Source: an uncultured bacterium (GTDB taxonomy: Bacteria; Bacteroidota; Bacteroidia; Chitinophagales; Chitinophagaceae). Taken from it: a stretch of 47,307 bases of DNA. Numbering within the stretch: position 1 is the first letter of the stretch; every line of letters starts with the position of its first letter. Both the position numbers and the translations under genes were made by a program. Below, in pieces: positions 1 to 47,307 of the stretch. Location of the stretch: assembly GCA_903834825.1 (NCBI GenBank), contig CAILKQ010000097.1:1-47307 (forward strand), given 5' to 3'. The notes under the pieces are model-generated. The model searched no databases. It saw nothing but the letters and a program-made list of their open reading frames with translations, and had not been told where the DNA came from.

Positions 1-76
1 ATTTCTTCTGAGCAGTTTTGAATTCTTCCTCGCTCAGAACAGGGGTAAAAATCACCATCAATTCATAATTTTGCAT
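1..76 (-). CDS. rpsF: 30S ribosomal protein S6, N-terminal fragment
   Basis: Read on the minus strand from ATG at 76, the first 25 codons give MQNYELMVIFTPVLSEEEF and then KTAQKK. This is the characteristic start of bacterial S6 (x-x-Y-E-x-x-x-I-x-x-P-x-L-S-E-E-E). S6 sits in the central domain of the 30S subunit with S18. The gene runs off the left edge, so only its start is visible. A TACCTTCG box (minus strand, 110-117) resembles the Bacteroidota -7 element TAnnTTTG with one change and could be its promoter. Divergent to htpG. Confidence 0.88.
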   Translation of the reverse strand, partial: MQNYELMVIFTPVLSEEEFKTAQKK

Positions 77-254
77 AAACCCTGTATTTATTGATTTGAT
101 AATGGGGGGCGAAGGTAATTCTTTTTTGCCATTTTTGCCTATATTTTATTCTCATTTTCTCTTTTTTTATCTTGGGTATGCTTACGCCTGGGTGTCAACC
201 TGTCACTTTTGTTTTTTGGCATTCATTTTGTCCGCTGCTACTAAAACATAGCAT
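77..254. other. Divergent intergenic region rpsF / htpG
   Basis: 178 bases between two divergent genes, T-rich on the plus strand. A -7-like TACCTTCG lies on the minus strand at 110-117, serving rpsF. On the htpG side no complete TTTG-N19-TAnnTTTG pair is visible, and no CIRCE-type inverted repeat was seen ahead of this chaperone gene. Confidence 0.5.
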
Positions 255-2075
255 ATGCAAAAAGGACAAATACGGGTTCAGACGGAGAACATTTTTCCCA
301 TCATCAAGAAGTTTCTCTACAGCGATCACGACATTTTCCTGCGTGAACTCATTGCCAATGCGGTAGATGCTACGCAAAAGTTAAAGGCGTACTCATCTGC
401 TGGAGAGGCGAAAGGGGAATTGGGGGAATTGCGCATTGATGTGATACTGGATAAAGAGGCCAAAACCCTGACCATAGCCGATCGGGGTATCGGCATGACA
501 GCAGAAGAGGTTGACAAATACATCAACCAAGTGGCATTTTCGAGCGCCGAAGAATTTCTGGAAAAATACAAAGGTCAAACCGAAGCCAATATTATCGGAC
601 ATTTCGGTCTTGGCTTCTACAGTGGTTTCATGGTAAGTGAGAAGGTTCAACTCAGCACGCTTTCTTATAAAGAAAACAGTGAAGCTGTTGTTTGGGAATG
701 TGACGGAAGTCCTGAATTTACATTACAACCCACTGATAAAAAAGAGAGGGGTACTTCTATTACGCTTTTTATCAATGAGGAAAGCCAGGAATTTCTTGAT
801 GCTGCTAAAATTAAAGGGATCTTAGACAAGTTCTGTAAGTTCCTTCCTGTACCCATTTTCTTTGAAGAAAATCAAATCAACAATACCAATCCGGCGTGGG
901 TAAAAAAACCGGCTGAACTGGAGAAGAAGGATTACGAGGATTTTTACAAATCACTGTATCCATTCAATGAAACCCCGTTGTTTTGGATCCACCTCAATGT
1001 AGACTATCCTTTCACCTTGACAGGTATTCTTTTCTTCCCCAAGATCAAGCAATCCTACGAAATCCAAAAAGACAAAATTCAACTCTACTCCAACCAGGTC
1101 TTTGTAACAGACGAGGTCAAGGATATTGTACCTGAGTTTTTGATGCTGTTACAGGGAGTAATTGACTCTCCAGACATTCCGCTCAATGTCAGCAGGAGCT
1201 ATTTGCAGGGTGATCCTAACGTACGAAAGATCAACAGCCACATCACCAAAAAAGTAGCAGACAAGCTGGATGAGATTTTCAGAAATGAGCGAATAGCGTT
1301 TGAAGAGAAATGGGAAAGCCTCGCTCTATTTGTGAAGTACGGCATGATCACCGACGACAAGTTCCGTGAGAAAGCGGATAAGTTCCATATCATGCAGGAT
1401 GCGGCTTCCGGATCTTTTTATACACTGGAAGAATACAGGACAGCTGCAGAAACACTGCAGAAAAACAAAGATGGTAAGTTGGTCATCCTTTATACTACAG
1501 ATCCTGTGCAGCAAGATGCGTATATCAAATCTGCCCAAGAATTGGGTTATAAAGTGGTCAAGATGGACACACTTGTCGATGCATCATTTATTGGCCAGAT
1601 AGAATCAAAATGGGATAATGTTCAATTTACCCGAGTAGATTCAGACATTGCGGATAACCTTATCGATAAGCAGGAAGACATTAATTCTGTCCTCACAGAA
1701 AAAGAGGTTGAAAAGCTGAAATCATTGTTTGATTTCAAGGTGGATAATGTAACCATTAATGTCGAAGTAAAGGGATTGAGTGCTGATGCACCACCGGTTG
1801 TAGCAACCAGACCTGAATTCATGAGAAGGATGAAAGACATGGCATCCATGAGTGGACCCATGGGCAGCTTTTATGCCAACATGCCTGATGAAGTGCTGCT
1901 GACGGTCAATGGCAACAACAGCATTTTTACTGCAATTCTTGCAGATGATCATGCAGAAAAGCAGACCAAACAGGTAAGGAATTTGGCGGATCTTGCATTG
2001 TTGTCTCAGGGAATGCTGAAAGGCAGTGAACTCACCGCATTCATCACCAGAAGCGTGGAGTTGATGAAGGCATAG
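255..2075 (+). CDS. htpG: Molecular chaperone HtpG (bacterial Hsp90)
   Basis: HtpG is a cytosolic dimeric ATP-dependent chaperone. The 606-residue length is close to the usual 600-630. The N-terminal GHKL ATPase fold shows the catalytic and magnesium pair E31/N35 in RELIANAVDA, and D76-x-G78-x-G80 in DRGIGM (most homologues have Asn where this has Arg77). The lid glycines follow in GHFGLGFYSGF. The middle domain carries NVSRSYLQGD, the conserved segment with the catalytic-loop Arg. The C-terminal dimerisation domain follows. ATG 255 is the first start that gives the conserved GQIRVQTENIFPIIKK beginning. The gene is monocistronic; its terminator hairpin lies inside the 3' end of the convergent recJ gene (2107-2134). 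Confidence 0.97.
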   Translation: MQKGQIRVQTENIFPIIKKFLYSDHDIFLRELIANAVDATQKLKAYSSAGEAKGELGELRIDVILDKEAKTLTIADRGIGMTAEEVDKYINQVAFSSAEEFLEKYKGQTEANIIGHFGLGFYSGFMVSEKVQLSTLSYKENSEAVVWECDGSPEFTLQPTDKKERGTSITLFINEESQEFLDAAKIKGILDKFCKFLPVPIFFEENQINNTNPAWVKKPAELEKKDYEDFYKSLYPFNETPLFWIHLNVDYPFTLTGILFFPKIKQSYEIQKDKIQLYSNQVFVTDEVKDIVPEFLMLLQGVIDSPDIPLNVSRSYLQGDPNVRKINSHITKKVADKLDEIFRNERIAFEEKWESLALFVKYGMITDDKFREKADKFHIMQDAASGSFYTLEEYRTAAETLQKNKDGKLVILYTTDPVQQDAYIKSAQELGYKVVKMDTLVDASFIGQIESKWDNVQFTRVDSDIADNLIDKQEDINSVLTEKEVEKLKSLFDFKVDNVTINVEVKGLSADAPPVVATRPEFMRRMKDMASMSGPMGSFYANMPDEVLLTVNGNNSIFTAILADDHAEKQTKQVRNLADLALLSQGMLKGSELTAFITRSVELMKA

Positions 2076-2103
2076 TACGATACCTTCGATTTTTTTTGAT
2101 CAA

Positions 2104-3840
2104 TCAGGACCGGCCAGCGCCGGTCCATTTTTTTCCTGCTATCTCAAAATCGATGACCTTCATTTGAAGCGTGGTGACCCCCTTGAAATTATTCTCTTCA
2201 AGGGTGAAAACGATATCCAGGCTGGAGGAATCCTCGAGCAAGCTGAAACGCTCTGCCATATTGAATCCTATGCCTGTTATGTGAACACCATGTTGCTCTA
2301 CTTCAAATCTTACATGTTCTTCTTTAACAATGCGACAACCTGCATCCTTTGCATTTTGTAAACAGAAAACAGGTCGCAAATTATCTGGACCAAATGGTTC
2401 CATTTGTTGCAGAATCCTGAAGAAGGAAGGTGTCAGGTCATGCAATGCTACGATGGCATCTATGACTATTTCTGGCACCAGTTGATCTTCGCTGAGTTGG
2501 GCGGATGCTATTTCTTCAAATCTTTGTTGAAATCTTTCCAGTTGATCAGGCATCAAGGTCATCCCTGCTGCATAATAATGTCCTCCAAATCCTAGCAGCA
2601 AATCACTGCAGTATTCAAGGCCATCATGAATATTGAATCCGGGAATACTTCTTGCGCTACCGGCAAGAACGTCTCCGCTCTTGGTAATCACGATGGTAGG
2701 CCTGTAGTATTTTTCGAGCAGTCTGCTGGCCACTATGCCAATCACTCCTTTGTGCCAACCCGCATCGAAGACCACTGTGGATTTCTTTGATTGTAACGAG
2801 GGGTCGGCCAGCAGCATTTGAATAGCCTCTTCAGTAATTTGTGCATCAGCCTCTCTGCGTGAATTGTTGTCCGTTTGCAGCACCAATGCAAGCAATTTTG
2901 CCTGTTCAGGATCTTTCTCTATGAACAAGGATACTGCTTTTTTGGCATCGTCCATCCTCCCAGCGGCATTGATCCGGGGGCCAATCATAAAAGACAAGCT
3001 GCCAATGGTGATTTCTTTTCCTGACCCGCTCAATTCAATCAGCGCCTTTATTCCTGTGGATGGATGGGTATTTACTTGTTTGATTCCATGGTAGGCAAGG
3101 ATCCTGTTTTCTCCTGTGATGGGAACAATGTCTGCAGCGATGGCAGTGGCAACCAATTCAAGATAGGGGAGGTATTCATCTTCTTCCAACCCCAATGATG
3201 CTGAAAGTGCTTGAATCAACTTGAAGCCAACCCCGCATCCACAAAGTTCTTTGTAAGGGTAAGGACAATCTTGTTGTTTTGCATTCAGGATGGCAATGGC
3301 TGGAGGAAGCTCAGCTCCAGGCAGGTGATGATCGCATACAATGGTATCAATTCCCATGGCTTTTGCCTCTGCAATCAATGCCACGGACTTGATGCCACAG
3401 TCCAGTGTAATCAGCAGCGAGAAACCTTTTTCTGCTGCATAGGCAATACCCTGGCTGGAAAGGCCATAGCCCTCGCGGTATCTGTTCGGAATGTAGAACT
3501 CAAGTTGATCCTTGTCATAAATTTTGGTCAGAAAATCATACATGATGGCTACGGACGTAGTTCCATCAACATCGTAATCGCCATAAACAAGGATTTTCTC
3601 CTCTTGCGCGATGGCATCAATGATTCTTTCTACAGCAAGCTGCATGTCCTTCATTAAAAATGGATCATGCAAGGTGGTAAGGTCTGGCCTGAAAAAAAAC
3701 TTGGCCTTTTGGTAGTCATCAATTCCCCTGTGGGCAAGAATACCGCAGAGCGCCGGATGAATTTTCAGTTCATCCCTCAGTGATTCCGTTGCTTGAGCAG
3801 GCAGATCAATCGTTCTCCATCGCTTTTGGGATGCACACAT
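2104..3840 (-). CDS. recJ: Single-stranded-DNA-specific exonuclease RecJ
   Basis: RecJ is a 5'-3' ssDNA exonuclease of the DHH family, used in RecF-pathway recombination and mismatch repair. At 578 residues it has the usual length. Visible motifs in order: YGDYDVDGTTS (metal-binding motif I), the DCGIKS segment, CDHHLPG (the DHH triad), and a C-terminal DHHA1 motif GFGGHYYAAGM; an OB-like tail follows. ATG at 3840 lies one base from the stop codon of the upstream prenyl synthase (3842), so the two genes are almost certainly cotranscribed. The last codons double as the htpG terminator. Confidence 0.95.
   Translation of the reverse strand: MCASQKRWRTIDLPAQATESLRDELKIHPALCGILAHRGIDDYQKAKFFFRPDLTTLHDPFLMKDMQLAVERIIDAIAQEEKILVYGDYDVDGTTSVAIMYDFLTKIYDKDQLEFYIPNRYREGYGLSSQGIAYAAEKGFSLLITLDCGIKSVALIAEAKAMGIDTIVCDHHLPGAELPPAIAILNAKQQDCPYPYKELCGCGVGFKLIQALSASLGLEEDEYLPYLELVATAIAADIVPITGENRILAYHGIKQVNTHPSTGIKALIELSGSGKEITIGSLSFMIGPRINAAGRMDDAKKAVSLFIEKDPEQAKLLALVLQTDNNSRREADAQITEEAIQMLLADPSLQSKKSTVVFDAGWHKGVIGIVASRLLEKYYRPTIVITKSGDVLAGSARSIPGFNIHDGLEYCSDLLLGFGGHYYAAGMTLMPDQLERFQQRFEEIASAQLSEDQLVPEIVIDAIVALHDLTPSFFRILQQMEPFGPDNLRPVFCLQNAKDAGCRIVKEEHVRFEVEQHGVHITGIGFNMAERFSLLEDSSSLDIVFTLEENNFKGVTTLQMKVIDFEIAGKKWTGAGRS
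2107..2134 (+). terminator. Intrinsic terminator of htpG, embedded in recJ coding sequence
   Basis: A perfect 8-bp GC-rich stem, GGACCGGC (2107-2114) and GCCGGTCC (2119-2126), has a CAGC loop and is followed by A and seven T's. It begins 31 bases past the htpG stop. On the other strand the same bases encode the last residues of RecJ (W-T-G-A-G-R-S-stop). On that strand no T-run follows the hairpin, so it should act only on htpG transcripts. Confidence 0.85.
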
Positions 3841-3841
3841 T

Positions 3842-4804
3842 TTATTTTTTTCTTTCAGTTGTGAAGGTTACCATTTCTGAAAGCGCATCCCTTGCCTCCG
3901 ATGCAGGAAAGCTTTCGAGCAGATCGATGGCTGCTTTTTTATAAGAGGCCATCACGCCTTCTGCATATTGGATGCCCCCAGCTTTTTTGACCTCATCAAT
4001 TACCAGTTGAACGCTGGATTTGTCTTTGTTTTTATTTTTGATGATGTAGATGAGTTTTCTTCTTGTCTCTGCAGAAGTTGTTTTTAAGGTATAGATGAGT
4101 GGCAAGGTTAGCTTTTTTTCCCGGATATCGTTTCCAGTAGGTTTGCCGACATCTGCTGAACCATAGTCAAAAAGATCATCCTTGATTTGGAAAGCAATGC
4201 CTGTATTTTCACCAAAAAGGCGCAATTTTTCAGTCAGTGCCTCATCCTGGCTGGCGGAAAAGGCGCCTGCAGCACAGGCTGATGCGAGGAGAGAAGCAGT
4301 TTTGTTTCTGATGATGGAGAAATAATCTTCTTCTGTAATGTTGAGTAACCGAGACTTTTCCAATTGGAGCAACTCCCCCTCACTCATTTTTTTGACGGCG
4401 TCGGAAAGGATTTCCAAGACCTTAAAATCCTTGTTTTCAAGAGACAACAACAGGCCCTTGGCCAAAAGATAGTCTCCAACCAACACAGAAGCCTTGTTTT
4501 TCCAGAGTGCGTATACAGAAAGAAAGCCCCTTCTTTCTGATGCCTCATCCACAACATCATCGTGCACCAGGGTGGCCGTATGCAATAATTCAACCAACGA
4601 AGCTGCCCTGTAAGTGACAGCTGTAATTTCTCCACAAAGCCTTGCAGACAACAAAACAAACATGGGTCTGAGCTGTTTCCCCTTGGTTTTGACAACATAT
4701 TTCAAAATTCTGTCCAACAAGGGAACATTGCTTTTGACGGCCTCTTTGAACAGTGATTCGAACTGCTTCAGCTCATCGGCTATAATTTCTTGTGGTTTTG
4801 TCAT
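3842..4804 (-). CDS. Polyprenyl diphosphate synthase (class I trans-prenyltransferase)
   Basis: A 320-residue all-helical prenyl elongase that condenses isopentenyl diphosphate onto an allylic primer. Both aspartate-rich motifs are present: D82-D83-x-x-D86 in LVHDDVVDEA, and DDLFD near residue 208. GKQLRP (G42-P47) is the substrate-binding segment. In Bacteroidota such a single long-chain enzyme usually makes the menaquinone side chain (octaprenyl or solanesyl type). The product length cannot be read from sequence here, so no symbol is given. First gene of a two-gene unit with recJ. Confidence 0.92.
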   Translation of the reverse strand: MTKPQEIIADELKQFESLFKEAVKSNVPLLDRILKYVVKTKGKQLRPMFVLLSARLCGEITAVTYRAASLVELLHTATLVHDDVVDEASERRGFLSVYALWKNKASVLVGDYLLAKGLLLSLENKDFKVLEILSDAVKKMSEGELLQLEKSRLLNITEEDYFSIIRNKTASLLASACAAGAFSASQDEALTEKLRLFGENTGIAFQIKDDLFDYGSADVGKPTGNDIREKKLTLPLIYTLKTTSAETRRKLIYIIKNKNKDKSSVQLVIDEVKKAGGIQYAEGVMASYKKAAIDLLESFPASEARDALSEMVTFTTERKK

Positions 4805-4947
4805 TGCTGCACTGCGAACTTACGCAATATTTCCCTCGCTTGTAGCTAGTTTTCCGCCAGTTTTTAAGGTAAAATGATCACAATGTCTAAAAAGAAAGGT
4901 GGCTTAACATTTTTTCATATTTAACAGTGAAAAAATAGAGGTATTTA

Positions 4948-4978
4948 TTTGAATATTAAAACTTTACCTCTACATTTG
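4948..4978 (+). promoter_or_regulatory. Bacteroidota-type promoter for the beta-barrel gene
   Basis: TTTG (4948-4951), a 19-base spacer and TACATTTG (4971-4978) match the Bacteroidota sigma-A consensus TTTG-N19-TAnnTTTG exactly. Transcription would start near 4984-4986. This gives a leader of about 45 bases to the ATG at 5029. Confidence 0.75.
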
Positions 4979-5028
4979 TAAATCATGGCAAGTCCGTGTC
5001 AAAAATCTTTAAACTAACAAACACAGTT

Positions 5029-6015
5029 ATGGCAAGTAAAAACTATGCTTTTATCCTTGGTCTTTTGGCCCTGGTGATGACTACCCAGGCACAAATGTCT
5101 GCAACAGGTGGAACTGATTGGAAGGATTCTTCTTTGATCCCTCCTTCAAGAATGGCTCAGCACAATGAGTTTCTCAACAACCAGTACATTTTCCCTGCAA
5201 AACCACGCAACCAGTGGGAAGTGGGTCTCAAACTTGGATCTCCAAGCATCAGCGGTGATGTCAGTTCAGTATTCCCTAATTTCGGCTACGGACTACATGT
5301 AAGAAAATCAATCGGGTATATAGTTTCTCTCAGGGGAGAATTTTTCAGCGGTACTGCTACAGGGTTGAGCTGGAAAAGTGACCTCAACTACATGCAAAAT
5401 ACTGCTTGGAAGAACAATGGATACAAAGGACACCAAAGAACTTATGGAGGTGTGAACAACAGTGTTGGTCTCATTCCAGGAACTGACAGGGTTTTCTACA
5501 ATTACAAGACCAAACTGAATGACCTGAGTTTCCAGGCCCTTTTCAATCTTACAAATATCCGTTTCCACAAAGCTGAACCTAAATTTAGCTTGTATGCTAT
5601 TTTAGGTGTTGGTGTTACTTTCTATGAAACAAACATTGATGCCCTCAACGCCAGTGGCCAAAAGTACAATTTCAGCTCTATCCCTAGTGGAACATGGGAA
5701 ACACGTGCCGATACCAGGAGTGCTATAAAAGCAATTCTTGATGGTACATACGAAACCGCCAGTGATGCCAACACAACTTCAAACCCCAAGTTGTTTGGGC
5801 AAACCGCAAGGGCAAGCTCAACAATCGGTATGGGTATGGCATTCAAACTTTCCAAGCGTGTAAACCTCTCCATAGAAGAAAGATTATCTTTTGTTAAGGA
5901 TGATCTTTTGGATGGTCAACGTTGGGGCGCCACTCCAGTGGGCGATGCTACATTGACAACACACTACGATACCTACAATTTCTTGTCTGTTGGATTGAAC
6001 ATCAACATTTTCTAA
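5029..6015 (+). CDS. Outer-membrane beta-barrel protein, family unassigned
   Basis: A 328-residue secreted protein. A signal peptide (MASKNYAFILGLLALVMTTQA) is cleaved near Ala-Gln-Ala. Alternating hydrophobic strands follow, with a C-terminal strand ending YNFLSVGLNINIF, whose aromatic last residue is typical of BAM-inserted barrels. A GTG at 4996 would extend the frame, but ATG 5029 gives the cleaner signal peptide and lies a normal distance from the promoter. It is followed 31 bases later by an OmpA-like gene, so the pair probably forms one envelope operon ending at the 6847 terminator. No specific function is recognised. Confidence 0.75.
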   Translation: MASKNYAFILGLLALVMTTQAQMSATGGTDWKDSSLIPPSRMAQHNEFLNNQYIFPAKPRNQWEVGLKLGSPSISGDVSSVFPNFGYGLHVRKSIGYIVSLRGEFFSGTATGLSWKSDLNYMQNTAWKNNGYKGHQRTYGGVNNSVGLIPGTDRVFYNYKTKLNDLSFQALFNLTNIRFHKAEPKFSLYAILGVGVTFYETNIDALNASGQKYNFSSIPSGTWETRADTRSAIKAILDGTYETASDANTTSNPKLFGQTARASSTIGMGMAFKLSKRVNLSIEERLSFVKDDLLDGQRWGATPVGDATLTTHYDTYNFLSVGLNINIF

Positions 6016-6046
6016 ATTTTACTAACCATCCTCAAATTTTCCAAAT

Positions 6047-6826
6047 ATGAAACTGAATAAAATATTCTCGGTTCTGTTCTTGGGTTTATTCCTCCTCGCT
6101 GGACTGGATACCTTTGCACAGAAAAAATCTAAGTCTGTTGAGCCTCTCTACTGGAAGAATCCACTTGAATTTTCTTATGGCGAATTGAATGCTCCCAAGA
6201 GAATGAAAATGCCCAAAGTTGTTCTTGATGATGCTGATGGAGATGGTGTTACTGACCAATTCGACATGGAGCCCAACACCCCTGCTGGAGCCCCCGTTGA
6301 CAGCCATGGTGTAAGCAAAGATACCGATGGCGATGGCGTTCCTGATTACAAGGACAAGCAATTGGTAACCCCTACAGACTGTCAGCCAGTTGATGCGAAT
6401 GGTGTTGGAAAATGCCCTGAGCCACCTTGTTGCAAGAATTTTGTAGCTCCTGTTCCAGTAGTTACGTGCAACATGGGTAACATTCCCAGCGTAAGCTTCG
6501 CAAAAGGATCTTCTACCATGTCTAAAGAAGCACAAAGCCTTTTGGCCTCTACTGCTGATAGGCTGAAAAATAACCCTGCTTGTAAAGTATTCATCACTGG
6601 ATATGCAGAAGCTTCCAAAGCCAGCCAACAGCTCAGCTGGGATAGGGTTAATGCGATCATGACTTACCTCACTGAAAAACAAGGTATTGCTGCTGATCGT
6701 TTGATCAACAAATACGGACAGACTGATGGCGATGTCAATACAATTGATTTCAGCGCAACAGGAGAAGTAGTTGATGCACCGAATATGGTTCCAGCTCCTC
6801 ATCCGAACCTTCGTTCAAAGAATTAA
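6047..6826 (+). CDS. OmpA-family protein with thrombospondin type-3 calcium-binding repeats
   Basis: 259 residues with a signal peptide (cleavage near TFAQ). The middle carries two calcium-binding D-x-D-x-D-G-V-x-D repeats: DDADGDGVTDQFD and KDTDGDGVPDYKD. After a Cys-rich linker (CPEPPCCKN) comes an OmpA C-terminal domain: SVSFAKGSSTMSKEAQSLL, then an S-x-x-R-x-x-x-x-x-x-Y-L segment and the G-x-x-x-x-R end. These domains bind peptidoglycan, so the protein likely tethers the outer membrane or its barrel neighbour to the wall. The usual Asp in the peptidoglycan-binding GxxDxxG segment is not obvious (GYAEASKASQQLS), so wall binding is less certain than the family call. Confidence 0.87.
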   Translation: MKLNKIFSVLFLGLFLLAGLDTFAQKKSKSVEPLYWKNPLEFSYGELNAPKRMKMPKVVLDDADGDGVTDQFDMEPNTPAGAPVDSHGVSKDTDGDGVPDYKDKQLVTPTDCQPVDANGVGKCPEPPCCKNFVAPVPVVTCNMGNIPSVSFAKGSSTMSKEAQSLLASTADRLKNNPACKVFITGYAEASKASQQLSWDRVNAIMTYLTEKQGIAADRLINKYGQTDGDVNTIDFSATGEVVDAPNMVPAPHPNLRSKN

Positions 6827-6834
6827 TTAGGTCC

Positions 6835-6906
6835 TAAAAGATACTGGTGCCCTCCTGTGAAGGAGGGCACTTTTTTTATGACTTGTTTAACCTGGAGTAT
6901 CTTTTA
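6835..6906. repeat. Outer inverted repeat enclosing the terminator
   Basis: TAAAAGATACT at 6835-6845 and its exact reverse complement AGTATCTTTTA at 6896-6906 flank the terminator hairpin, producing a nested stem. It could simply extend the terminator structure or be a relic of a small mobile repeat. The sequence alone does not decide. Confidence 0.6.
6847..6877 (+). terminator. Intrinsic terminator after the OmpA-like gene
   Basis: Perfect 9-bp stem GTGCCCTCC / GGAGGGCAC (6847-6855 and 6862-6870), six-base loop, then seven T's. It is enclosed by an outer 11-bp inverted repeat (6835-6845 and 6896-6906). Confidence 0.92.
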
Positions 6907-6939
6907 AAGAACTTAATTTAGTTTCTTCTGCTAAATGCT

Positions 6940-6947
6940 TAACTTTG
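6940..6947 (+). promoter_or_regulatory. Probable -7 element for bamD
   Basis: TAACTTTG fits TAnnTTTG and ends 10 bases before the bamD ATG, so the leader would be only about 4-6 bases. No good -33 TTTG was found at the usual distance. Confidence 0.5.
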
Positions 6948-6957
6948 TCATCCATTT

Positions 6958-7782
6958 ATGAAGTTGAATAATATCCTGGTTTTTGTGTTGATCCTTTCAC
7001 TTGGTGCCTGTTCTAAATTCGGAAAGGTGTTGAAGAGCAAGGATTTTGAGTACAAGTTGAAAATGGCCAATACCTATTTCGAAAAAAAGGAATTTCGCCA
7101 GGCCCAGGTCTTGTATGAAGAACTTTTCCCTGTTTTCAAGGGTACTCCGCAGTTTGATGATCTTTATTATAACTATGCATTTTCTCATTACAACATGAGG
7201 GATTACGAAACTGCTGAAAACCTTTTCAAAGGGTATCTGGAAGTTTTTGCCAACAGCAAAAGGGCTGAAGAGGTTGAATATATGCAGGCAAATTGCTATT
7301 TTAAGCAATCTCCCAAACCAGAGCTTGAGCAATCCAATACAATCAAATCGATTGGCATGTTTCAGGTATTCATCAATACACACCCAGAATCTCCCAAGAG
7401 CAAAGAGGCTGAAGCCATCATCGCCAAATGCCAGACAAAGCTTGAAACCAAGGAGTTCCTATCTGCCCAATTGTATTTCAATGTGGGTCAATTCAAAGCA
7501 GCAGCCCTTGCTTATACAACACTGATCAATAACTACCCTGATTCTCCCAAGGGAGATGAATACAAACTCATGTCCATCAAGTCATATTTCAAGTATGCTT
7601 CGATGAGTGTTGATGAGAAAAAAGAGGAGCGATATGCAAAAGTTGTTCTTGAAGTAGAAGACTTCCAGGACAGGTTTCCCGAAAGTAAATTGACAAAAGA
7701 AGCAGAACGTTACTTAACTTTGACAAAAAATAACCTTAAAATTTTAAATAATGAGCAGACTTCGCAGGCAGCTGGGAAATAA
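6958..7782 (+). CDS. bamD: Outer-membrane assembly lipoprotein BamD
   Basis: A 274-residue lipoprotein of the BAM complex, which inserts beta-barrels into the outer membrane. The lipobox LILSLGAC puts the lipidated Cys at residue 18. The rest is helical TPR repeats, for example ANTYFEKKEFRQAQVLYEEL and YNYAFSHYNMRDYETAENLF, as expected for BamD. The 3' end overlaps rpoZ by 32 bases, so the two are cotranscribed and probably translationally coupled. Confidence 0.93.
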   Translation: MKLNNILVFVLILSLGACSKFGKVLKSKDFEYKLKMANTYFEKKEFRQAQVLYEELFPVFKGTPQFDDLYYNYAFSHYNMRDYETAENLFKGYLEVFANSKRAEEVEYMQANCYFKQSPKPELEQSNTIKSIGMFQVFINTHPESPKSKEAEAIIAKCQTKLETKEFLSAQLYFNVGQFKAAALAYTTLINNYPDSPKGDEYKLMSIKSYFKYASMSVDEKKEERYAKVVLEVEDFQDRFPESKLTKEAERYLTLTKNNLKILNNEQTSQAAGK

Positions 7783-8092
7783 TCTTACCAATGTTGCTGA
7801 AACCAAGGACCTGAATGAAATCAAAAATAAAACAGGTAACCTATACCAGTCTATTTCTATTATTGGGAAAAGGGCAGCACAGATCAATATTGCAATAAAA
7901 GAAGAGCTTCACAACAAACTGGAGGAATTTGCAAGCCATACTGATAGCCTTGAAGAAATTCATGAGAACAAAGAGCAAATAGAAATCTCAAAGGCTTACG
8001 AAAAAATGCCTAATCCAGCATTGCTTGCAACGCAGGAGTTCATGGAAGACAAGATATATTTCCGCAAGAATGAGGAAGATTTGTTTCGCTAA
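7751..8092 (+). CDS. rpoZ: DNA-directed RNA polymerase omega subunit (RpoZ/Rpb6 family)
   Basis: A 113-residue protein of the Bacteroidota omega type. NLYQSISIIGKRAAQIN corresponds to the conserved omega helix (x-N-R-F-x-x-x-x-x-A-x-x-A-R-x-x). Omega aids assembly and stability of RNA polymerase. Start ATG 7751 lies inside the end of bamD in another frame. The bamD-rpoZ pairing is the usual Bacteroidota arrangement, which supports both calls. A strong terminator follows. Confidence 0.9.
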   Translation: MSRLRRQLGNNLTNVAETKDLNEIKNKTGNLYQSISIIGKRAAQINIAIKEELHNKLEEFASHTDSLEEIHENKEQIEISKAYEKMPNPALLATQEFMEDKIYFRKNEEDLFR

Positions 8093-8110
8093 TTGAATAC
8101 ATATTTTATG

Positions 8111-8146
8111 GAAGGGCGATGGTAAAACCATCGCCCTTCTTGTTTT
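8111..8146 (+). terminator. Intrinsic terminator after rpoZ
   Basis: A perfect 13-bp stem, GAAGGGCGATGGT / ACCATCGCCCTTC (8111-8123 and 8127-8139), with a three-base loop, then TTGTTTT. Confidence 0.9.
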
Positions 8147-8202
8147 GGATACTTTTCATTCAAAAATCAAGTTGAATTTATAGTTAACTTAGTATCGTAA
8201 AT

Positions 8203-8218
8203 TATTGTAGTTACAATA
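8203..8218. promoter_or_regulatory. Palindrome upstream of the DUF4835 gene
   Basis: TATTGTAGTTACAATA is a 7-bp inverted repeat with a 2-base centre, 28 bases before the ATG at 8246. Its size and position suit a dimeric regulator site, but no regulator is known from the sequence. Confidence 0.4.
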
Positions 8219-8245
8219 GCAAAGAGCATCATCAGACAAATCAGT

Positions 8246-9178
8246 ATGTTTTATTTAACCAGGTCATTGGTCATTTTTATGCTTTGTTTTCTTTTTGCTG
8301 GCAGTAAGTTGCCCGCACAGGAAATCAATGCCAAGGTCAATGTTGTCTATGCACAAATTGGCAGTACTGTTGACAAAAAAGTTTTTCAAACATTGCAATC
8401 ATCTATCAACGCCTTTCTCAACAAAAGAAAGTGGACCTCAGATCTTTTTGAACCCAATGAGAAAATAGAATGCAGTTTTCTATTGAACCTGCAATCTGTT
8501 GTTGAGCCCAATGTTTACAAGGGAACCCTCACCATCCAAGCAGCAAGGCCTGTATATAATACCAATTATCTTTCCCCCCTGGTGAATCATATTGATAACA
8601 ACATCGTTTTTCGGTATGTTGAATTTCAGCCCGTCGAATTCAATGAGAACAGGGTTGCCGGTACTGAACCCCTCGCAGGAAATCTCTCTGCATTGTTTGC
8701 ATATTATATCAATATCATCCTCGGTCTGGATTATGATGCATTTGCACCCAGGGGAGGGGATGGTTTTTTTCAAAAGGCCAATGCCATCGTCAGCGCTTCC
8801 CCGGAGGGAAGGTTTATAGAGGGGTGGAAACCTTTCGATGGTCAGCGGAACCGTTACTGGTTATCCGAGAACCTTCAAAACAGCCGTTATGCTTTGGTGC
8901 ATGATGCCATGTATACCTATTACCGCCAGGGGATGGACAAGATGATTGAGAATGAAAATGATGCAAGGGAACAGGTGCTGAATGCTATTTCTATGCTCAA
9001 TACCCTCAATGCTGAGACCCCTAACCTGATGATCATGCCGTTTTTCTTTCAAGGAAAAACTGATGAAGTCATTCGCCTGTTCAAAAAAGGCAATATGCAA
9101 GAAAAAGCCAGGGTGGTCGATCTTTGCTCGCGGTTGGATATCTCCAATGCTTCAAAATACCAACAGGAATTAAAGTGA
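8246..9178 (+). CDS. DUF4835 family secreted protein
   Basis: 310 residues with an N-terminal signal peptide (MFYLTRSLVIFMLCFLFAG, then KLPAQE). The opening of the mature protein, with VFQTLQSSINAFLNKRKWTSDLF, matches the DUF4835 pattern found almost only in Bacteroidota. The biochemical role is unknown; it is predicted periplasmic or outer-membrane associated. Its stop TGA overlaps the GTG start of the following lipoprotein gene (GTGA), so the two are translationally coupled. In many relatives the gene lies between coaBC and recN next to bamD-rpoZ; neither of those is here. Confidence 0.82.
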   Translation: MFYLTRSLVIFMLCFLFAGSKLPAQEINAKVNVVYAQIGSTVDKKVFQTLQSSINAFLNKRKWTSDLFEPNEKIECSFLLNLQSVVEPNVYKGTLTIQAARPVYNTNYLSPLVNHIDNNIVFRYVEFQPVEFNENRVAGTEPLAGNLSALFAYYINIILGLDYDAFAPRGGDGFFQKANAIVSASPEGRFIEGWKPFDGQRNRYWLSENLQNSRYALVHDAMYTYYRQGMDKMIENENDAREQVLNAISMLNTLNAETPNLMIMPFFFQGKTDEVIRLFKKGNMQEKARVVDLCSRLDISNASKYQQELK

Positions 9179-9549
9179 AGTATCTCCACTATATACAGCT
9201 TGCTTTCTTTATTTTATTGCTCTGGTCTTGTTCCTGGAAAGGATTCAATTCAGATGATGTCATAGGGAAGGACAGGATGGCCAATATATTGTATGATATT
9301 GCGCTTGCTGAGGCTTTTGTTGAAACCTACCAGCTTAAAGATTCTGCCTTGAACAAAGACAGTGCATTGCAAAAAGAGATTGATCTTGTATTGAAGTACC
9401 ACGCAGTTGAACCGCTTCGTTTCTCAAAGAGTTATCAATTTTACCAGCAACACCCCAAAGACTTTAGAATACTGATTGATACAGCCAATGCAAGGGCCAT
9501 CCGTAACCGAGAAAACAGTTACAACAGCCGTAAACCCAATCCATTCTGA
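9175..9549 (+). CDS. DUF4296-like lipoprotein
   Basis: The start chosen is GTG 9175, not the upstream ATG 9124, because it gives a clean lipoprotein signal (VKYLHYIQLAFFILLLWSC; lipobox L-W-S-C, lipidated Cys at residue 19) and the 4-base GTGA overlap with the preceding gene. About 124 residues. The mature part has the DUF4296 style: MANILYDIALAEAFVETY near the start, then YHAVEPLRFSKSYQFYQQHP. Function unknown; likely periplasm-facing and membrane-anchored. Confidence 0.75.
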   Translation: MKYLHYIQLAFFILLLWSCSWKGFNSDDVIGKDRMANILYDIALAEAFVETYQLKDSALNKDSALQKEIDLVLKYHAVEPLRFSKSYQFYQQHPKDFRILIDTANARAIRNRENSYNSRKPNPF

Positions 9550-9552
9550 TCA

Positions 9553-10317
9553 ATGATGTTTCTATCCAAAGATGATCTGAAACTTGCCTATGGCGTTGAT
9601 ATGCTGATCGGGGAAACCTATGTCAATAGGCAGGTTCCTCAGGATAACCTCTATTGGAAGAACCGGAAAATTTACGTACCGAGTGCTCCAGGCTATACTT
9701 TCATGCCGATTTTCTCAGACCTGCTTTACCGTTGTGGAGCTGATCGGCAACAGCTGATAGGAGAAGATTTTCTTCAACTTTCAGAAGCTATTCTTCATAG
9801 TGCTGCGCTGTTGGAGCACAAACAGCTTGGGTGGGAAGCACATGTAGCCGAGGTTGCTGCCTTGGTTGCTCCACGTGTTGTCGACAGTAAATTGTTTGAA
9901 GAACTGAAAGCTTATGCAGGGAAGTTCCATCCCATAAAAGCTGGGGATGCGCGGTTGGGAACTGCATTCCCCTCCTTGAACAGGGCAGACAGCTACCTTT
10001 TCTGCCTGGTGATCATCAGCAGTTCCTCTTTTGATGTAGACAAGGCCATTCGCGCCTGGTATGCACTCATGGCCTATTTTCTTATCTTGGATGACTTGGC
10101 AGATATTCGTGAGGATCTGGTGAATGGAGAGGAAAATGTATTGATCGATGCAGGGCTAGACGAAGCAGGTGCAAAAAAAGTTGCGGAGATGATTGACGAA
10201 AGTATCGCAACCATGCACCTTGTCAATCCTGTGATGGCCAACAGGATAGAGCATAAAAAAAGCCTGATCAACCTGCATGAAATCATCAGGTCAATCAGGC
10301 ATTCTGCCAACGGCTGA
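9553..10317 (+). CDS. Unrecognised mostly helical protein with a DDxxD motif
   Basis: 254 residues, start three bases after the DUF4296 stop, so probably the last gene of the DUF4835 operon. No signal peptide. I do not recognise the family. The C-terminal half is predicted helical and contains YFLILDDLADIREDL, an aspartate-rich DDxxD preceded by hydrophobic residues and followed by a second acidic step, which resembles the metal-binding helix of class I isoprenoid synthases. The second NSE/DTE or DDxxD motif is not evident (MIDESIATMH is only vaguely similar), so catalytic function is unproven. Confidence 0.6.
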   Translation: MMFLSKDDLKLAYGVDMLIGETYVNRQVPQDNLYWKNRKIYVPSAPGYTFMPIFSDLLYRCGADRQQLIGEDFLQLSEAILHSAALLEHKQLGWEAHVAEVAALVAPRVVDSKLFEELKAYAGKFHPIKAGDARLGTAFPSLNRADSYLFCLVIISSSSFDVDKAIRAWYALMAYFLILDDLADIREDLVNGEENVLIDAGLDEAGAKKVAEMIDESIATMHLVNPVMANRIEHKKSLINLHEIIRSIRHSANG

Positions 10318-10331
10318 TGCTGACTTCCTAT

Positions 10332-10715
10332 TTAAAATGGAAGGTCATCGGATTCAGCCCCGCCGGCACCAGTTGCATCCACTCCACCCGACTCATTCCG
10401 GGAACTACCCAACAGTTGCACATTCAACACACGAAGCGTAAGTGATGTGCCTGCTGTACCATCGTTCTTGGTGTAACTTCTCACTTCCGGTGATCCCTCG
10501 GCATAAACAAGTTGTCCCTTTTTCAGATAGGGGGCAACAGCAGTTCTTTCTGTCCAATAGGCGCAGTCCACCCAAATGGTTCTCTCTACTGGATTTCCAG
10601 ATGCATCCTTGTACTTTTCGCTGTGGGCCACACTGAAGTTGATCACGTTTTTCCCATTCACGACATTCGTAGTGCAATCCTTGCCCAAATGTCCAATTAC
10701 CTGTAGTTTTATCAT
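10332..10715 (-). CDS. ssb: Single-stranded DNA-binding protein
   Basis: A 127-residue OB-fold protein that coats ssDNA during replication and repair. The N-terminus (MIKLQVIGHLGKDCTTNVVNG) and the segment ERTIWVDCAYW are typical of Bacteroidota SSB. A short Gly-rich linker leads to the acidic tip ESDDLPF, the D-D-x-P-F tail that recruits partner proteins. Shorter than E. coli SSB (178), as usual for the phylum. Convergent with the preceding gene and divergent from the Ldh-family gene. Confidence 0.95.
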   Translation of the reverse strand: MIKLQVIGHLGKDCTTNVVNGKNVINFSVAHSEKYKDASGNPVERTIWVDCAYWTERTAVAPYLKKGQLVYAEGSPEVRSYTKNDGTAGTSLTLRVLNVQLLGSSRNESGGVDATGAGGAESDDLPF

Positions 10716-10878
10716 ACTGATTGATTTTGTTAGAACAAAGTTCTCTCAAAGTAAAGGTAAAAGAAGGTGTAAAACACCACAATTGAGCGAGAGTTTTCCA
10801 CTATTTTCATGTTGTTTTACCGTTTTTCCTTCAAGATATTGTTGAAGCGCTTCTCAAAATTCACAGTAATTTTATCGC

Positions 10879-11955
10879 ATGGAAAAAATAGTTGATTATG
10901 CAGCACTCATGTCCCTGGTTGAACATGTATTGATGGCCATGGGATGTCCTTCCGACCAAGCAAAAACAGGGGCAACGGCACTCATCTCAGCAGATCTTCG
11001 TGGAATAGATTCGCATGGTGTGGCAAGATTGTCTGGATATGTCAGGTTGTGGGAAGCGAAGAGGGTTAATGCGTCTCCCAATATCGCCATCATCCATGAA
11101 ACGCCTTCCACTGCTGTGATGGATGGGGATCAGGGACTGGGCCTTGTTGTTGCACCAGCTGCCATGGATCTTGCCATCTCCAAAGCAACCCAAGTCGGAA
11201 CGGGTTGGGTGAGTGTGAGCAACAGCAATCATTTTGGTATTGCTGCATTCCATGCGATGCGGGCACTGGAGAAAGACATGATTGGTATTGTGATGACCAA
11301 TGCCAGCGCCCTTGTGGCACCTACTTTTTCGAAGGAAAGGATGTTGGGTACCAATCCCATCTGTGTAGCGGTTCCTTCTGGGGATGAACCGCCTTTTGTG
11401 GCAGACATGGCTACCACTACTGCCGCCAATGGAAAACTTGAGATGTTGCAGCGAAAGCAATTGGAGGCCCCTCTTGGCTGGATACAAGACGCTGAGGGCA
11501 ATCAGGTCACTGATGCACATGCATTGAAAAATGGAGGTGCCTTGCTGCCGCTGGGAGGCAACAGGGAACAGGGCAGCCATAAAGGGTATGCACTTGGCTC
11601 CATCGTAGATATTTTTTCAGCAGTTTTGAGTGGGGCTAATTTTGGTCCCTGGGTCCCTCCATTTCCTGCTTATGTTCCCATGCCAGACAACCAGCCAGGA
11701 AAAGGCATTGGACATTTTTTTGGTGCAATGAGGATTGATGCTTTCAGAAAATCAGAGGACTTTAAACGGGATATGGACCTTTGGATCAGGCGGTTTCGGG
11801 CTGCAAAGCCAATCTCAGCCGATCAGCCTGTATTGATTCCAGGAGATCCTGAACGCGCCATGGAAAAATACCGCCGCATGCATGGTATCCCACTGCTTGA
11901 AGTAGTTTGGCAGGACCTTGCATCGATTGCTGAAAAATTCAATATCAAGTTTTAA
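10879..11955 (+). CDS. Ldh-family NAD(P)-dependent oxidoreductase (malate/L-lactate/ureidoglycolate dehydrogenase type)
   Basis: 358 residues of the type-2 malate/L-lactate dehydrogenase fold, distinct from classical LDH/MDH. Family signs: DLRGIDSHGVARL (catalytic His region), VSVSNSNHFGIAAFHA, and GSHKGYALGSIVDIFSAVLSGA with the conserved G-x-K-G-Y-x-L. The substrate cannot be fixed from sequence; candidates include malate, lactate, sulfolactate, delta-1-piperideine-2-carboxylate and ureidoglycolate. ATG 10879 follows a TAATTTTA box (10867-10874). The aspartate kinase gene starts 26 bases downstream, so the two may be cotranscribed. Confidence 0.87.
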   Translation: MEKIVDYAALMSLVEHVLMAMGCPSDQAKTGATALISADLRGIDSHGVARLSGYVRLWEAKRVNASPNIAIIHETPSTAVMDGDQGLGLVVAPAAMDLAISKATQVGTGWVSVSNSNHFGIAAFHAMRALEKDMIGIVMTNASALVAPTFSKERMLGTNPICVAVPSGDEPPFVADMATTTAANGKLEMLQRKQLEAPLGWIQDAEGNQVTDAHALKNGGALLPLGGNREQGSHKGYALGSIVDIFSAVLSGANFGPWVPPFPAYVPMPDNQPGKGIGHFFGAMRIDAFRKSEDFKRDMDLWIRRFRAAKPISADQPVLIPGDPERAMEKYRRMHGIPLLEVVWQDLASIAEKFNIKF

Positions 11956-11981
11956 CTTCGCACACACTCAATCAACAACGC

Positions 11982-13304
11982 ATGAAAATAATGAAGTTCG
12001 GAGGAACCTCCGTTGGAAAGCCAGAAAGAATGTTTCAGGTAAGAGACTTGATCACCCGCGACAATGAGCCAAAAATTGTTGTCTTGAGTGCGTTGAGTGG
12101 AACAACCAATGCGTTGGTGGCCATTGGGGATGCTTTGGCCGCAGGAGACAAGGAGAAAGCCAAAAATACAATCGATGCACTCCATGCCCATTATGGCGTT
12201 TTCATCAATGCTTTGCTTGAAAAAGAGGCAATCAGGGCAAAGGCAGTTGCCTGCATCAATGAGCATTTTGAATTCCTGAACATCATTTTGAAAATTTCTT
12301 TCAATGAGGCGCTCAACAAGGATATTCTTGCCCAGGGAGAATTGATGAGTACCAAGTTGTTTTCTTATTATCTGGAAGAGAAGGGCCAGGACCATGTGTT
12401 GCTTCCTGCGCTTGATTTCATGGCAATAGATGCCAATGATGAGCCACAGGTGCTTGCCATCAGGGCAAAATTGCTCAAGGCATTGGAGAGCCATTCCGGC
12501 AAGCCTATTTACATTACCCAGGGATACATTTGCAGGAATGCAAAGGGAGAGGTGGATAACCTAAAGCGTGGCGGCAGTGATTATTCTGCGTCCTTGATGG
12601 CTGCTGCAGTGACTGCTTCTGTTTGTGAAATATGGACGGACATTGATGGCATGCACAACAACGATCCAAGGGTGGTTGGCACCACCCGTCCTATTGAACA
12701 ATTGAGCTTCGATGAGGCTGCTGAACTGGCATATTTTGGGGCTAAAATCCTTCATCCAGCGTCCATTTGGCCTGCACAACACTACAATATTCCAGTGAAA
12801 CTGCTCAATACAATGGAGCCCGAAGCAAAGGGCACCATCATTCTAAAAGAACCTGATGGAAATGGCGTGAAGGCAGTTGCTGCAAAGGATGGTATCGTCA
12901 TGGTGAAAATAAAAAGCAGCCGCATGCTGTTGGCCTATGGATTCCTGAGAAAGATTTTTGAGGTGTTTGAAAAATATAAAACATCCATTGATATGATTAC
13001 AACATCCGAAGTGGCAGTATCAGTAACCATCGACAATACCTTGAACCTTGACCAGATTTCCAAGGAGCTACAACCATTGGGTGAATTGGAAGTCCTTGCT
13101 GATCAAACCATTGTTTCAGTGGTTGGCAACAAACTCACCCAGCAAGACCAACTCATGACAAGGATGTTTGATTCGCTTGCCGGAGTACCCGTAAACATGG
13201 TCAGTTTTGGAGGTAGTTTGCACAATGTTTCCATCCTGGTTCCTACTTCGTTTAAGAATGAAACGCTGAAGGTTTTGAACAAGGGCCTGTTTGGGCTCGA
13301 CTAA
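11982..13304 (+). CDS. lysC: Aspartate kinase
   Basis: 440 residues; phosphorylates aspartate, the first step to Lys, Thr, Met and diaminopimelate. The N-terminal kinase domain shows KFGGTSVG (K5-G12), TQGYICRNAKGEVDNLKRGGSDYSA and EIWTDIDGMHNNDPRVV. Two C-terminal ACT domains begin near residue 305 (VMVKIKSSRML and later TIVSVVGNKL) and imply feedback control, likely by lysine or threonine. Not fused to homoserine dehydrogenase. Confidence 0.95.
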   Translation: MKIMKFGGTSVGKPERMFQVRDLITRDNEPKIVVLSALSGTTNALVAIGDALAAGDKEKAKNTIDALHAHYGVFINALLEKEAIRAKAVACINEHFEFLNIILKISFNEALNKDILAQGELMSTKLFSYYLEEKGQDHVLLPALDFMAIDANDEPQVLAIRAKLLKALESHSGKPIYITQGYICRNAKGEVDNLKRGGSDYSASLMAAAVTASVCEIWTDIDGMHNNDPRVVGTTRPIEQLSFDEAAELAYFGAKILHPASIWPAQHYNIPVKLLNTMEPEAKGTIILKEPDGNGVKAVAAKDGIVMVKIKSSRMLLAYGFLRKIFEVFEKYKTSIDMITTSEVAVSVTIDNTLNLDQISKELQPLGELEVLADQTIVSVVGNKLTQQDQLMTRMFDSLAGVPVNMVSFGGSLHNVSILVPTSFKNETLKVLNKGLFGLD

Positions 13305-13313
13305 ATCGCAACA

Positions 13314-14363
13314 TCAGATGATCAGCATGGCATCTCCATAGCTGAAGAACCTGTACTTGTCTTTGATGGCCTTTTTGTACGCTTCCATGGTTAGTTCGTA
13401 GCCTGCAAATGCACAAGCCATGATGAGCAAGGAAGTTTTGGGCAGGTGAAAATTGGTGATCAGAGAATCACAAATTGAAAATTCGTAGGGAGGATGAATG
13501 AAGATATTTGTCCAGCCCTCTGAAGGTTTCAGCATTTTGTCCGCAGTAAACGTGCTCTCCAATGACCTCATGGTTGTTGTACCTATAGAGCAGATCCGGT
13601 GCCCTTCAGATTTTGCCTTGTTTACTATTTTGCAAGCAGTCTCGTCTACCTTGTAATACTCAGCTTCCATTTTATGTTTGCTGAGGTCTTCTACTTCAAT
13701 GGCCCTGAACGTTCCCAACCCGGTGTGTAGGGTTGTTTCTGCAAAACGGATTCCTTCAATTTCCAGACGCTTGATCAACTCTGCTGAAAAATGCAGCCCC
13801 GCGGTTGGTGCTGCAACAGCGCCCTCATGCTTTGCATAAACAGTTTGGTACCTTTCCCTGTCCAGCTCATCTGGCTTGCGTTTGATGTATTTGGGCAAAG
13901 GTGTTTCTCCAAGTGAATTGAGCACCATTTTGAAGTCCTCATCTGAACCTTCAAAAAGGAACCGGATGGTCCTTCCCCTTGAAGTTGTATTGTCAATTAC
14001 TTCGGCAATCAATTCATCTGCATCACCAAAATAGAGCTTGTTGCCCACACGGATTTTTCTTGCGGGATCAACAATCACATCCCATAACCTGTTTTGCTTG
14101 TTCAACTCTCTCAAAAGAAAAACCTCAATCTTGGCGCCGGTTTTCTCTTTGCGTCCGTACATCCTGGCAGGGAATACCTTGGTATTGTTTACTACGAAAA
14201 CGTCTTTTTCCTCAAAATAGTCAAGAATGTCCTTGAAGGTTTTGTTCTCAATCAGCCCAGTGTCTTTGTGAACAACCATGAGCCTGGCGTCCTCTCTTCT
14301 TTTGGTGGGTGTCTGGGCAATGAGGTTAAGGGGGAAATCGAACCTGAATTGGGATAGTTTCAT
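13314..14363 (-). CDS. queA: S-adenosylmethionine:tRNA ribosyltransferase-isomerase QueA
   Basis: 349 residues, the usual length. QueA transfers the ribosyl part of SAM onto preQ1 in tRNA to make epoxyqueuosine. Diagnostic stretches: [19 protein letters not shown] at the start, [36 protein letters not shown], and the end region with [18 protein letters not shown]. Convergent with lysC, only 9 bases apart. The 188 bases upstream hold no preQ1 riboswitch that I can recognise. Confidence 0.96.
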
Positions 14364-14551
14364 GCGTATAAATGTTTATTTTGCCTGAAAACAAATCCCG
14401 GTGACCGACCCTAACGGGGCGTCATATCCATCAAACCTGATCTTACGGCACCAGACTTGTTTTGGCATTAGAAGGGCGAAATTACAAAAAAAATACCGTA
14501 TTTACCGATGCGTCAATCCGCTTTTTACACCAATTATAAACCGTAAACGAC
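14364..14551. other. Spacer between amn and queA
   Basis: 188 bases with both neighbours on the minus strand. It contains a GC-richer patch (about 14400-14425) with short complementary runs, but no clear terminator or riboswitch core. Nothing else could be identified. Confidence 0.4.
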
Positions 14552-15322
14552 TTAAAACTTGAGGTGTCTCACCGTATGGCCATTGTTGATCAGTTGTTTC
14601 AGTGAGTCAATACCTACTTTGAGGTGCGATTCTACAAAATTAGCCGTAACCTGTTTATCACTTTCCTCTGTTTTGACCCCTTCGGGGATCATGGGTTGGT
14701 CGCTGACAAGGAGCAAGGCTCCTGTAGGGATTTTGTTGTAAAAGCCTACAGAAAAAATGGTGGCAGTTTCCATGTCAATGGCATAGGCCCTGACTCTCTG
14801 GAGATAGTTTTTGAATTCTTCGTCATGTTCCCAAACCCTTCTGTTGGTCGTGTATACGGTTCCGGTCCAGTAGTCCAGCTCATGTTCGCGGATGGTGGTT
14901 GAAATCGCTTTTTGCAACGCAAATGCTGGCATGGCGGGCACTTCTGCAGGGAAGTAGTCGTTCGAGGTTCCTTCTCCCCTGATGGCGGCAATGGGAAGTA
15001 TCAGGTCGCCAATCTTGTTTCTTTTTTTAAGTCCTCCACATTTTCCGAGAAACAAAACGGCTTTGGGGTCAATGGCGGTAAGCAGGTCCATGATGGTAGC
15101 TGCCGTGGGGCTGCCCATGCCAAAGTTAATGATGGTAATGCCGTCAAAAGTAGCGCATTGCATGGGTTTGTCTTGACCAACAACGGCTACGTTGTTCCAT
15201 GTTGCGAAAAGGGTTACATATTTGCTGAAGTTGGTCAGCAGGATATATTGTCCGAATTGCTCTATGGCCATTCCGGTATACCTGGGGAGCCAATTCTTGA
15301 CGATATCTTCCTTGCTGTTCAT
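14552..15322 (-). CDS. amn: AMP nucleosidase
   Basis: 256 residues of the PNP/UDP phosphorylase fold. It splits AMP to adenine and ribose 5-phosphate. The phylum form is short, lacking the extra N-terminal domain of the E. coli enzyme. Visible segments: INFGMGSPTAATIMDLLTAI, VLFLGKCGGLKKRNKIGDLILP, and AIDMETATIFSVG, the M-E-x-A nucleoside-binding signature with the catalytic region near LLVSDQP. The related MTA/SAH nucleosidases are the alternative; the overall pattern fits the Bacteroidota AMP nucleosidases better. Divergent from the HsdR-like gene, 44 bases apart. Confidence 0.87.
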   Translation of the reverse strand: MNSKEDIVKNWLPRYTGMAIEQFGQYILLTNFSKYVTLFATWNNVAVVGQDKPMQCATFDGITIINFGMGSPTAATIMDLLTAIDPKAVLFLGKCGGLKKRNKIGDLILPIAAIRGEGTSNDYFPAEVPAMPAFALQKAISTTIREHELDYWTGTVYTTNRRVWEHDEEFKNYLQRVRAYAIDMETATIFSVGFYNKIPTGALLLVSDQPMIPEGVKTEESDKQVTANFVESHLKVGIDSLKQLINNGHTVRHLKF

Positions 15323-15330
15323 ATTTCAAG

Positions 15331-15361
15331 TTGTTCTTCCTTAAAATTACTGATAAATTTG
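15331..15361 (+). promoter_or_regulatory. Promoter giving a near-leaderless transcript
   Basis: TTG (15331-15333), 20 bases, then TAAATTTG (15354-15361) match the Bacteroidota consensus. Transcription would begin at or within a few bases of the ATG at 15367. Confidence 0.6.
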
Positions 15362-15366
15362 CATGC

Positions 15367-15804
15367 ATGATCAACCTGAATTTTCCCGAACCTGATTTCA
15401 AGATCCGTGAGCAGGGTGGGCAACCTGAAATTTTCGATAGTATTCGCCAGAAATGGGTTGCCCTTCAGCCTGAAGAATGGGTGCGACAGAATTTCATCCA
15501 TTGGTTGATAAAGGTGGCAGGCATTCCTGCTCATTCGATAGCTGTTGAAAAAGGATTGCGCCTGGGAAGTTTGATGAAACGCATTGATTTACTGGTGTTT
15601 GACTCAACCACCCAGCCTTGGATGATGGTTGAATGCAAGGCTGCTGATGTTCCATTGAAAGCGCCAGTTTTGATGCAAATTCTTTCCTATAATCTCGCCA
15701 TTCCGGTTCGTTATCTTGTTGTCACCAATGGTGTCGAATGCCATGTGGCAGACAAAAAAAAAGAAATACCTGAATGGGTATCTTTTTTTCCAAAACATGA
15801 GTAA
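15367..15804 (+). CDS. Stand-alone HsdR N-terminal (PD-(D/E)xK) nuclease-domain protein
   Basis: 145 residues from ATG 15367, the first start downstream of the predicted promoter. It resembles the small HSDR_N_2 proteins: WVRQNFIHWLI, then the nuclease-like core RIDLLVFDS and MMVECKA, where D and E-x-K form the PD-(D/E)xK active site, followed by a Q-x-x-x-Y-N motif (QILSYNLAI). There is no helicase part and no hsdM or hsdS nearby, so it is not a restriction system here. This stand-alone form is widespread in Bacteroidota and its role is unknown. Stop is 10 bases from the convergent gdhA. Confidence 0.8.
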   Translation: MINLNFPEPDFKIREQGGQPEIFDSIRQKWVALQPEEWVRQNFIHWLIKVAGIPAHSIAVEKGLRLGSLMKRIDLLVFDSTTQPWMMVECKAADVPLKAPVLMQILSYNLAIPVRYLVVTNGVECHVADKKKEIPEWVSFFPKHE

Positions 15805-15813
15805 ACATATTTT

Positions 15814-17226
15814 CTATGGGAAAATTCCCAGCTCCAAATAGCTTGTTCCCACCTTGTTGATGGCTACTACGAAAGCAGCTGTTCTCATGTCTATGATTGT
15901 CGGATTTTGTTTCCAGCAATCTAAAATCTCATTGGTCGCCTTTATCATGGTATCTTCCAATCCGCTCCTGACCAGGTCAATTTCATCCGGTCCGTGAACA
16001 ATCAGTTTTTTTTGTTCATCGCTGATTTTGTTGCCAGTCATTTCCTCAAGCTGGGATACAATATTGGCATTTTGGTTTTCCATGAATCTTTTTTCGAGAC
16101 GGCCATAGGAAACATGGCTGAGGTTTTTCAACCATTCAAAATAAGAAACAGTAACACCACCAGCATTCAAATAAATGTCAGGCACAACAAGGGTTCCTTT
16201 GTTGACAAGGATTTCATCTGCCTCAGGTGTCAATGGCCCATTTGCAGCCTCTCCAATAATCTTGGCCTGAACCCGATCAGCATTTTCAGCATTGATTACA
16301 TTTTCGAGTGCCGCTGGAATGAGGATATCACATGGGGCTTCCAAAGCGTCTGTATTTTTGCTGAAGTTGGCTGCACCGGGGAAATCAAGAATTGATCCGG
16401 TTTTTTTTCTGTGTTGGAATACGGCTTCAACATCAAGTCCATTTTCATTGTAGATGGATCCCTCATATTCAGCCAGGCCTACAACCAACGCACCACCTTC
16501 CTGAAAGAATTTGGCAGAGTGATAACCAACATTTCCAAGTCCTTGCACAATTATTTTTTTCCCTGCAATACCTGTTTCCAAGCCAAGTTTGGCCATGACT
16601 TCGGCATTGTTGCAAACCTCCCTGATACCAAAGAAAACACCCAAGCCAGTTGCCTCCCTTCTTCCTCTTACACCACCCTGCGTAATTGGTTTTCCTGTAA
16701 CACAACCCAATGCTTCCACTTCTCCAGGGTGCATCGCCATGTAGGTGTCCAGGATCCAGGACATTTCCCTTTCTCCCGTACCATAATCCGGAGCGGGAAC
16801 ATCCTCACCAGGGCCAATGAATCTTTTTTTGATCAGCTCGCTGGTATACCTTCTTGTGATGCGCTCAAGGTCATAGGCGCTGTACTTTTTAGGATCGATG
16901 GTTATTCCACCTTTGGCCCCACCAAAAGGCACATTCACAATCGCACATTTGTAGGTCATCAATGCAGAAAGTGCCATTACTTCGTCCAGGTTGACCATTT
17001 CACTGAACCTGATTCCTCCCTTGCAGGGAAGTTTGTGGTGGGAGTGCTGAACCCTGTACGCCTTGATTACTTCTACCTTGTCTCCGATTTTTACGGGAAA
17101 ATGCATGCGAAGCACGCTGTTGCATTGCTTGATTTGTTCAAGTATGCCTTGGTCAAATTGGGTGTATAGAGCGGCTTTGTCAAAACTTTTACAAACGGCA
17201 TCAAAAAAACTGTATTCAGGGTTCAT
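15814..17226 (-). CDS. gdhA: Glutamate dehydrogenase (Glu/Leu/Phe/Val dehydrogenase family)
   Basis: 470 residues. Interconverts glutamate with 2-oxoglutarate and ammonia using NAD(P). The catalytic region reads [11 protein letters not shown], then [15 protein letters not shown] (catalytic Lys in GGAKGG) and [18 protein letters not shown]. The Rossmann loop is [16 protein letters not shown] (G-x-G-x-x-G). Branched-chain dehydrogenases share the fold, but the length and motif set favour glutamate. Downstream of ccmD in the same direction, 46 bases apart; cotranscription is possible. Confidence 0.92.
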
Positions 17227-17272
17227 GGCATTTTTTTTCGTTGGTTGGAAGACAAAAAGAAAAGGATGATGT

Positions 17273-17491
17273 TTATGATTCTTTTTCGAGTTTGGAGATT
17301 TTTCTGTCCAAGCGAATCAAATAGGCGATCAGTCCCAAGAGAATGGTAAGCACCACGGCTACTACTACATAAATTTTTCCATTGGATCTCATGAGAGATG
17401 CCATAGTATCATTGGTGGTTGAACCTTGTGCTTTAGCACCAAAGATTCCCATGCTTACAATAAAAGCAATCAATTTATTTTTCATGCGCAA
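17273..17491 (-). CDS. ccmD: CcmD family protein
   Basis: A 72-residue small membrane protein: an N-terminal hydrophobic segment, then a second strongly hydrophobic helix ([20 protein letters not shown]) and a charged Lys/Glu-rich tail. Position decides the call: it overlaps the end of the ccmC-type gene by 17 bases and lies downstream of ccmB. CcmD assists heme handling by CcmABC during cytochrome c maturation. Confidence 0.8.
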
Positions 17492-18230
17492 ACCATTTTT
17501 GTTCCAGTAAAATTTTGTGTCTAATTTTTAATGTGGCAATCCAGATACCTAAAAATGCCCAGCCAATCACTGCGGGATAGAAGACCATCCTCATCCTGGC
17601 ATCAATATCATTGAAATTCAATGCAGGATTTCCTTCCTGGCCAGGGTGCAAGCTGGGAAGCAATCTTGGTATGATCCAAATAGAGGGGAAAAGCATGGCG
17701 TATGCAAAAATATTGTACACGGCACTTACCCTCGCTCGTTGGTCCATGTCAGTGATGGAACTTCTTAAAATAAAGTAGGCCCCGTAAATCAGCAATGCAA
17801 TGGCCGCACCAATCAACTTCGGTTCTCTCATGATGGAACCAAAAGAGGCAAATGCAGGATTGTTGGGGTCTGCCCAGGTAAAGCTGGCCCAGATAGCACC
17901 GGTGGCGTAGCCCAGCAAGCCAAGATAGGTTCCTACACCGGCATAAGAAGAAGCTTTGATATCATGCTCAATCAATCCTGTTCTCAGGTACTTGATGCTT
18001 TGGGCAATTGAAATGGTAAAAAGAATCATCATCGCAAACCACATGCATACGTGGTAGTAAAGGTTTCTGATGGTCTCTCCCAATTGACTCAGTTCAGGAA
18101 CAGGAAGCAAAAGGCCTCCAATTACAGCATAAGCAAGCAAAACGATTGCAGTTATTTTCCACCAGGTAAGTCGCATGGCATGGATGTATTGTAAAGCATT
18201 GAAGGAACCCTTGTTCTGTTCAACGGGCAT
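17475..18230 (-). CDS. ccmC: Cytochrome c maturation protein CcmC/CcsA-type
   Basis: 251 residues with about six transmembrane helices and periplasmic His candidates; acts in heme delivery for cytochrome c assembly. The stretch LIGAAIALLIYGAYFILR and the following RARVSAVYNIFAYAMLFPSIWIIPRLLPSLHPG are family-typical. The Trp-rich heme-binding signature (WGxxWxWDxR in proteobacterial CcmC) is not intact: the equivalent region reads AIWASFTWADPNNPAFASFG. Overlaps ccmD; ccmB lies 39 bases upstream. Confidence 0.85.
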   Translation of the reverse strand: MPVEQNKGSFNALQYIHAMRLTWWKITAIVLLAYAVIGGLLLPVPELSQLGETIRNLYYHVCMWFAMMILFTISIAQSIKYLRTGLIEHDIKASSYAGVGTYLGLLGYATGAIWASFTWADPNNPAFASFGSIMREPKLIGAAIALLIYGAYFILRSSITDMDQRARVSAVYNIFAYAMLFPSIWIIPRLLPSLHPGQEGNPALNFNDIDARMRMVFYPAVIGWAFLGIWIATLKIRHKILLEQKWFAHEK

Positions 18231-18269
18231 ACAACCCGTAGCTTTGGTTGGTAAAATTAGGCCCTTCGT

Positions 18270-18932
18270 CTAATCTTTCCATAAAAATGGGTATAAAATA
18301 ACGGCAAGGAAAACAATGAGTATGTCAAGGGATACAAGGAGCAGGACCAATTGTTGAGGTACACCATCCCTGAATACCTCGGAAAATGCTGTTTTTGAGA
18401 GCCTGACCAGCAAGAGAAGCTGGGGGATGATCAGGGGAAAGCCAAGAATCGCCATCAGTGACGCTTGTTGCATGGCCTTGCTGGCGATGGCGGCCAACAT
18501 GGTAAATACCAAACCCAGGCCCATGGAGCCCAAAAGTCCAATAAAAAGAAATTGCAAAAATGATTCAGTAGGGTTGCCCATGAATGCGCTGTAGAGCAAT
18601 AAGTTCACCAGGTTCATGGCCAGCATCAAGAGCACATTGTAACTGAGTTTTGAAAGGATGAATACAACTGGAGAAGTAATAGAATAATAGTAGAGCATTC
18701 GACCCCTGGCTTCCTGTAAAAAACTTTTTGCTACCGCATTGATGCAAATAAAAAGCTGGGTTATCCAAAAAAGGGAGTTCCAGGTATCAGCATCAGGGGA
18801 ATCAATGGTAAGGTAAATGACAAATACCGTTGACGCGATGTACAGCATCACACCATAAAGGGTATGCTGCTGTCTTGTCTCCAACAAGAATTCTTTTTTC
18901 AGCAGGGCGGTATATTGATTCAGTGCTTCCAA
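18270..18932 (-). CDS. ccmB: Heme exporter protein CcmB
   Basis: About 220 residues with six hydrophobic helices, the membrane partner of ATPase CcmA. The conserved N-terminal pattern is LLKKEFLLETRQQHTLYGVMLYIASTVFVIYL. The open frame extends to 19070, but that stretch overlaps tdk and looks unlike CcmB. The alignment-like start is at TTG 18932, just after the tdk stop (18943-18945); ATT at 18938 is the other possibility. No ATG or clear ribosome site precedes it, so translation is probably coupled to tdk. No ccmA is in the window. Confidence 0.82.
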   Translation of the reverse strand: MEALNQYTALLKKEFLLETRQQHTLYGVMLYIASTVFVIYLTIDSPDADTWNSLFWITQLFICINAVAKSFLQEARGRMLYYYSITSPVVFILSKLSYNVLLMLAMNLVNLLLYSAFMGNPTESFLQFLFIGLLGSMGLGLVFTMLAAIASKAMQQASLMAILGFPLIIPQLLLLVRLSKTAFSEVFRDGVPQQLVLLLVSLDILIVFLAVILYPFLWKD

Positions 18933-18942
18933 GGTAATTGTG

Positions 18943-19506
18943 TTATGTGTTGAAGCAATTCCTGCAACGGGCTTCGTAGTGGTCTTTTTCTCCCAAGACC
19001 ACTTGGTCTGTGTTGGTTGAAATCCTGAAGGAATAACTGGCAATTCCTCCACATTTGATGCAAACGGCATGGAGCTTGGTTACATAATTGGCTACTGATA
19101 ATAAAGCAGGCATCGGACCAAATGGGTTACCTGTATAGTCCATATCGAGGCCTGCCACAATGACCCGTTTTCCAGCATTGGCGAGGGTCTCACACACATC
19201 AACAATTTCAGTATCAAAAAATTGGGCCTCGTCAATACCAACAACATTGAATGCCTCGGCTTGGGTAAGGATGTCTTTGGATGCTTTTACCGGTGTGGCA
19301 TTGATGGTATTTTCATCGTGGGAAACAATCTTTCCCGCATGGTATCGGATATCAATGGAGGGCTTGAATATTCCCACACGCATGTTGGCAATTTTGGCAC
19401 GTTTTACCCTTCTGATCAACTCCTCTGTCTTTCCTGAGAACATGGATCCACAGACTACTTCTATCCATCCTGCTTGTTGACTATGGTTGATTGGTTCTAT
19501 GAACAT
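18943..19506 (-). CDS. tdk: Thymidine kinase
   Basis: 187 residues of the type II thymidine kinase family; phosphorylates thymidine in the salvage pathway. The P-loop is CGSMFSGKTEELIRR near residue 20, the acidic GIDEAQFFD is the Walker-B/catalytic region, and the lasso loop and structural zinc Cys (CIKCGG and CRNC) are intact. First gene of a tdk-ccmB-ccmC-ccmD run on the minus strand; the link to cytochrome biogenesis is positional only. Confidence 0.94.
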   Translation of the reverse strand: MFIEPINHSQQAGWIEVVCGSMFSGKTEELIRRVKRAKIANMRVGIFKPSIDIRYHAGKIVSHDENTINATPVKASKDILTQAEAFNVVGIDEAQFFDTEIVDVCETLANAGKRVIVAGLDMDYTGNPFGPMPALLSVANYVTKLHAVCIKCGGIASYSFRISTNTDQVVLGEKDHYEARCRNCFNT

Positions 19507-19568
19507 GGTTTGTTTGTTGTTCTCTTGGTATCTTTATGCACAGCGAACTGTAAAAATACCACAAAGCG

Positions 19569-20063
19569 ATGGAAAGACTTAAACAATTGACGGAAAAGTT
19601 GAACCGCCAGACCCTTGAAGGGGCCTCGAAGGAAGCCTTATTGGAAATTGGCTTCGATATTATCCGGGAATTGATGGTATCGGAAAAGCCTGTAGAACAG
19701 GAAACACGTGTTCAAGACCAAAAAACTGTTGATCCTGAAACATATGTTGGCACAGTTCAATCCTTGAATGATCGGCTCAATCCTTCAGTGCCAGACCTCT
19801 CTGATCGGCTGCAACAGCTTCGGCAAGATTCATTGAAGTCTGCCATGGGCATCAATGACCGGTATATTTTTATGGAGACACTCTTCAGGGGTGATGCTCA
19901 CAGTTTTGATACGATGATGGGATTGTTGGACCATGCCAAAAACTTCAGCGAAGCGGAGTCAATCGCTAACCAATACATCAGGAGCGTGCAAGACAACCTT
20001 GAACAGGCCGCTGAGGTTGAAAAATTTTATGGTTTGCTCAGGAGCAGGTTCTCTTCAATATGA
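19569..20063 (+). CDS. Hypothetical protein, soluble, helical
   Basis: 164 residues, no signal peptide or membrane segment. The N-terminal third is charged and helix-prone (MERLKQLTEKLNRQTLEGAS), a Gln/Asp-rich linker follows, and the C-terminal part (INDRYIFMETLFRGDAHSFD onward) resembles a short conserved domain of uncharacterised Bacteroidota proteins. I do not recognise a function. The last 37 bases overlap the end of the convergent waaA gene, an unusual tail-to-tail overlap. Confidence 0.7.
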   Translation: MERLKQLTEKLNRQTLEGASKEALLEIGFDIIRELMVSEKPVEQETRVQDQKTVDPETYVGTVQSLNDRLNPSVPDLSDRLQQLRQDSLKSAMGINDRYIFMETLFRGDAHSFDTMMGLLDHAKNFSEAESIANQYIRSVQDNLEQAAEVEKFYGLLRSRFSSI

Positions 20064-21283
20064 TGGACAATGATTTGTGTTGCTCCCTTTCTTTGAAGCA
20101 CAAAATTCTTTGCAGTTTCATCCAGTGATGTTCTCATTTCATTATCTGAAATTAGTTTTTCAGTGATGGAAACCAAGTCTTGTTTTGTACCGTAACTGAA
20201 ACCCACTCCAATTTCAATCAATGCTTTTGCTTCTGCTGTTCGGTCGTGGTTGGGCCCAAAAATGACTGTTTTCCCATAGGCTGCAGGTTCAAGGATGTTG
20301 TGGATGCCTGCTGCATTAAATCCTCCACCCACATAACTGATGGTGGCATAGCGGTAAAGCTTTGAAAGCATGCCAATGCAGTCAATGATCAATACCCTGG
20401 CATCTTTCAATCGTTCATGGTCAACCACTTCAGATATGAGAATAGGTTGTTTGAACAATCGCTTGATTTCCTGAAGATGTTTTGGGCTAATTTCATGCGG
20501 CGCGATAACGAGTTTTAAGTCAGGTTGGGCATCCAGTAATCCTGAAAGCATTTCCTCATCTTCTTTCCAGGTGCTTCCTGCAATCATGGTATCGGCTTGA
20601 TTGCAAAATCCTTCAATAACACTGTGATGAAAGGGGATGCTTGTGATCTCTGCAACACGGTCATAGCGCGTGTCACCAGCAATGGTAACAGGGGCCTTCA
20701 GCTTGAATTTTTCCAGGATGGCTGCCGATGGTGCATCCTGTACAAACAGATGGGTATAGCTTTCGAGCAAGGTTCTGAGAAAACCACCCATTGGTCCAAA
20801 AAAGTTCTGTTTGGGTGTAAAGATGGCGGATACCAGCAGGGTAGGAATCCTTCTTTTTTTTAGCCCATTGAGGTAATAGAACCAGGATTCATATTTGATG
20901 AAGATGGCCAACTCCGGGTGAATGATGTCGAGAAATTTCTGTGAACGGATGCGTCCATCCAGGGGGAGGTAAAAAACCATGTCCGCTCTATCATAGTTTT
21001 TCCTGATTTCATACCCTGAAGGCGAGAAAAAAGTCAGGAGGATCCTGTGGCGTGGGTAGGTGGTTTTTAGGCTTTCCAGTACTGGTTTTCCTTGTTCAAA
21101 TTCACCCAGAGAGGAACTGTGCATCCAAATGATGGGTCCTTGTCCATTTTCTACAGCTGCTTTCAGCCTTTCAAATATATTATTTCTCCCTTCAACCCAT
21201 AACCAGGCTTTGGCATTCCAGATGGAGGCAAACCGTATACCTAAATTGTATACATGGAGGAATATGTGGTAAAAAAACAGCAT
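20027..21283 (-). CDS. waaA: 3-deoxy-D-manno-octulosonic acid (Kdo) transferase
   Basis: Adds Kdo to lipid A in the inner membrane. ATG 21283 gives 418 residues; an ATG at 21313 would add 10, but a -7-like TAGCTTTA (minus strand, 21299-21306) lies between them and favours the shorter form. An N-terminal membrane anchor (MLFFYHIFLHVYNLGI) is followed by MHSSSLGEFEQGKPVL with the catalytic Glu. The C-terminal GT-B half carries AGSTWKEDEEML, ISYVGGGFNAAGIHNILEPAAYG, and VIFGPNH. The order matches WaaA from other Gram-negatives. Confidence 0.93.
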   Translation of the reverse strand: MLFFYHIFLHVYNLGIRFASIWNAKAWLWVEGRNNIFERLKAAVENGQGPIIWMHSSSLGEFEQGKPVLESLKTTYPRHRILLTFFSPSGYEIRKNYDRADMVFYLPLDGRIRSQKFLDIIHPELAIFIKYESWFYYLNGLKKRRIPTLLVSAIFTPKQNFFGPMGGFLRTLLESYTHLFVQDAPSAAILEKFKLKAPVTIAGDTRYDRVAEITSIPFHHSVIEGFCNQADTMIAGSTWKEDEEMLSGLLDAQPDLKLVIAPHEISPKHLQEIKRLFKQPILISEVVDHERLKDARVLIIDCIGMLSKLYRYATISYVGGGFNAAGIHNILEPAAYGKTVIFGPNHDRTAEAKALIEIGVGFSYGTKQDLVSITEKLISDNEMRTSLDETAKNFVLQRKGATQIIVHHIEENLLLSKP

Positions 21284-21337
21284 GCCTACATTAAGTGGTA
21301 AAGCTACGGCCAAATTAAGTTATGCCCTTTATTTTCT

Positions 21338-21345
21338 TACCTTCG
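21338..21345 (+). promoter_or_regulatory. Candidate -7 element for the nucleotide-sugar operon
   Basis: TACCTTCG differs from TAnnTTTG at one position (the same variant as ahead of rpsF) and lies 18 bases before ATG 21364. No convincing -33 partner. Confidence 0.4.
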
Positions 21346-21363
21346 CGCCACAAATAAAGGATT

Positions 21364-22488
21364 ATGGTTCCTATCCAGATGGTGGATTTGAAAAGGCAAT
21401 ACCTCAACATCAAAACCGAGGTTGATCAGGCGATTGCTGATGTTGTTCAAAATGCTTCATTCATCAATGGAAAAGCAGTCACTGATTTTTCAGCACAGTT
21501 GGGCCAATTCCTTGGTATAGACCATGTTGTCCCTTGTGCCAATGGTACAGATGCTTTGCAGATAGCCATGATGGCATTGGGCTTGGAACCGGGTGACGAA
21601 GTGATCACCCCTTCCTTCACCTATATTGCAACAACAGAAGTGATGGCCTTGTTAAGGCTTAATCCAGTTTTTGTGGATGTTGACCCAAGGACTTTTTGCA
21701 TTGATACCGGCAAGATTCGGGAGGCCATTACCCCTAAGACCAAGGCGATTGTCCCCGTTCATCTGTATGGACAACCTGCTCCCATGGAAGAAATCATGGC
21801 CATCGCAAAGGAGTTTGGACTTTTTGTGATTGAGGACAATGCACAGGCCATTGGTGCTACCATTCAGTTCAGCGATGGCACCGTCCACATGACAGGTACA
21901 ATCGGAGACATTGGCTGCACTTCGTTTTTTCCATCCAAAAACCTGGGATGTTTTGGAGATGGTGGTGCCATCGTTACCCGTGATGCCAGCCTTGCGGATA
22001 AAATGAGGATGATTGCCAACCACGGACAAAGCAAGCGGTATTACCATGATATGGTGGGGTGCAATTCCCGGCTCGATTCCATTCAGGCTGCAGTATTGAA
22101 TGTCAAAATCAAACATTTGAACGCTTACAACAAATCCAGGAAGCAGGCTGCAGACTTCTATTCTAACGCTTTTGCCTCCAATCCCAATATAACCACGCCC
22201 TTTATTGCTAGTGGGAATACCCATGTTTTTCACCAATACACGTTGATATTGAAAGATCAAAACAGGGATAAATTGGTTGAACAGCTCGCCAATGTTGGTA
22301 TCCCTGCCATGATCTATTATCCCGTTCCAGCCCACAGGCAAAACATGTTTTCCTTTTTGAATCTAGCCGCAGTTGATTTGCCTGTCACCGATTGGCTTAC
22401 CCACCGGGTTGTATCGCTTCCCATTCATACAGAATTGGATCAGGAACAATTGGATTTTATTGTACATCACGTTAACAGCTTCGTCTAA
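21364..22488 (+). CDS. DegT/DnrJ/EryC1/StrS sugar aminotransferase, WbpE-like
   Basis: 374 residues, PLP-dependent fold type I. The PLP lysine is K192 in SFFPSKNLGCFGDGG. The set MVDLKRQY, CANGTDALQIAMMALGL, EVITPSFTYIATTEV and NSRLDSIQAA strongly resembles WbpE-type enzymes that aminate UDP-3-keto-GlcNAcA, as against QdtB/FdtB types. The exact substrate is inferred. First gene of a tightly spaced plus-strand operon of six nucleotide-sugar genes; the next start is 12 bases after its stop. Confidence 0.85.
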   Translation: MVPIQMVDLKRQYLNIKTEVDQAIADVVQNASFINGKAVTDFSAQLGQFLGIDHVVPCANGTDALQIAMMALGLEPGDEVITPSFTYIATTEVMALLRLNPVFVDVDPRTFCIDTGKIREAITPKTKAIVPVHLYGQPAPMEEIMAIAKEFGLFVIEDNAQAIGATIQFSDGTVHMTGTIGDIGCTSFFPSKNLGCFGDGGAIVTRDASLADKMRMIANHGQSKRYYHDMVGCNSRLDSIQAAVLNVKIKHLNAYNKSRKQAADFYSNAFASNPNITTPFIASGNTHVFHQYTLILKDQNRDKLVEQLANVGIPAMIYYPVPAHRQNMFSFLNLAAVDLPVTDWLTHRVVSLPIHTELDQEQLDFIVHHVNSFV

Positions 22489-22500
22489 TAAACTCAACTC

Positions 22501-23811
22501 ATGAAAATTGCAGTCATCGGAACTGGATATGTCGGACTAGTTACAGGTACTTGTTTTGCTGAAACAGGCAATGAGGTTACCTGTATTGATATAGACCAGA
22601 GAAAAGTAGACAAACTCAGTGGTGGTGAGATTACGATTTACGAACCTGGGCTTGAGAAAATATTTTTAAGAAATCTCAAGGAGCAGCGCCTGCATTTCAC
22701 TTCAGACCTGAAGGCTGGTATCAAGGATGCCAAGATTCTTTTTCTTGCCCTTCCAACACCGCCGGGTGAAGATGGATCTGCAGATCTCAAATATGTGTTG
22801 GGCATTGCCAAAGACCTGGGAAATATCATTGAAGACTATGTGGTCGTGGTGGACAAAAGTACTGTTCCGGTTGGAACAGCAGAGAAAGTACAAAAGGCCA
22901 TTGCTGAAAACAGCAAGGTGGAATTTGATGTTGTTTCCAATCCTGAGTTCCTGAGGGAAGGGGTTGCGGTAGAGGATTTCATGAAACCAGATCGGGTAGT
23001 GATCGGTACAAATTCAGAGCGATCGAAAAAGCTCATGAATGAGTTGTATGCGCCCTTTGTGCGATCGGGTAATCCCTTGATTTATATGGATGTTCGCTCT
23101 GCAGAACTGACAAAATATGCAGCCAATTCTTTCTTGGCTACCAAGATTTCTTTCATGAATGAGATCGCACAGCTTTGCGAGAGGATGGGTGCGGATGTTG
23201 ACATGGTTCGCTTGGGTGTTGGAAGTGATGCCCGTATCGGGAAAAGATTTCTTTTCCCAGGCATTGGTTATGGAGGAAGTTGTTTTCCCAAGGATGTGCA
23301 GGCCCTGGTAAAAAGTTCCGCTGAAGTGGGGTATGATTTTCAAATCCTCAATGCTGTGATGGATGTTAATGAGAAGCAGAAATTGCACCTCATGCCCAAA
23401 ATCAACAAATATTTTAATGATGATTTGGCCGGAAAACATTTTGCCTTCTGGGGATTGGCCTTCAAACCCAATACAGACGATATCCGTGAAGCGCCGGCTT
23501 TGGACATGATAGAGGCGCTGCTGGCAGCTGGAGCAACTGTTTCTGCGTTTGATCCTGAAGCCATGCCCAATGTGAAAGCACTATTGGGAGATAAAATCAA
23601 TTTTGCCGAAAATCAGTATGATGCATTGGAAGGTGCCGATGCACTGATCATCGCTACAGAGTGGAATGAGTTCAGAACCCCCGACTTTTTGAAGATGGTC
23701 AAGGGCCTCAAGCAGAAAGCGATTTTCGATGGAAGAAATCTTTTTGAAGTCAACAGTGTCAATGAACTTGGCTTCCATTATGAAAGCATTGGCCGTAACC
23801 CACACATTTAA
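22501..23811 (+). CDS. ugd: UDP-glucose 6-dehydrogenase
   Basis: 436 residues; oxidises UDP-glucose to UDP-glucuronate with two NAD+. N-terminal dinucleotide fold MKIAVIGTGYVGLVTG, then NPEFLREGVAVEDF, and the catalytic Cys261 in YGGSCFPKDVQAL. The C-terminal UDP-binding domain contains FWGLAFKPNTDDIREAPAL. The next gene decarboxylates the product, so ugd and its neighbour form a two-step route to UDP-xylose. Confidence 0.95.
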   Translation: MKIAVIGTGYVGLVTGTCFAETGNEVTCIDIDQRKVDKLSGGEITIYEPGLEKIFLRNLKEQRLHFTSDLKAGIKDAKILFLALPTPPGEDGSADLKYVLGIAKDLGNIIEDYVVVVDKSTVPVGTAEKVQKAIAENSKVEFDVVSNPEFLREGVAVEDFMKPDRVVIGTNSERSKKLMNELYAPFVRSGNPLIYMDVRSAELTKYAANSFLATKISFMNEIAQLCERMGADVDMVRLGVGSDARIGKRFLFPGIGYGGSCFPKDVQALVKSSAEVGYDFQILNAVMDVNEKQKLHLMPKINKYFNDDLAGKHFAFWGLAFKPNTDDIREAPALDMIEALLAAGATVSAFDPEAMPNVKALLGDKINFAENQYDALEGADALIIATEWNEFRTPDFLKMVKGLKQKAIFDGRNLFEVNSVNELGFHYESIGRNPHI

Positions 23812-23821
23812 TTTCTAGACA

Positions 23822-24796
23822 ATGGCAAATAAAAGAGTTCTTATTACTGGCGCTGCTGGTTTTCTTGGGTCGCATTTGTGCGATCGTTTCATCAAAGAAG
23901 GATTTGATGTGGTGGGCATGGACAACCTCATCACGGGTGATCTCAAGAACATTGAACACCTGTTCAAATTGAAGGAATTCGAATTCTATCACCATGACAT
24001 CACCAAATTCATTCACGTTCCTGGCAGCCTCGACTATATTCTTCATTTTGCCTCACCCGCAAGCCCTATTGACTACCTCAAAATTCCGATTCAAACACTG
24101 AAGGTTGGTGCTTTGGGTACCCATAATTGCCTTGGTCTTGCCAAGGCCAAGGGCGCCAGGATGCTCGTTGCCTCTACCTCTGAAGTATATGGAGATCCAT
24201 TGGTGCATCCCCAAACAGAGGAATACTGGGGAAATGTAAATCCTGTTGGTCCGCGTGGTGTGTATGACGAAGCAAAACGCTTTATGGAGTCCATCACCAT
24301 GGCCTATCATACTTTTCACCAGGTTGAAACGAGGATTATCCGCATATTCAACACCTATGGTCCAAGGATGCGGCTGAATGACGGACGAGCCTTACCAGCT
24401 TTTATAGGACAGGCCCTCCGGGGTGAGGACCTGACCGTGTTTGGAGACGGGTCTCAGACAAGGTCTTTCTGTTATGTTGATGATCTTGTTGAGGGCATTT
24501 ATAGGCTTTTGATGAGCGACTATGTATCTCCCTTGAACATAGGAAACCCGGTGGAGATTTCTTTGTTGGAGTTTGCGGAAGAAATCCTCAAGCTGACCGG
24601 CGCAAAAACCAAGATTGTTTTCAAGCCTTTGCCTGTGGATGATCCGAAACAACGCAAGCCTGACATCACCAAGGCAAAAGAATTGCTTGGATGGGAACCA
24701 AAAGTAGACAGGGCAGAAGGGTTGAGGATTACGTATGAATATTTCAAGTCTCTCCCCCAAGAGGAATTGACCAAGCAACCCAAAGAGTTTAATTAA
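23822..24796 (+). CDS. UDP-glucuronate decarboxylase (UDP-xylose synthase), extended SDR
   Basis: 324 residues of the extended short-chain dehydrogenase fold. NAD loop [13 protein letters not shown] at the start. The active site Y148-x-x-x-K152 sits in [14 protein letters not shown], the arrangement typical of Uxs. [14 protein letters not shown] and [19 protein letters not shown] are shared with eukaryotic and bacterial UDP-xylose synthases. Product UDP-xylose, from UDP-glucuronate made by the preceding ugd. Confidence 0.9.
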
Positions 24797-24820
24797 CTGT
24801 CAATTATAATTTTAGTAGCC

Positions 24821-25870
24821 ATGAAGAAAATATTGATCACAGGCGGTGCGGGTTTTATAGGGTCACACGTGATCAGGTTGTTTGTGAACAAATACCCTGA
24901 TTATGCCATTGTCAACCTGGATGCCCTTACTTATGCCGGCAATCTTGAAAACCTAAGGGACATTGAAAATGCACCCAATTACAGTTTTGTGAAAGGTGAC
25001 ATTACCGAAGAGACCTTTATCAATCAGTTGTTCGAAGACCATTCCTTTGACGCGGTGATTCATCTGGCCGCAGAGAGCCATGTAGACAGGTCTATCCTTG
25101 ATCCCCTTTCATTTGTAAAAACCAATGTAATTGGAACAGCCGTATTGTTGAACGCCGCCAAAAAATCATGGGACAATATGGAAAACAAATTGTTTTACCA
25201 TGTGTCCACCGATGAGGTATATGGTTCACTGGGAGAGTCCGGATTTTTTACTGAAGAAACATCCTATGATCCCCGTTCTCCCTATTCAGCATCCAAGGCA
25301 TCTTCAGACCATCTGGTAAGTGCATATTTTCATACCTATGGTTTGCCCATGATTATTTCCAATTGTTCCAATAACTATGGATCGCACCAGTTTCCTGAGA
25401 AACTATTGCCACTGATGATCAACAATATTGTACATTCCAAGCCACTTCCCGTTTATGGGAAAGGTGAAAATGTGCGTGACTGGCTTTGGGTGAACGATCA
25501 TGCAAGGGCCATTGACGTAATCTTCCATCAAGGTAAATTGGGAGAGACCTATAATATTGGTGGATTCAATGAGTGGAAAAATATTGATATTGTTCACTTG
25601 CTCTGCAGTATCATGGACAAGAAGCTGGGAAGGGCGGATGGTGAAAGCGCCAAGCTCATTACCTATGTAAAAGACCGTGCAGGGCATGACATGCGCTATG
25701 CCATTGATGCCACAAAGTTGAACAAGGAATTGGGTTGGGAGCCTTCTCTTCAATTTGAGGAAGGCATGGACAAGACCATTGACTGGTACCTGGCCAATGA
25801 GGGATGGATCCAAAGCGTAACCTCCGGATCATACAAGCAGTATTACGAACAGCAATATACAAGCAGATAA
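24821..25870 (+). CDS. rfbB: dTDP-glucose 4,6-dehydratase
   Basis: 349 residues, extended SDR. NAD loop TGGAGFIGSHVIRLF, HLAAESHVDRSI, the dehydratase signature STDEVYGSLGE, and Y155-x-x-x-K159 in SPYSASKASSDH. Converts dTDP-glucose to the 4-keto-6-deoxy intermediate of dTDP-rhamnose. rfbC and rfbD follow at 1- and 9-base gaps; rfbA (glucose-1-phosphate thymidylyltransferase) is not in this window. Confidence 0.96.
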   Translation: MKKILITGGAGFIGSHVIRLFVNKYPDYAIVNLDALTYAGNLENLRDIENAPNYSFVKGDITEETFINQLFEDHSFDAVIHLAAESHVDRSILDPLSFVKTNVIGTAVLLNAAKKSWDNMENKLFYHVSTDEVYGSLGESGFFTEETSYDPRSPYSASKASSDHLVSAYFHTYGLPMIISNCSNNYGSHQFPEKLLPLMINNIVHSKPLPVYGKGENVRDWLWVNDHARAIDVIFHQGKLGETYNIGGFNEWKNIDIVHLLCSIMDKKLGRADGESAKLITYVKDRAGHDMRYAIDATKLNKELGWEPSLQFEEGMDKTIDWYLANEGWIQSVTSGSYKQYYEQQYTSR

Positions 25871-25871
25871 G

Positions 25872-26420
25872 ATGACAATTGAAACAACAGGATTTGAAGG
25901 ATTGCTTCTGTTAACCCCTTCTGTTTTTGCAGATGAGAGAGGATATTTTTTTGAAAGCTATAACAGTGCCTCGCACCTGAATACTGGACTAGATTATCAT
26001 TGGGTGCAGGACAACCAGTCCCATTCCAAGCATGGGGTGATCAGGGGGATGCATTTTCAGAAAGCACCCTTCGCACAAACAAAACTGGTGCGGGTCTTGC
26101 AAGGAGAGATATTGGATGTGGTTGTTGATCTGAGAAAAGAACAACCAACATATGGAAAATCATTCTCTGTGGTCCTCACAGCAGAGAGCAAAAAGCAATT
26201 GCTGGTTCCCAAAGGATTTGCCCATGGGTTTTCTGTGCTGAGTGCATCCGCTGATGTCATGTACAAATGCGATGCCCTTTACAACAAGCAAAGTGAGTCG
26301 GGGTTGCTTTTCAATGATCCATCTTTGAACATAGATTGGAAACTTTCTCTGGAAGAAATGATCGTTTCAGAGAAAGACCTCGTACTTCCAACAATCGACA
26401 ACATCGATGCCAATTTTTAA
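25872..26420 (+). CDS. rfbC: dTDP-4-dehydrorhamnose 3,5-epimerase
   Basis: 182 residues of the RmlC cupin family. The substrate-binding and catalytic segments are FFESYN, QDNQSHSKHGVIRGMHFQ (catalytic His region), LVRVLQGEILDVVVDLR and PKGFAHGFSVLS. Epimerises C3 and C5 of the 4-keto-6-deoxy sugar. Starts one base after the rfbB stop. Confidence 0.96.
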   Translation: MTIETTGFEGLLLLTPSVFADERGYFFESYNSASHLNTGLDYHWVQDNQSHSKHGVIRGMHFQKAPFAQTKLVRVLQGEILDVVVDLRKEQPTYGKSFSVVLTAESKKQLLVPKGFAHGFSVLSASADVMYKCDALYNKQSESGLLFNDPSLNIDWKLSLEEMIVSEKDLVLPTIDNIDANF

Positions 26421-26429
26421 TCTTGAGCC

Positions 26430-27290
26430 ATGAAGAAGATCCTCGTTACAGGAGCCAACGGTCAGCTTGGAAAGGAGTTGAGAGATCTGGCTTCAAGCTT
26501 TTTGCAGTATGAATTTTTGTTTCTTTCACGAGAAGATCTTCCCATTCACCAGTTTGAGTTTGTAAGGAATGTATTTGCATCATTCTTACCTGATTTTTGC
26601 ATCAACTGTGCCGCCTATACAGCTGTAGACAAAGCAGAACAAGAGGCTGAATTGGCGCAGCTTGTCAACGGTGAATCTGTTGGGATACTGGCCGCCGTTT
26701 CAGCCGCCCATGGTTGCCGCTTCATTCATGTGTCCACCGATTATGTCTATGGCGGAGATGCAAGCGAACCCTATGCTGAAGATTCCCCCACAGCACCCAG
26801 TTCTGTTTATGGGAAAACCAAACTGGCGGGAGAGGTAGAAGCGATTAAGAATGATTCGCTTTCCGTTATCATCCGGACCTCCTGGGTTTACTCTTATTAT
26901 GGCAATAATTTCGTCAAAACCATGATGCGTTTGATGAAGGATCGCAAAGAGATTTCAGTGGTCAACGACCAGAAGGGTAGCCCGACATTGGCAGCAGACC
27001 TGGCCACTTTTATTCTACATATTATCGGCCAATCACAATGGCATCCGGGAATCTACAATTATTCCAATGACGGAGAAATTACCTGGTATGATTTTGCCTT
27101 AGAAATCAAACGGCTCATTGCTGCAGATTGTTTTGTTCACCCGATTCCTTCCTCTGCATATCCAACTCCGGCAAAACGCCCAGCTTACAGCGTGTTGGAC
27201 AAGCAAAAAATCAAGCGTGTGTTCGGCGTTAATCCCGAAAGTTGGAAAGGGAGCCTTGAAAAATGCATCAGCCAATTGCTGAAGGATTAA
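26430..27290 (+). CDS. rfbD: dTDP-4-dehydrorhamnose reductase
   Basis: 286 residues, SDR fold. NAD(P) loop VTGANGQLGKELRDL; INCAAYTAVDKAEQEAELA; HVSTDYVYGGDASEPYAED; active-site Y-G-K-T-K in PSSVYGKTKLAGE; RTSWVYSYYGNNFVKTM. Last step to dTDP-L-rhamnose. Ends the six-gene sugar operon; a convergent small gene starts 13 bases further. Confidence 0.96.
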   Translation: MKKILVTGANGQLGKELRDLASSFLQYEFLFLSREDLPIHQFEFVRNVFASFLPDFCINCAAYTAVDKAEQEAELAQLVNGESVGILAAVSAAHGCRFIHVSTDYVYGGDASEPYAEDSPTAPSSVYGKTKLAGEVEAIKNDSLSVIIRTSWVYSYYGNNFVKTMMRLMKDRKEISVVNDQKGSPTLAADLATFILHIIGQSQWHPGIYNYSNDGEITWYDFALEIKRLIAADCFVHPIPSSAYPTPAKRPAYSVLDKQKIKRVFGVNPESWKGSLEKCISQLLKD

Positions 27291-27302
27291 GCTGGTTTCA
27301 AT

Positions 27303-27563
27303 TCAGCTATCCCTTTCCATTGTTGCAATCGCTTTTAGCAAGGAATGAAGTTGGGATTCAAGGAGGATGTTCTTGTTTTGCAGGCTTTCGGCTTGATTTT
27401 CCAAAGCCGTAAAATGATTCAGGGCTTTCATCAAAATTTCCTTCTCTTTTTTGAGCAAATCGATCTCGGCCTGGAGTTGAATCTTGTCCTCCTTCAATTG
27501 TCTCAAGCTGCCCTGAAGGCCTGCCAATTTTTCCTGAACCAAGAGGGCTGTTTCGCTGCTCAT
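27303..27563 (-). CDS. Small coiled-coil protein
   Basis: 86 residues from ATG 27563. The frame stays open to 27602, but a promoter box at 27569-27576 falls inside that extension, so the shorter start is preferred. Almost the whole protein is a coiled coil rich in Lys, Glu, Gln and Leu (QEKLAGLQGSLRQLKEDK and so on). It resembles the ZapB-like small proteins often found ahead of zapA in Bacteroidota, but no zapA is adjacent, so no function is assigned. Confidence 0.7.
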   Translation of the reverse strand: MSSETALLVQEKLAGLQGSLRQLKEDKIQLQAEIDLLKKEKEILMKALNHFTALENQAESLQNKNILLESQLHSLLKAIATMERDS

Positions 27564-27568
27564 ATTCC

Positions 27569-27598
27569 CAAATGTAGCGCAGTTGCCTCGAATACCAA
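27569..27598 (-). promoter_or_regulatory. Promoter giving a leaderless mRNA for the coiled-coil gene
   Basis: On the minus strand, TTG (27598-27596), 19 bases, then TACATTTG (27576-27569), a full match to the Bacteroidota consensus. Transcription would start about 6-7 bases on, at the ATG 27563 itself. Confidence 0.6.
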
Positions 27599-27637
27599 TC
27601 AAGTAGGGCTACCAAGCCGTTTTTGGGGCTGAAATCG

Positions 27638-27645
27638 TATATTTG
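27638..27645 (+). promoter_or_regulatory. -7 element for the osmC gene
   Basis: TATATTTG fits TAnnTTTG; the start codon is 17 bases on. TTTTG upstream is too close to be a standard -33 element. Confidence 0.45.
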
Positions 27646-27661
27646 CATTTAATTTATTCTT

Positions 27662-28102
27662 ATGGCATTGATCACGGCCCGCTTGGCTGAAAAGGAATAT
27701 GGATTAGATGTTACAGATGCTGATGGGCATACCATGCGCATCGACATCCCTGTATCACAAGGAGGAAACGGATCTGGTTTCAGGCCCATGCAAATGTTGC
27801 TTTCGGCACTTTGTGGTTGCAGTGCCGTTGATGTGATCAGTATCCTGAAAAAACAACGCCAGGTACTTGAAGACCTTACCATTGAGGTGGATGGTCAAAG
27901 AGAGGAAGGAAAAGAACCTTCACGCTGGAAAAACATCCAGTTGATTTTTACCATTACGGGAGAGGTTGATCCATCAAAAGCCTACAAGGCAGTAGACCTT
28001 TCCATGGAGAAATATTGTTCTGTGGCTGAAACCCTAAGGGCGGCAGGTGCTGCCATCAATTTCAGCGTTATTGTAAACGGTTCGGCAGTGTCCGGACAAT
28101 AA
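27662..28102 (+). CDS. OsmC family protein
   Basis: 146 residues of the OsmC/Ohr fold, thiol-dependent peroxidases acting on organic hydroperoxides. The first conserved Cys region is GFRPMQMLLSALCGCSAVDV and the second is KYCSVAETLRAAG, giving the redox pair. The sequence is of the OsmC rather than the Ohr subgroup, so the role in peroxide defence is inferred from the family. The metZ-type gene starts 10 bases after the stop. Confidence 0.88.
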   Translation: MALITARLAEKEYGLDVTDADGHTMRIDIPVSQGGNGSGFRPMQMLLSALCGCSAVDVISILKKQRQVLEDLTIEVDGQREEGKEPSRWKNIQLIFTITGEVDPSKAYKAVDLSMEKYCSVAETLRAAGAAINFSVIVNGSAVSGQ

Positions 28103-28112
28103 AATATTTTGA

Positions 28113-29276
28113 ATGCGCCCCGAAACATTAGCCATAAGGACCCAAACAGAAAGAACAGGAGAGAAGGAACACTCAACCCCATTGTTTCTCACCAGCAGTT
28201 TTGTCTATGATTCTGCCGAAGACATGGCCGCTGCTTTTTCTGATGAGAGCCTGGATGTAAACATCTATTCACGCTTTTCCAATCCTTCTGTTGATGAGTT
28301 CATCAAGAAGGTCTGTTTAATGGAAGGCGCCGAGGATGGTATTGCCACTGCATCAGGCATGGCTGCCGTCAATGCCTGCTTCATGACCTTCTTGTCTGCA
28401 GGAGATCATGTTATTTCTGCAGCTGCTGTGTTTGGATCCACCCATGCTATCTTGACAAAATACCTGCCCAAATGGGGTATTGAGTACAGCTATTTTGACA
28501 TGAACAAGCCCGAATCCATAGAGGCATTGGTCAAGTCCAATACAAAGCTGCTCTATGTAGAAACCCCGTCCAATCCTGGACTGGATATCATTGATATGGA
28601 AATGGTTGCAGCCATCTGCAAAAAACACAATATTATTTTTGTGGTGGACAATTGTTTTGCAACGCCCGCGGTGCAACAACCCATCCTGTTTGGAGCCGAC
28701 CTGGTCCTGCATTCAGCCACCAAGTTCATGGATGGCCAGGGAAGGGTATTGGGTGGCGTAGTTGTAGGAAAAAAAGAATTGGTCAGGGAAATGTATCTCT
28801 ATATCCGCAATACCGGACCATCACTAAGTGCCTTCAATGCTTGGATTTTGTCCAAAAGCCTTGAAACGCTTTATGTAAGGATGGACAAGCATGCACAAAA
28901 TGCCTTGCAGATTGCAAAGGCCCTGGAAAATCATCCTGCATTGAATTGGGTCAAGTATCCATTTTTGCCATCACATCCGCGGTATGCGATTGCCGTCAAA
29001 CAGATGTCCAATGGCGGAGGTATTTTGACGTTTGAACTCGAGGCAGGCCTCGAAGGAGGACGCAAGTTTCTCAATGGCCTGAAATGGTTGTCAATGACCA
29101 ACAACCTGGGAGACAGCCGTACCATTGCCTCCCATCCTGCAAGCACTACCCATTCCAAGCTCAGTGAAGCCGAAAGACAGGCCGTAGGCATCACCCCTGG
29201 ATTGATCAGGCTTTCCGTTGGCTTGGAGCATCCTGAGGACATCATAGAAGAAATCCTGCAGGCACTCAACCAATAA
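28113..29276 (+). CDS. metZ: O-succinylhomoserine sulfhydrylase-type transsulfuration enzyme
   Basis: 387 residues of the Cys/Met metabolism PLP family. The PLP lysine is K204 in LHSATKFMDGQGRVLGG; the cofactor-binding stretch is ATASGMAAVNACFM; SRFSNPSVDEF and YVETPSNPGLDI are family landmarks. The subtype is inferred: TQTERTGEKEHSTPLFLTSS at the start is typical of MetZ (sulfide addition to activated homoserine) rather than cystathionine lyases. The related methionine gamma-lyase cannot be fully excluded. Confidence 0.83.
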   Translation: MRPETLAIRTQTERTGEKEHSTPLFLTSSFVYDSAEDMAAAFSDESLDVNIYSRFSNPSVDEFIKKVCLMEGAEDGIATASGMAAVNACFMTFLSAGDHVISAAAVFGSTHAILTKYLPKWGIEYSYFDMNKPESIEALVKSNTKLLYVETPSNPGLDIIDMEMVAAICKKHNIIFVVDNCFATPAVQQPILFGADLVLHSATKFMDGQGRVLGGVVVGKKELVREMYLYIRNTGPSLSAFNAWILSKSLETLYVRMDKHAQNALQIAKALENHPALNWVKYPFLPSHPRYAIAVKQMSNGGGILTFELEAGLEGGRKFLNGLKWLSMTNNLGDSRTIASHPASTTHSKLSEAERQAVGITPGLIRLSVGLEHPEDIIEEILQALNQ

Positions 29277-29327
29277 ATAACTAAGATACTGGCAGAAAAT
29301 GTCGGTTCACCCCGTTAACAATACAAC

Positions 29328-30056
29328 ATGGACAAGATTTTTGACGAACCCATCAAGCAAGCCTCTGACTTTGCATTCAACAACAAAGTGGCTGGTGTAT
29401 TTGATGATATGGTTACTCGCTCTGTGCCTTATTACATTGAAATGCAAAGGATGATGTCTGAGCTGGTGGCAGACCAATGTGGAGAGAATGGCGTTATCTA
29501 CGATTTGGGTTGTTCCACCGGGGCCACCATGATCATGATGGACCAAACGGTTCCACAGCACATCAAATTTGTGGGCATTGATGATTCGGCCCCCATGCTG
29601 GAAAAATGCAAGACCAAACTCGAAGAAAGGGGAATGACAAGGCCTTATTCGCTTGAAGTGGCAGACCTGAACTCTGGTCATGTGGCAATGAAAGATGCCT
29701 CAGTGGTGATTCTCTGCCTGACCCTTCAGTTTGTTCGGCCCATTGCCCGTGAGAAATTGTTGAGGTCCATTCACGAGCAACTTCAGCCAGGTGGTGTATT
29801 GATTGTGATCGAGAAAATCCTCGCAGAGGAAACCGATTTCAACCGCGATTTTATCAAGTATTATTATGATTTCAAACGCAGGAATGATTACAGTGAAATG
29901 GAGATTTCACAGAAGCGTGAGGCCCTTGAAAACATCCTGATTCCCTATAAGTTGAGCGAGAACATCACCCTGTTGAAAGAGGTTGGTTTCAGGACAGTGG
30001 AAGTATTTTTCAAGTGGTATAATTTCTCAGGATTCATTGCAAAAAAACTATCATGA
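29328..30056 (+). CDS. cmoA: Carboxy-S-adenosyl-L-methionine synthase CmoA-like
   Basis: 242 residues, class I SAM methyltransferase fold. The N-terminal VAGVFDDMVTRSVPYYIEMQ has the R-S-V-P-x-Y typical of CmoA, which makes carboxy-SAM from SAM and prephenate. The SAM loop is YDLGCSTGATMI. Carboxy-SAM is normally used by CmoB to modify wobble uridine (cmo5U). No cmoB lies in the window. Its stop overlaps the next start (ATGA), so the two are translationally coupled. Confidence 0.85.
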   Translation: MDKIFDEPIKQASDFAFNNKVAGVFDDMVTRSVPYYIEMQRMMSELVADQCGENGVIYDLGCSTGATMIMMDQTVPQHIKFVGIDDSAPMLEKCKTKLEERGMTRPYSLEVADLNSGHVAMKDASVVILCLTLQFVRPIAREKLLRSIHEQLQPGGVLIVIEKILAEETDFNRDFIKYYYDFKRRNDYSEMEISQKREALENILIPYKLSENITLLKEVGFRTVEVFFKWYNFSGFIAKKLS

Positions 30057-30757
30057 TCCAAATCGGTAATTTCTTTTTCAAGTACAGAAACCTGCTTTTC
30101 ATACTGCTCTACGGATTGTTGTTTTTACCCTCTCCGGAGTTGTTTACAGAAGATATTTTCCAAGTCGATTATAAAACATTGCCTTTGATAATAGGGTTGT
30201 TTGTGACAGTTTTAGGACAGGCCATCAGGGGCGCTACCATTGGGTTGGCCTATATCGTGCGAGGAGGGAAAGACAAGAAGGTATATGCTGAGCACCTGGT
30301 TTCTACAGGGATTTTTTCTCATTGCAGAAACCCGCTTTATGTTGGTAATATCCTGATGCTATTGGGCGTGGGCATTTTGGCCAACTCATTGATTTATGTG
30401 GCCATCATCATGCCATTGTTTTTCTTCATCTACCAGGCGATTGTTCTTGCCGAAGAAAATTTTTTAAGAGGAAAATTTGGTGCTGATTTTGATGGCTATT
30501 GCTCGAAAGTCAACCGCTGGATTCCTTCCCTGAAGGGGATAAGTGCAACATTCTCATCGATGGAGTTCAATTGGAAAAGATGGGTGCTCAAAGAATATAC
30601 CACCCAATTCATTTGGCTGGCGGGTATCGCTTTATTGATTATTCGCCTGTATCAAATTGAAGATGTAGTGACCAATGGCATTTATGCCGTAATTGTATTG
30701 GCAATTGGTTATGGGATTGTACGATACCTCAAGAAATCTGGCAAGATGACCGAATAA
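30053..30757 (+). CDS. Integral-membrane methyltransferase of the ICMT/PEMT family
   Basis: 234 residues with about five to six membrane helices. The C-terminal family signature is seen: GIFSHCRNPLYVGNILMLLG, then AEENFLRGKFGADFDGYCSKVNRWIP, which matches the E-E-x-x-L-x-x-x-F-G-x-x-x-x-x-Y-x-x-x-V-x-R-W-I-P end of isoprenylcysteine and phospholipid methyltransferases. Bacterial members methylate lipids or unknown small substrates, and the substrate here is unknown. Coupled to cmoA by a 4-base overlap and followed by a terminator. Confidence 0.82.
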   Translation: MIQIGNFFFKYRNLLFILLYGLLFLPSPELFTEDIFQVDYKTLPLIIGLFVTVLGQAIRGATIGLAYIVRGGKDKKVYAEHLVSTGIFSHCRNPLYVGNILMLLGVGILANSLIYVAIIMPLFFFIYQAIVLAEENFLRGKFGADFDGYCSKVNRWIPSLKGISATFSSMEFNWKRWVLKEYTTQFIWLAGIALLIIRLYQIEDVVTNGIYAVIVLAIGYGIVRYLKKSGKMTE

Positions 30758-30788
30758 AAAAAGATCCGCAAAATGCGGATCTTTTTTT
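30756..30788. terminator. Bidirectional terminator
   Basis: A 14-bp A/T-flanked stem, AAAAAAAGATCCGC / GCGGATCTTTTTTT (30756-30769 and 30775-30788), five-base loop. It can end the methyltransferase transcript from the left and the tRNA transcript from the right. Confidence 0.92.
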
Positions 30789-30790
30789 TG

Positions 30791-30861
30791 TTGCCCGACC
30801 TGGATTCGAACCAAGACAAACAGAACCAAAATCTGTCGTACTACCATTATACTATCGGGCA
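30791..30861 (-). tRNA. tRNA-Gln (anticodon UUG)
   Basis: Minus strand. Acceptor stem TGCCCGA / TCGGGCA pairs over 7 bp, with discriminator A. The D arm is TAGTATAATGGTAGTAC, and the anticodon stem ACAGA / TCTGT holds loop TTTTGGT with anticodon TTG. The T arm contains GGTTCGAATCC. CCA is not encoded. Followed by the bidirectional terminator. Confidence 0.95.
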
Positions 30862-30878
30862 TCCTCCCTAACGGGACG

Positions 30879-30910
30879 CAAAAGTAAGATATTTACCTTT
30901 TTGCGCCAAA
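30879..30910 (-). promoter_or_regulatory. Promoter of the tRNA-Gln gene
   Basis: Minus strand: TTTG (30910-30907), 20 bases, then TACTTTTG (30886-30879), a full consensus match. About 10 bases lie between the likely start and the mature tRNA 5' end. Confidence 0.75.
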
Positions 30911-30941
30911 ATTTTCAGCATCAATCATGGATGAATTTTAT

Positions 30942-32225
30942 TCAATCCATCTTCACGAGGTAATGGTTCTTCTTTCCTTTCTGAACAGCAATGTATTTTT
31001 CCGCCAATAAACTTGATACATTGATTAGAAATGCCTGGTCTGCGATTTTTTCTCTGTTGATGCTGATGCCGCCTCCCTGAACCATTTTACGGGCTTCACC
31101 TTTGCTCGGGAAAATGCCCGTGTCGAACAGGAAAGATACAATATCAATCCCTGCCTGTATCGATGTGCTGGCAACGGTATGTACCGGTACTCCCTCCATG
31201 GCATTGAGCAATTCATCTTCACTCAATTCATGAAGGTTGATTTCCTCTTTTTTGCCAAACAGTTGCTCTGTGGTCTGTTGTGCAGTAGAACATTCCTCCG
31301 CTCCATGGACAAATGCGGTAATGGATTCCGCCAGTTTTTTTTGCAGGGTCCTGGCACCAGGTTCAACCGCATGTTCTGCCAGCAGAGATTCAATCTCTGC
31401 CTTGGGAAGCAGGGTGAAGATTTTAATCCATTTTTCAGCATCCGTATCGGCTGCGTTCAGCCAGAATTGGTAAAACTGGAAAGGTGTTGTTTTTCCCGGA
31501 TCCAGCCATACATTTCCCTTTTCGGTTTTTCCGAATTTTCCCCCATCGGCCTTGGTGATCAAGGGGCAGGTGAAGGCAAATCCTTCGCCCCCTGCTTTGC
31601 GCCTGATCAGTTCTGTGCCAGTGGTGATATTGCCCCACTGATCGCTTCCTCCCATCTGGAGTTTGCAGTTTTTGTGGGTATAGAGCCAATAGAAATCATA
31701 TCCCTGCATCAGCTGATAGGCAAATTCAGTATAGCTGATGCCCGTTTCACCCTCAATTCTTTTTTTGACACTGTCCTTGGACATCATGTAGTTCACGGTG
31801 ATGTGTTTACCCACATCCCGCAGAAAATCAATGAATCCCAGCCCCTTGAACCAATCATAATTGTTGACAATTTCGGCTGCATTCTCTCTTGCAGGATTGA
31901 AATCCAGGTATTTTTCGAGCTGGCTTCTGACGCCAGCAATGTTTTTCTGAAGGGTTTCTTCATTCAAAAGGTTTCTTTCTTCGCTTTTTCCGCTGGGATC
32001 GCCCACCATACCGGTGGCACCCCCCACCAGGGCTATGGGCTTGTGTCCCGCTTGTTGAAGGTGATACAGGAGTAAAATAGGAACCAAACTCCCTATGTGC
32101 AGGCTCTCTGCAGTGGGGTCAAAGCCAATATAGGCCGTGGTTGCTTCCTTTTTCAGCTGCTCTTCTGTGCCCGGCATGATGTTCTGGAGCATTCCCCGCC
32201 ATTTGAGTTCTTCTATGAGGCTCAT
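30942..32225 (-). CDS. tyrS: Tyrosyl-tRNA synthetase
   Basis: 427 residues, class I aminoacyl-tRNA synthetase. The HIGH motif is [15 protein letters not shown]; the tyrosine pocket includes [24 protein letters not shown]; the KMSKS equivalent is [17 protein letters not shown]-terminal S4-like RNA-binding domain follows ([21 protein letters not shown]). Length is standard. No T-box leader is present; the leader predicted from the promoter is only about 9 bases. Confidence 0.97.
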
Positions 32226-32240
32226 TTAAAGTTGTTTGCG

Positions 32241-32272
32241 CAAATGTAGGAAGGATTGTTCTCCCACACAAA
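32241..32272 (-). promoter_or_regulatory. Promoter of tyrS
   Basis: Minus strand: TTTG (32272-32269), 20 bases, then TACATTTG (32248-32241), a complete match to the Bacteroidota consensus. Confidence 0.75.
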
Positions 32273-32352
32273 ATGGGCAATATATGGTGGGGTAAAACGT
32301 TAAAAATACCTGTGCGCATTGACTTTTAGGCTGATTTATCATAACCCTGGTT

Positions 32353-32360
32353 TACCTTTG
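32353..32360 (+). promoter_or_regulatory. -7 element for the porV-like gene
   Basis: TACCTTTG directly abuts ATG 32361. If used, transcription begins near 32367, which leaves the in-frame ATG at 32370 as the natural first codon. A matching -33 TTTG is not evident. Confidence 0.4.
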
Positions 32361-33488
32361 ATGTCAAATATGTCATATTTCCGAATTTGTCTCCTTGCTG
32401 TTGTTTGCCTATGGGTGAGTAATGCTTCTGCACAATTCAGGAAGTACTCCAACGAGTTCCTGAACATCGGTGCAGGTGCAAGGGGCTTGGGAATGGGTGG
32501 TGCACAGGTAGCCAGTGTGGCAGATGCCACTGCAGGGTATTGGAATCCGGCCGGCCTCACAGAAATAAAAGAACATCCAGTGGCTTCGCTCATGCATGCT
32601 GAATATTTTGCGGGGATTGGTAAATACGATTATGCTTCCATTGCGATGCCCATTGGTGATCCAACCGTTGTAACGAAGAGCCTGGGGTTTTCACTGATTC
32701 GCTTTGCTGTTGATGATATACCCAATACCCTGTTTTTGGTGGATCCTGATGGATCTGTGAATTACAACAACATCAGGTCCTTTTCCTCTGCTGATTACGC
32801 CTTGCTGGTTTCCTATGGTCAGGTGATATTCAGTGATGAGTTTCGTACTTTTTCATTTGGGGCCAATGCCAAGGTGGTGCACAGGAGCGTGGGCAGTTTT
32901 GCAAAGGCCTGGGGCCTTGGTATCGATGCAGGTTTGCAGTATAGAGCCAGGCGTTTCAATGTTGGCCTGATGGCAAAAGATGTTACCACCACCTTCAATG
33001 CGTGGAATTTCAGTTTTACAGACAAGGAGAAAGAAGTATTGTATCTCACCAACAACGATATCCCTGTCAAATCAACTGAACTAACTGCTCCCAGATTGGT
33101 CTTGGGGGCATCTTATTTTGCGGAACTTTCTGAAAACCTTGGGTTGAATGCAGAATTGAACATGGACCTGAGTTTTGATGGAAAGAGAAATGTTTTGTTC
33201 AGTTCATCAACAGTGAACATGGACCCACGGGCTGGTGTTGAGCTGGAATACAAGAAACAGCTGTTCGGCAGGCTGGGCTTGTATAATTTTCAGCAGGGCA
33301 TGAAGGATGGTGATTCAACCAACCTGAAAAAGGTCTGGATTTACCAGCCAGGATTGGGTGTTGGATTCAAGTTGAAGAACGTGGAGATTGATTACGCCTT
33401 CACCAACCTGGCCAATCAATCGAATCCCTTGTACACCCATATATTTTCATTGAAGTTCAACCTTGTCAAAAAAGAAAATTCTTATTGA
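32361..33488 (+). CDS. PorV/PorQ-family outer-membrane protein, PorV2-like
   Basis: About 375 residues (ATG 32361, or 372 from 32370). A signal peptide (MSYFRICLLAVVCLWVSNASAQ) is followed by the family opening FLNIGAGARGLGMGGAQVAS and DATAGYWNPAGL, shared by PorV and by FadL-like barrels. PorV shuttles T9SS cargo to the PorU sortase in the outer membrane. Immediately downstream, overlapping by one base (TGATG), is a PorU-like peptidase. This pair matches the layout annotated in relatives as PorV2/PorU2, a paralogous set of unproven role. Confidence 0.82.
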   Translation: MSNMSYFRICLLAVVCLWVSNASAQFRKYSNEFLNIGAGARGLGMGGAQVASVADATAGYWNPAGLTEIKEHPVASLMHAEYFAGIGKYDYASIAMPIGDPTVVTKSLGFSLIRFAVDDIPNTLFLVDPDGSVNYNNIRSFSSADYALLVSYGQVIFSDEFRTFSFGANAKVVHRSVGSFAKAWGLGIDAGLQYRARRFNVGLMAKDVTTTFNAWNFSFTDKEKEVLYLTNNDIPVKSTELTAPRLVLGASYFAELSENLGLNAELNMDLSFDGKRNVLFSSSTVNMDPRAGVELEYKKQLFGRLGLYNFQQGMKDGDSTNLKKVWIYQPGLGVGFKLKNVEIDYAFTNLANQSNPLYTHIFSLKFNLVKKENSY

Positions 33489-36400
33489 TGAAAAAAGGAT
33501 TGTTGTATAGAAGGCTTTGTTTGTTCATGATGATGTTGTTGTTTTCAGCATCATTGTTGGCGCAGTACAACAATGAATGGATAGACTACAGCAAAAGTTA
33601 TTATAAATTCAAGGTTGGAGAAACGGGGCTTTACAGGATTCCTTTTACAATCCTTCAAACCAATGGCTTGTCCAATACACCGGCAGAACATTTTCAATTG
33701 TGGCGCAATGGAAAAGAGGTAGCGGTTTTCACCAGCAAAGGTTCCGGCATCTTGGGCAGTACAGATTTTATTGAATTTTTTGGGCAGATGAATGATGGAA
33801 AAGCAGATGCCATCATGTACAAGAAACCCGAATTCCAATTGTCTGACAAATGGAGCCTCCAAACAGATACTGCTGCTTATTTTCTAACGGTCAATGCATC
33901 AACTGCCAATGCACGGGTGCTCAATGCGCAGAACAATACGGCTTCCAATTCCTTGGCGGTTGAACCTTACTTTATGCACAGGCTTGAACGCCATTTCAAG
34001 GACCAGATCAATCCCGGGTATGCATCTATTGTTGGCATCTATGTTTATTCATCTTCTTATGACAATGGTGAAGGATGGAGCAGCCGAAACGTTCAGCCTG
34101 GATCACCTTTGGTAGAACAGTATAACAATCTTGCGTTTGCTCCAGAAGGCCCAGATGCCAGCCTAACCATTGCTGCATTTGGCAATGCATTGAACACAAG
34201 AAAACTGCAGGTTTCGGTCAATGGGACCAAAATCGTTGATCAGCCCATGGATTATTTTAGTGCAGCGATACAAACGGCAACCGTTCAGAAATCATTATTG
34301 GGTCGTGCGGTAGATACCATCCGGATTCACAATGACAGCCCTGTTGGGTCTGACAGGATTACATTGGGCAAGTATACGCTTGTCTATCCCCGGAAATTTG
34401 ATTTCGGGGGAAATGGATTGTTTGAATTCACGCTTCCAGGAACTTCCGTTGGGAATTATCTGGAAATCACCAATTTCCGGAACAATGCGGTAGCCCCTGT
34501 TTTGTATGAACTAACTGAGGGGAGAAGGTATGTTGCAGACATGACTGTTCCCGGAAAGTTCAGGTTTGCCTTGCCCGCAGGAGGTGCCAGAAATTTTGTG
34601 ATGATGGATGCATCCACCTCGGCCATCAAATTGGTGGGGGAGATGACAAAGCGGAATTTTATTGATTATGCAGCCTCATCCCGCCAGGGGAATTATTTGA
34701 TGATTGCCCATTCCAGTTTGTCTGCCAGCAGCAATGGCGATGCCATCCAAAACTATAAAAATTACAGGGCAAGCAATGAGGGTGGAAAATACCAGGTCGG
34801 TATATACAATATTGATGAACTGGTGGATCAGTTCGCTTTTGGCATCAAGAAACACCCATTGTCAGTCAAGAATTTCATCGCCTTTGCAAAGGCATATTTT
34901 GCGGTGGCGCCTCAATATGTTTTGCTATTGGGGAAGGGCATTACCTACGATCAATACCGCTACAATGAATCCAGGCCCATCACTGAAAGGATGAACATCT
35001 TACCGACTTTTGGCAATCCTGGATCAGATAATATTCTCGCCTCTTCAGACAATGATGCAACCCCAGAGATTCCCATCGGAAGATTGTCTGTGACTACCGG
35101 TGATGAGATCAATGCCTATCTGGAAAAAGTTAAGCAACACGATAAATCCTTGCTTCCCATCAACCAAACGGTGAAGGACAAGGCTTGGATGAAGAATTTT
35201 GCGCACATCATTGGCGGTGGGGATCCTTATCTCCAGAACGTCATCAACGGTTACATGAAATCTGCCAGCAGGTTTGTTGAAGATACCTCTATTGGGGCCA
35301 AGGTCTATACTTTTGAGAAGATTACCTCGGCAGGCGTGGACCTGGTGAACTCTGGATTGTTGGGCAATCTGTTTACCGAAGGCTTGGGTGTATTGACTTA
35401 TTTTGGACACTCCTCTGCCAACTCGATGGAGTTTAACCTTGATGATCCTTCCATCTTTGACAATGCAGGAAAATATCCATTGTTCATGGCCAATGGTTGC
35501 AACGCAGGAAATTTCTTTATTTATGATACCCTAAGGGTGACTGCAAGTAAAAAAACCATTACCGAAAATTATGTATTGGTGCCGGGAAAAGGCAGCATCG
35601 GATTCATTGCCAGCACCCATTATGGGATTGTGAATTATCTGAATTTGTATACCAGCATTCTTTACAGGCGAATGGCACAGGTTGATTATGCTTCATCCAT
35701 TGGTCAGCTCCTGGCCAATGTGTTGAAGGAAGTGATTGAACAGGGCGGGAATGATGATTATTACAATGTGTTGACGGTGGAGCAGATGTTGTTGGGTGGT
35801 GATCCTGCTGTTTCACTTTACCCGCATGCACTTCCTGATTATGTGGTGGAGGATCCTTTGATTAAAATTTCGCCTACACCATTGTCAGTTTCCAACGCCA
35901 ATTTTGACCTCAAGGTCAAGTTTCAAAACATTGGCAGGGCTACCCAAGATTCAGTATTGGTGCATGTTAAACGGGAGTTGCCAGACGGCATCATGGTTGA
36001 CCTTTACAAGCAAAAAAGGACTGCGGTGTATTTTGCAGATTCCCTTTCCATATCAGTGCCCATCAATCCCTATACAGACAAGGGCCAGAACAAGATTCAT
36101 GTGGCACTTGATCCGGATGATAAGATCATTGAGATTACCAATACCAATAACAGTATTTCCAAGATCTTTACCATTGCTGATGAAGAGGTTAGGCCTGTAT
36201 ATCCCATTCAATTTGCGATTGTCAACACACCATCCATCAAACTGATCGCCACCACCAATCAATTCCTTTCTGTTCCTGCCCAATTCATGTTAGAGGTGGA
36301 TACCACAGAGTTTTTCAACTCGCCCATGAAGGTTGCACAAACCCAAACTTCACTCGGTGGAATCATAGAGTTTACCCCCACCTTGCAACTCCGCGACAGC

Positions 36401-38554
36401 CTTGTGTTTTATTGGCGCGTTGCCAAGAAACCCGACACTGGTGTGGTCAACAAATGGTCCAACTCTTCATTTGTTTATCTATCCAAGAGTGGTACTGGAT
36501 GGAGCCAGTCGCATTATTTTCAGTATTTGAAGGATTCCAATGTTGGTTTGATTTATAATCCGGATAGAAAAATTGATTTCGCATATATAAGTTCAACAAC
36601 TAGAATTACATCAAGAATTTATCCAACCGGTTACAATATAGTGGCAAGAAATTTAAATATTCTAACAGGTACTGGTTGTGCAAATACTTTAAATTCTTTA
36701 GAGTTTGTATTGATCGACAAAAAAACAGGTAAAGCAATTTTGAATTCTGATGGAAATGGAAATACACTTTATAGGAGCACCGCACCAACATGCGGAATTG
36801 GGGCTTTGTTATATCAATACTATTTTTCCTACAGTAGTTCAATAAGTCGAAAAAATGCGATTGATTTTTTAAATACATTACCTAATGAGACCATTTTAGT
36901 ACTAAATAATTGGGGTTCGACAACAATTAATTCTAATAATAGTTTTATTGACAAATGGATAGCTGATACAATAAATCTAGGACCTGGAAAGTCTTTGTAT
37001 CATCAATTGAAGGCTTTGGGCTTCTCAAAAATAGATTCGTTTAAAAGGAATATTCCATTTTTATTTGTGGCTCAAAAAAATCAGGTTGGCGCTTGGGAGG
37101 TTTTAGACCAGCAAGTTGGACTTAATTTTTCAGATATATTGAATAGTGAGTTTACATTTCAAGATTTTGGGAATATAGGATTATTAAATAAAAGTATTAT
37201 CGGCCCCGCCAAATCCTGGTCCAGCATCCATTGGACAGGAAACCCTCTGGAGGCGAACTCTGCAGATGATATAAAGTACAAGGTCTATGGGCTGCAACAA
37301 AATTTTAGTGAGACCCTGCTGTATTCGAGCAACAGCAAAAACAAGGACACCAGCATCGCCTTTATCAATGCCAAGACCTATCCATTCTTGCGGATTGAGC
37401 AGGAAAACAAGGATACTGCCAATCATACACCCTGGCAGCAGCGTTATCTACAGGTGAAATATGACCCTGTGCCTGAAGGCGCATTGACTATGGCGTCTGC
37501 TGTTCCCATGAAAGATACCCTTGAAGTGGGGGAGCCCATGAAATTCAAGATGGCTTTCAAAAACATCAGTCCAACTGCTTTTGACAGTGTCAGGTTGTAC
37601 ATGACAAGTACAGATCCTTCCAATACAACCAAGGTTATTTTTGATGGCAATAAAAAACCCATTGTTTCCGGAGATACCATCATGATTGATCAGACGATTA
37701 ATACAAAAAACCTGGTGGGAGATAATGCAGTGTACATCAATTTCAATCCAAACAATGCCCAGCCAGAGCAGTATCTCTTCAACAATTACCTGAACAAAAA
37801 TATTTATGTTAGACCAGACACCTATGCTCCCAACCTGGATGTAACCTTTGATGGGATTCATATTTTGAACAAAGATATCGTTTCACCCAAGCCCAGTATC
37901 CTCATCAAACTCAAGGATGATAGCCGTTACCTGGCTTTGAACGATACCAGTTTGTTCAGCATCAGGTTGGTTTATCCGGATGGACATTTCCGCAGCATTC
38001 GGTTTGACAATGATACTTTACAATTCAATCCATCCAAAAATATACCCGGTGGAGACGACAATGCGGCTACGTTGATCTACAAACCTTTTTTGAAGGAAGA
38101 TGGGGAATATGAATTGATTGTAACAGGCAAGGATGTGAGCAGCAACAAGTCTGGAGCCATTGAATACAGGGTTGCGTTTGAGGTCTATAACAAATCCATG
38201 ATCACCAACTTGCTCAATTATCCCAATCCTTTTACCAGTTCCACAGCATTTGTATTCACCTTGACGGGAACCGAATTGCCATCTCAGTTCAGGATTCAGA
38301 TTTTAACCGTCACAGGAAAGATTGTGAGAGAAATCACCAAACAGGAGTTGGGCCCAATAAAAATTGGACACAATATAACAGATTATAAATGGGATGGCAA
38401 GGACCACTTTGGGCAATCATTGGCCAATGGCGTTTATTTGTATCGGGTCATCGCTGACATCAATGGGAAAAAGATTGATAAGCTGAAGTCTGCAACTTTT
38501 AACACAGATAAATACTTCCAAAGCGGCTATGGGAAGATGTACCTCATGCGATAA
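33488..38554 (+). CDS. C25-family (gingipain/PorU-like) peptidase, PorU2-like
   Basis: 1688 residues from ATG 33488. Signal peptide ending near SLLAQYNNEW. The peptidase C25 domain spans roughly residues 420-760: LLGKGITYDQYRYN, EIPIGRLSV, catalytic His641 in YFGHSS and Cys671 in ANGCNAGNF, 30 residues apart, as expected for the C25 dyad. Ig-like repeats follow; residues about 1018-1238 are an AT-rich region whose text (DFLNTLPNETILVLNNWG, KALGFSKIDSF) resembles an ILEI/FAM3-like domain. The C-terminus (NYPNPFTSST, DGKDHFGQSLANGVYLYRV) is a FlgD/T9SS-like fold. PorU itself is the T9SS sortase; whether this paralogue is a sortase or a secreted protease is open. Its stop overlaps the next start (TAATG). 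Confidence 0.83.
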   Translation: MKKGLLYRRLCLFMMMLLFSASLLAQYNNEWIDYSKSYYKFKVGETGLYRIPFTILQTNGLSNTPAEHFQLWRNGKEVAVFTSKGSGILGSTDFIEFFGQMNDGKADAIMYKKPEFQLSDKWSLQTDTAAYFLTVNASTANARVLNAQNNTASNSLAVEPYFMHRLERHFKDQINPGYASIVGIYVYSSSYDNGEGWSSRNVQPGSPLVEQYNNLAFAPEGPDASLTIAAFGNALNTRKLQVSVNGTKIVDQPMDYFSAAIQTATVQKSLLGRAVDTIRIHNDSPVGSDRITLGKYTLVYPRKFDFGGNGLFEFTLPGTSVGNYLEITNFRNNAVAPVLYELTEGRRYVADMTVPGKFRFALPAGGARNFVMMDASTSAIKLVGEMTKRNFIDYAASSRQGNYLMIAHSSLSASSNGDAIQNYKNYRASNEGGKYQVGIYNIDELVDQFAFGIKKHPLSVKNFIAFAKAYFAVAPQYVLLLGKGITYDQYRYNESRPITERMNILPTFGNPGSDNILASSDNDATPEIPIGRLSVTTGDEINAYLEKVKQHDKSLLPINQTVKDKAWMKNFAHIIGGGDPYLQNVINGYMKSASRFVEDTSIGAKVYTFEKITSAGVDLVNSGLLGNLFTEGLGVLTYFGHSSANSMEFNLDDPSIFDNAGKYPLFMANGCNAGNFFIYDTLRVTASKKTITENYVLVPGKGSIGFIASTHYGIVNYLNLYTSILYRRMAQVDYASSIGQLLANVLKEVIEQGGNDDYYNVLTVEQMLLGGDPAVSLYPHALPDYVVEDPLIKISPTPLSVSNANFDLKVKFQNIGRATQDSVLVHVKRELPDGIMVDLYKQKRTAVYFADSLSISVPINPYTDKGQNKIHVALDPDDKIIEITNTNNSISKIFTIADEEVRPVYPIQFAIVNTPSIKLIATTNQFLSVPAQFMLEVDTTEFFNSPMKVAQTQTSLGGIIEFTPTLQLRDSLVFYWRVAKKPDTGVVNKWSNSSFVYLSKSGTGWSQSHYFQYLKDSNVGLIYNPDRKIDFAYISSTTRITSRIYPTGYNIVARNLNILTGTGCANTLNSLEFVLIDKKTGKAILNSDGNGNTLYRSTAPTCGIGALLYQYYFSYSSSISRKNAIDFLNTLPNETILVLNNWGSTTINSNNSFIDKWIADTINLGPGKSLYHQLKALGFSKIDSFKRNIPFLFVAQKNQVGAWEVLDQQVGLNFSDILNSEFTFQDFGNIGLLNKSIIGPAKSWSSIHWTGNPLEANSADDIKYKVYGLQQNFSETLLYSSNSKNKDTSIAFINAKTYPFLRIEQENKDTANHTPWQQRYLQVKYDPVPEGALTMASAVPMKDTLEVGEPMKFKMAFKNISPTAFDSVRLYMTSTDPSNTTKVIFDGNKKPIVSGDTIMIDQTINTKNLVGDNAVYINFNPNNAQPEQYLFNNYLNKNIYVRPDTYAPNLDVTFDGIHILNKDIVSPKPSILIKLKDDSRYLALNDTSLFSIRLVYPDGHFRSIRFDNDTLQFNPSKNIPGGDDNAATLIYKPFLKEDGEYELIVTGKDVSSNKSGAIEYRVAFEVYNKSMITNLLNYPNPFTSSTAFVFTLTGTELPSQFRIQILTVTGKIVREITKQELGPIKIGHNITDYKWDGKDHFGQSLANGVYLYRVIADINGKKIDKLKSATFNTDKYFQSGYGKMYLMR
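36541..37200 (+). other. AT-rich block inside the porU-like gene
   Basis: One counted 60-base line here (36601-36660) has 16 G/C (27%), against 26 of 60 (43%) in a line just upstream (36421-36480). Codon use shifts to AAT, TTA, ATA and AGA. The reading frame is intact across both edges. The block corresponds to one domain (residues about 1018-1238), which suggests replacement by recombination. Edges are approximate. Confidence 0.65.
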
Positions 38555-39690
38555 TGCAATCCACCATGTCCCATTCAATCCTTTCGCCGGAGTTCAAGTT
38601 GATGTTGTCTTGTTGTCGTGTAAAACCGTGCAGCAGGGAATTTGAACACAGGGCAGAAGCGTTGGGCGCATCCATTGATGAGGAAGTTTTTTTAGCACTC
38701 CTCATTCGCCACAGGGTCTTTCCTATTGTCTATTTCAACCTTAAAGAGGAATCACTTATATCAGACGGATTAAAAGACAAACTGAAACAACTTGCAGCAG
38801 CCAATCAACTTCAGGCCTTACAATCCCGGCACATGCAATTCAGGTTGCAAAAAGAACTGGCCCGAAAGGAATACAAGGGTTTTTTCTTAAAAGGTGTTAT
38901 ACTTTCTGAACAATATTATGGGGATGCTGGACTTCGGCATGTGATGGACATTGATTGTTGGGTGGAGGAGAGGGCCATTGGAAGTACAACAGAATGGTTG
39001 TATGAGGAAGGATATGTTTCTGTGCCAAATATCCAGCAACTAAATACCAAACAAATCGACTTTATCAAAAGAATAGACCATGACCTTCAGTTCCTAACCG
39101 ATAAACCTGGATTACCCAAGGTTATAGAATTGCACTGGAAACTCAGGGGCCCATTGGGTGGATTTAATCTGCAGCCAGATGCACCCATGAATGAGGTGGA
39201 TCATTTTCTTTACCTCTGCACCCATGGTACAGAACACGGGTGGTTTCGGATGAAATGGCTTTTTGATCTTCCTCAGATCATGGATCTTGTAAGCTTTGAT
39301 TGGGATGCAGTAAGGGAGAGAGCCATGGCCTTGGATTGTTTGGATCACCTTGAAATCACCATGATGGTGCTGCAGGAATTTTTGAATGAACCTATACCAA
39401 ATGCAATTTTATCAAGGTTACAGCCTCATCAATATTACCGCCATCTCATGTATATCAGACAGGCCATCGCGGCTGAATCAACCTTTAATGACAATAATGT
39501 CAACCGTTTGGCCTATCTCCAATACATGTTGTTATTGAGCAGGCGAAGATTCAATTGGCCACTGGTATTGAAATACCTGACCAGCCATCAAGACTGGAAA
39601 CTGCTCCCACTTCCCAAACAATTGTTTTTCTTGTATTTCCCGCTTAGGCCATTCCTGGTTTTGTGGAGAAGAATTTTCAGAAGGAAATAG
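38554..39690 (+). CDS. NTP_transf_5 nucleotidyltransferase-family protein
   Basis: 378 residues. The nucleotidyltransferase core is FFLKGVILSEQYYGDAGLR followed by HVMDIDCWV, where D-x-D would bind metal. C-terminal helices follow. Proteins of this family are frequent companions of lasso-peptide clusters, but their exact reaction is not settled; modification of a tail residue or of a phosphorylated product is one proposal. ATG overlaps the preceding stop (TAATG), so translation is likely coupled to the porU-like gene; an ATG at 38566 is an alternative. Confidence 0.8.
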   Translation: MQSTMSHSILSPEFKLMLSCCRVKPCSREFEHRAEALGASIDEEVFLALLIRHRVFPIVYFNLKEESLISDGLKDKLKQLAAANQLQALQSRHMQFRLQKELARKEYKGFFLKGVILSEQYYGDAGLRHVMDIDCWVEERAIGSTTEWLYEEGYVSVPNIQQLNTKQIDFIKRIDHDLQFLTDKPGLPKVIELHWKLRGPLGGFNLQPDAPMNEVDHFLYLCTHGTEHGWFRMKWLFDLPQIMDLVSFDWDAVRERAMALDCLDHLEITMMVLQEFLNEPIPNAILSRLQPHQYYRHLMYIRQAIAAESTFNDNNVNRLAYLQYMLLLSRRRFNWPLVLKYLTSHQDWKLLPLPKQLFFLYFPLRPFLVLWRRIFRRK

Positions 39691-39710
39691 TTTTGAAAAT
39701 GAGTCAAGGG

Positions 39711-41486
39711 CTAAATCCTTTGTTTCTCATACATGGACTTGAACAGTCCTTCTTCCACAATGAGTTGCTCAAACTTCCCTGATTGAACGATTTTTCCATC
39801 TTGCATCACATGGATTGTGTCCGCCATTTTAAGGTTGTACAACCGGTGTGAGATGAGGATGACGATTTTATTCTTTAAGTTGTTTTTTATTTTTTCATAG
39901 AGGTTCAGTTCTGCAAAAGCATCCAGTGCACTGCTGGGTTCATCGAGTACCACCAATTGTGCATCCTTATAAAAAATCCTGGCAAGGGCCAGTTTCTGCC
40001 ATTGTCCTCCACTCAGTTGCTCACTGCCTTCAAAGATGCTCCCCATCTTGGTTTGATAGCCCTTTGCGAGTTTTTCAATGAAGCTGGATGCTCCGCTGCT
40101 CTGCCCTGCTTCTGAAGCCTTTTTCTCAACCAGATTTGTAGTGTTGTATTCAAAGTGAATATTTTGCCCGGCAGTGAGAAAATATTTCTCATAGTCCTGA
40201 AAGAAAAAGCAAGTCTGTTGGTAAAACGCATTTTGCCGAATATCTTGAATATTTATACCGTTCAGTTGAATGCTTCCCTGGTCTGCGGTGTAGAAGCCGG
40301 CCAGCAATTTTACCAGGGTAGATTTTCCAGATCCGTTTTCACCTACTATCGCTATGATCTGCCCCCTTGATGCTTCAATATTGATGCCGCTGATGATGGG
40401 GTGCTGTTGATTGGGGTAGCCAAAGCTGAGGGATTCAATGCGAAGCAGACCAAGTTGATCAGGAAAATCATGGGCAGAAGTTTGTTTTTCTCCTTCGCTC
40501 AATTCGAAAAAACCATAGAGGTCTTTTACAAAACTGCGCAGTTGAAAAACCTGCAACAGGGATTGGAAAAAAGCTTTTGAACTGCTTTGCATCCTTTGTA
40601 TACCCTGCAAGTACAATACAAAAGTGCCCAATCCGATCGATTTCGCAACGGTCTTGATGGCGAGGTATCCAATGGCCAATCCCAGTGCTACTACTTCAAG
40701 CAACTCCGCGATCAAGTTCTGTTGCAAGGCTTTCTTTTGAATCAATGATTTCTCATGGTTGATCTCTCGTCTCAACACCTGAAACCTGTCCTGAAATGCT
40801 TTTCCAAAACGAAAAGTCCTCAACTCTTTTGCCCATTGGATGCCTGTCATCAGTTGAAAAAGATAGCCAGACTCTCTTTCCATGGGTGCAAGTGTGAACT
40901 CAAGGTCAGTTGACCGTTTTCCCTGCAACCATTTGTTGAGGGTGATGGGTATGGCCAAAACAAAGACGGCAATGAAAAAATAGGCCTTGATGGAAACAAA
41001 AAACAGCACAAGAAAGATCAATGACATGGCATTGGAAACGGTTGCATTGATGGCAGGCAGCAATTGGGTGATCCGAAATCGTGCCTGTTGTTGGGCAAGA
41101 TAAAGGCTGTTGTGAAAGGCGGGGTTTTCAAAATGGGCATACTCCACTTTTGATGCCTTTGTGATGATCCTCAAAGAAAAGGCATCGGCAACTTCCTGGC
41201 TGAACAGTTGTTCAATATGGTTGGTGTATTGGTTCAGTGTCCCCAAGGCCAATTGTATGGCTGCAAAAAAGGAGACCAGTAGGATGATTTCAGTTGTTGA
41301 TGGAGCTGGCTGTCCAATCAAATCGATCAGTTCCTTCACCAAGTAGAGCTGCACCAAGGGCAAGATGGAACCAACAATTCTGGCCACCAGGATTTTTAGT
41401 CCTGATTGTTTGTTGATCGCATATACCTCTCTCATCATTGTAGAGAGTTGGTTGATAAAACCGCCCAATTCATTTATTCTGCCCAT
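39711..41486 (-). CDS. ABC transporter (fused membrane and ATPase domains), putative RiPP exporter
   Basis: 591 residues from ATG 41486; the longer ATG 41534 lies upstream of the likely promoter box TACCTTTA (minus strand, 41528-41521). Six-helix membrane domain, then ATPase with Walker A IVGENGSGKSTLVKL, signature EQLSGGQWQKLALA and Walker B QLVVLDEPSSALDA. No C39 peptidase domain at the N-terminus, so it does not cut leaders itself; cleavage must come from the B2 protein. Divergent from the kinase gene. The D-protein role (export and self-immunity) is inferred from lasso clusters such as mcjD. Confidence 0.85.
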   Translation of the reverse strand: MGRINELGGFINQLSTMMREVYAINKQSGLKILVARIVGSILPLVQLYLVKELIDLIGQPAPSTTEIILLVSFFAAIQLALGTLNQYTNHIEQLFSQEVADAFSLRIITKASKVEYAHFENPAFHNSLYLAQQQARFRITQLLPAINATVSNAMSLIFLVLFFVSIKAYFFIAVFVLAIPITLNKWLQGKRSTDLEFTLAPMERESGYLFQLMTGIQWAKELRTFRFGKAFQDRFQVLRREINHEKSLIQKKALQQNLIAELLEVVALGLAIGYLAIKTVAKSIGLGTFVLYLQGIQRMQSSSKAFFQSLLQVFQLRSFVKDLYGFFELSEGEKQTSAHDFPDQLGLLRIESLSFGYPNQQHPIISGINIEASRGQIIAIVGENGSGKSTLVKLLAGFYTADQGSIQLNGINIQDIRQNAFYQQTCFFFQDYEKYFLTAGQNIHFEYNTTNLVEKKASEAGQSSGASSFIEKLAKGYQTKMGSIFEGSEQLSGGQWQKLALARIFYKDAQLVVLDEPSSALDAFAELNLYEKIKNNLKNKIVILISHRLYNLKMADTIHVMQDGKIVQSGKFEQLIVEEGLFKSMYEKQRI

Positions 41487-41516
41487 TGCTTTCTGTGGAT
41501 GCTCTTTGTATATTTG
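41486..41516 (+). promoter_or_regulatory. Promoter of the kinase-PqqD-B2 operon
   Basis: TTG (41486-41488), 20 bases, then TATATTTG (41509-41516). Transcription would start near 41523, about 11 bases before the TTG start at 41534. It overlaps the first codon of the divergent exporter gene. Confidence 0.55.
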
Positions 41517-41533
41517 GCAATAAAGGTAGCACA

Positions 41534-42442
41534 TTGGAGTTTAGGTATTGGGCATATGGATTAAAGGTGGGCAGTCAGATTCCATTTCCGGAACTGTTTC
41601 CTATTGAGGAGGATGGTCCGATGGACCTTGAAATTGTTTTGGGCGATATACCGCTTATCGAGAAAACTGCAACAGGCTTTCATTCTGCAGATTATGACAT
41701 CACTCCTGATGCCTATCGGATCACCATCAAGGATGTTGCCAGTTATCATGTATCCAAAGGCAAGCGCATCATCATTAAAGCAGAACCCAATGCGGACCTG
41801 GACAGCATACGGCTCTTTTGTTTGTCCAATGCCTTCGCTGCAGCCTTGCACCAAAGGAAAACCATTCCCCTGCATTGCTCTGCCATCCTTGATAAGGGTG
41901 AACTGGTATTGGTCTTTGGCGCATCTGGTGCCGGAAAGTCAACCACCTTGGCCTTATTATTACAAAAAGGGTACAAGGCTTTTTCGGATGATGTATGTGT
42001 ACCTGTATTTGATGTTGCAACCAATGAAATAAGTCTTTTCAGCTCATATCCGATGATGAAGTTTTGGAAGGAAACCCTTGATCTTGCTGGTTATTCATTG
42101 AAGGCCGACCGCAAGATCCGGCCGGATATGGAGAAATATGGGATGTATTACCATGATGATTTTATGACAGCGTCAATCAAACCCAAATTGATTGTTATTT
42201 TGGAAAAAGATGACAAAATCGATACCCCAATTATTGAGCCAATTTCAGGGATCAAGCTGTTTCAACTCCTTGAGGCCAATGCCTACAGGGGAGAATATTT
42301 GGGCTTTTCGGATCTCAAAAGGGAGCATTTTACAGTTTTCACGAAGTTGGCAAACCAATCGCGTTGTTTTGTTTTGAAAAGACCGGAATCCGGAAATTTT
42401 GTTCAAGAAGTGGCTGAAAAAATAATTAATTTGCTCAACTAA
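41534..42442 (+). CDS. HprK-like kinase of lasso-peptide clusters
   Basis: 302 residues from TTG 41534, preceded by AAAGGTAG and a good promoter; the frame upstream has only weak starts. N-terminus LEFRYWAYGLKVGSQIPFPEL fits the Y-G-L-x-I-x-S-E-x-P-L-P-E-L style of cluster kinases. P-loop G129-A-S-G-A-G-K135-S-T, then a conserved acidic segment AFSDDVCVPVF as in HPr kinases. In paeninodin-type lasso systems such kinases phosphorylate the C-terminal Ser of the precursor. The precursor here ends in Ser, which fits. Stop overlaps the next start (TAATG). Confidence 0.83.
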   Translation: MEFRYWAYGLKVGSQIPFPELFPIEEDGPMDLEIVLGDIPLIEKTATGFHSADYDITPDAYRITIKDVASYHVSKGKRIIIKAEPNADLDSIRLFCLSNAFAAALHQRKTIPLHCSAILDKGELVLVFGASGAGKSTTLALLLQKGYKAFSDDVCVPVFDVATNEISLFSSYPMMKFWKETLDLAGYSLKADRKIRPDMEKYGMYYHDDFMTASIKPKLIVILEKDDKIDTPIIEPISGIKLFQLLEANAYRGEYLGFSDLKREHFTVFTKLANQSRCFVLKRPESGNFVQEVAEKIINLLN

Positions 42443-42708
42443 TGGAAAAATTCATCCAAAACAAGCCTATCGTGCAATCCAAGATAGGAGAGGAAGTCGT
42501 GATGCTGGACATGGAATCGGGATTCTATTTTGGGCTCAATTCTGTTGCATCGGTGATTTGGGGATTATTGGCCGAGGAGATTGATTTTGAACAATTGATT
42601 GATCAGCTGATGGCACAGTTTGAAGTGGAGAGAGCCCTTTGTGAAGCTGATACCCTGGAGCTCCTTGACCAGATGTTGGATAAAAACATCATCAGAAAGT
42701 TGGGATGA
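42442..42708 (+). CDS. PqqD-type leader-recognition protein (lasso B1)
   Basis: An 88-residue RiPP recognition element. VQSKIGEEVVMLDMESGFYFGLNSVASVIWGLL is the three-strand plus helix PqqD signature (x-x-x-x-x-x-x-L-D-x-x-x-G-x-x-x-x-L-N), followed by a second helical half. It binds the precursor leader and delivers it to the B2 protease. Overlaps the kinase stop and the B2 start, so expression should be stoichiometrically linked. Confidence 0.9.
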   Translation: MEKFIQNKPIVQSKIGEEVVMLDMESGFYFGLNSVASVIWGLLAEEIDFEQLIDQLMAQFEVERALCEADTLELLDQMLDKNIIRKLG

Positions 42709-43121
42709 ACAACCGGGCATTGATTGATTATCTCTTATTTGTGGAGGCCTGGTGCCTGCTCCATTTTGCGAAGCTGGTCATTTTACTGATACCGTTCAAG
42801 CAAATTGCATCCAGGATGGGCCAGCTGCAGGTAGAGTCAGTACATGATCTGCAATCTTTGAAGGAGCCAATAAAAATTGCACATGCCGTTAGAAGAGCAT
42901 CCCGATATACCCTACACAAGAGCAAATGCTATGATCAGGCACTGTCTGCAAAAGCACTTTTGGGTCAAATGGGATTGCCTGCTACTATTTATTTTGGGTT
43001 GGCCAAGGAAGGTGAGAACCAGCTCAGTGCCCATGCATGGGTTCGGTGTGGCAATACAATTATAACTGGAAAAGCAGGAGTGGAGCGTTTTACTGTGGTG
43101 GCCTGTTTTGGTGATGCTTGA
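42705..43121 (+). CDS. Lasso-peptide B2-type leader peptidase (transglutaminase-like)
   Basis: 138 residues with N-terminal hydrophobic helices. The catalytic Cys is C75 in KSKCYDQALSAKALL and the His is H110 in SAHAWVRCG. The residue where many relatives have a third-site Asp (G-D-x-x-x-T-G) is Asn117 here (CGNTIITG). Whether N117 matters is unknown. Cleaves the leader so the cyclase can use the new N-terminus. ATG overlaps the PqqD stop. Confidence 0.87.
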   Translation: MNNRALIDYLLFVEAWCLLHFAKLVILLIPFKQIASRMGQLQVESVHDLQSLKEPIKIAHAVRRASRYTLHKSKCYDQALSAKALLGQMGLPATIYFGLAKEGENQLSAHAWVRCGNTIITGKAGVERFTVVACFGDA

Positions 43122-43127
43122 GCTGGT

Positions 43128-43154
43128 TGATTCAATTTTATCTTTATTGAATCA
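43128..43154. promoter_or_regulatory. 9-bp inverted repeat upstream of the cyclase gene
   Basis: TGATTCAAT (43128-43136) and ATTGAATCA (43146-43154) with a 9-base spacer. No T-run follows, so it is not a terminator. It sits about 20 bases ahead of the -7 element of the cyclase gene and could be an operator. Confidence 0.5.
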
Positions 43155-43174
43155 CATATTGATAAAGTCTTTGT

Positions 43175-43182
43175 TACCTTTG
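43175..43182 (+). promoter_or_regulatory. -7 element for the cyclase gene
   Basis: TACCTTTG matches TAnnTTTG. The start codon lies 67 bases on. No -33 TTTG at the standard distance, consistent with a weak or activator-dependent promoter. Suggests the cyclase and precursor are transcribed separately from the kinase-PqqD-B2 run. Confidence 0.5.
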
Positions 43183-43249
43183 ACGATCTCCTAAAAAACC
43201 ATTTTTATTTTTAATAGGGATAGTGTAGTTACATCCATAAATTTCTACA

Positions 43250-45184
43250 ATGAGTGGTTTTTTCGGCATTTTTCGCCCACAGGGAGGCCCGGTTGATCTT
43301 GAGGCATTTGAGCAAATGAAAACTGCCATGCACAGGGAAGGTTTTGATGGCATGGAAACCCATGTTGAGGATAAAATTGCGATGGGGCATTTGATGCTTA
43401 GGGTATCGCCGGAGTCAAAATATGATAAACAGCCCCTGAAAAGTTCGTGCGGCAATTATATTTTAGTGGGCCATTTCCGACTGGATTACCGCGATGAGTT
43501 GGGCGATAAGTTGGGGCTCACACAATCAGAATTAGAAGTAACCCCCGATTCTCAGTTGGCCATGTTGGCCTACCAGAAATGGAATGATAAGTGTGTGCAT
43601 CATTTGGAGGGGGATTGGGCGTTTGTTCTTTATGACGCATACAAAGAAAGTATTTTTATCGCAAAAGATAAGTCAGGTGTTTCTTCGTTATTTTACATTG
43701 TCATTTCAAACCAATTGTATTTTTCATCTGATTCAAAGTCAATTTTAAGTTTAAATGGTAATCTATTCAGCATAAATTGTTCGAATTTTGAAAAAATGTT
43801 AAAGATAGGATTTAATTTAAGTGATGAGACCACTCTCATTAATGACTTGTATTTTCTTAAAAACGGTAAAATAATTGAGTTTAATAATAAATTGAAACAA
43901 GTTCCACAGATTTATTGGGAAATACCTTTCACTGATAATCTTAATTATCGTCTTTTGGAAGATTATGTGGCTGATTTTAATTTTTATTATTCTGAAGCAA
44001 TTAAATCAGCTGTTAGATCTGGAAGTATTTCTAAAAATGATGTAGGTATATTTTTAAGCAGTGGGTTAGATTCTACGTCGGTTTGTTTTTTTGCATCTAA
44101 AGAACTTGAATACAAATCAAAAAAAATTAGCACATTTACTTCTTTTCCAAGCCATAATTTTGAAGGTATTCCTGAGACAAGCATTATTTGCAATGAAATG
44201 CCAATTGTGAAGAAATATTTATCATCGCTTACCAATATCAATGCGAGTTTCCATGAATTTTCCAATTACGACCAATCATTAATTTTTAAAAGGATTTCTA
44301 GTCAAGAAGCCTTCAATCCAATAGTGACTAAAAATTCTTTTTGGATAAATGGGATTATGGATTATTCAAAAAATGCAGGGATTAAAAATATTTTAACTGG
44401 ACAGATAGGTAATTATACTGTCTCATGGAGTGGTGGATATCATTATTCAGATTTGCTTCTTAGATTAAAAATAAAGCGACTCATAGATGATATTCAAGAT
44501 GAATTGAAATTGAAAAGAGGAGTTTTTTTTAACACACTAAAGACAATTTTATTTCAGCCTGTAATTATTCAACTTTCATCACTTTATGGATCGTTTATTT
44601 TTGAAAAGAAATTTAAATCAAATAGTTTGTTCGATTATAATCCTTCAGTTTATTCTAAAAAATCGCTTAGTAAGTTTTATTTTATTCAATTTTTAATTTC
44701 AAACATATTGCCTCAAAAAAAAATGCGAAAAATTTTACAGCAAAATTCAATTTTGTTTTGCGGGATTTCTTGGGCAATAAACTCGACTAATAGTGCTGTT
44801 CAAGTTGTCGACCCAACTTCTGATTCACGATTAATTACTTTTTTGAATGCTATTCCACATAGATTTTATTTTATGAAAGGAATTCGTAAATATTTGTTCA
44901 AGACATTAATGAAGGGCAGAATTCCAGAATATATTTTAGACAATAAAAAACGGAAAATTCAATCATATGATTTTCCTTTACGAATCAAAAATGACTCAAT
45001 CTTTGATGAGTTGATTTACACAAAATCTAGCGGTGTAGGCAAAGTTTACTCCTTTAATGTCAAGAAAACGAATGAATTATTAGGTAATATACATTCAAAA
45101 CCAATGAGTTACCTCGAAAGTGGAGATGTCAATATGTTTTTGAGGGCATTGTCATTAAAAATATTTTCAAATTCAATAAAATGA
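43250..45184 (+). CDS. Asparagine-synthetase-type lasso cyclase
   Basis: 644 residues. The N-terminal class II amidotransferase-like domain begins MSGFFGIFRPQGG; residue 2 is Ser, so the Cys nucleophile for glutaminase is absent, as in McjC-type cyclases. The synthetase domain has the ATP-binding loop S270-S-G-L-D-S275. The later motif reads TGQIGNYTVSWSGG where true asparagine synthetases have G-x-G-G-D-E, a change also known from lasso cyclases. The first 390 bases have local GC typical of the genome; the remainder is strongly AT-rich, as if recombined. A 54-residue precursor follows 27 bases after the stop. Confidence 0.87.
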   Translation: MSGFFGIFRPQGGPVDLEAFEQMKTAMHREGFDGMETHVEDKIAMGHLMLRVSPESKYDKQPLKSSCGNYILVGHFRLDYRDELGDKLGLTQSELEVTPDSQLAMLAYQKWNDKCVHHLEGDWAFVLYDAYKESIFIAKDKSGVSSLFYIVISNQLYFSSDSKSILSLNGNLFSINCSNFEKMLKIGFNLSDETTLINDLYFLKNGKIIEFNNKLKQVPQIYWEIPFTDNLNYRLLEDYVADFNFYYSEAIKSAVRSGSISKNDVGIFLSSGLDSTSVCFFASKELEYKSKKISTFTSFPSHNFEGIPETSIICNEMPIVKKYLSSLTNINASFHEFSNYDQSLIFKRISSQEAFNPIVTKNSFWINGIMDYSKNAGIKNILTGQIGNYTVSWSGGYHYSDLLLRLKIKRLIDDIQDELKLKRGVFFNTLKTILFQPVIIQLSSLYGSFIFEKKFKSNSLFDYNPSVYSKKSLSKFYFIQFLISNILPQKKMRKILQQNSILFCGISWAINSTNSAVQVVDPTSDSRLITFLNAIPHRFYFMKGIRKYLFKTLMKGRIPEYILDNKKRKIQSYDFPLRIKNDSIFDELIYTKSSGVGKVYSFNVKKTNELLGNIHSKPMSYLESGDVNMFLRALSLKIFSNSIK

Positions 45185-45211
45185 AATATTTTTACTTAAA
45201 TTTTTTATTCT

Positions 45212-45376
45212 ATGTTTACTAATAATGAAACATTAGGTCTAGGTCAATCCAAGTTAATTTGGTCAAATCCAAAAATTTCGATTCTCCCTTTGAACAACAC
45301 GTTTGGAGGATGTGTTGATACTGTGGCGAAACCTAACCCTAATTCCTCTGACGGAGCTGAATCAACTTGTTCATAA
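45212..45376 (+). CDS. Candidate lasso-type precursor peptide (54 residues)
   Basis: ATG 45212 to TAA 45376, the only in-frame start after the stop at 45197. The leader contains W17-S-N-P20 (Y/W-x-x-P motif read by PqqD-type proteins), then I22, L25 and T30, with F31 and G32-G33. Thr two residues before a Gly-initiated core is the established lasso rule (as in microcin J25, L-T-K then G-G). The predicted core (residues 32-54) starts GGCVDTVAK and ends ESTCS, with Cys at core positions 3 and 22 and a C-terminal Ser. Acidic residues are at core 5, 16 and 19 but not 7-9, so canonical ring closure is not explained. Directly behind the cyclase gene and within the same AT-rich block. Confidence 0.78.
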   Translation: MFTNNETLGLGQSKLIWSNPKISILPLNNTFGGCVDTVAKPNPNSSDGAESTCS

Positions 45377-45542
45377 GTTATAATTAAACTAAACAAGGTC
45401 TATTTTATTATTATATCTAATTACCTTGATTTCATTCGTATAGCTTGATTTCATTCGTTTTTAATAGCTCGAAATGTATGAGATTTTAAATTTTCCAAAG
45501 GTTACTAATTTTTGTTTGTTTCAATTTTTATAAAATTTCCCA
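45377..45542. other. AT-rich spacer between precursor and rpsU
   Basis: About 165 bases with a short direct repeat (45425-45458). A 19-codon open frame starts at ATG 45474 but resembles nothing. No terminator was recognised after the precursor. Confidence 0.5.
45425..45458 (+). repeat. Direct repeat CTTGATTTCATTCGT, two copies
   Basis: Two identical 15-base copies (45425-45439 and 45444-45458) on a 19-base period, in the AT-rich spacer after the precursor. Confidence 0.85.
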
Positions 45543-45573
45543 TTTGGTGTTATCACCAAATCCCCTATCTTTG
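45543..45573 (+). promoter_or_regulatory. rpsU promoter with overlapping palindrome
   Basis: TTTG (45543-45546), 19 bases, TATCTTTG (45566-45573), an exact consensus. The -33 element is the left arm of the palindrome TTTGGTG-TTAT-CACCAAA (45543-45560), so a bound regulator or hairpin could compete with polymerase. Confidence 0.75.
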
Positions 45574-45596
45574 CAATCCCTAAAAAGAGGAAAAAT

Positions 45597-45791
45597 ATGC
45601 TTATCATCGATTCAAAAGACTGCGAAAACATAGACAAAGCCCTTAAGAAGTACAAAAAGAAGTACGAAAAATCCAAAACGCTTTTGCAATTGCGTGAGCG
45701 TCAGGCATTTATAAAGCCTTCTATCAGGCGCAGGGGTGAGATGCTGAAAGCGATCTACAAGCAGAAGATCTTCAACGGCACCATCGAGTAG
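45597..45791 (+). CDS. rpsU: 30S ribosomal protein S21
   Basis: 64 residues, small and basic. LRERQAFIKPSIRRRGEMLKAIYKQ is the hallmark of S21, near the mRNA exit of the 30S subunit. Preceded by AAAGAGGAAAAAT. Followed by a hairpin that borders xerC. Confidence 0.95.
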   Translation: MLIIDSKDCENIDKALKKYKKKYEKSKTLLQLRERQAFIKPSIRRRGEMLKAIYKQKIFNGTIE

Positions 45792-45819
45792 TAGTTGTTG
45801 CTTCGCTAAAAAATATTCC

Positions 45820-45862
45820 AGAGTAGTCATGCGGTTCACTAACTTTATGACTACTCTTTTTT
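45820..45862 (+). terminator. Terminator between rpsU and xerC, ending at the xerC start codon
   Basis: An 11-bp stem, AGAGTAGTCAT / ATGACTACTCT (45820-45830 and 45847-45857), 16-base loop, then a T-run up to 45862. The xerC ATG begins at 45863, so the T-run and right arm occupy the space where a leader would normally be. Confidence 0.75.
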
Positions 45863-46765
45863 ATGCCCATACCCCAGCAGCCCATACTGTCCCCATTCCT
45901 TGATTTCATCAAGTTCGAAAAGCGCTATTCGGCGCATACCTACAGGGCATATGCTGATGATCTTGTCTCCTTTTTTTCCTTTGTTCAGGTGCAATTTGAG
46001 GTGAGCCAGCCTGCAGAGGTCACCCCGGGCATGATCCGGTCCTGGATGGCATCACTGACCCTGATCAAAGTACAGCCCAGAAGCATCAACAGAAAAATAT
46101 CTTCCCTCAAATCATTCTTTCGCTATTGCCTGATTCACGGTCAAATCTCAGCCAATCCGACCAAAACCATCCAGGTCCTGAAGACCAGAAAACGATTACC
46201 GTCTTATGTGGAGCAGGACCAGATGGAGACACTGTTGAACCAAACCACTTTCCCCGATGATTTTGGGGGCAGGGGAGACCACCTGATCCTTTCCCTGCTC
46301 TACCATACCGGCATCCGGGTCAGCGAGTTGGTAGGCCTGAAATCAAGCCAGATTGATCATGCAAGAAGCCAGTTGAAAGTGTTGGGAAAAGGGAACAAGG
46401 AAAGGATCATTCCGCTACAAACTGAATTAACAGAAAAGATCAGGGAATATGCCCAGGAAAAGGCCGCTCTTTTTCCGGATGCGATCTTTCTCAACCTCTT
46501 GCTTACCCCAAAACAGAAGCCCCCAACGGCCCGTCAGGTCTATGATACCGTGAAAAAATACCTTTCATTGGTGACCACCGCAGAGAAGAAAAGCCCACAT
46601 GTATTGCGCCACAGTTTTGCCACCCACCTCACTGGAAATGGAGCTGAACTGAATGCCGTAAAAGAGTTGCTTGGGCACAGCAGCCTGGCGGCCACGCAGG
46701 TCTATACACACAACAATATTGAGCGTTTGCGGGACATCCACAAAAAAGCCCATCCCAAAGGATGA
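45863..46765 (+). CDS. xerC: Tyrosine recombinase XerC/XerD-type
   Basis: 300 residues. N-terminal SAM-like DNA-binding domain (FLDFIKFEKRYSAHTYRAYADDL), C-terminal catalytic domain with R152 (HTGIRVSEL), H246-x-x-R249 (HVLRHSFATH), H272 (LLGHSSLA) and the nucleophile Y281 (TQVYTHN). Resolves chromosome dimers at dif. The start ATG abuts the rpsU terminator; no other good start is seen. The rpsU-xerC-raiA order is common in Bacteroidota and supports a housekeeping Xer, not a mobile-element integrase. Confidence 0.93.
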   Translation: MPIPQQPILSPFLDFIKFEKRYSAHTYRAYADDLVSFFSFVQVQFEVSQPAEVTPGMIRSWMASLTLIKVQPRSINRKISSLKSFFRYCLIHGQISANPTKTIQVLKTRKRLPSYVEQDQMETLLNQTTFPDDFGGRGDHLILSLLYHTGIRVSELVGLKSSQIDHARSQLKVLGKGNKERIIPLQTELTEKIREYAQEKAALFPDAIFLNLLLTPKQKPPTARQVYDTVKKYLSLVTTAEKKSPHVLRHSFATHLTGNGAELNAVKELLGHSSLAATQVYTHNNIERLRDIHKKAHPKG

Positions 46766-46865
46766 TTTTTCGTTTTTTTTAACGAATTTAATGTTGACCT
46801 CCATTTCATTTTGCGTAACTTAATAGGAGAATCGATCTTATCCTTCACAATAAAAATCCGCCGAA

Positions 46866-47165
46866 ATGACCGTTAACATCCAATCTGTACATTTTGATGC
46901 CGACACAAAATTGCTTGACCACGTGAACAGGAAAATTGCCAAAATCGGCAGCCACTACGACAGGATCATGAACGTTGATGTTTTTCTTAAACTGGACAAT
47001 GTCATCCACCAGATAAAAGACAAGGTTGCAGAGATTCGTGTGCAGATTCCCAAGCACGAAATTTTTGTCAAGCAAAGCACCAAATCCTTCGAGGAATCCT
47101 TTGACATGGCGCTTGATGCGGTGCTGATAAAGATTAAGAAAGTAAAGGAAAAACAGTCCGTTTAA
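46866..47165 (+). CDS. raiA: Ribosome hibernation factor HPF/RaiA family
   Basis: 99 residues, the short (HPF/YfiA) form. Beta-alpha-beta-beta-beta-alpha fold: MTVNIQSVHFDADTKLLDHVNRKIAKI, then IRVQIPKHEIFVKQSTKSFEESFDMALDAVLIKIKKVKEK. It binds the 30S decoding centre in stationary phase, blocking tRNA and mRNA; the long form's extra dimerisation domain is missing. Confidence 0.93.
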   Translation: MTVNIQSVHFDADTKLLDHVNRKIAKIGSHYDRIMNVDVFLKLDNVIHQIKDKVAEIRVQIPKHEIFVKQSTKSFEESFDMALDAVLIKIKKVKEKQSV

Positions 47166-47227
47166 TTTGGCTGCTGAAATATTTCTAAATTTTTTTCTAC
47201 AAATTTTCTGCTTTTGAAGAATTCCAT

Positions 47228-47235
47228 TACCTTTG
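47228..47235 (+). promoter_or_regulatory. -7 element of an outgoing promoter
   Basis: TACCTTTG, 63 bases after raiA. In relatives the next genes are usually tRNAs and tuf; nothing of them is visible before the window ends. Confidence 0.45.
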
Positions 47236-47307
47236 CCTCCCCAAAAAGGGATAGATCTTTTATAGATTGAAGTGTTATCGGTAAGGAAGTCAAAACCATT
47301 ATTCCGC

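Follow-up and report, generated by a model that had tools for sequence, protein, structure and literature searches.

A lasso-type gene cluster between porU and rpsU with a possible Lys-Asp side-chain ring and a putatively exchanged cyclase-precursor cassette

The 47,307-nucleotide stretch of DNA analysed here (the window) appears to hold a lasso-type RiPP cluster that lies between porU and rpsU in one genus, with the short gene A encoding its precursor. In the reading tentatively preferred here, which is judged to have somewhat less than an even chance, the AsnB-like enzyme C joins the side chains of a Lys and an Asp of the core into a ring of lasso size, and a disulfide and modification of the C-terminal Ser complete the product. 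The wider proposal, that a lasso-type cyclase closes Lys-Asp side-chain rings in a two-tailed, disulfide-locked product and that species-specific cyclase/peptide alleles are swapped as one unit behind a constant front in the manner of polymorphic recognition systems, is possible as a whole, with the chances leaning against it.

The precursor gene A occupies positions 45212..45376 of the forward strand as an unbroken frame of 54 codons from ATG to a TAA stop, and its start follows the end of the cyclase gene C after a gap of 27 bases. The leader of 31 residues (45212..45304, +) contains W17-S-N-P20 and Thr30 at -2, from which the cut site was predicted. The resulting core of 23 residues, GGCVDTVAKPNPNSSDGAESTCS (45305..45373, +), opens with Gly-Gly, carries Cys3, Lys9 and Asp16, and ends in Cys22 and Ser23. 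The start codon, intact frame, leader motifs, Thr at -2, Gly-Gly start and C-terminal Ser named by the original prediction were all found at this place. Among the 323 open reading frames of 35-80 aa in the window, A alone matched the pattern W-x-x-P-x9-T-x with 15-40 residues behind it, and 60 block-shuffled windows gave a mean of 0.22 frames with the leader pattern and none with the full signature. An Rfam search over 38000-47307 returned no match. Based on its sequence, its relatives and the leader-pattern search, A is a real gene and very probably the precursor gene of the cluster. Its earlier designation as the cluster's substrate is well supported by the lasso-type gene set and by relatives with the leader pattern upstream of rpsU.

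A B2 protease, a B1 RRE protein and an AsnB-like C are encoded together in front of A, as in lasso peptide clusters. B2 (42705..43121, +) is a transglutaminase-like leader protease that matched Pfam PF13471 and NCBIfam NF033537, both above cut-off, and the Cys of its C-[YF]-D-Q-A motif and the His of its A-H-[AS]-W motif, which we take to be the catalytic residues, are kept in all 16 aligned B2 proteins. B1 (42442..42708, +) is a PqqD-like leader-binding protein that scored above cut-off for PF05402 and below it for NF033536, with matches in PDB entries 9x90 and 5v1u; C (43250..45184, +; 644 aa) also stayed under its NCBIfam cut-off. Upstream lie the genes of an HprK-related kinase (41486..42442, +; start codon uncertain), an ABC exporter (39711..41534, -; PF00005) and an NTP_transf_5 nucleotidyltransferase (38554..39690, +; PF14907, 118 bits), and rpsU (45597..45791, +) is the constant 3' neighbour outside the cluster. 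NCBIfam HprK_rel_A was the best match of the kinase, at 30 bits far below the cut-off of 200 and over residues 117-172 only. The position of the kinase gene next to B1 and the Ser that ends 14/14 distinct cores of the family agree with tailoring of the paeninodin type. No ATP-grasp family, which would mark a graspetide cluster, was matched by the nine proteins scanned against Pfam. Between B2 and C, at 43129-43153, lies an inverted repeat (GATTCAAT...ATTGAATC) just 5' of a TAnnTTTG-like site recognised by eye, possibly an operator or a terminator. A Bacteroidota promoter pattern matched four times in the window, one match lying upstream of rpsU; as many matches were obtained in 4 of 100 shuffles.

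Searching 195 genomes of the family with the single 54-residue sequence revealed no convincing relative besides itself; weak matches arose in 85 of these genomes at E up to 1, the second best at E 0.004, and the start frames of the 19 other loci returned showed the leader pattern in no case. Relatives were traced by gene order, with B2, B1 and Xer searches (the latter two over 41 genomes of the genus) and reading of the DNA. The recurrent order was porU - NTP_transf_5 - (ABC) - kinase - B1 - B2 - C - A - rpsU - xer - HPF, on contigs some of which are incomplete. An intact A upstream of rpsU was present in 18 of the 41 genomes, that of the window included, and these 18 precursors, picked by position and the W-x-x-P leader and not by the core, all carry W-x-x-P-x9-T-x with Thr ten residues past the leader Pro. 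Both leader marks of lasso precursors, Y/W-x-x-P and Thr at -2, are accordingly found in 18/18. The original prediction had been made dependent on relatives beside the same gene neighbour; such relatives are present, and its claim stands in this respect. For L057, L061 and L062 an internal ATG was taken as the precursor start, and kinase lengths, mis-called in several genomes, were not used.

A profile search of the 41 genomes matched 19 of them, the 18 with precursors and G015, whose relic is not counted among these; G023 gave a further match to a remnant on another contig. A search of 388 family genomes with alignment A1 matched nine: five were members of the genus already known, one was the G015 relic, and the remaining three, at E 0.003-0.006, were taken as chance. 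Scanning genome contigs with C gave five loci, L026-L029 and the distant L030, and a scan of viral contigs gave no match. Five genomes share the identical core KNFIQCDGIGVPGEDYACFS, whose DNA differs pairwise by 5-13 per 60 bases, all synonymous, and the 15 leader codons ahead of it differ by 0-8 residues among the five. Since the core DNA varies synonymously only while the leader residues vary, the A frame and the core are under selection at the protein level. These loci (L074, L075, L077, L124 and L126) form a sister group in which the core is the same and the leaders vary, in contrast to the precursors near the window, whose cores vary.

Several loci depart from the common arrangement. The precursors at L126 1742-1894 (-) and L123 3457-3606 (-) keep the pattern in loci from which C is absent (G021, G254), and genome-wide searches of G254 and G021, which are 82% and 87% complete, gave no match to the clade-2 C and none to B1. 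At L061 4475-6547 (-) in G025 the cyclase frame continues without a stop into the precursor, possibly as a C-A fusion protein. The G015 relic (L142 1213-1632) is a porV-like start, recognised by eye, that runs into a decayed precursor after a deletion. Another deletion relic, L056 3271-4215 on contig C240 of G023, has nothing left but a B2 and a precursor scrap. The G023 genome, contaminated to 7%, contains the locus on two contigs, intact in L077 and deleted in L056. Five loci (L055, L059, L062, L071 and L123) have an open reading frame between A and rpsU that was recognised by eye as riboflavin synthase.

The core was the part in which the family deviated from lasso precursors. Read from Thr at -2, the window core carries its acids as Asp5, Asp16 and Glu19 and lacks the acid at positions 7-9 that lasso precursors carry, a gap that the original prediction had passed over while listing the motifs correctly. 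Its claim of a lasso substrate is supported as regards a precursor of a lasso-type cluster and not supported as regards the normal ring register. Asp or Glu at core 7-9 occurs in 5/14 distinct cores, which is the commonest value in shuffles, and is absent in 9/14. For comparison, 38 small open reading frames near other lasso loci of the family were collected, 12 of which match W-x-x-P-x9/10-T-x and give 11 distinct cores; unlike the window core, 10 of these 11 have an acid at 7-9 and contain neither Lys nor Cys. The eleventh, L065 16461-16643 from the window's genus (no acid at 7-9, two Lys), was judged a chance frame, L065 containing a better precursor candidate, and the set of ten controls picked by eye did not contain it. 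Seven precursor-like frames lacking Thr-x were left out (L064, L065, L076, L081, L084, L086 and L089), and those of L064, L065, L076, L084 and L089 have Lys behind the leader.

Every one of the 14 distinct cores contains exactly one Lys (chance about 7e-6 if 14 Lys are spread by length) and exactly two Cys (chance about 1e-7). Asp stands at Lys+6 or Lys+7 in 14/14, which 20,000 shuffles matched in at most 9/14. Among 5,600 classes of residue pair and spacing (1-15), Lys-Asp ranked at the top; in 3,000 shuffled sets the best class reached at most 13. These values were largely obtained on the cores in which the pattern had been found, and the 14 are not fully independent, with L061/L122 and L054/L062 looking related. 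Only the cores of L122, which resembles L061, and L123 were read after the pattern had been noted, and both fit it. The G015 relic retains the Lys and the Asp as well. The Lys lies 0-12 residues behind Thr-x; a fixed N-terminus can therefore not belong to a ring of constant size, and the Lys side chain can, provided that the cut falls at Thr-x. A Cys lies within the first four residues in 11/13 cores (the shared clade-2 core not counted), and the spacer before Lys consequently probably stays in the product.

These features suggest the following pathway. B1 would hold the W-x-x-P leader and B2 would cut after Thr-x, as the conserved Thr implies. C would then adenylate Asp16 and link it to the side-chain amine of Lys9 instead of the N-terminus, leaving an N-terminal tail with Cys3 outside the ring. 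Such a Lys-Asp lactam has 29 ring atoms in the window core and the other +7 cores and 26 in the Lys+6 relatives, the sizes of a Glu9 and a Glu8 lasso ring; lasso rings closed at Asp8 or Asp9 have 25 or 28. A Cys3-Cys22 disulfide is presumed to form in addition. By analogy with paeninodin and pseudomycoidin, the kinase may phosphorylate the C-terminal Ser and the nucleotidyltransferase may decorate it, and the ABC protein would export the product. The Lys-Asp crosslink itself is predicted from sequence patterns, and the five of 14 cores with an acid at 7-9 may encode ordinary lassos. In 11/13 cores the Lys is preceded by G, A, S, C or N (background 0.49, P 0.009), which has the look of a lasso N-terminus and was counted against the side-chain ring, in favour of a different cut.

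This different cut is the serious rival, though an unlikely one: an ordinary lasso would be released just before x-Lys (before Ala8-Lys9 in the window), and the alpha-amine of x would close on the conserved Asp to give a ring of 8 or 9 residues with Lys as ring residue 2. The ring size is indeed 8 or 9 in 14/14 cores, 11/13 have as x a residue that is usual at lasso position 1, and in clade 2 x would be the last residue of the leader as delimited by Thr-x. The L053 precursor further suits the proposal, with Thr-Gln directly before Asn-Lys...Asp9 in normal register and Asn1 as in metanodin (PMC12670498); both readings make a normal lasso of L053. Against a displaced cut, most precursors would then be cut elsewhere than at the Thr that the leader keeps in a fixed place, 11/13 cores would lose one of their two Cys, and the Lys at ring position 2 in 14/14 would be left unexplained.

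Weighing the cyclase itself bears on a second possibility, rather unlikely in our estimate, in which no Lys-Asp bond forms: Lys-x5/6-Asp would serve as a recognition or salt-bridge motif in a disulfide peptide whose Asp is amidated or otherwise modified. The closest solved homologue of C by sequence and fold, 7ylz, is a hydroxyamidotransferase, in keeping with such a modification. In ten aligned sequences, however, C starts with M-S-G or M-S-S, Ser in the window protein replacing Cys2 of the glutaminase domain, presumably the catalytic residue of AsnB amidotransferases, and the lack of this Cys is what cyclases lead one to expect. Cys2 is also missing from the 14 C starts examined, some of them chosen by script. 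The S, G, D and S of an S-x-G-x-D-S loop are kept in 14/14 C proteins; the loop reads S-S-G-L-D-S in the window. The predicted fold groups with 7ylz, asparagine synthetases, beta-lactam synthetase and carbapenam synthetase, in a poor AlphaFold model (pLDDT 60) that supports an AsnB-like fold only. Beta-lactam and carbapenam synthetases form intramolecular amides. The side-chain ring is thus supported by a C fold that matches these synthetases and by the missing glutaminase Cys, and the strict Lys-Asp spacing also fits a covalent link better than a recognition motif.

The reading of the original prediction, an ordinary lasso in the Thr -2 register with its ring at an unusual position or of unusual size, is distinctly improbable: the leader motif and the genes are those of lasso clusters, 2/14 precursors match the paeninodin family model below its cut-off and 5/14 cores have an acid at 7-9, but the window acids at 5, 16 and 19 and the nine cores with none at 7-9 do not fit it, and the first residues include Asp, Val, Thr and Lys, against the G, C, S and A reported for lasso position 1, joined by Asn since metanodin (PMC12670498).

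Besides the proposed ring, the catalytic part of the cyclase and the peptide look, from sequence comparison, like an exchanged cassette. Six near genomes were compared, the window (W) and L050-L054. Residues 1-120 of C are 82-96% identical across the six, and residues 136-375 are only 27-40% identical in 14 of 15 pairs, L052/L054 reaching 68%. DNA similarity among them is lost at about codon 124, window position 43621, and four further C proteins appear by eye to break near the same codon in the alignment. The window accordingly divides into a constant front of C of about 124 codons (43250..43621, +) and a variable cassette of the rest of C, A and the intergenic DNA up to the rpsU promoter (43622..45560, +), with sharp DNA edges placed within about 10-20 bases. 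In blocks of 180 bases, GC is 45-47% in the front against 23-32% in the rest of C of the window; in the five remaining near genomes the drop is from 42-48% to 21-36%, except for two L054 blocks at 40% and 43%. Similarity resumes at the rpsU promoter near 45560 in W, L051, L053, L054, L121 and the second contig of G030 (L122).

The tree test for exchange covered W, L051, L053 and L054 out of the six near genomes. These four form one clade (100/100) for the constant proteins of the ten genomes compared, and this clade was rejected for the catalytic domain; the p-AU of 0.024 is moderate, and the program flagged long branches. Fast vertical evolution of a low-GC block without cassette exchange is the alternative and is improbable. 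It agrees with W and L051 remaining well-supported sister alleles in the catalytic domain (100/99) and with the moderate strength of the rejection, but leaves unexplained that ten C proteins, and six of them also in their DNA, lose identity in the same codon region, that GC steps down at the same place in the near genomes, that a clade fully supported by constant genes is rejected in the catalytic domain, and that L052 and L054 share an allele that W lacks. Under exchange, A and the catalytic part of C would be inherited jointly as an allele, and we infer that homologous recombination, acting within the constant C front and at rpsU, has swapped alleles between species.

Two other origins were set aside. 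The Xer recombinase was rejected as a mover of the cassette, as loci without the cluster (L125, L128-L134) show the order rpsU-xer-HPF too, and 41/41 genomes gave Xer-type matches, counting a paralogue. Mis-assembly was rejected as the cause of the GC step, because several genomes show the step and keep the frame open there. Some contigs stop within C (L050, L052, L058) or B2 (L060), perhaps from mixed alleles in the sampled populations, other causes being possible. L061 and L122 have similar cores but share only 28% identity in the second half of the cyclase; cores and cyclases may therefore also part company.

If the side-chain ring is correct, the fold of lasso cyclases can accept the amine of a side chain, and lasso-sized rings can be placed within a chain independently of the N-terminus, which would be useful for peptide engineering. 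An exchanged cassette of enzyme and substrate with trans-species alleles would suggest selection for difference, as in kin signalling or antagonism. The alleles would be natural matched pairs of cyclase and core for learning specificity, with the common core of the sister clade as a natural contrast. A literature search by title and start of abstract gave no Lys-Asp ring formed by a lasso cyclase and no cassette exchange in a lasso cluster.

The nearest known systems share parts of this arrangement. The loci L078-L088 from other genera of the same family encode B1, B2 and C homologues and a W-x-x-P ... T-x leader like that of the window, and the difference lies in the cores described above. 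Graspetides would have Lys-acid side-chain lactams in common with the proposed product (compare PMC12291112); their side-chain to side-chain rings are made by ATP-grasp enzymes, whereas the window encodes an AsnB-like enzyme. The paeninodin type (PadeA/K/B1/B2/C) resembles the window cluster in its split B1 and B2, HprK-like kinase and C-terminal Ser, and differs from the window family in the single Lys with Asp at +6/+7, the two Cys and, for nine of the 14 cores, that of the window among them, the missing acid at 7-9. The paeninodin model NF033524 (cut-off 27 bits) did not match the window precursor, and the two relatives that it matched reached 22.5 bits at best. The paeninodin-type kinase acts on the C-terminal Ser, and in pseudomycoidin PsmK phosphorylates this Ser and PsmN adds a hexose (PMC9266682). 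Pseudomycoidin is likened to the window cluster by gene content, with kinase and nucleotidyltransferase genes both present, and differs in core chemistry and host. Lariocidin is described as a lasso peptide with a second isopeptide bond (PMC13352647), which adds to a lasso ring, whereas the window core is without the normal ring acceptor. In polymorphic toxin systems, variable 3' parts arise by recombination with cassettes (PMC3482391); unlike in those systems, the exchanged parts here would be a biosynthetic enzyme domain together with its peptide substrate.
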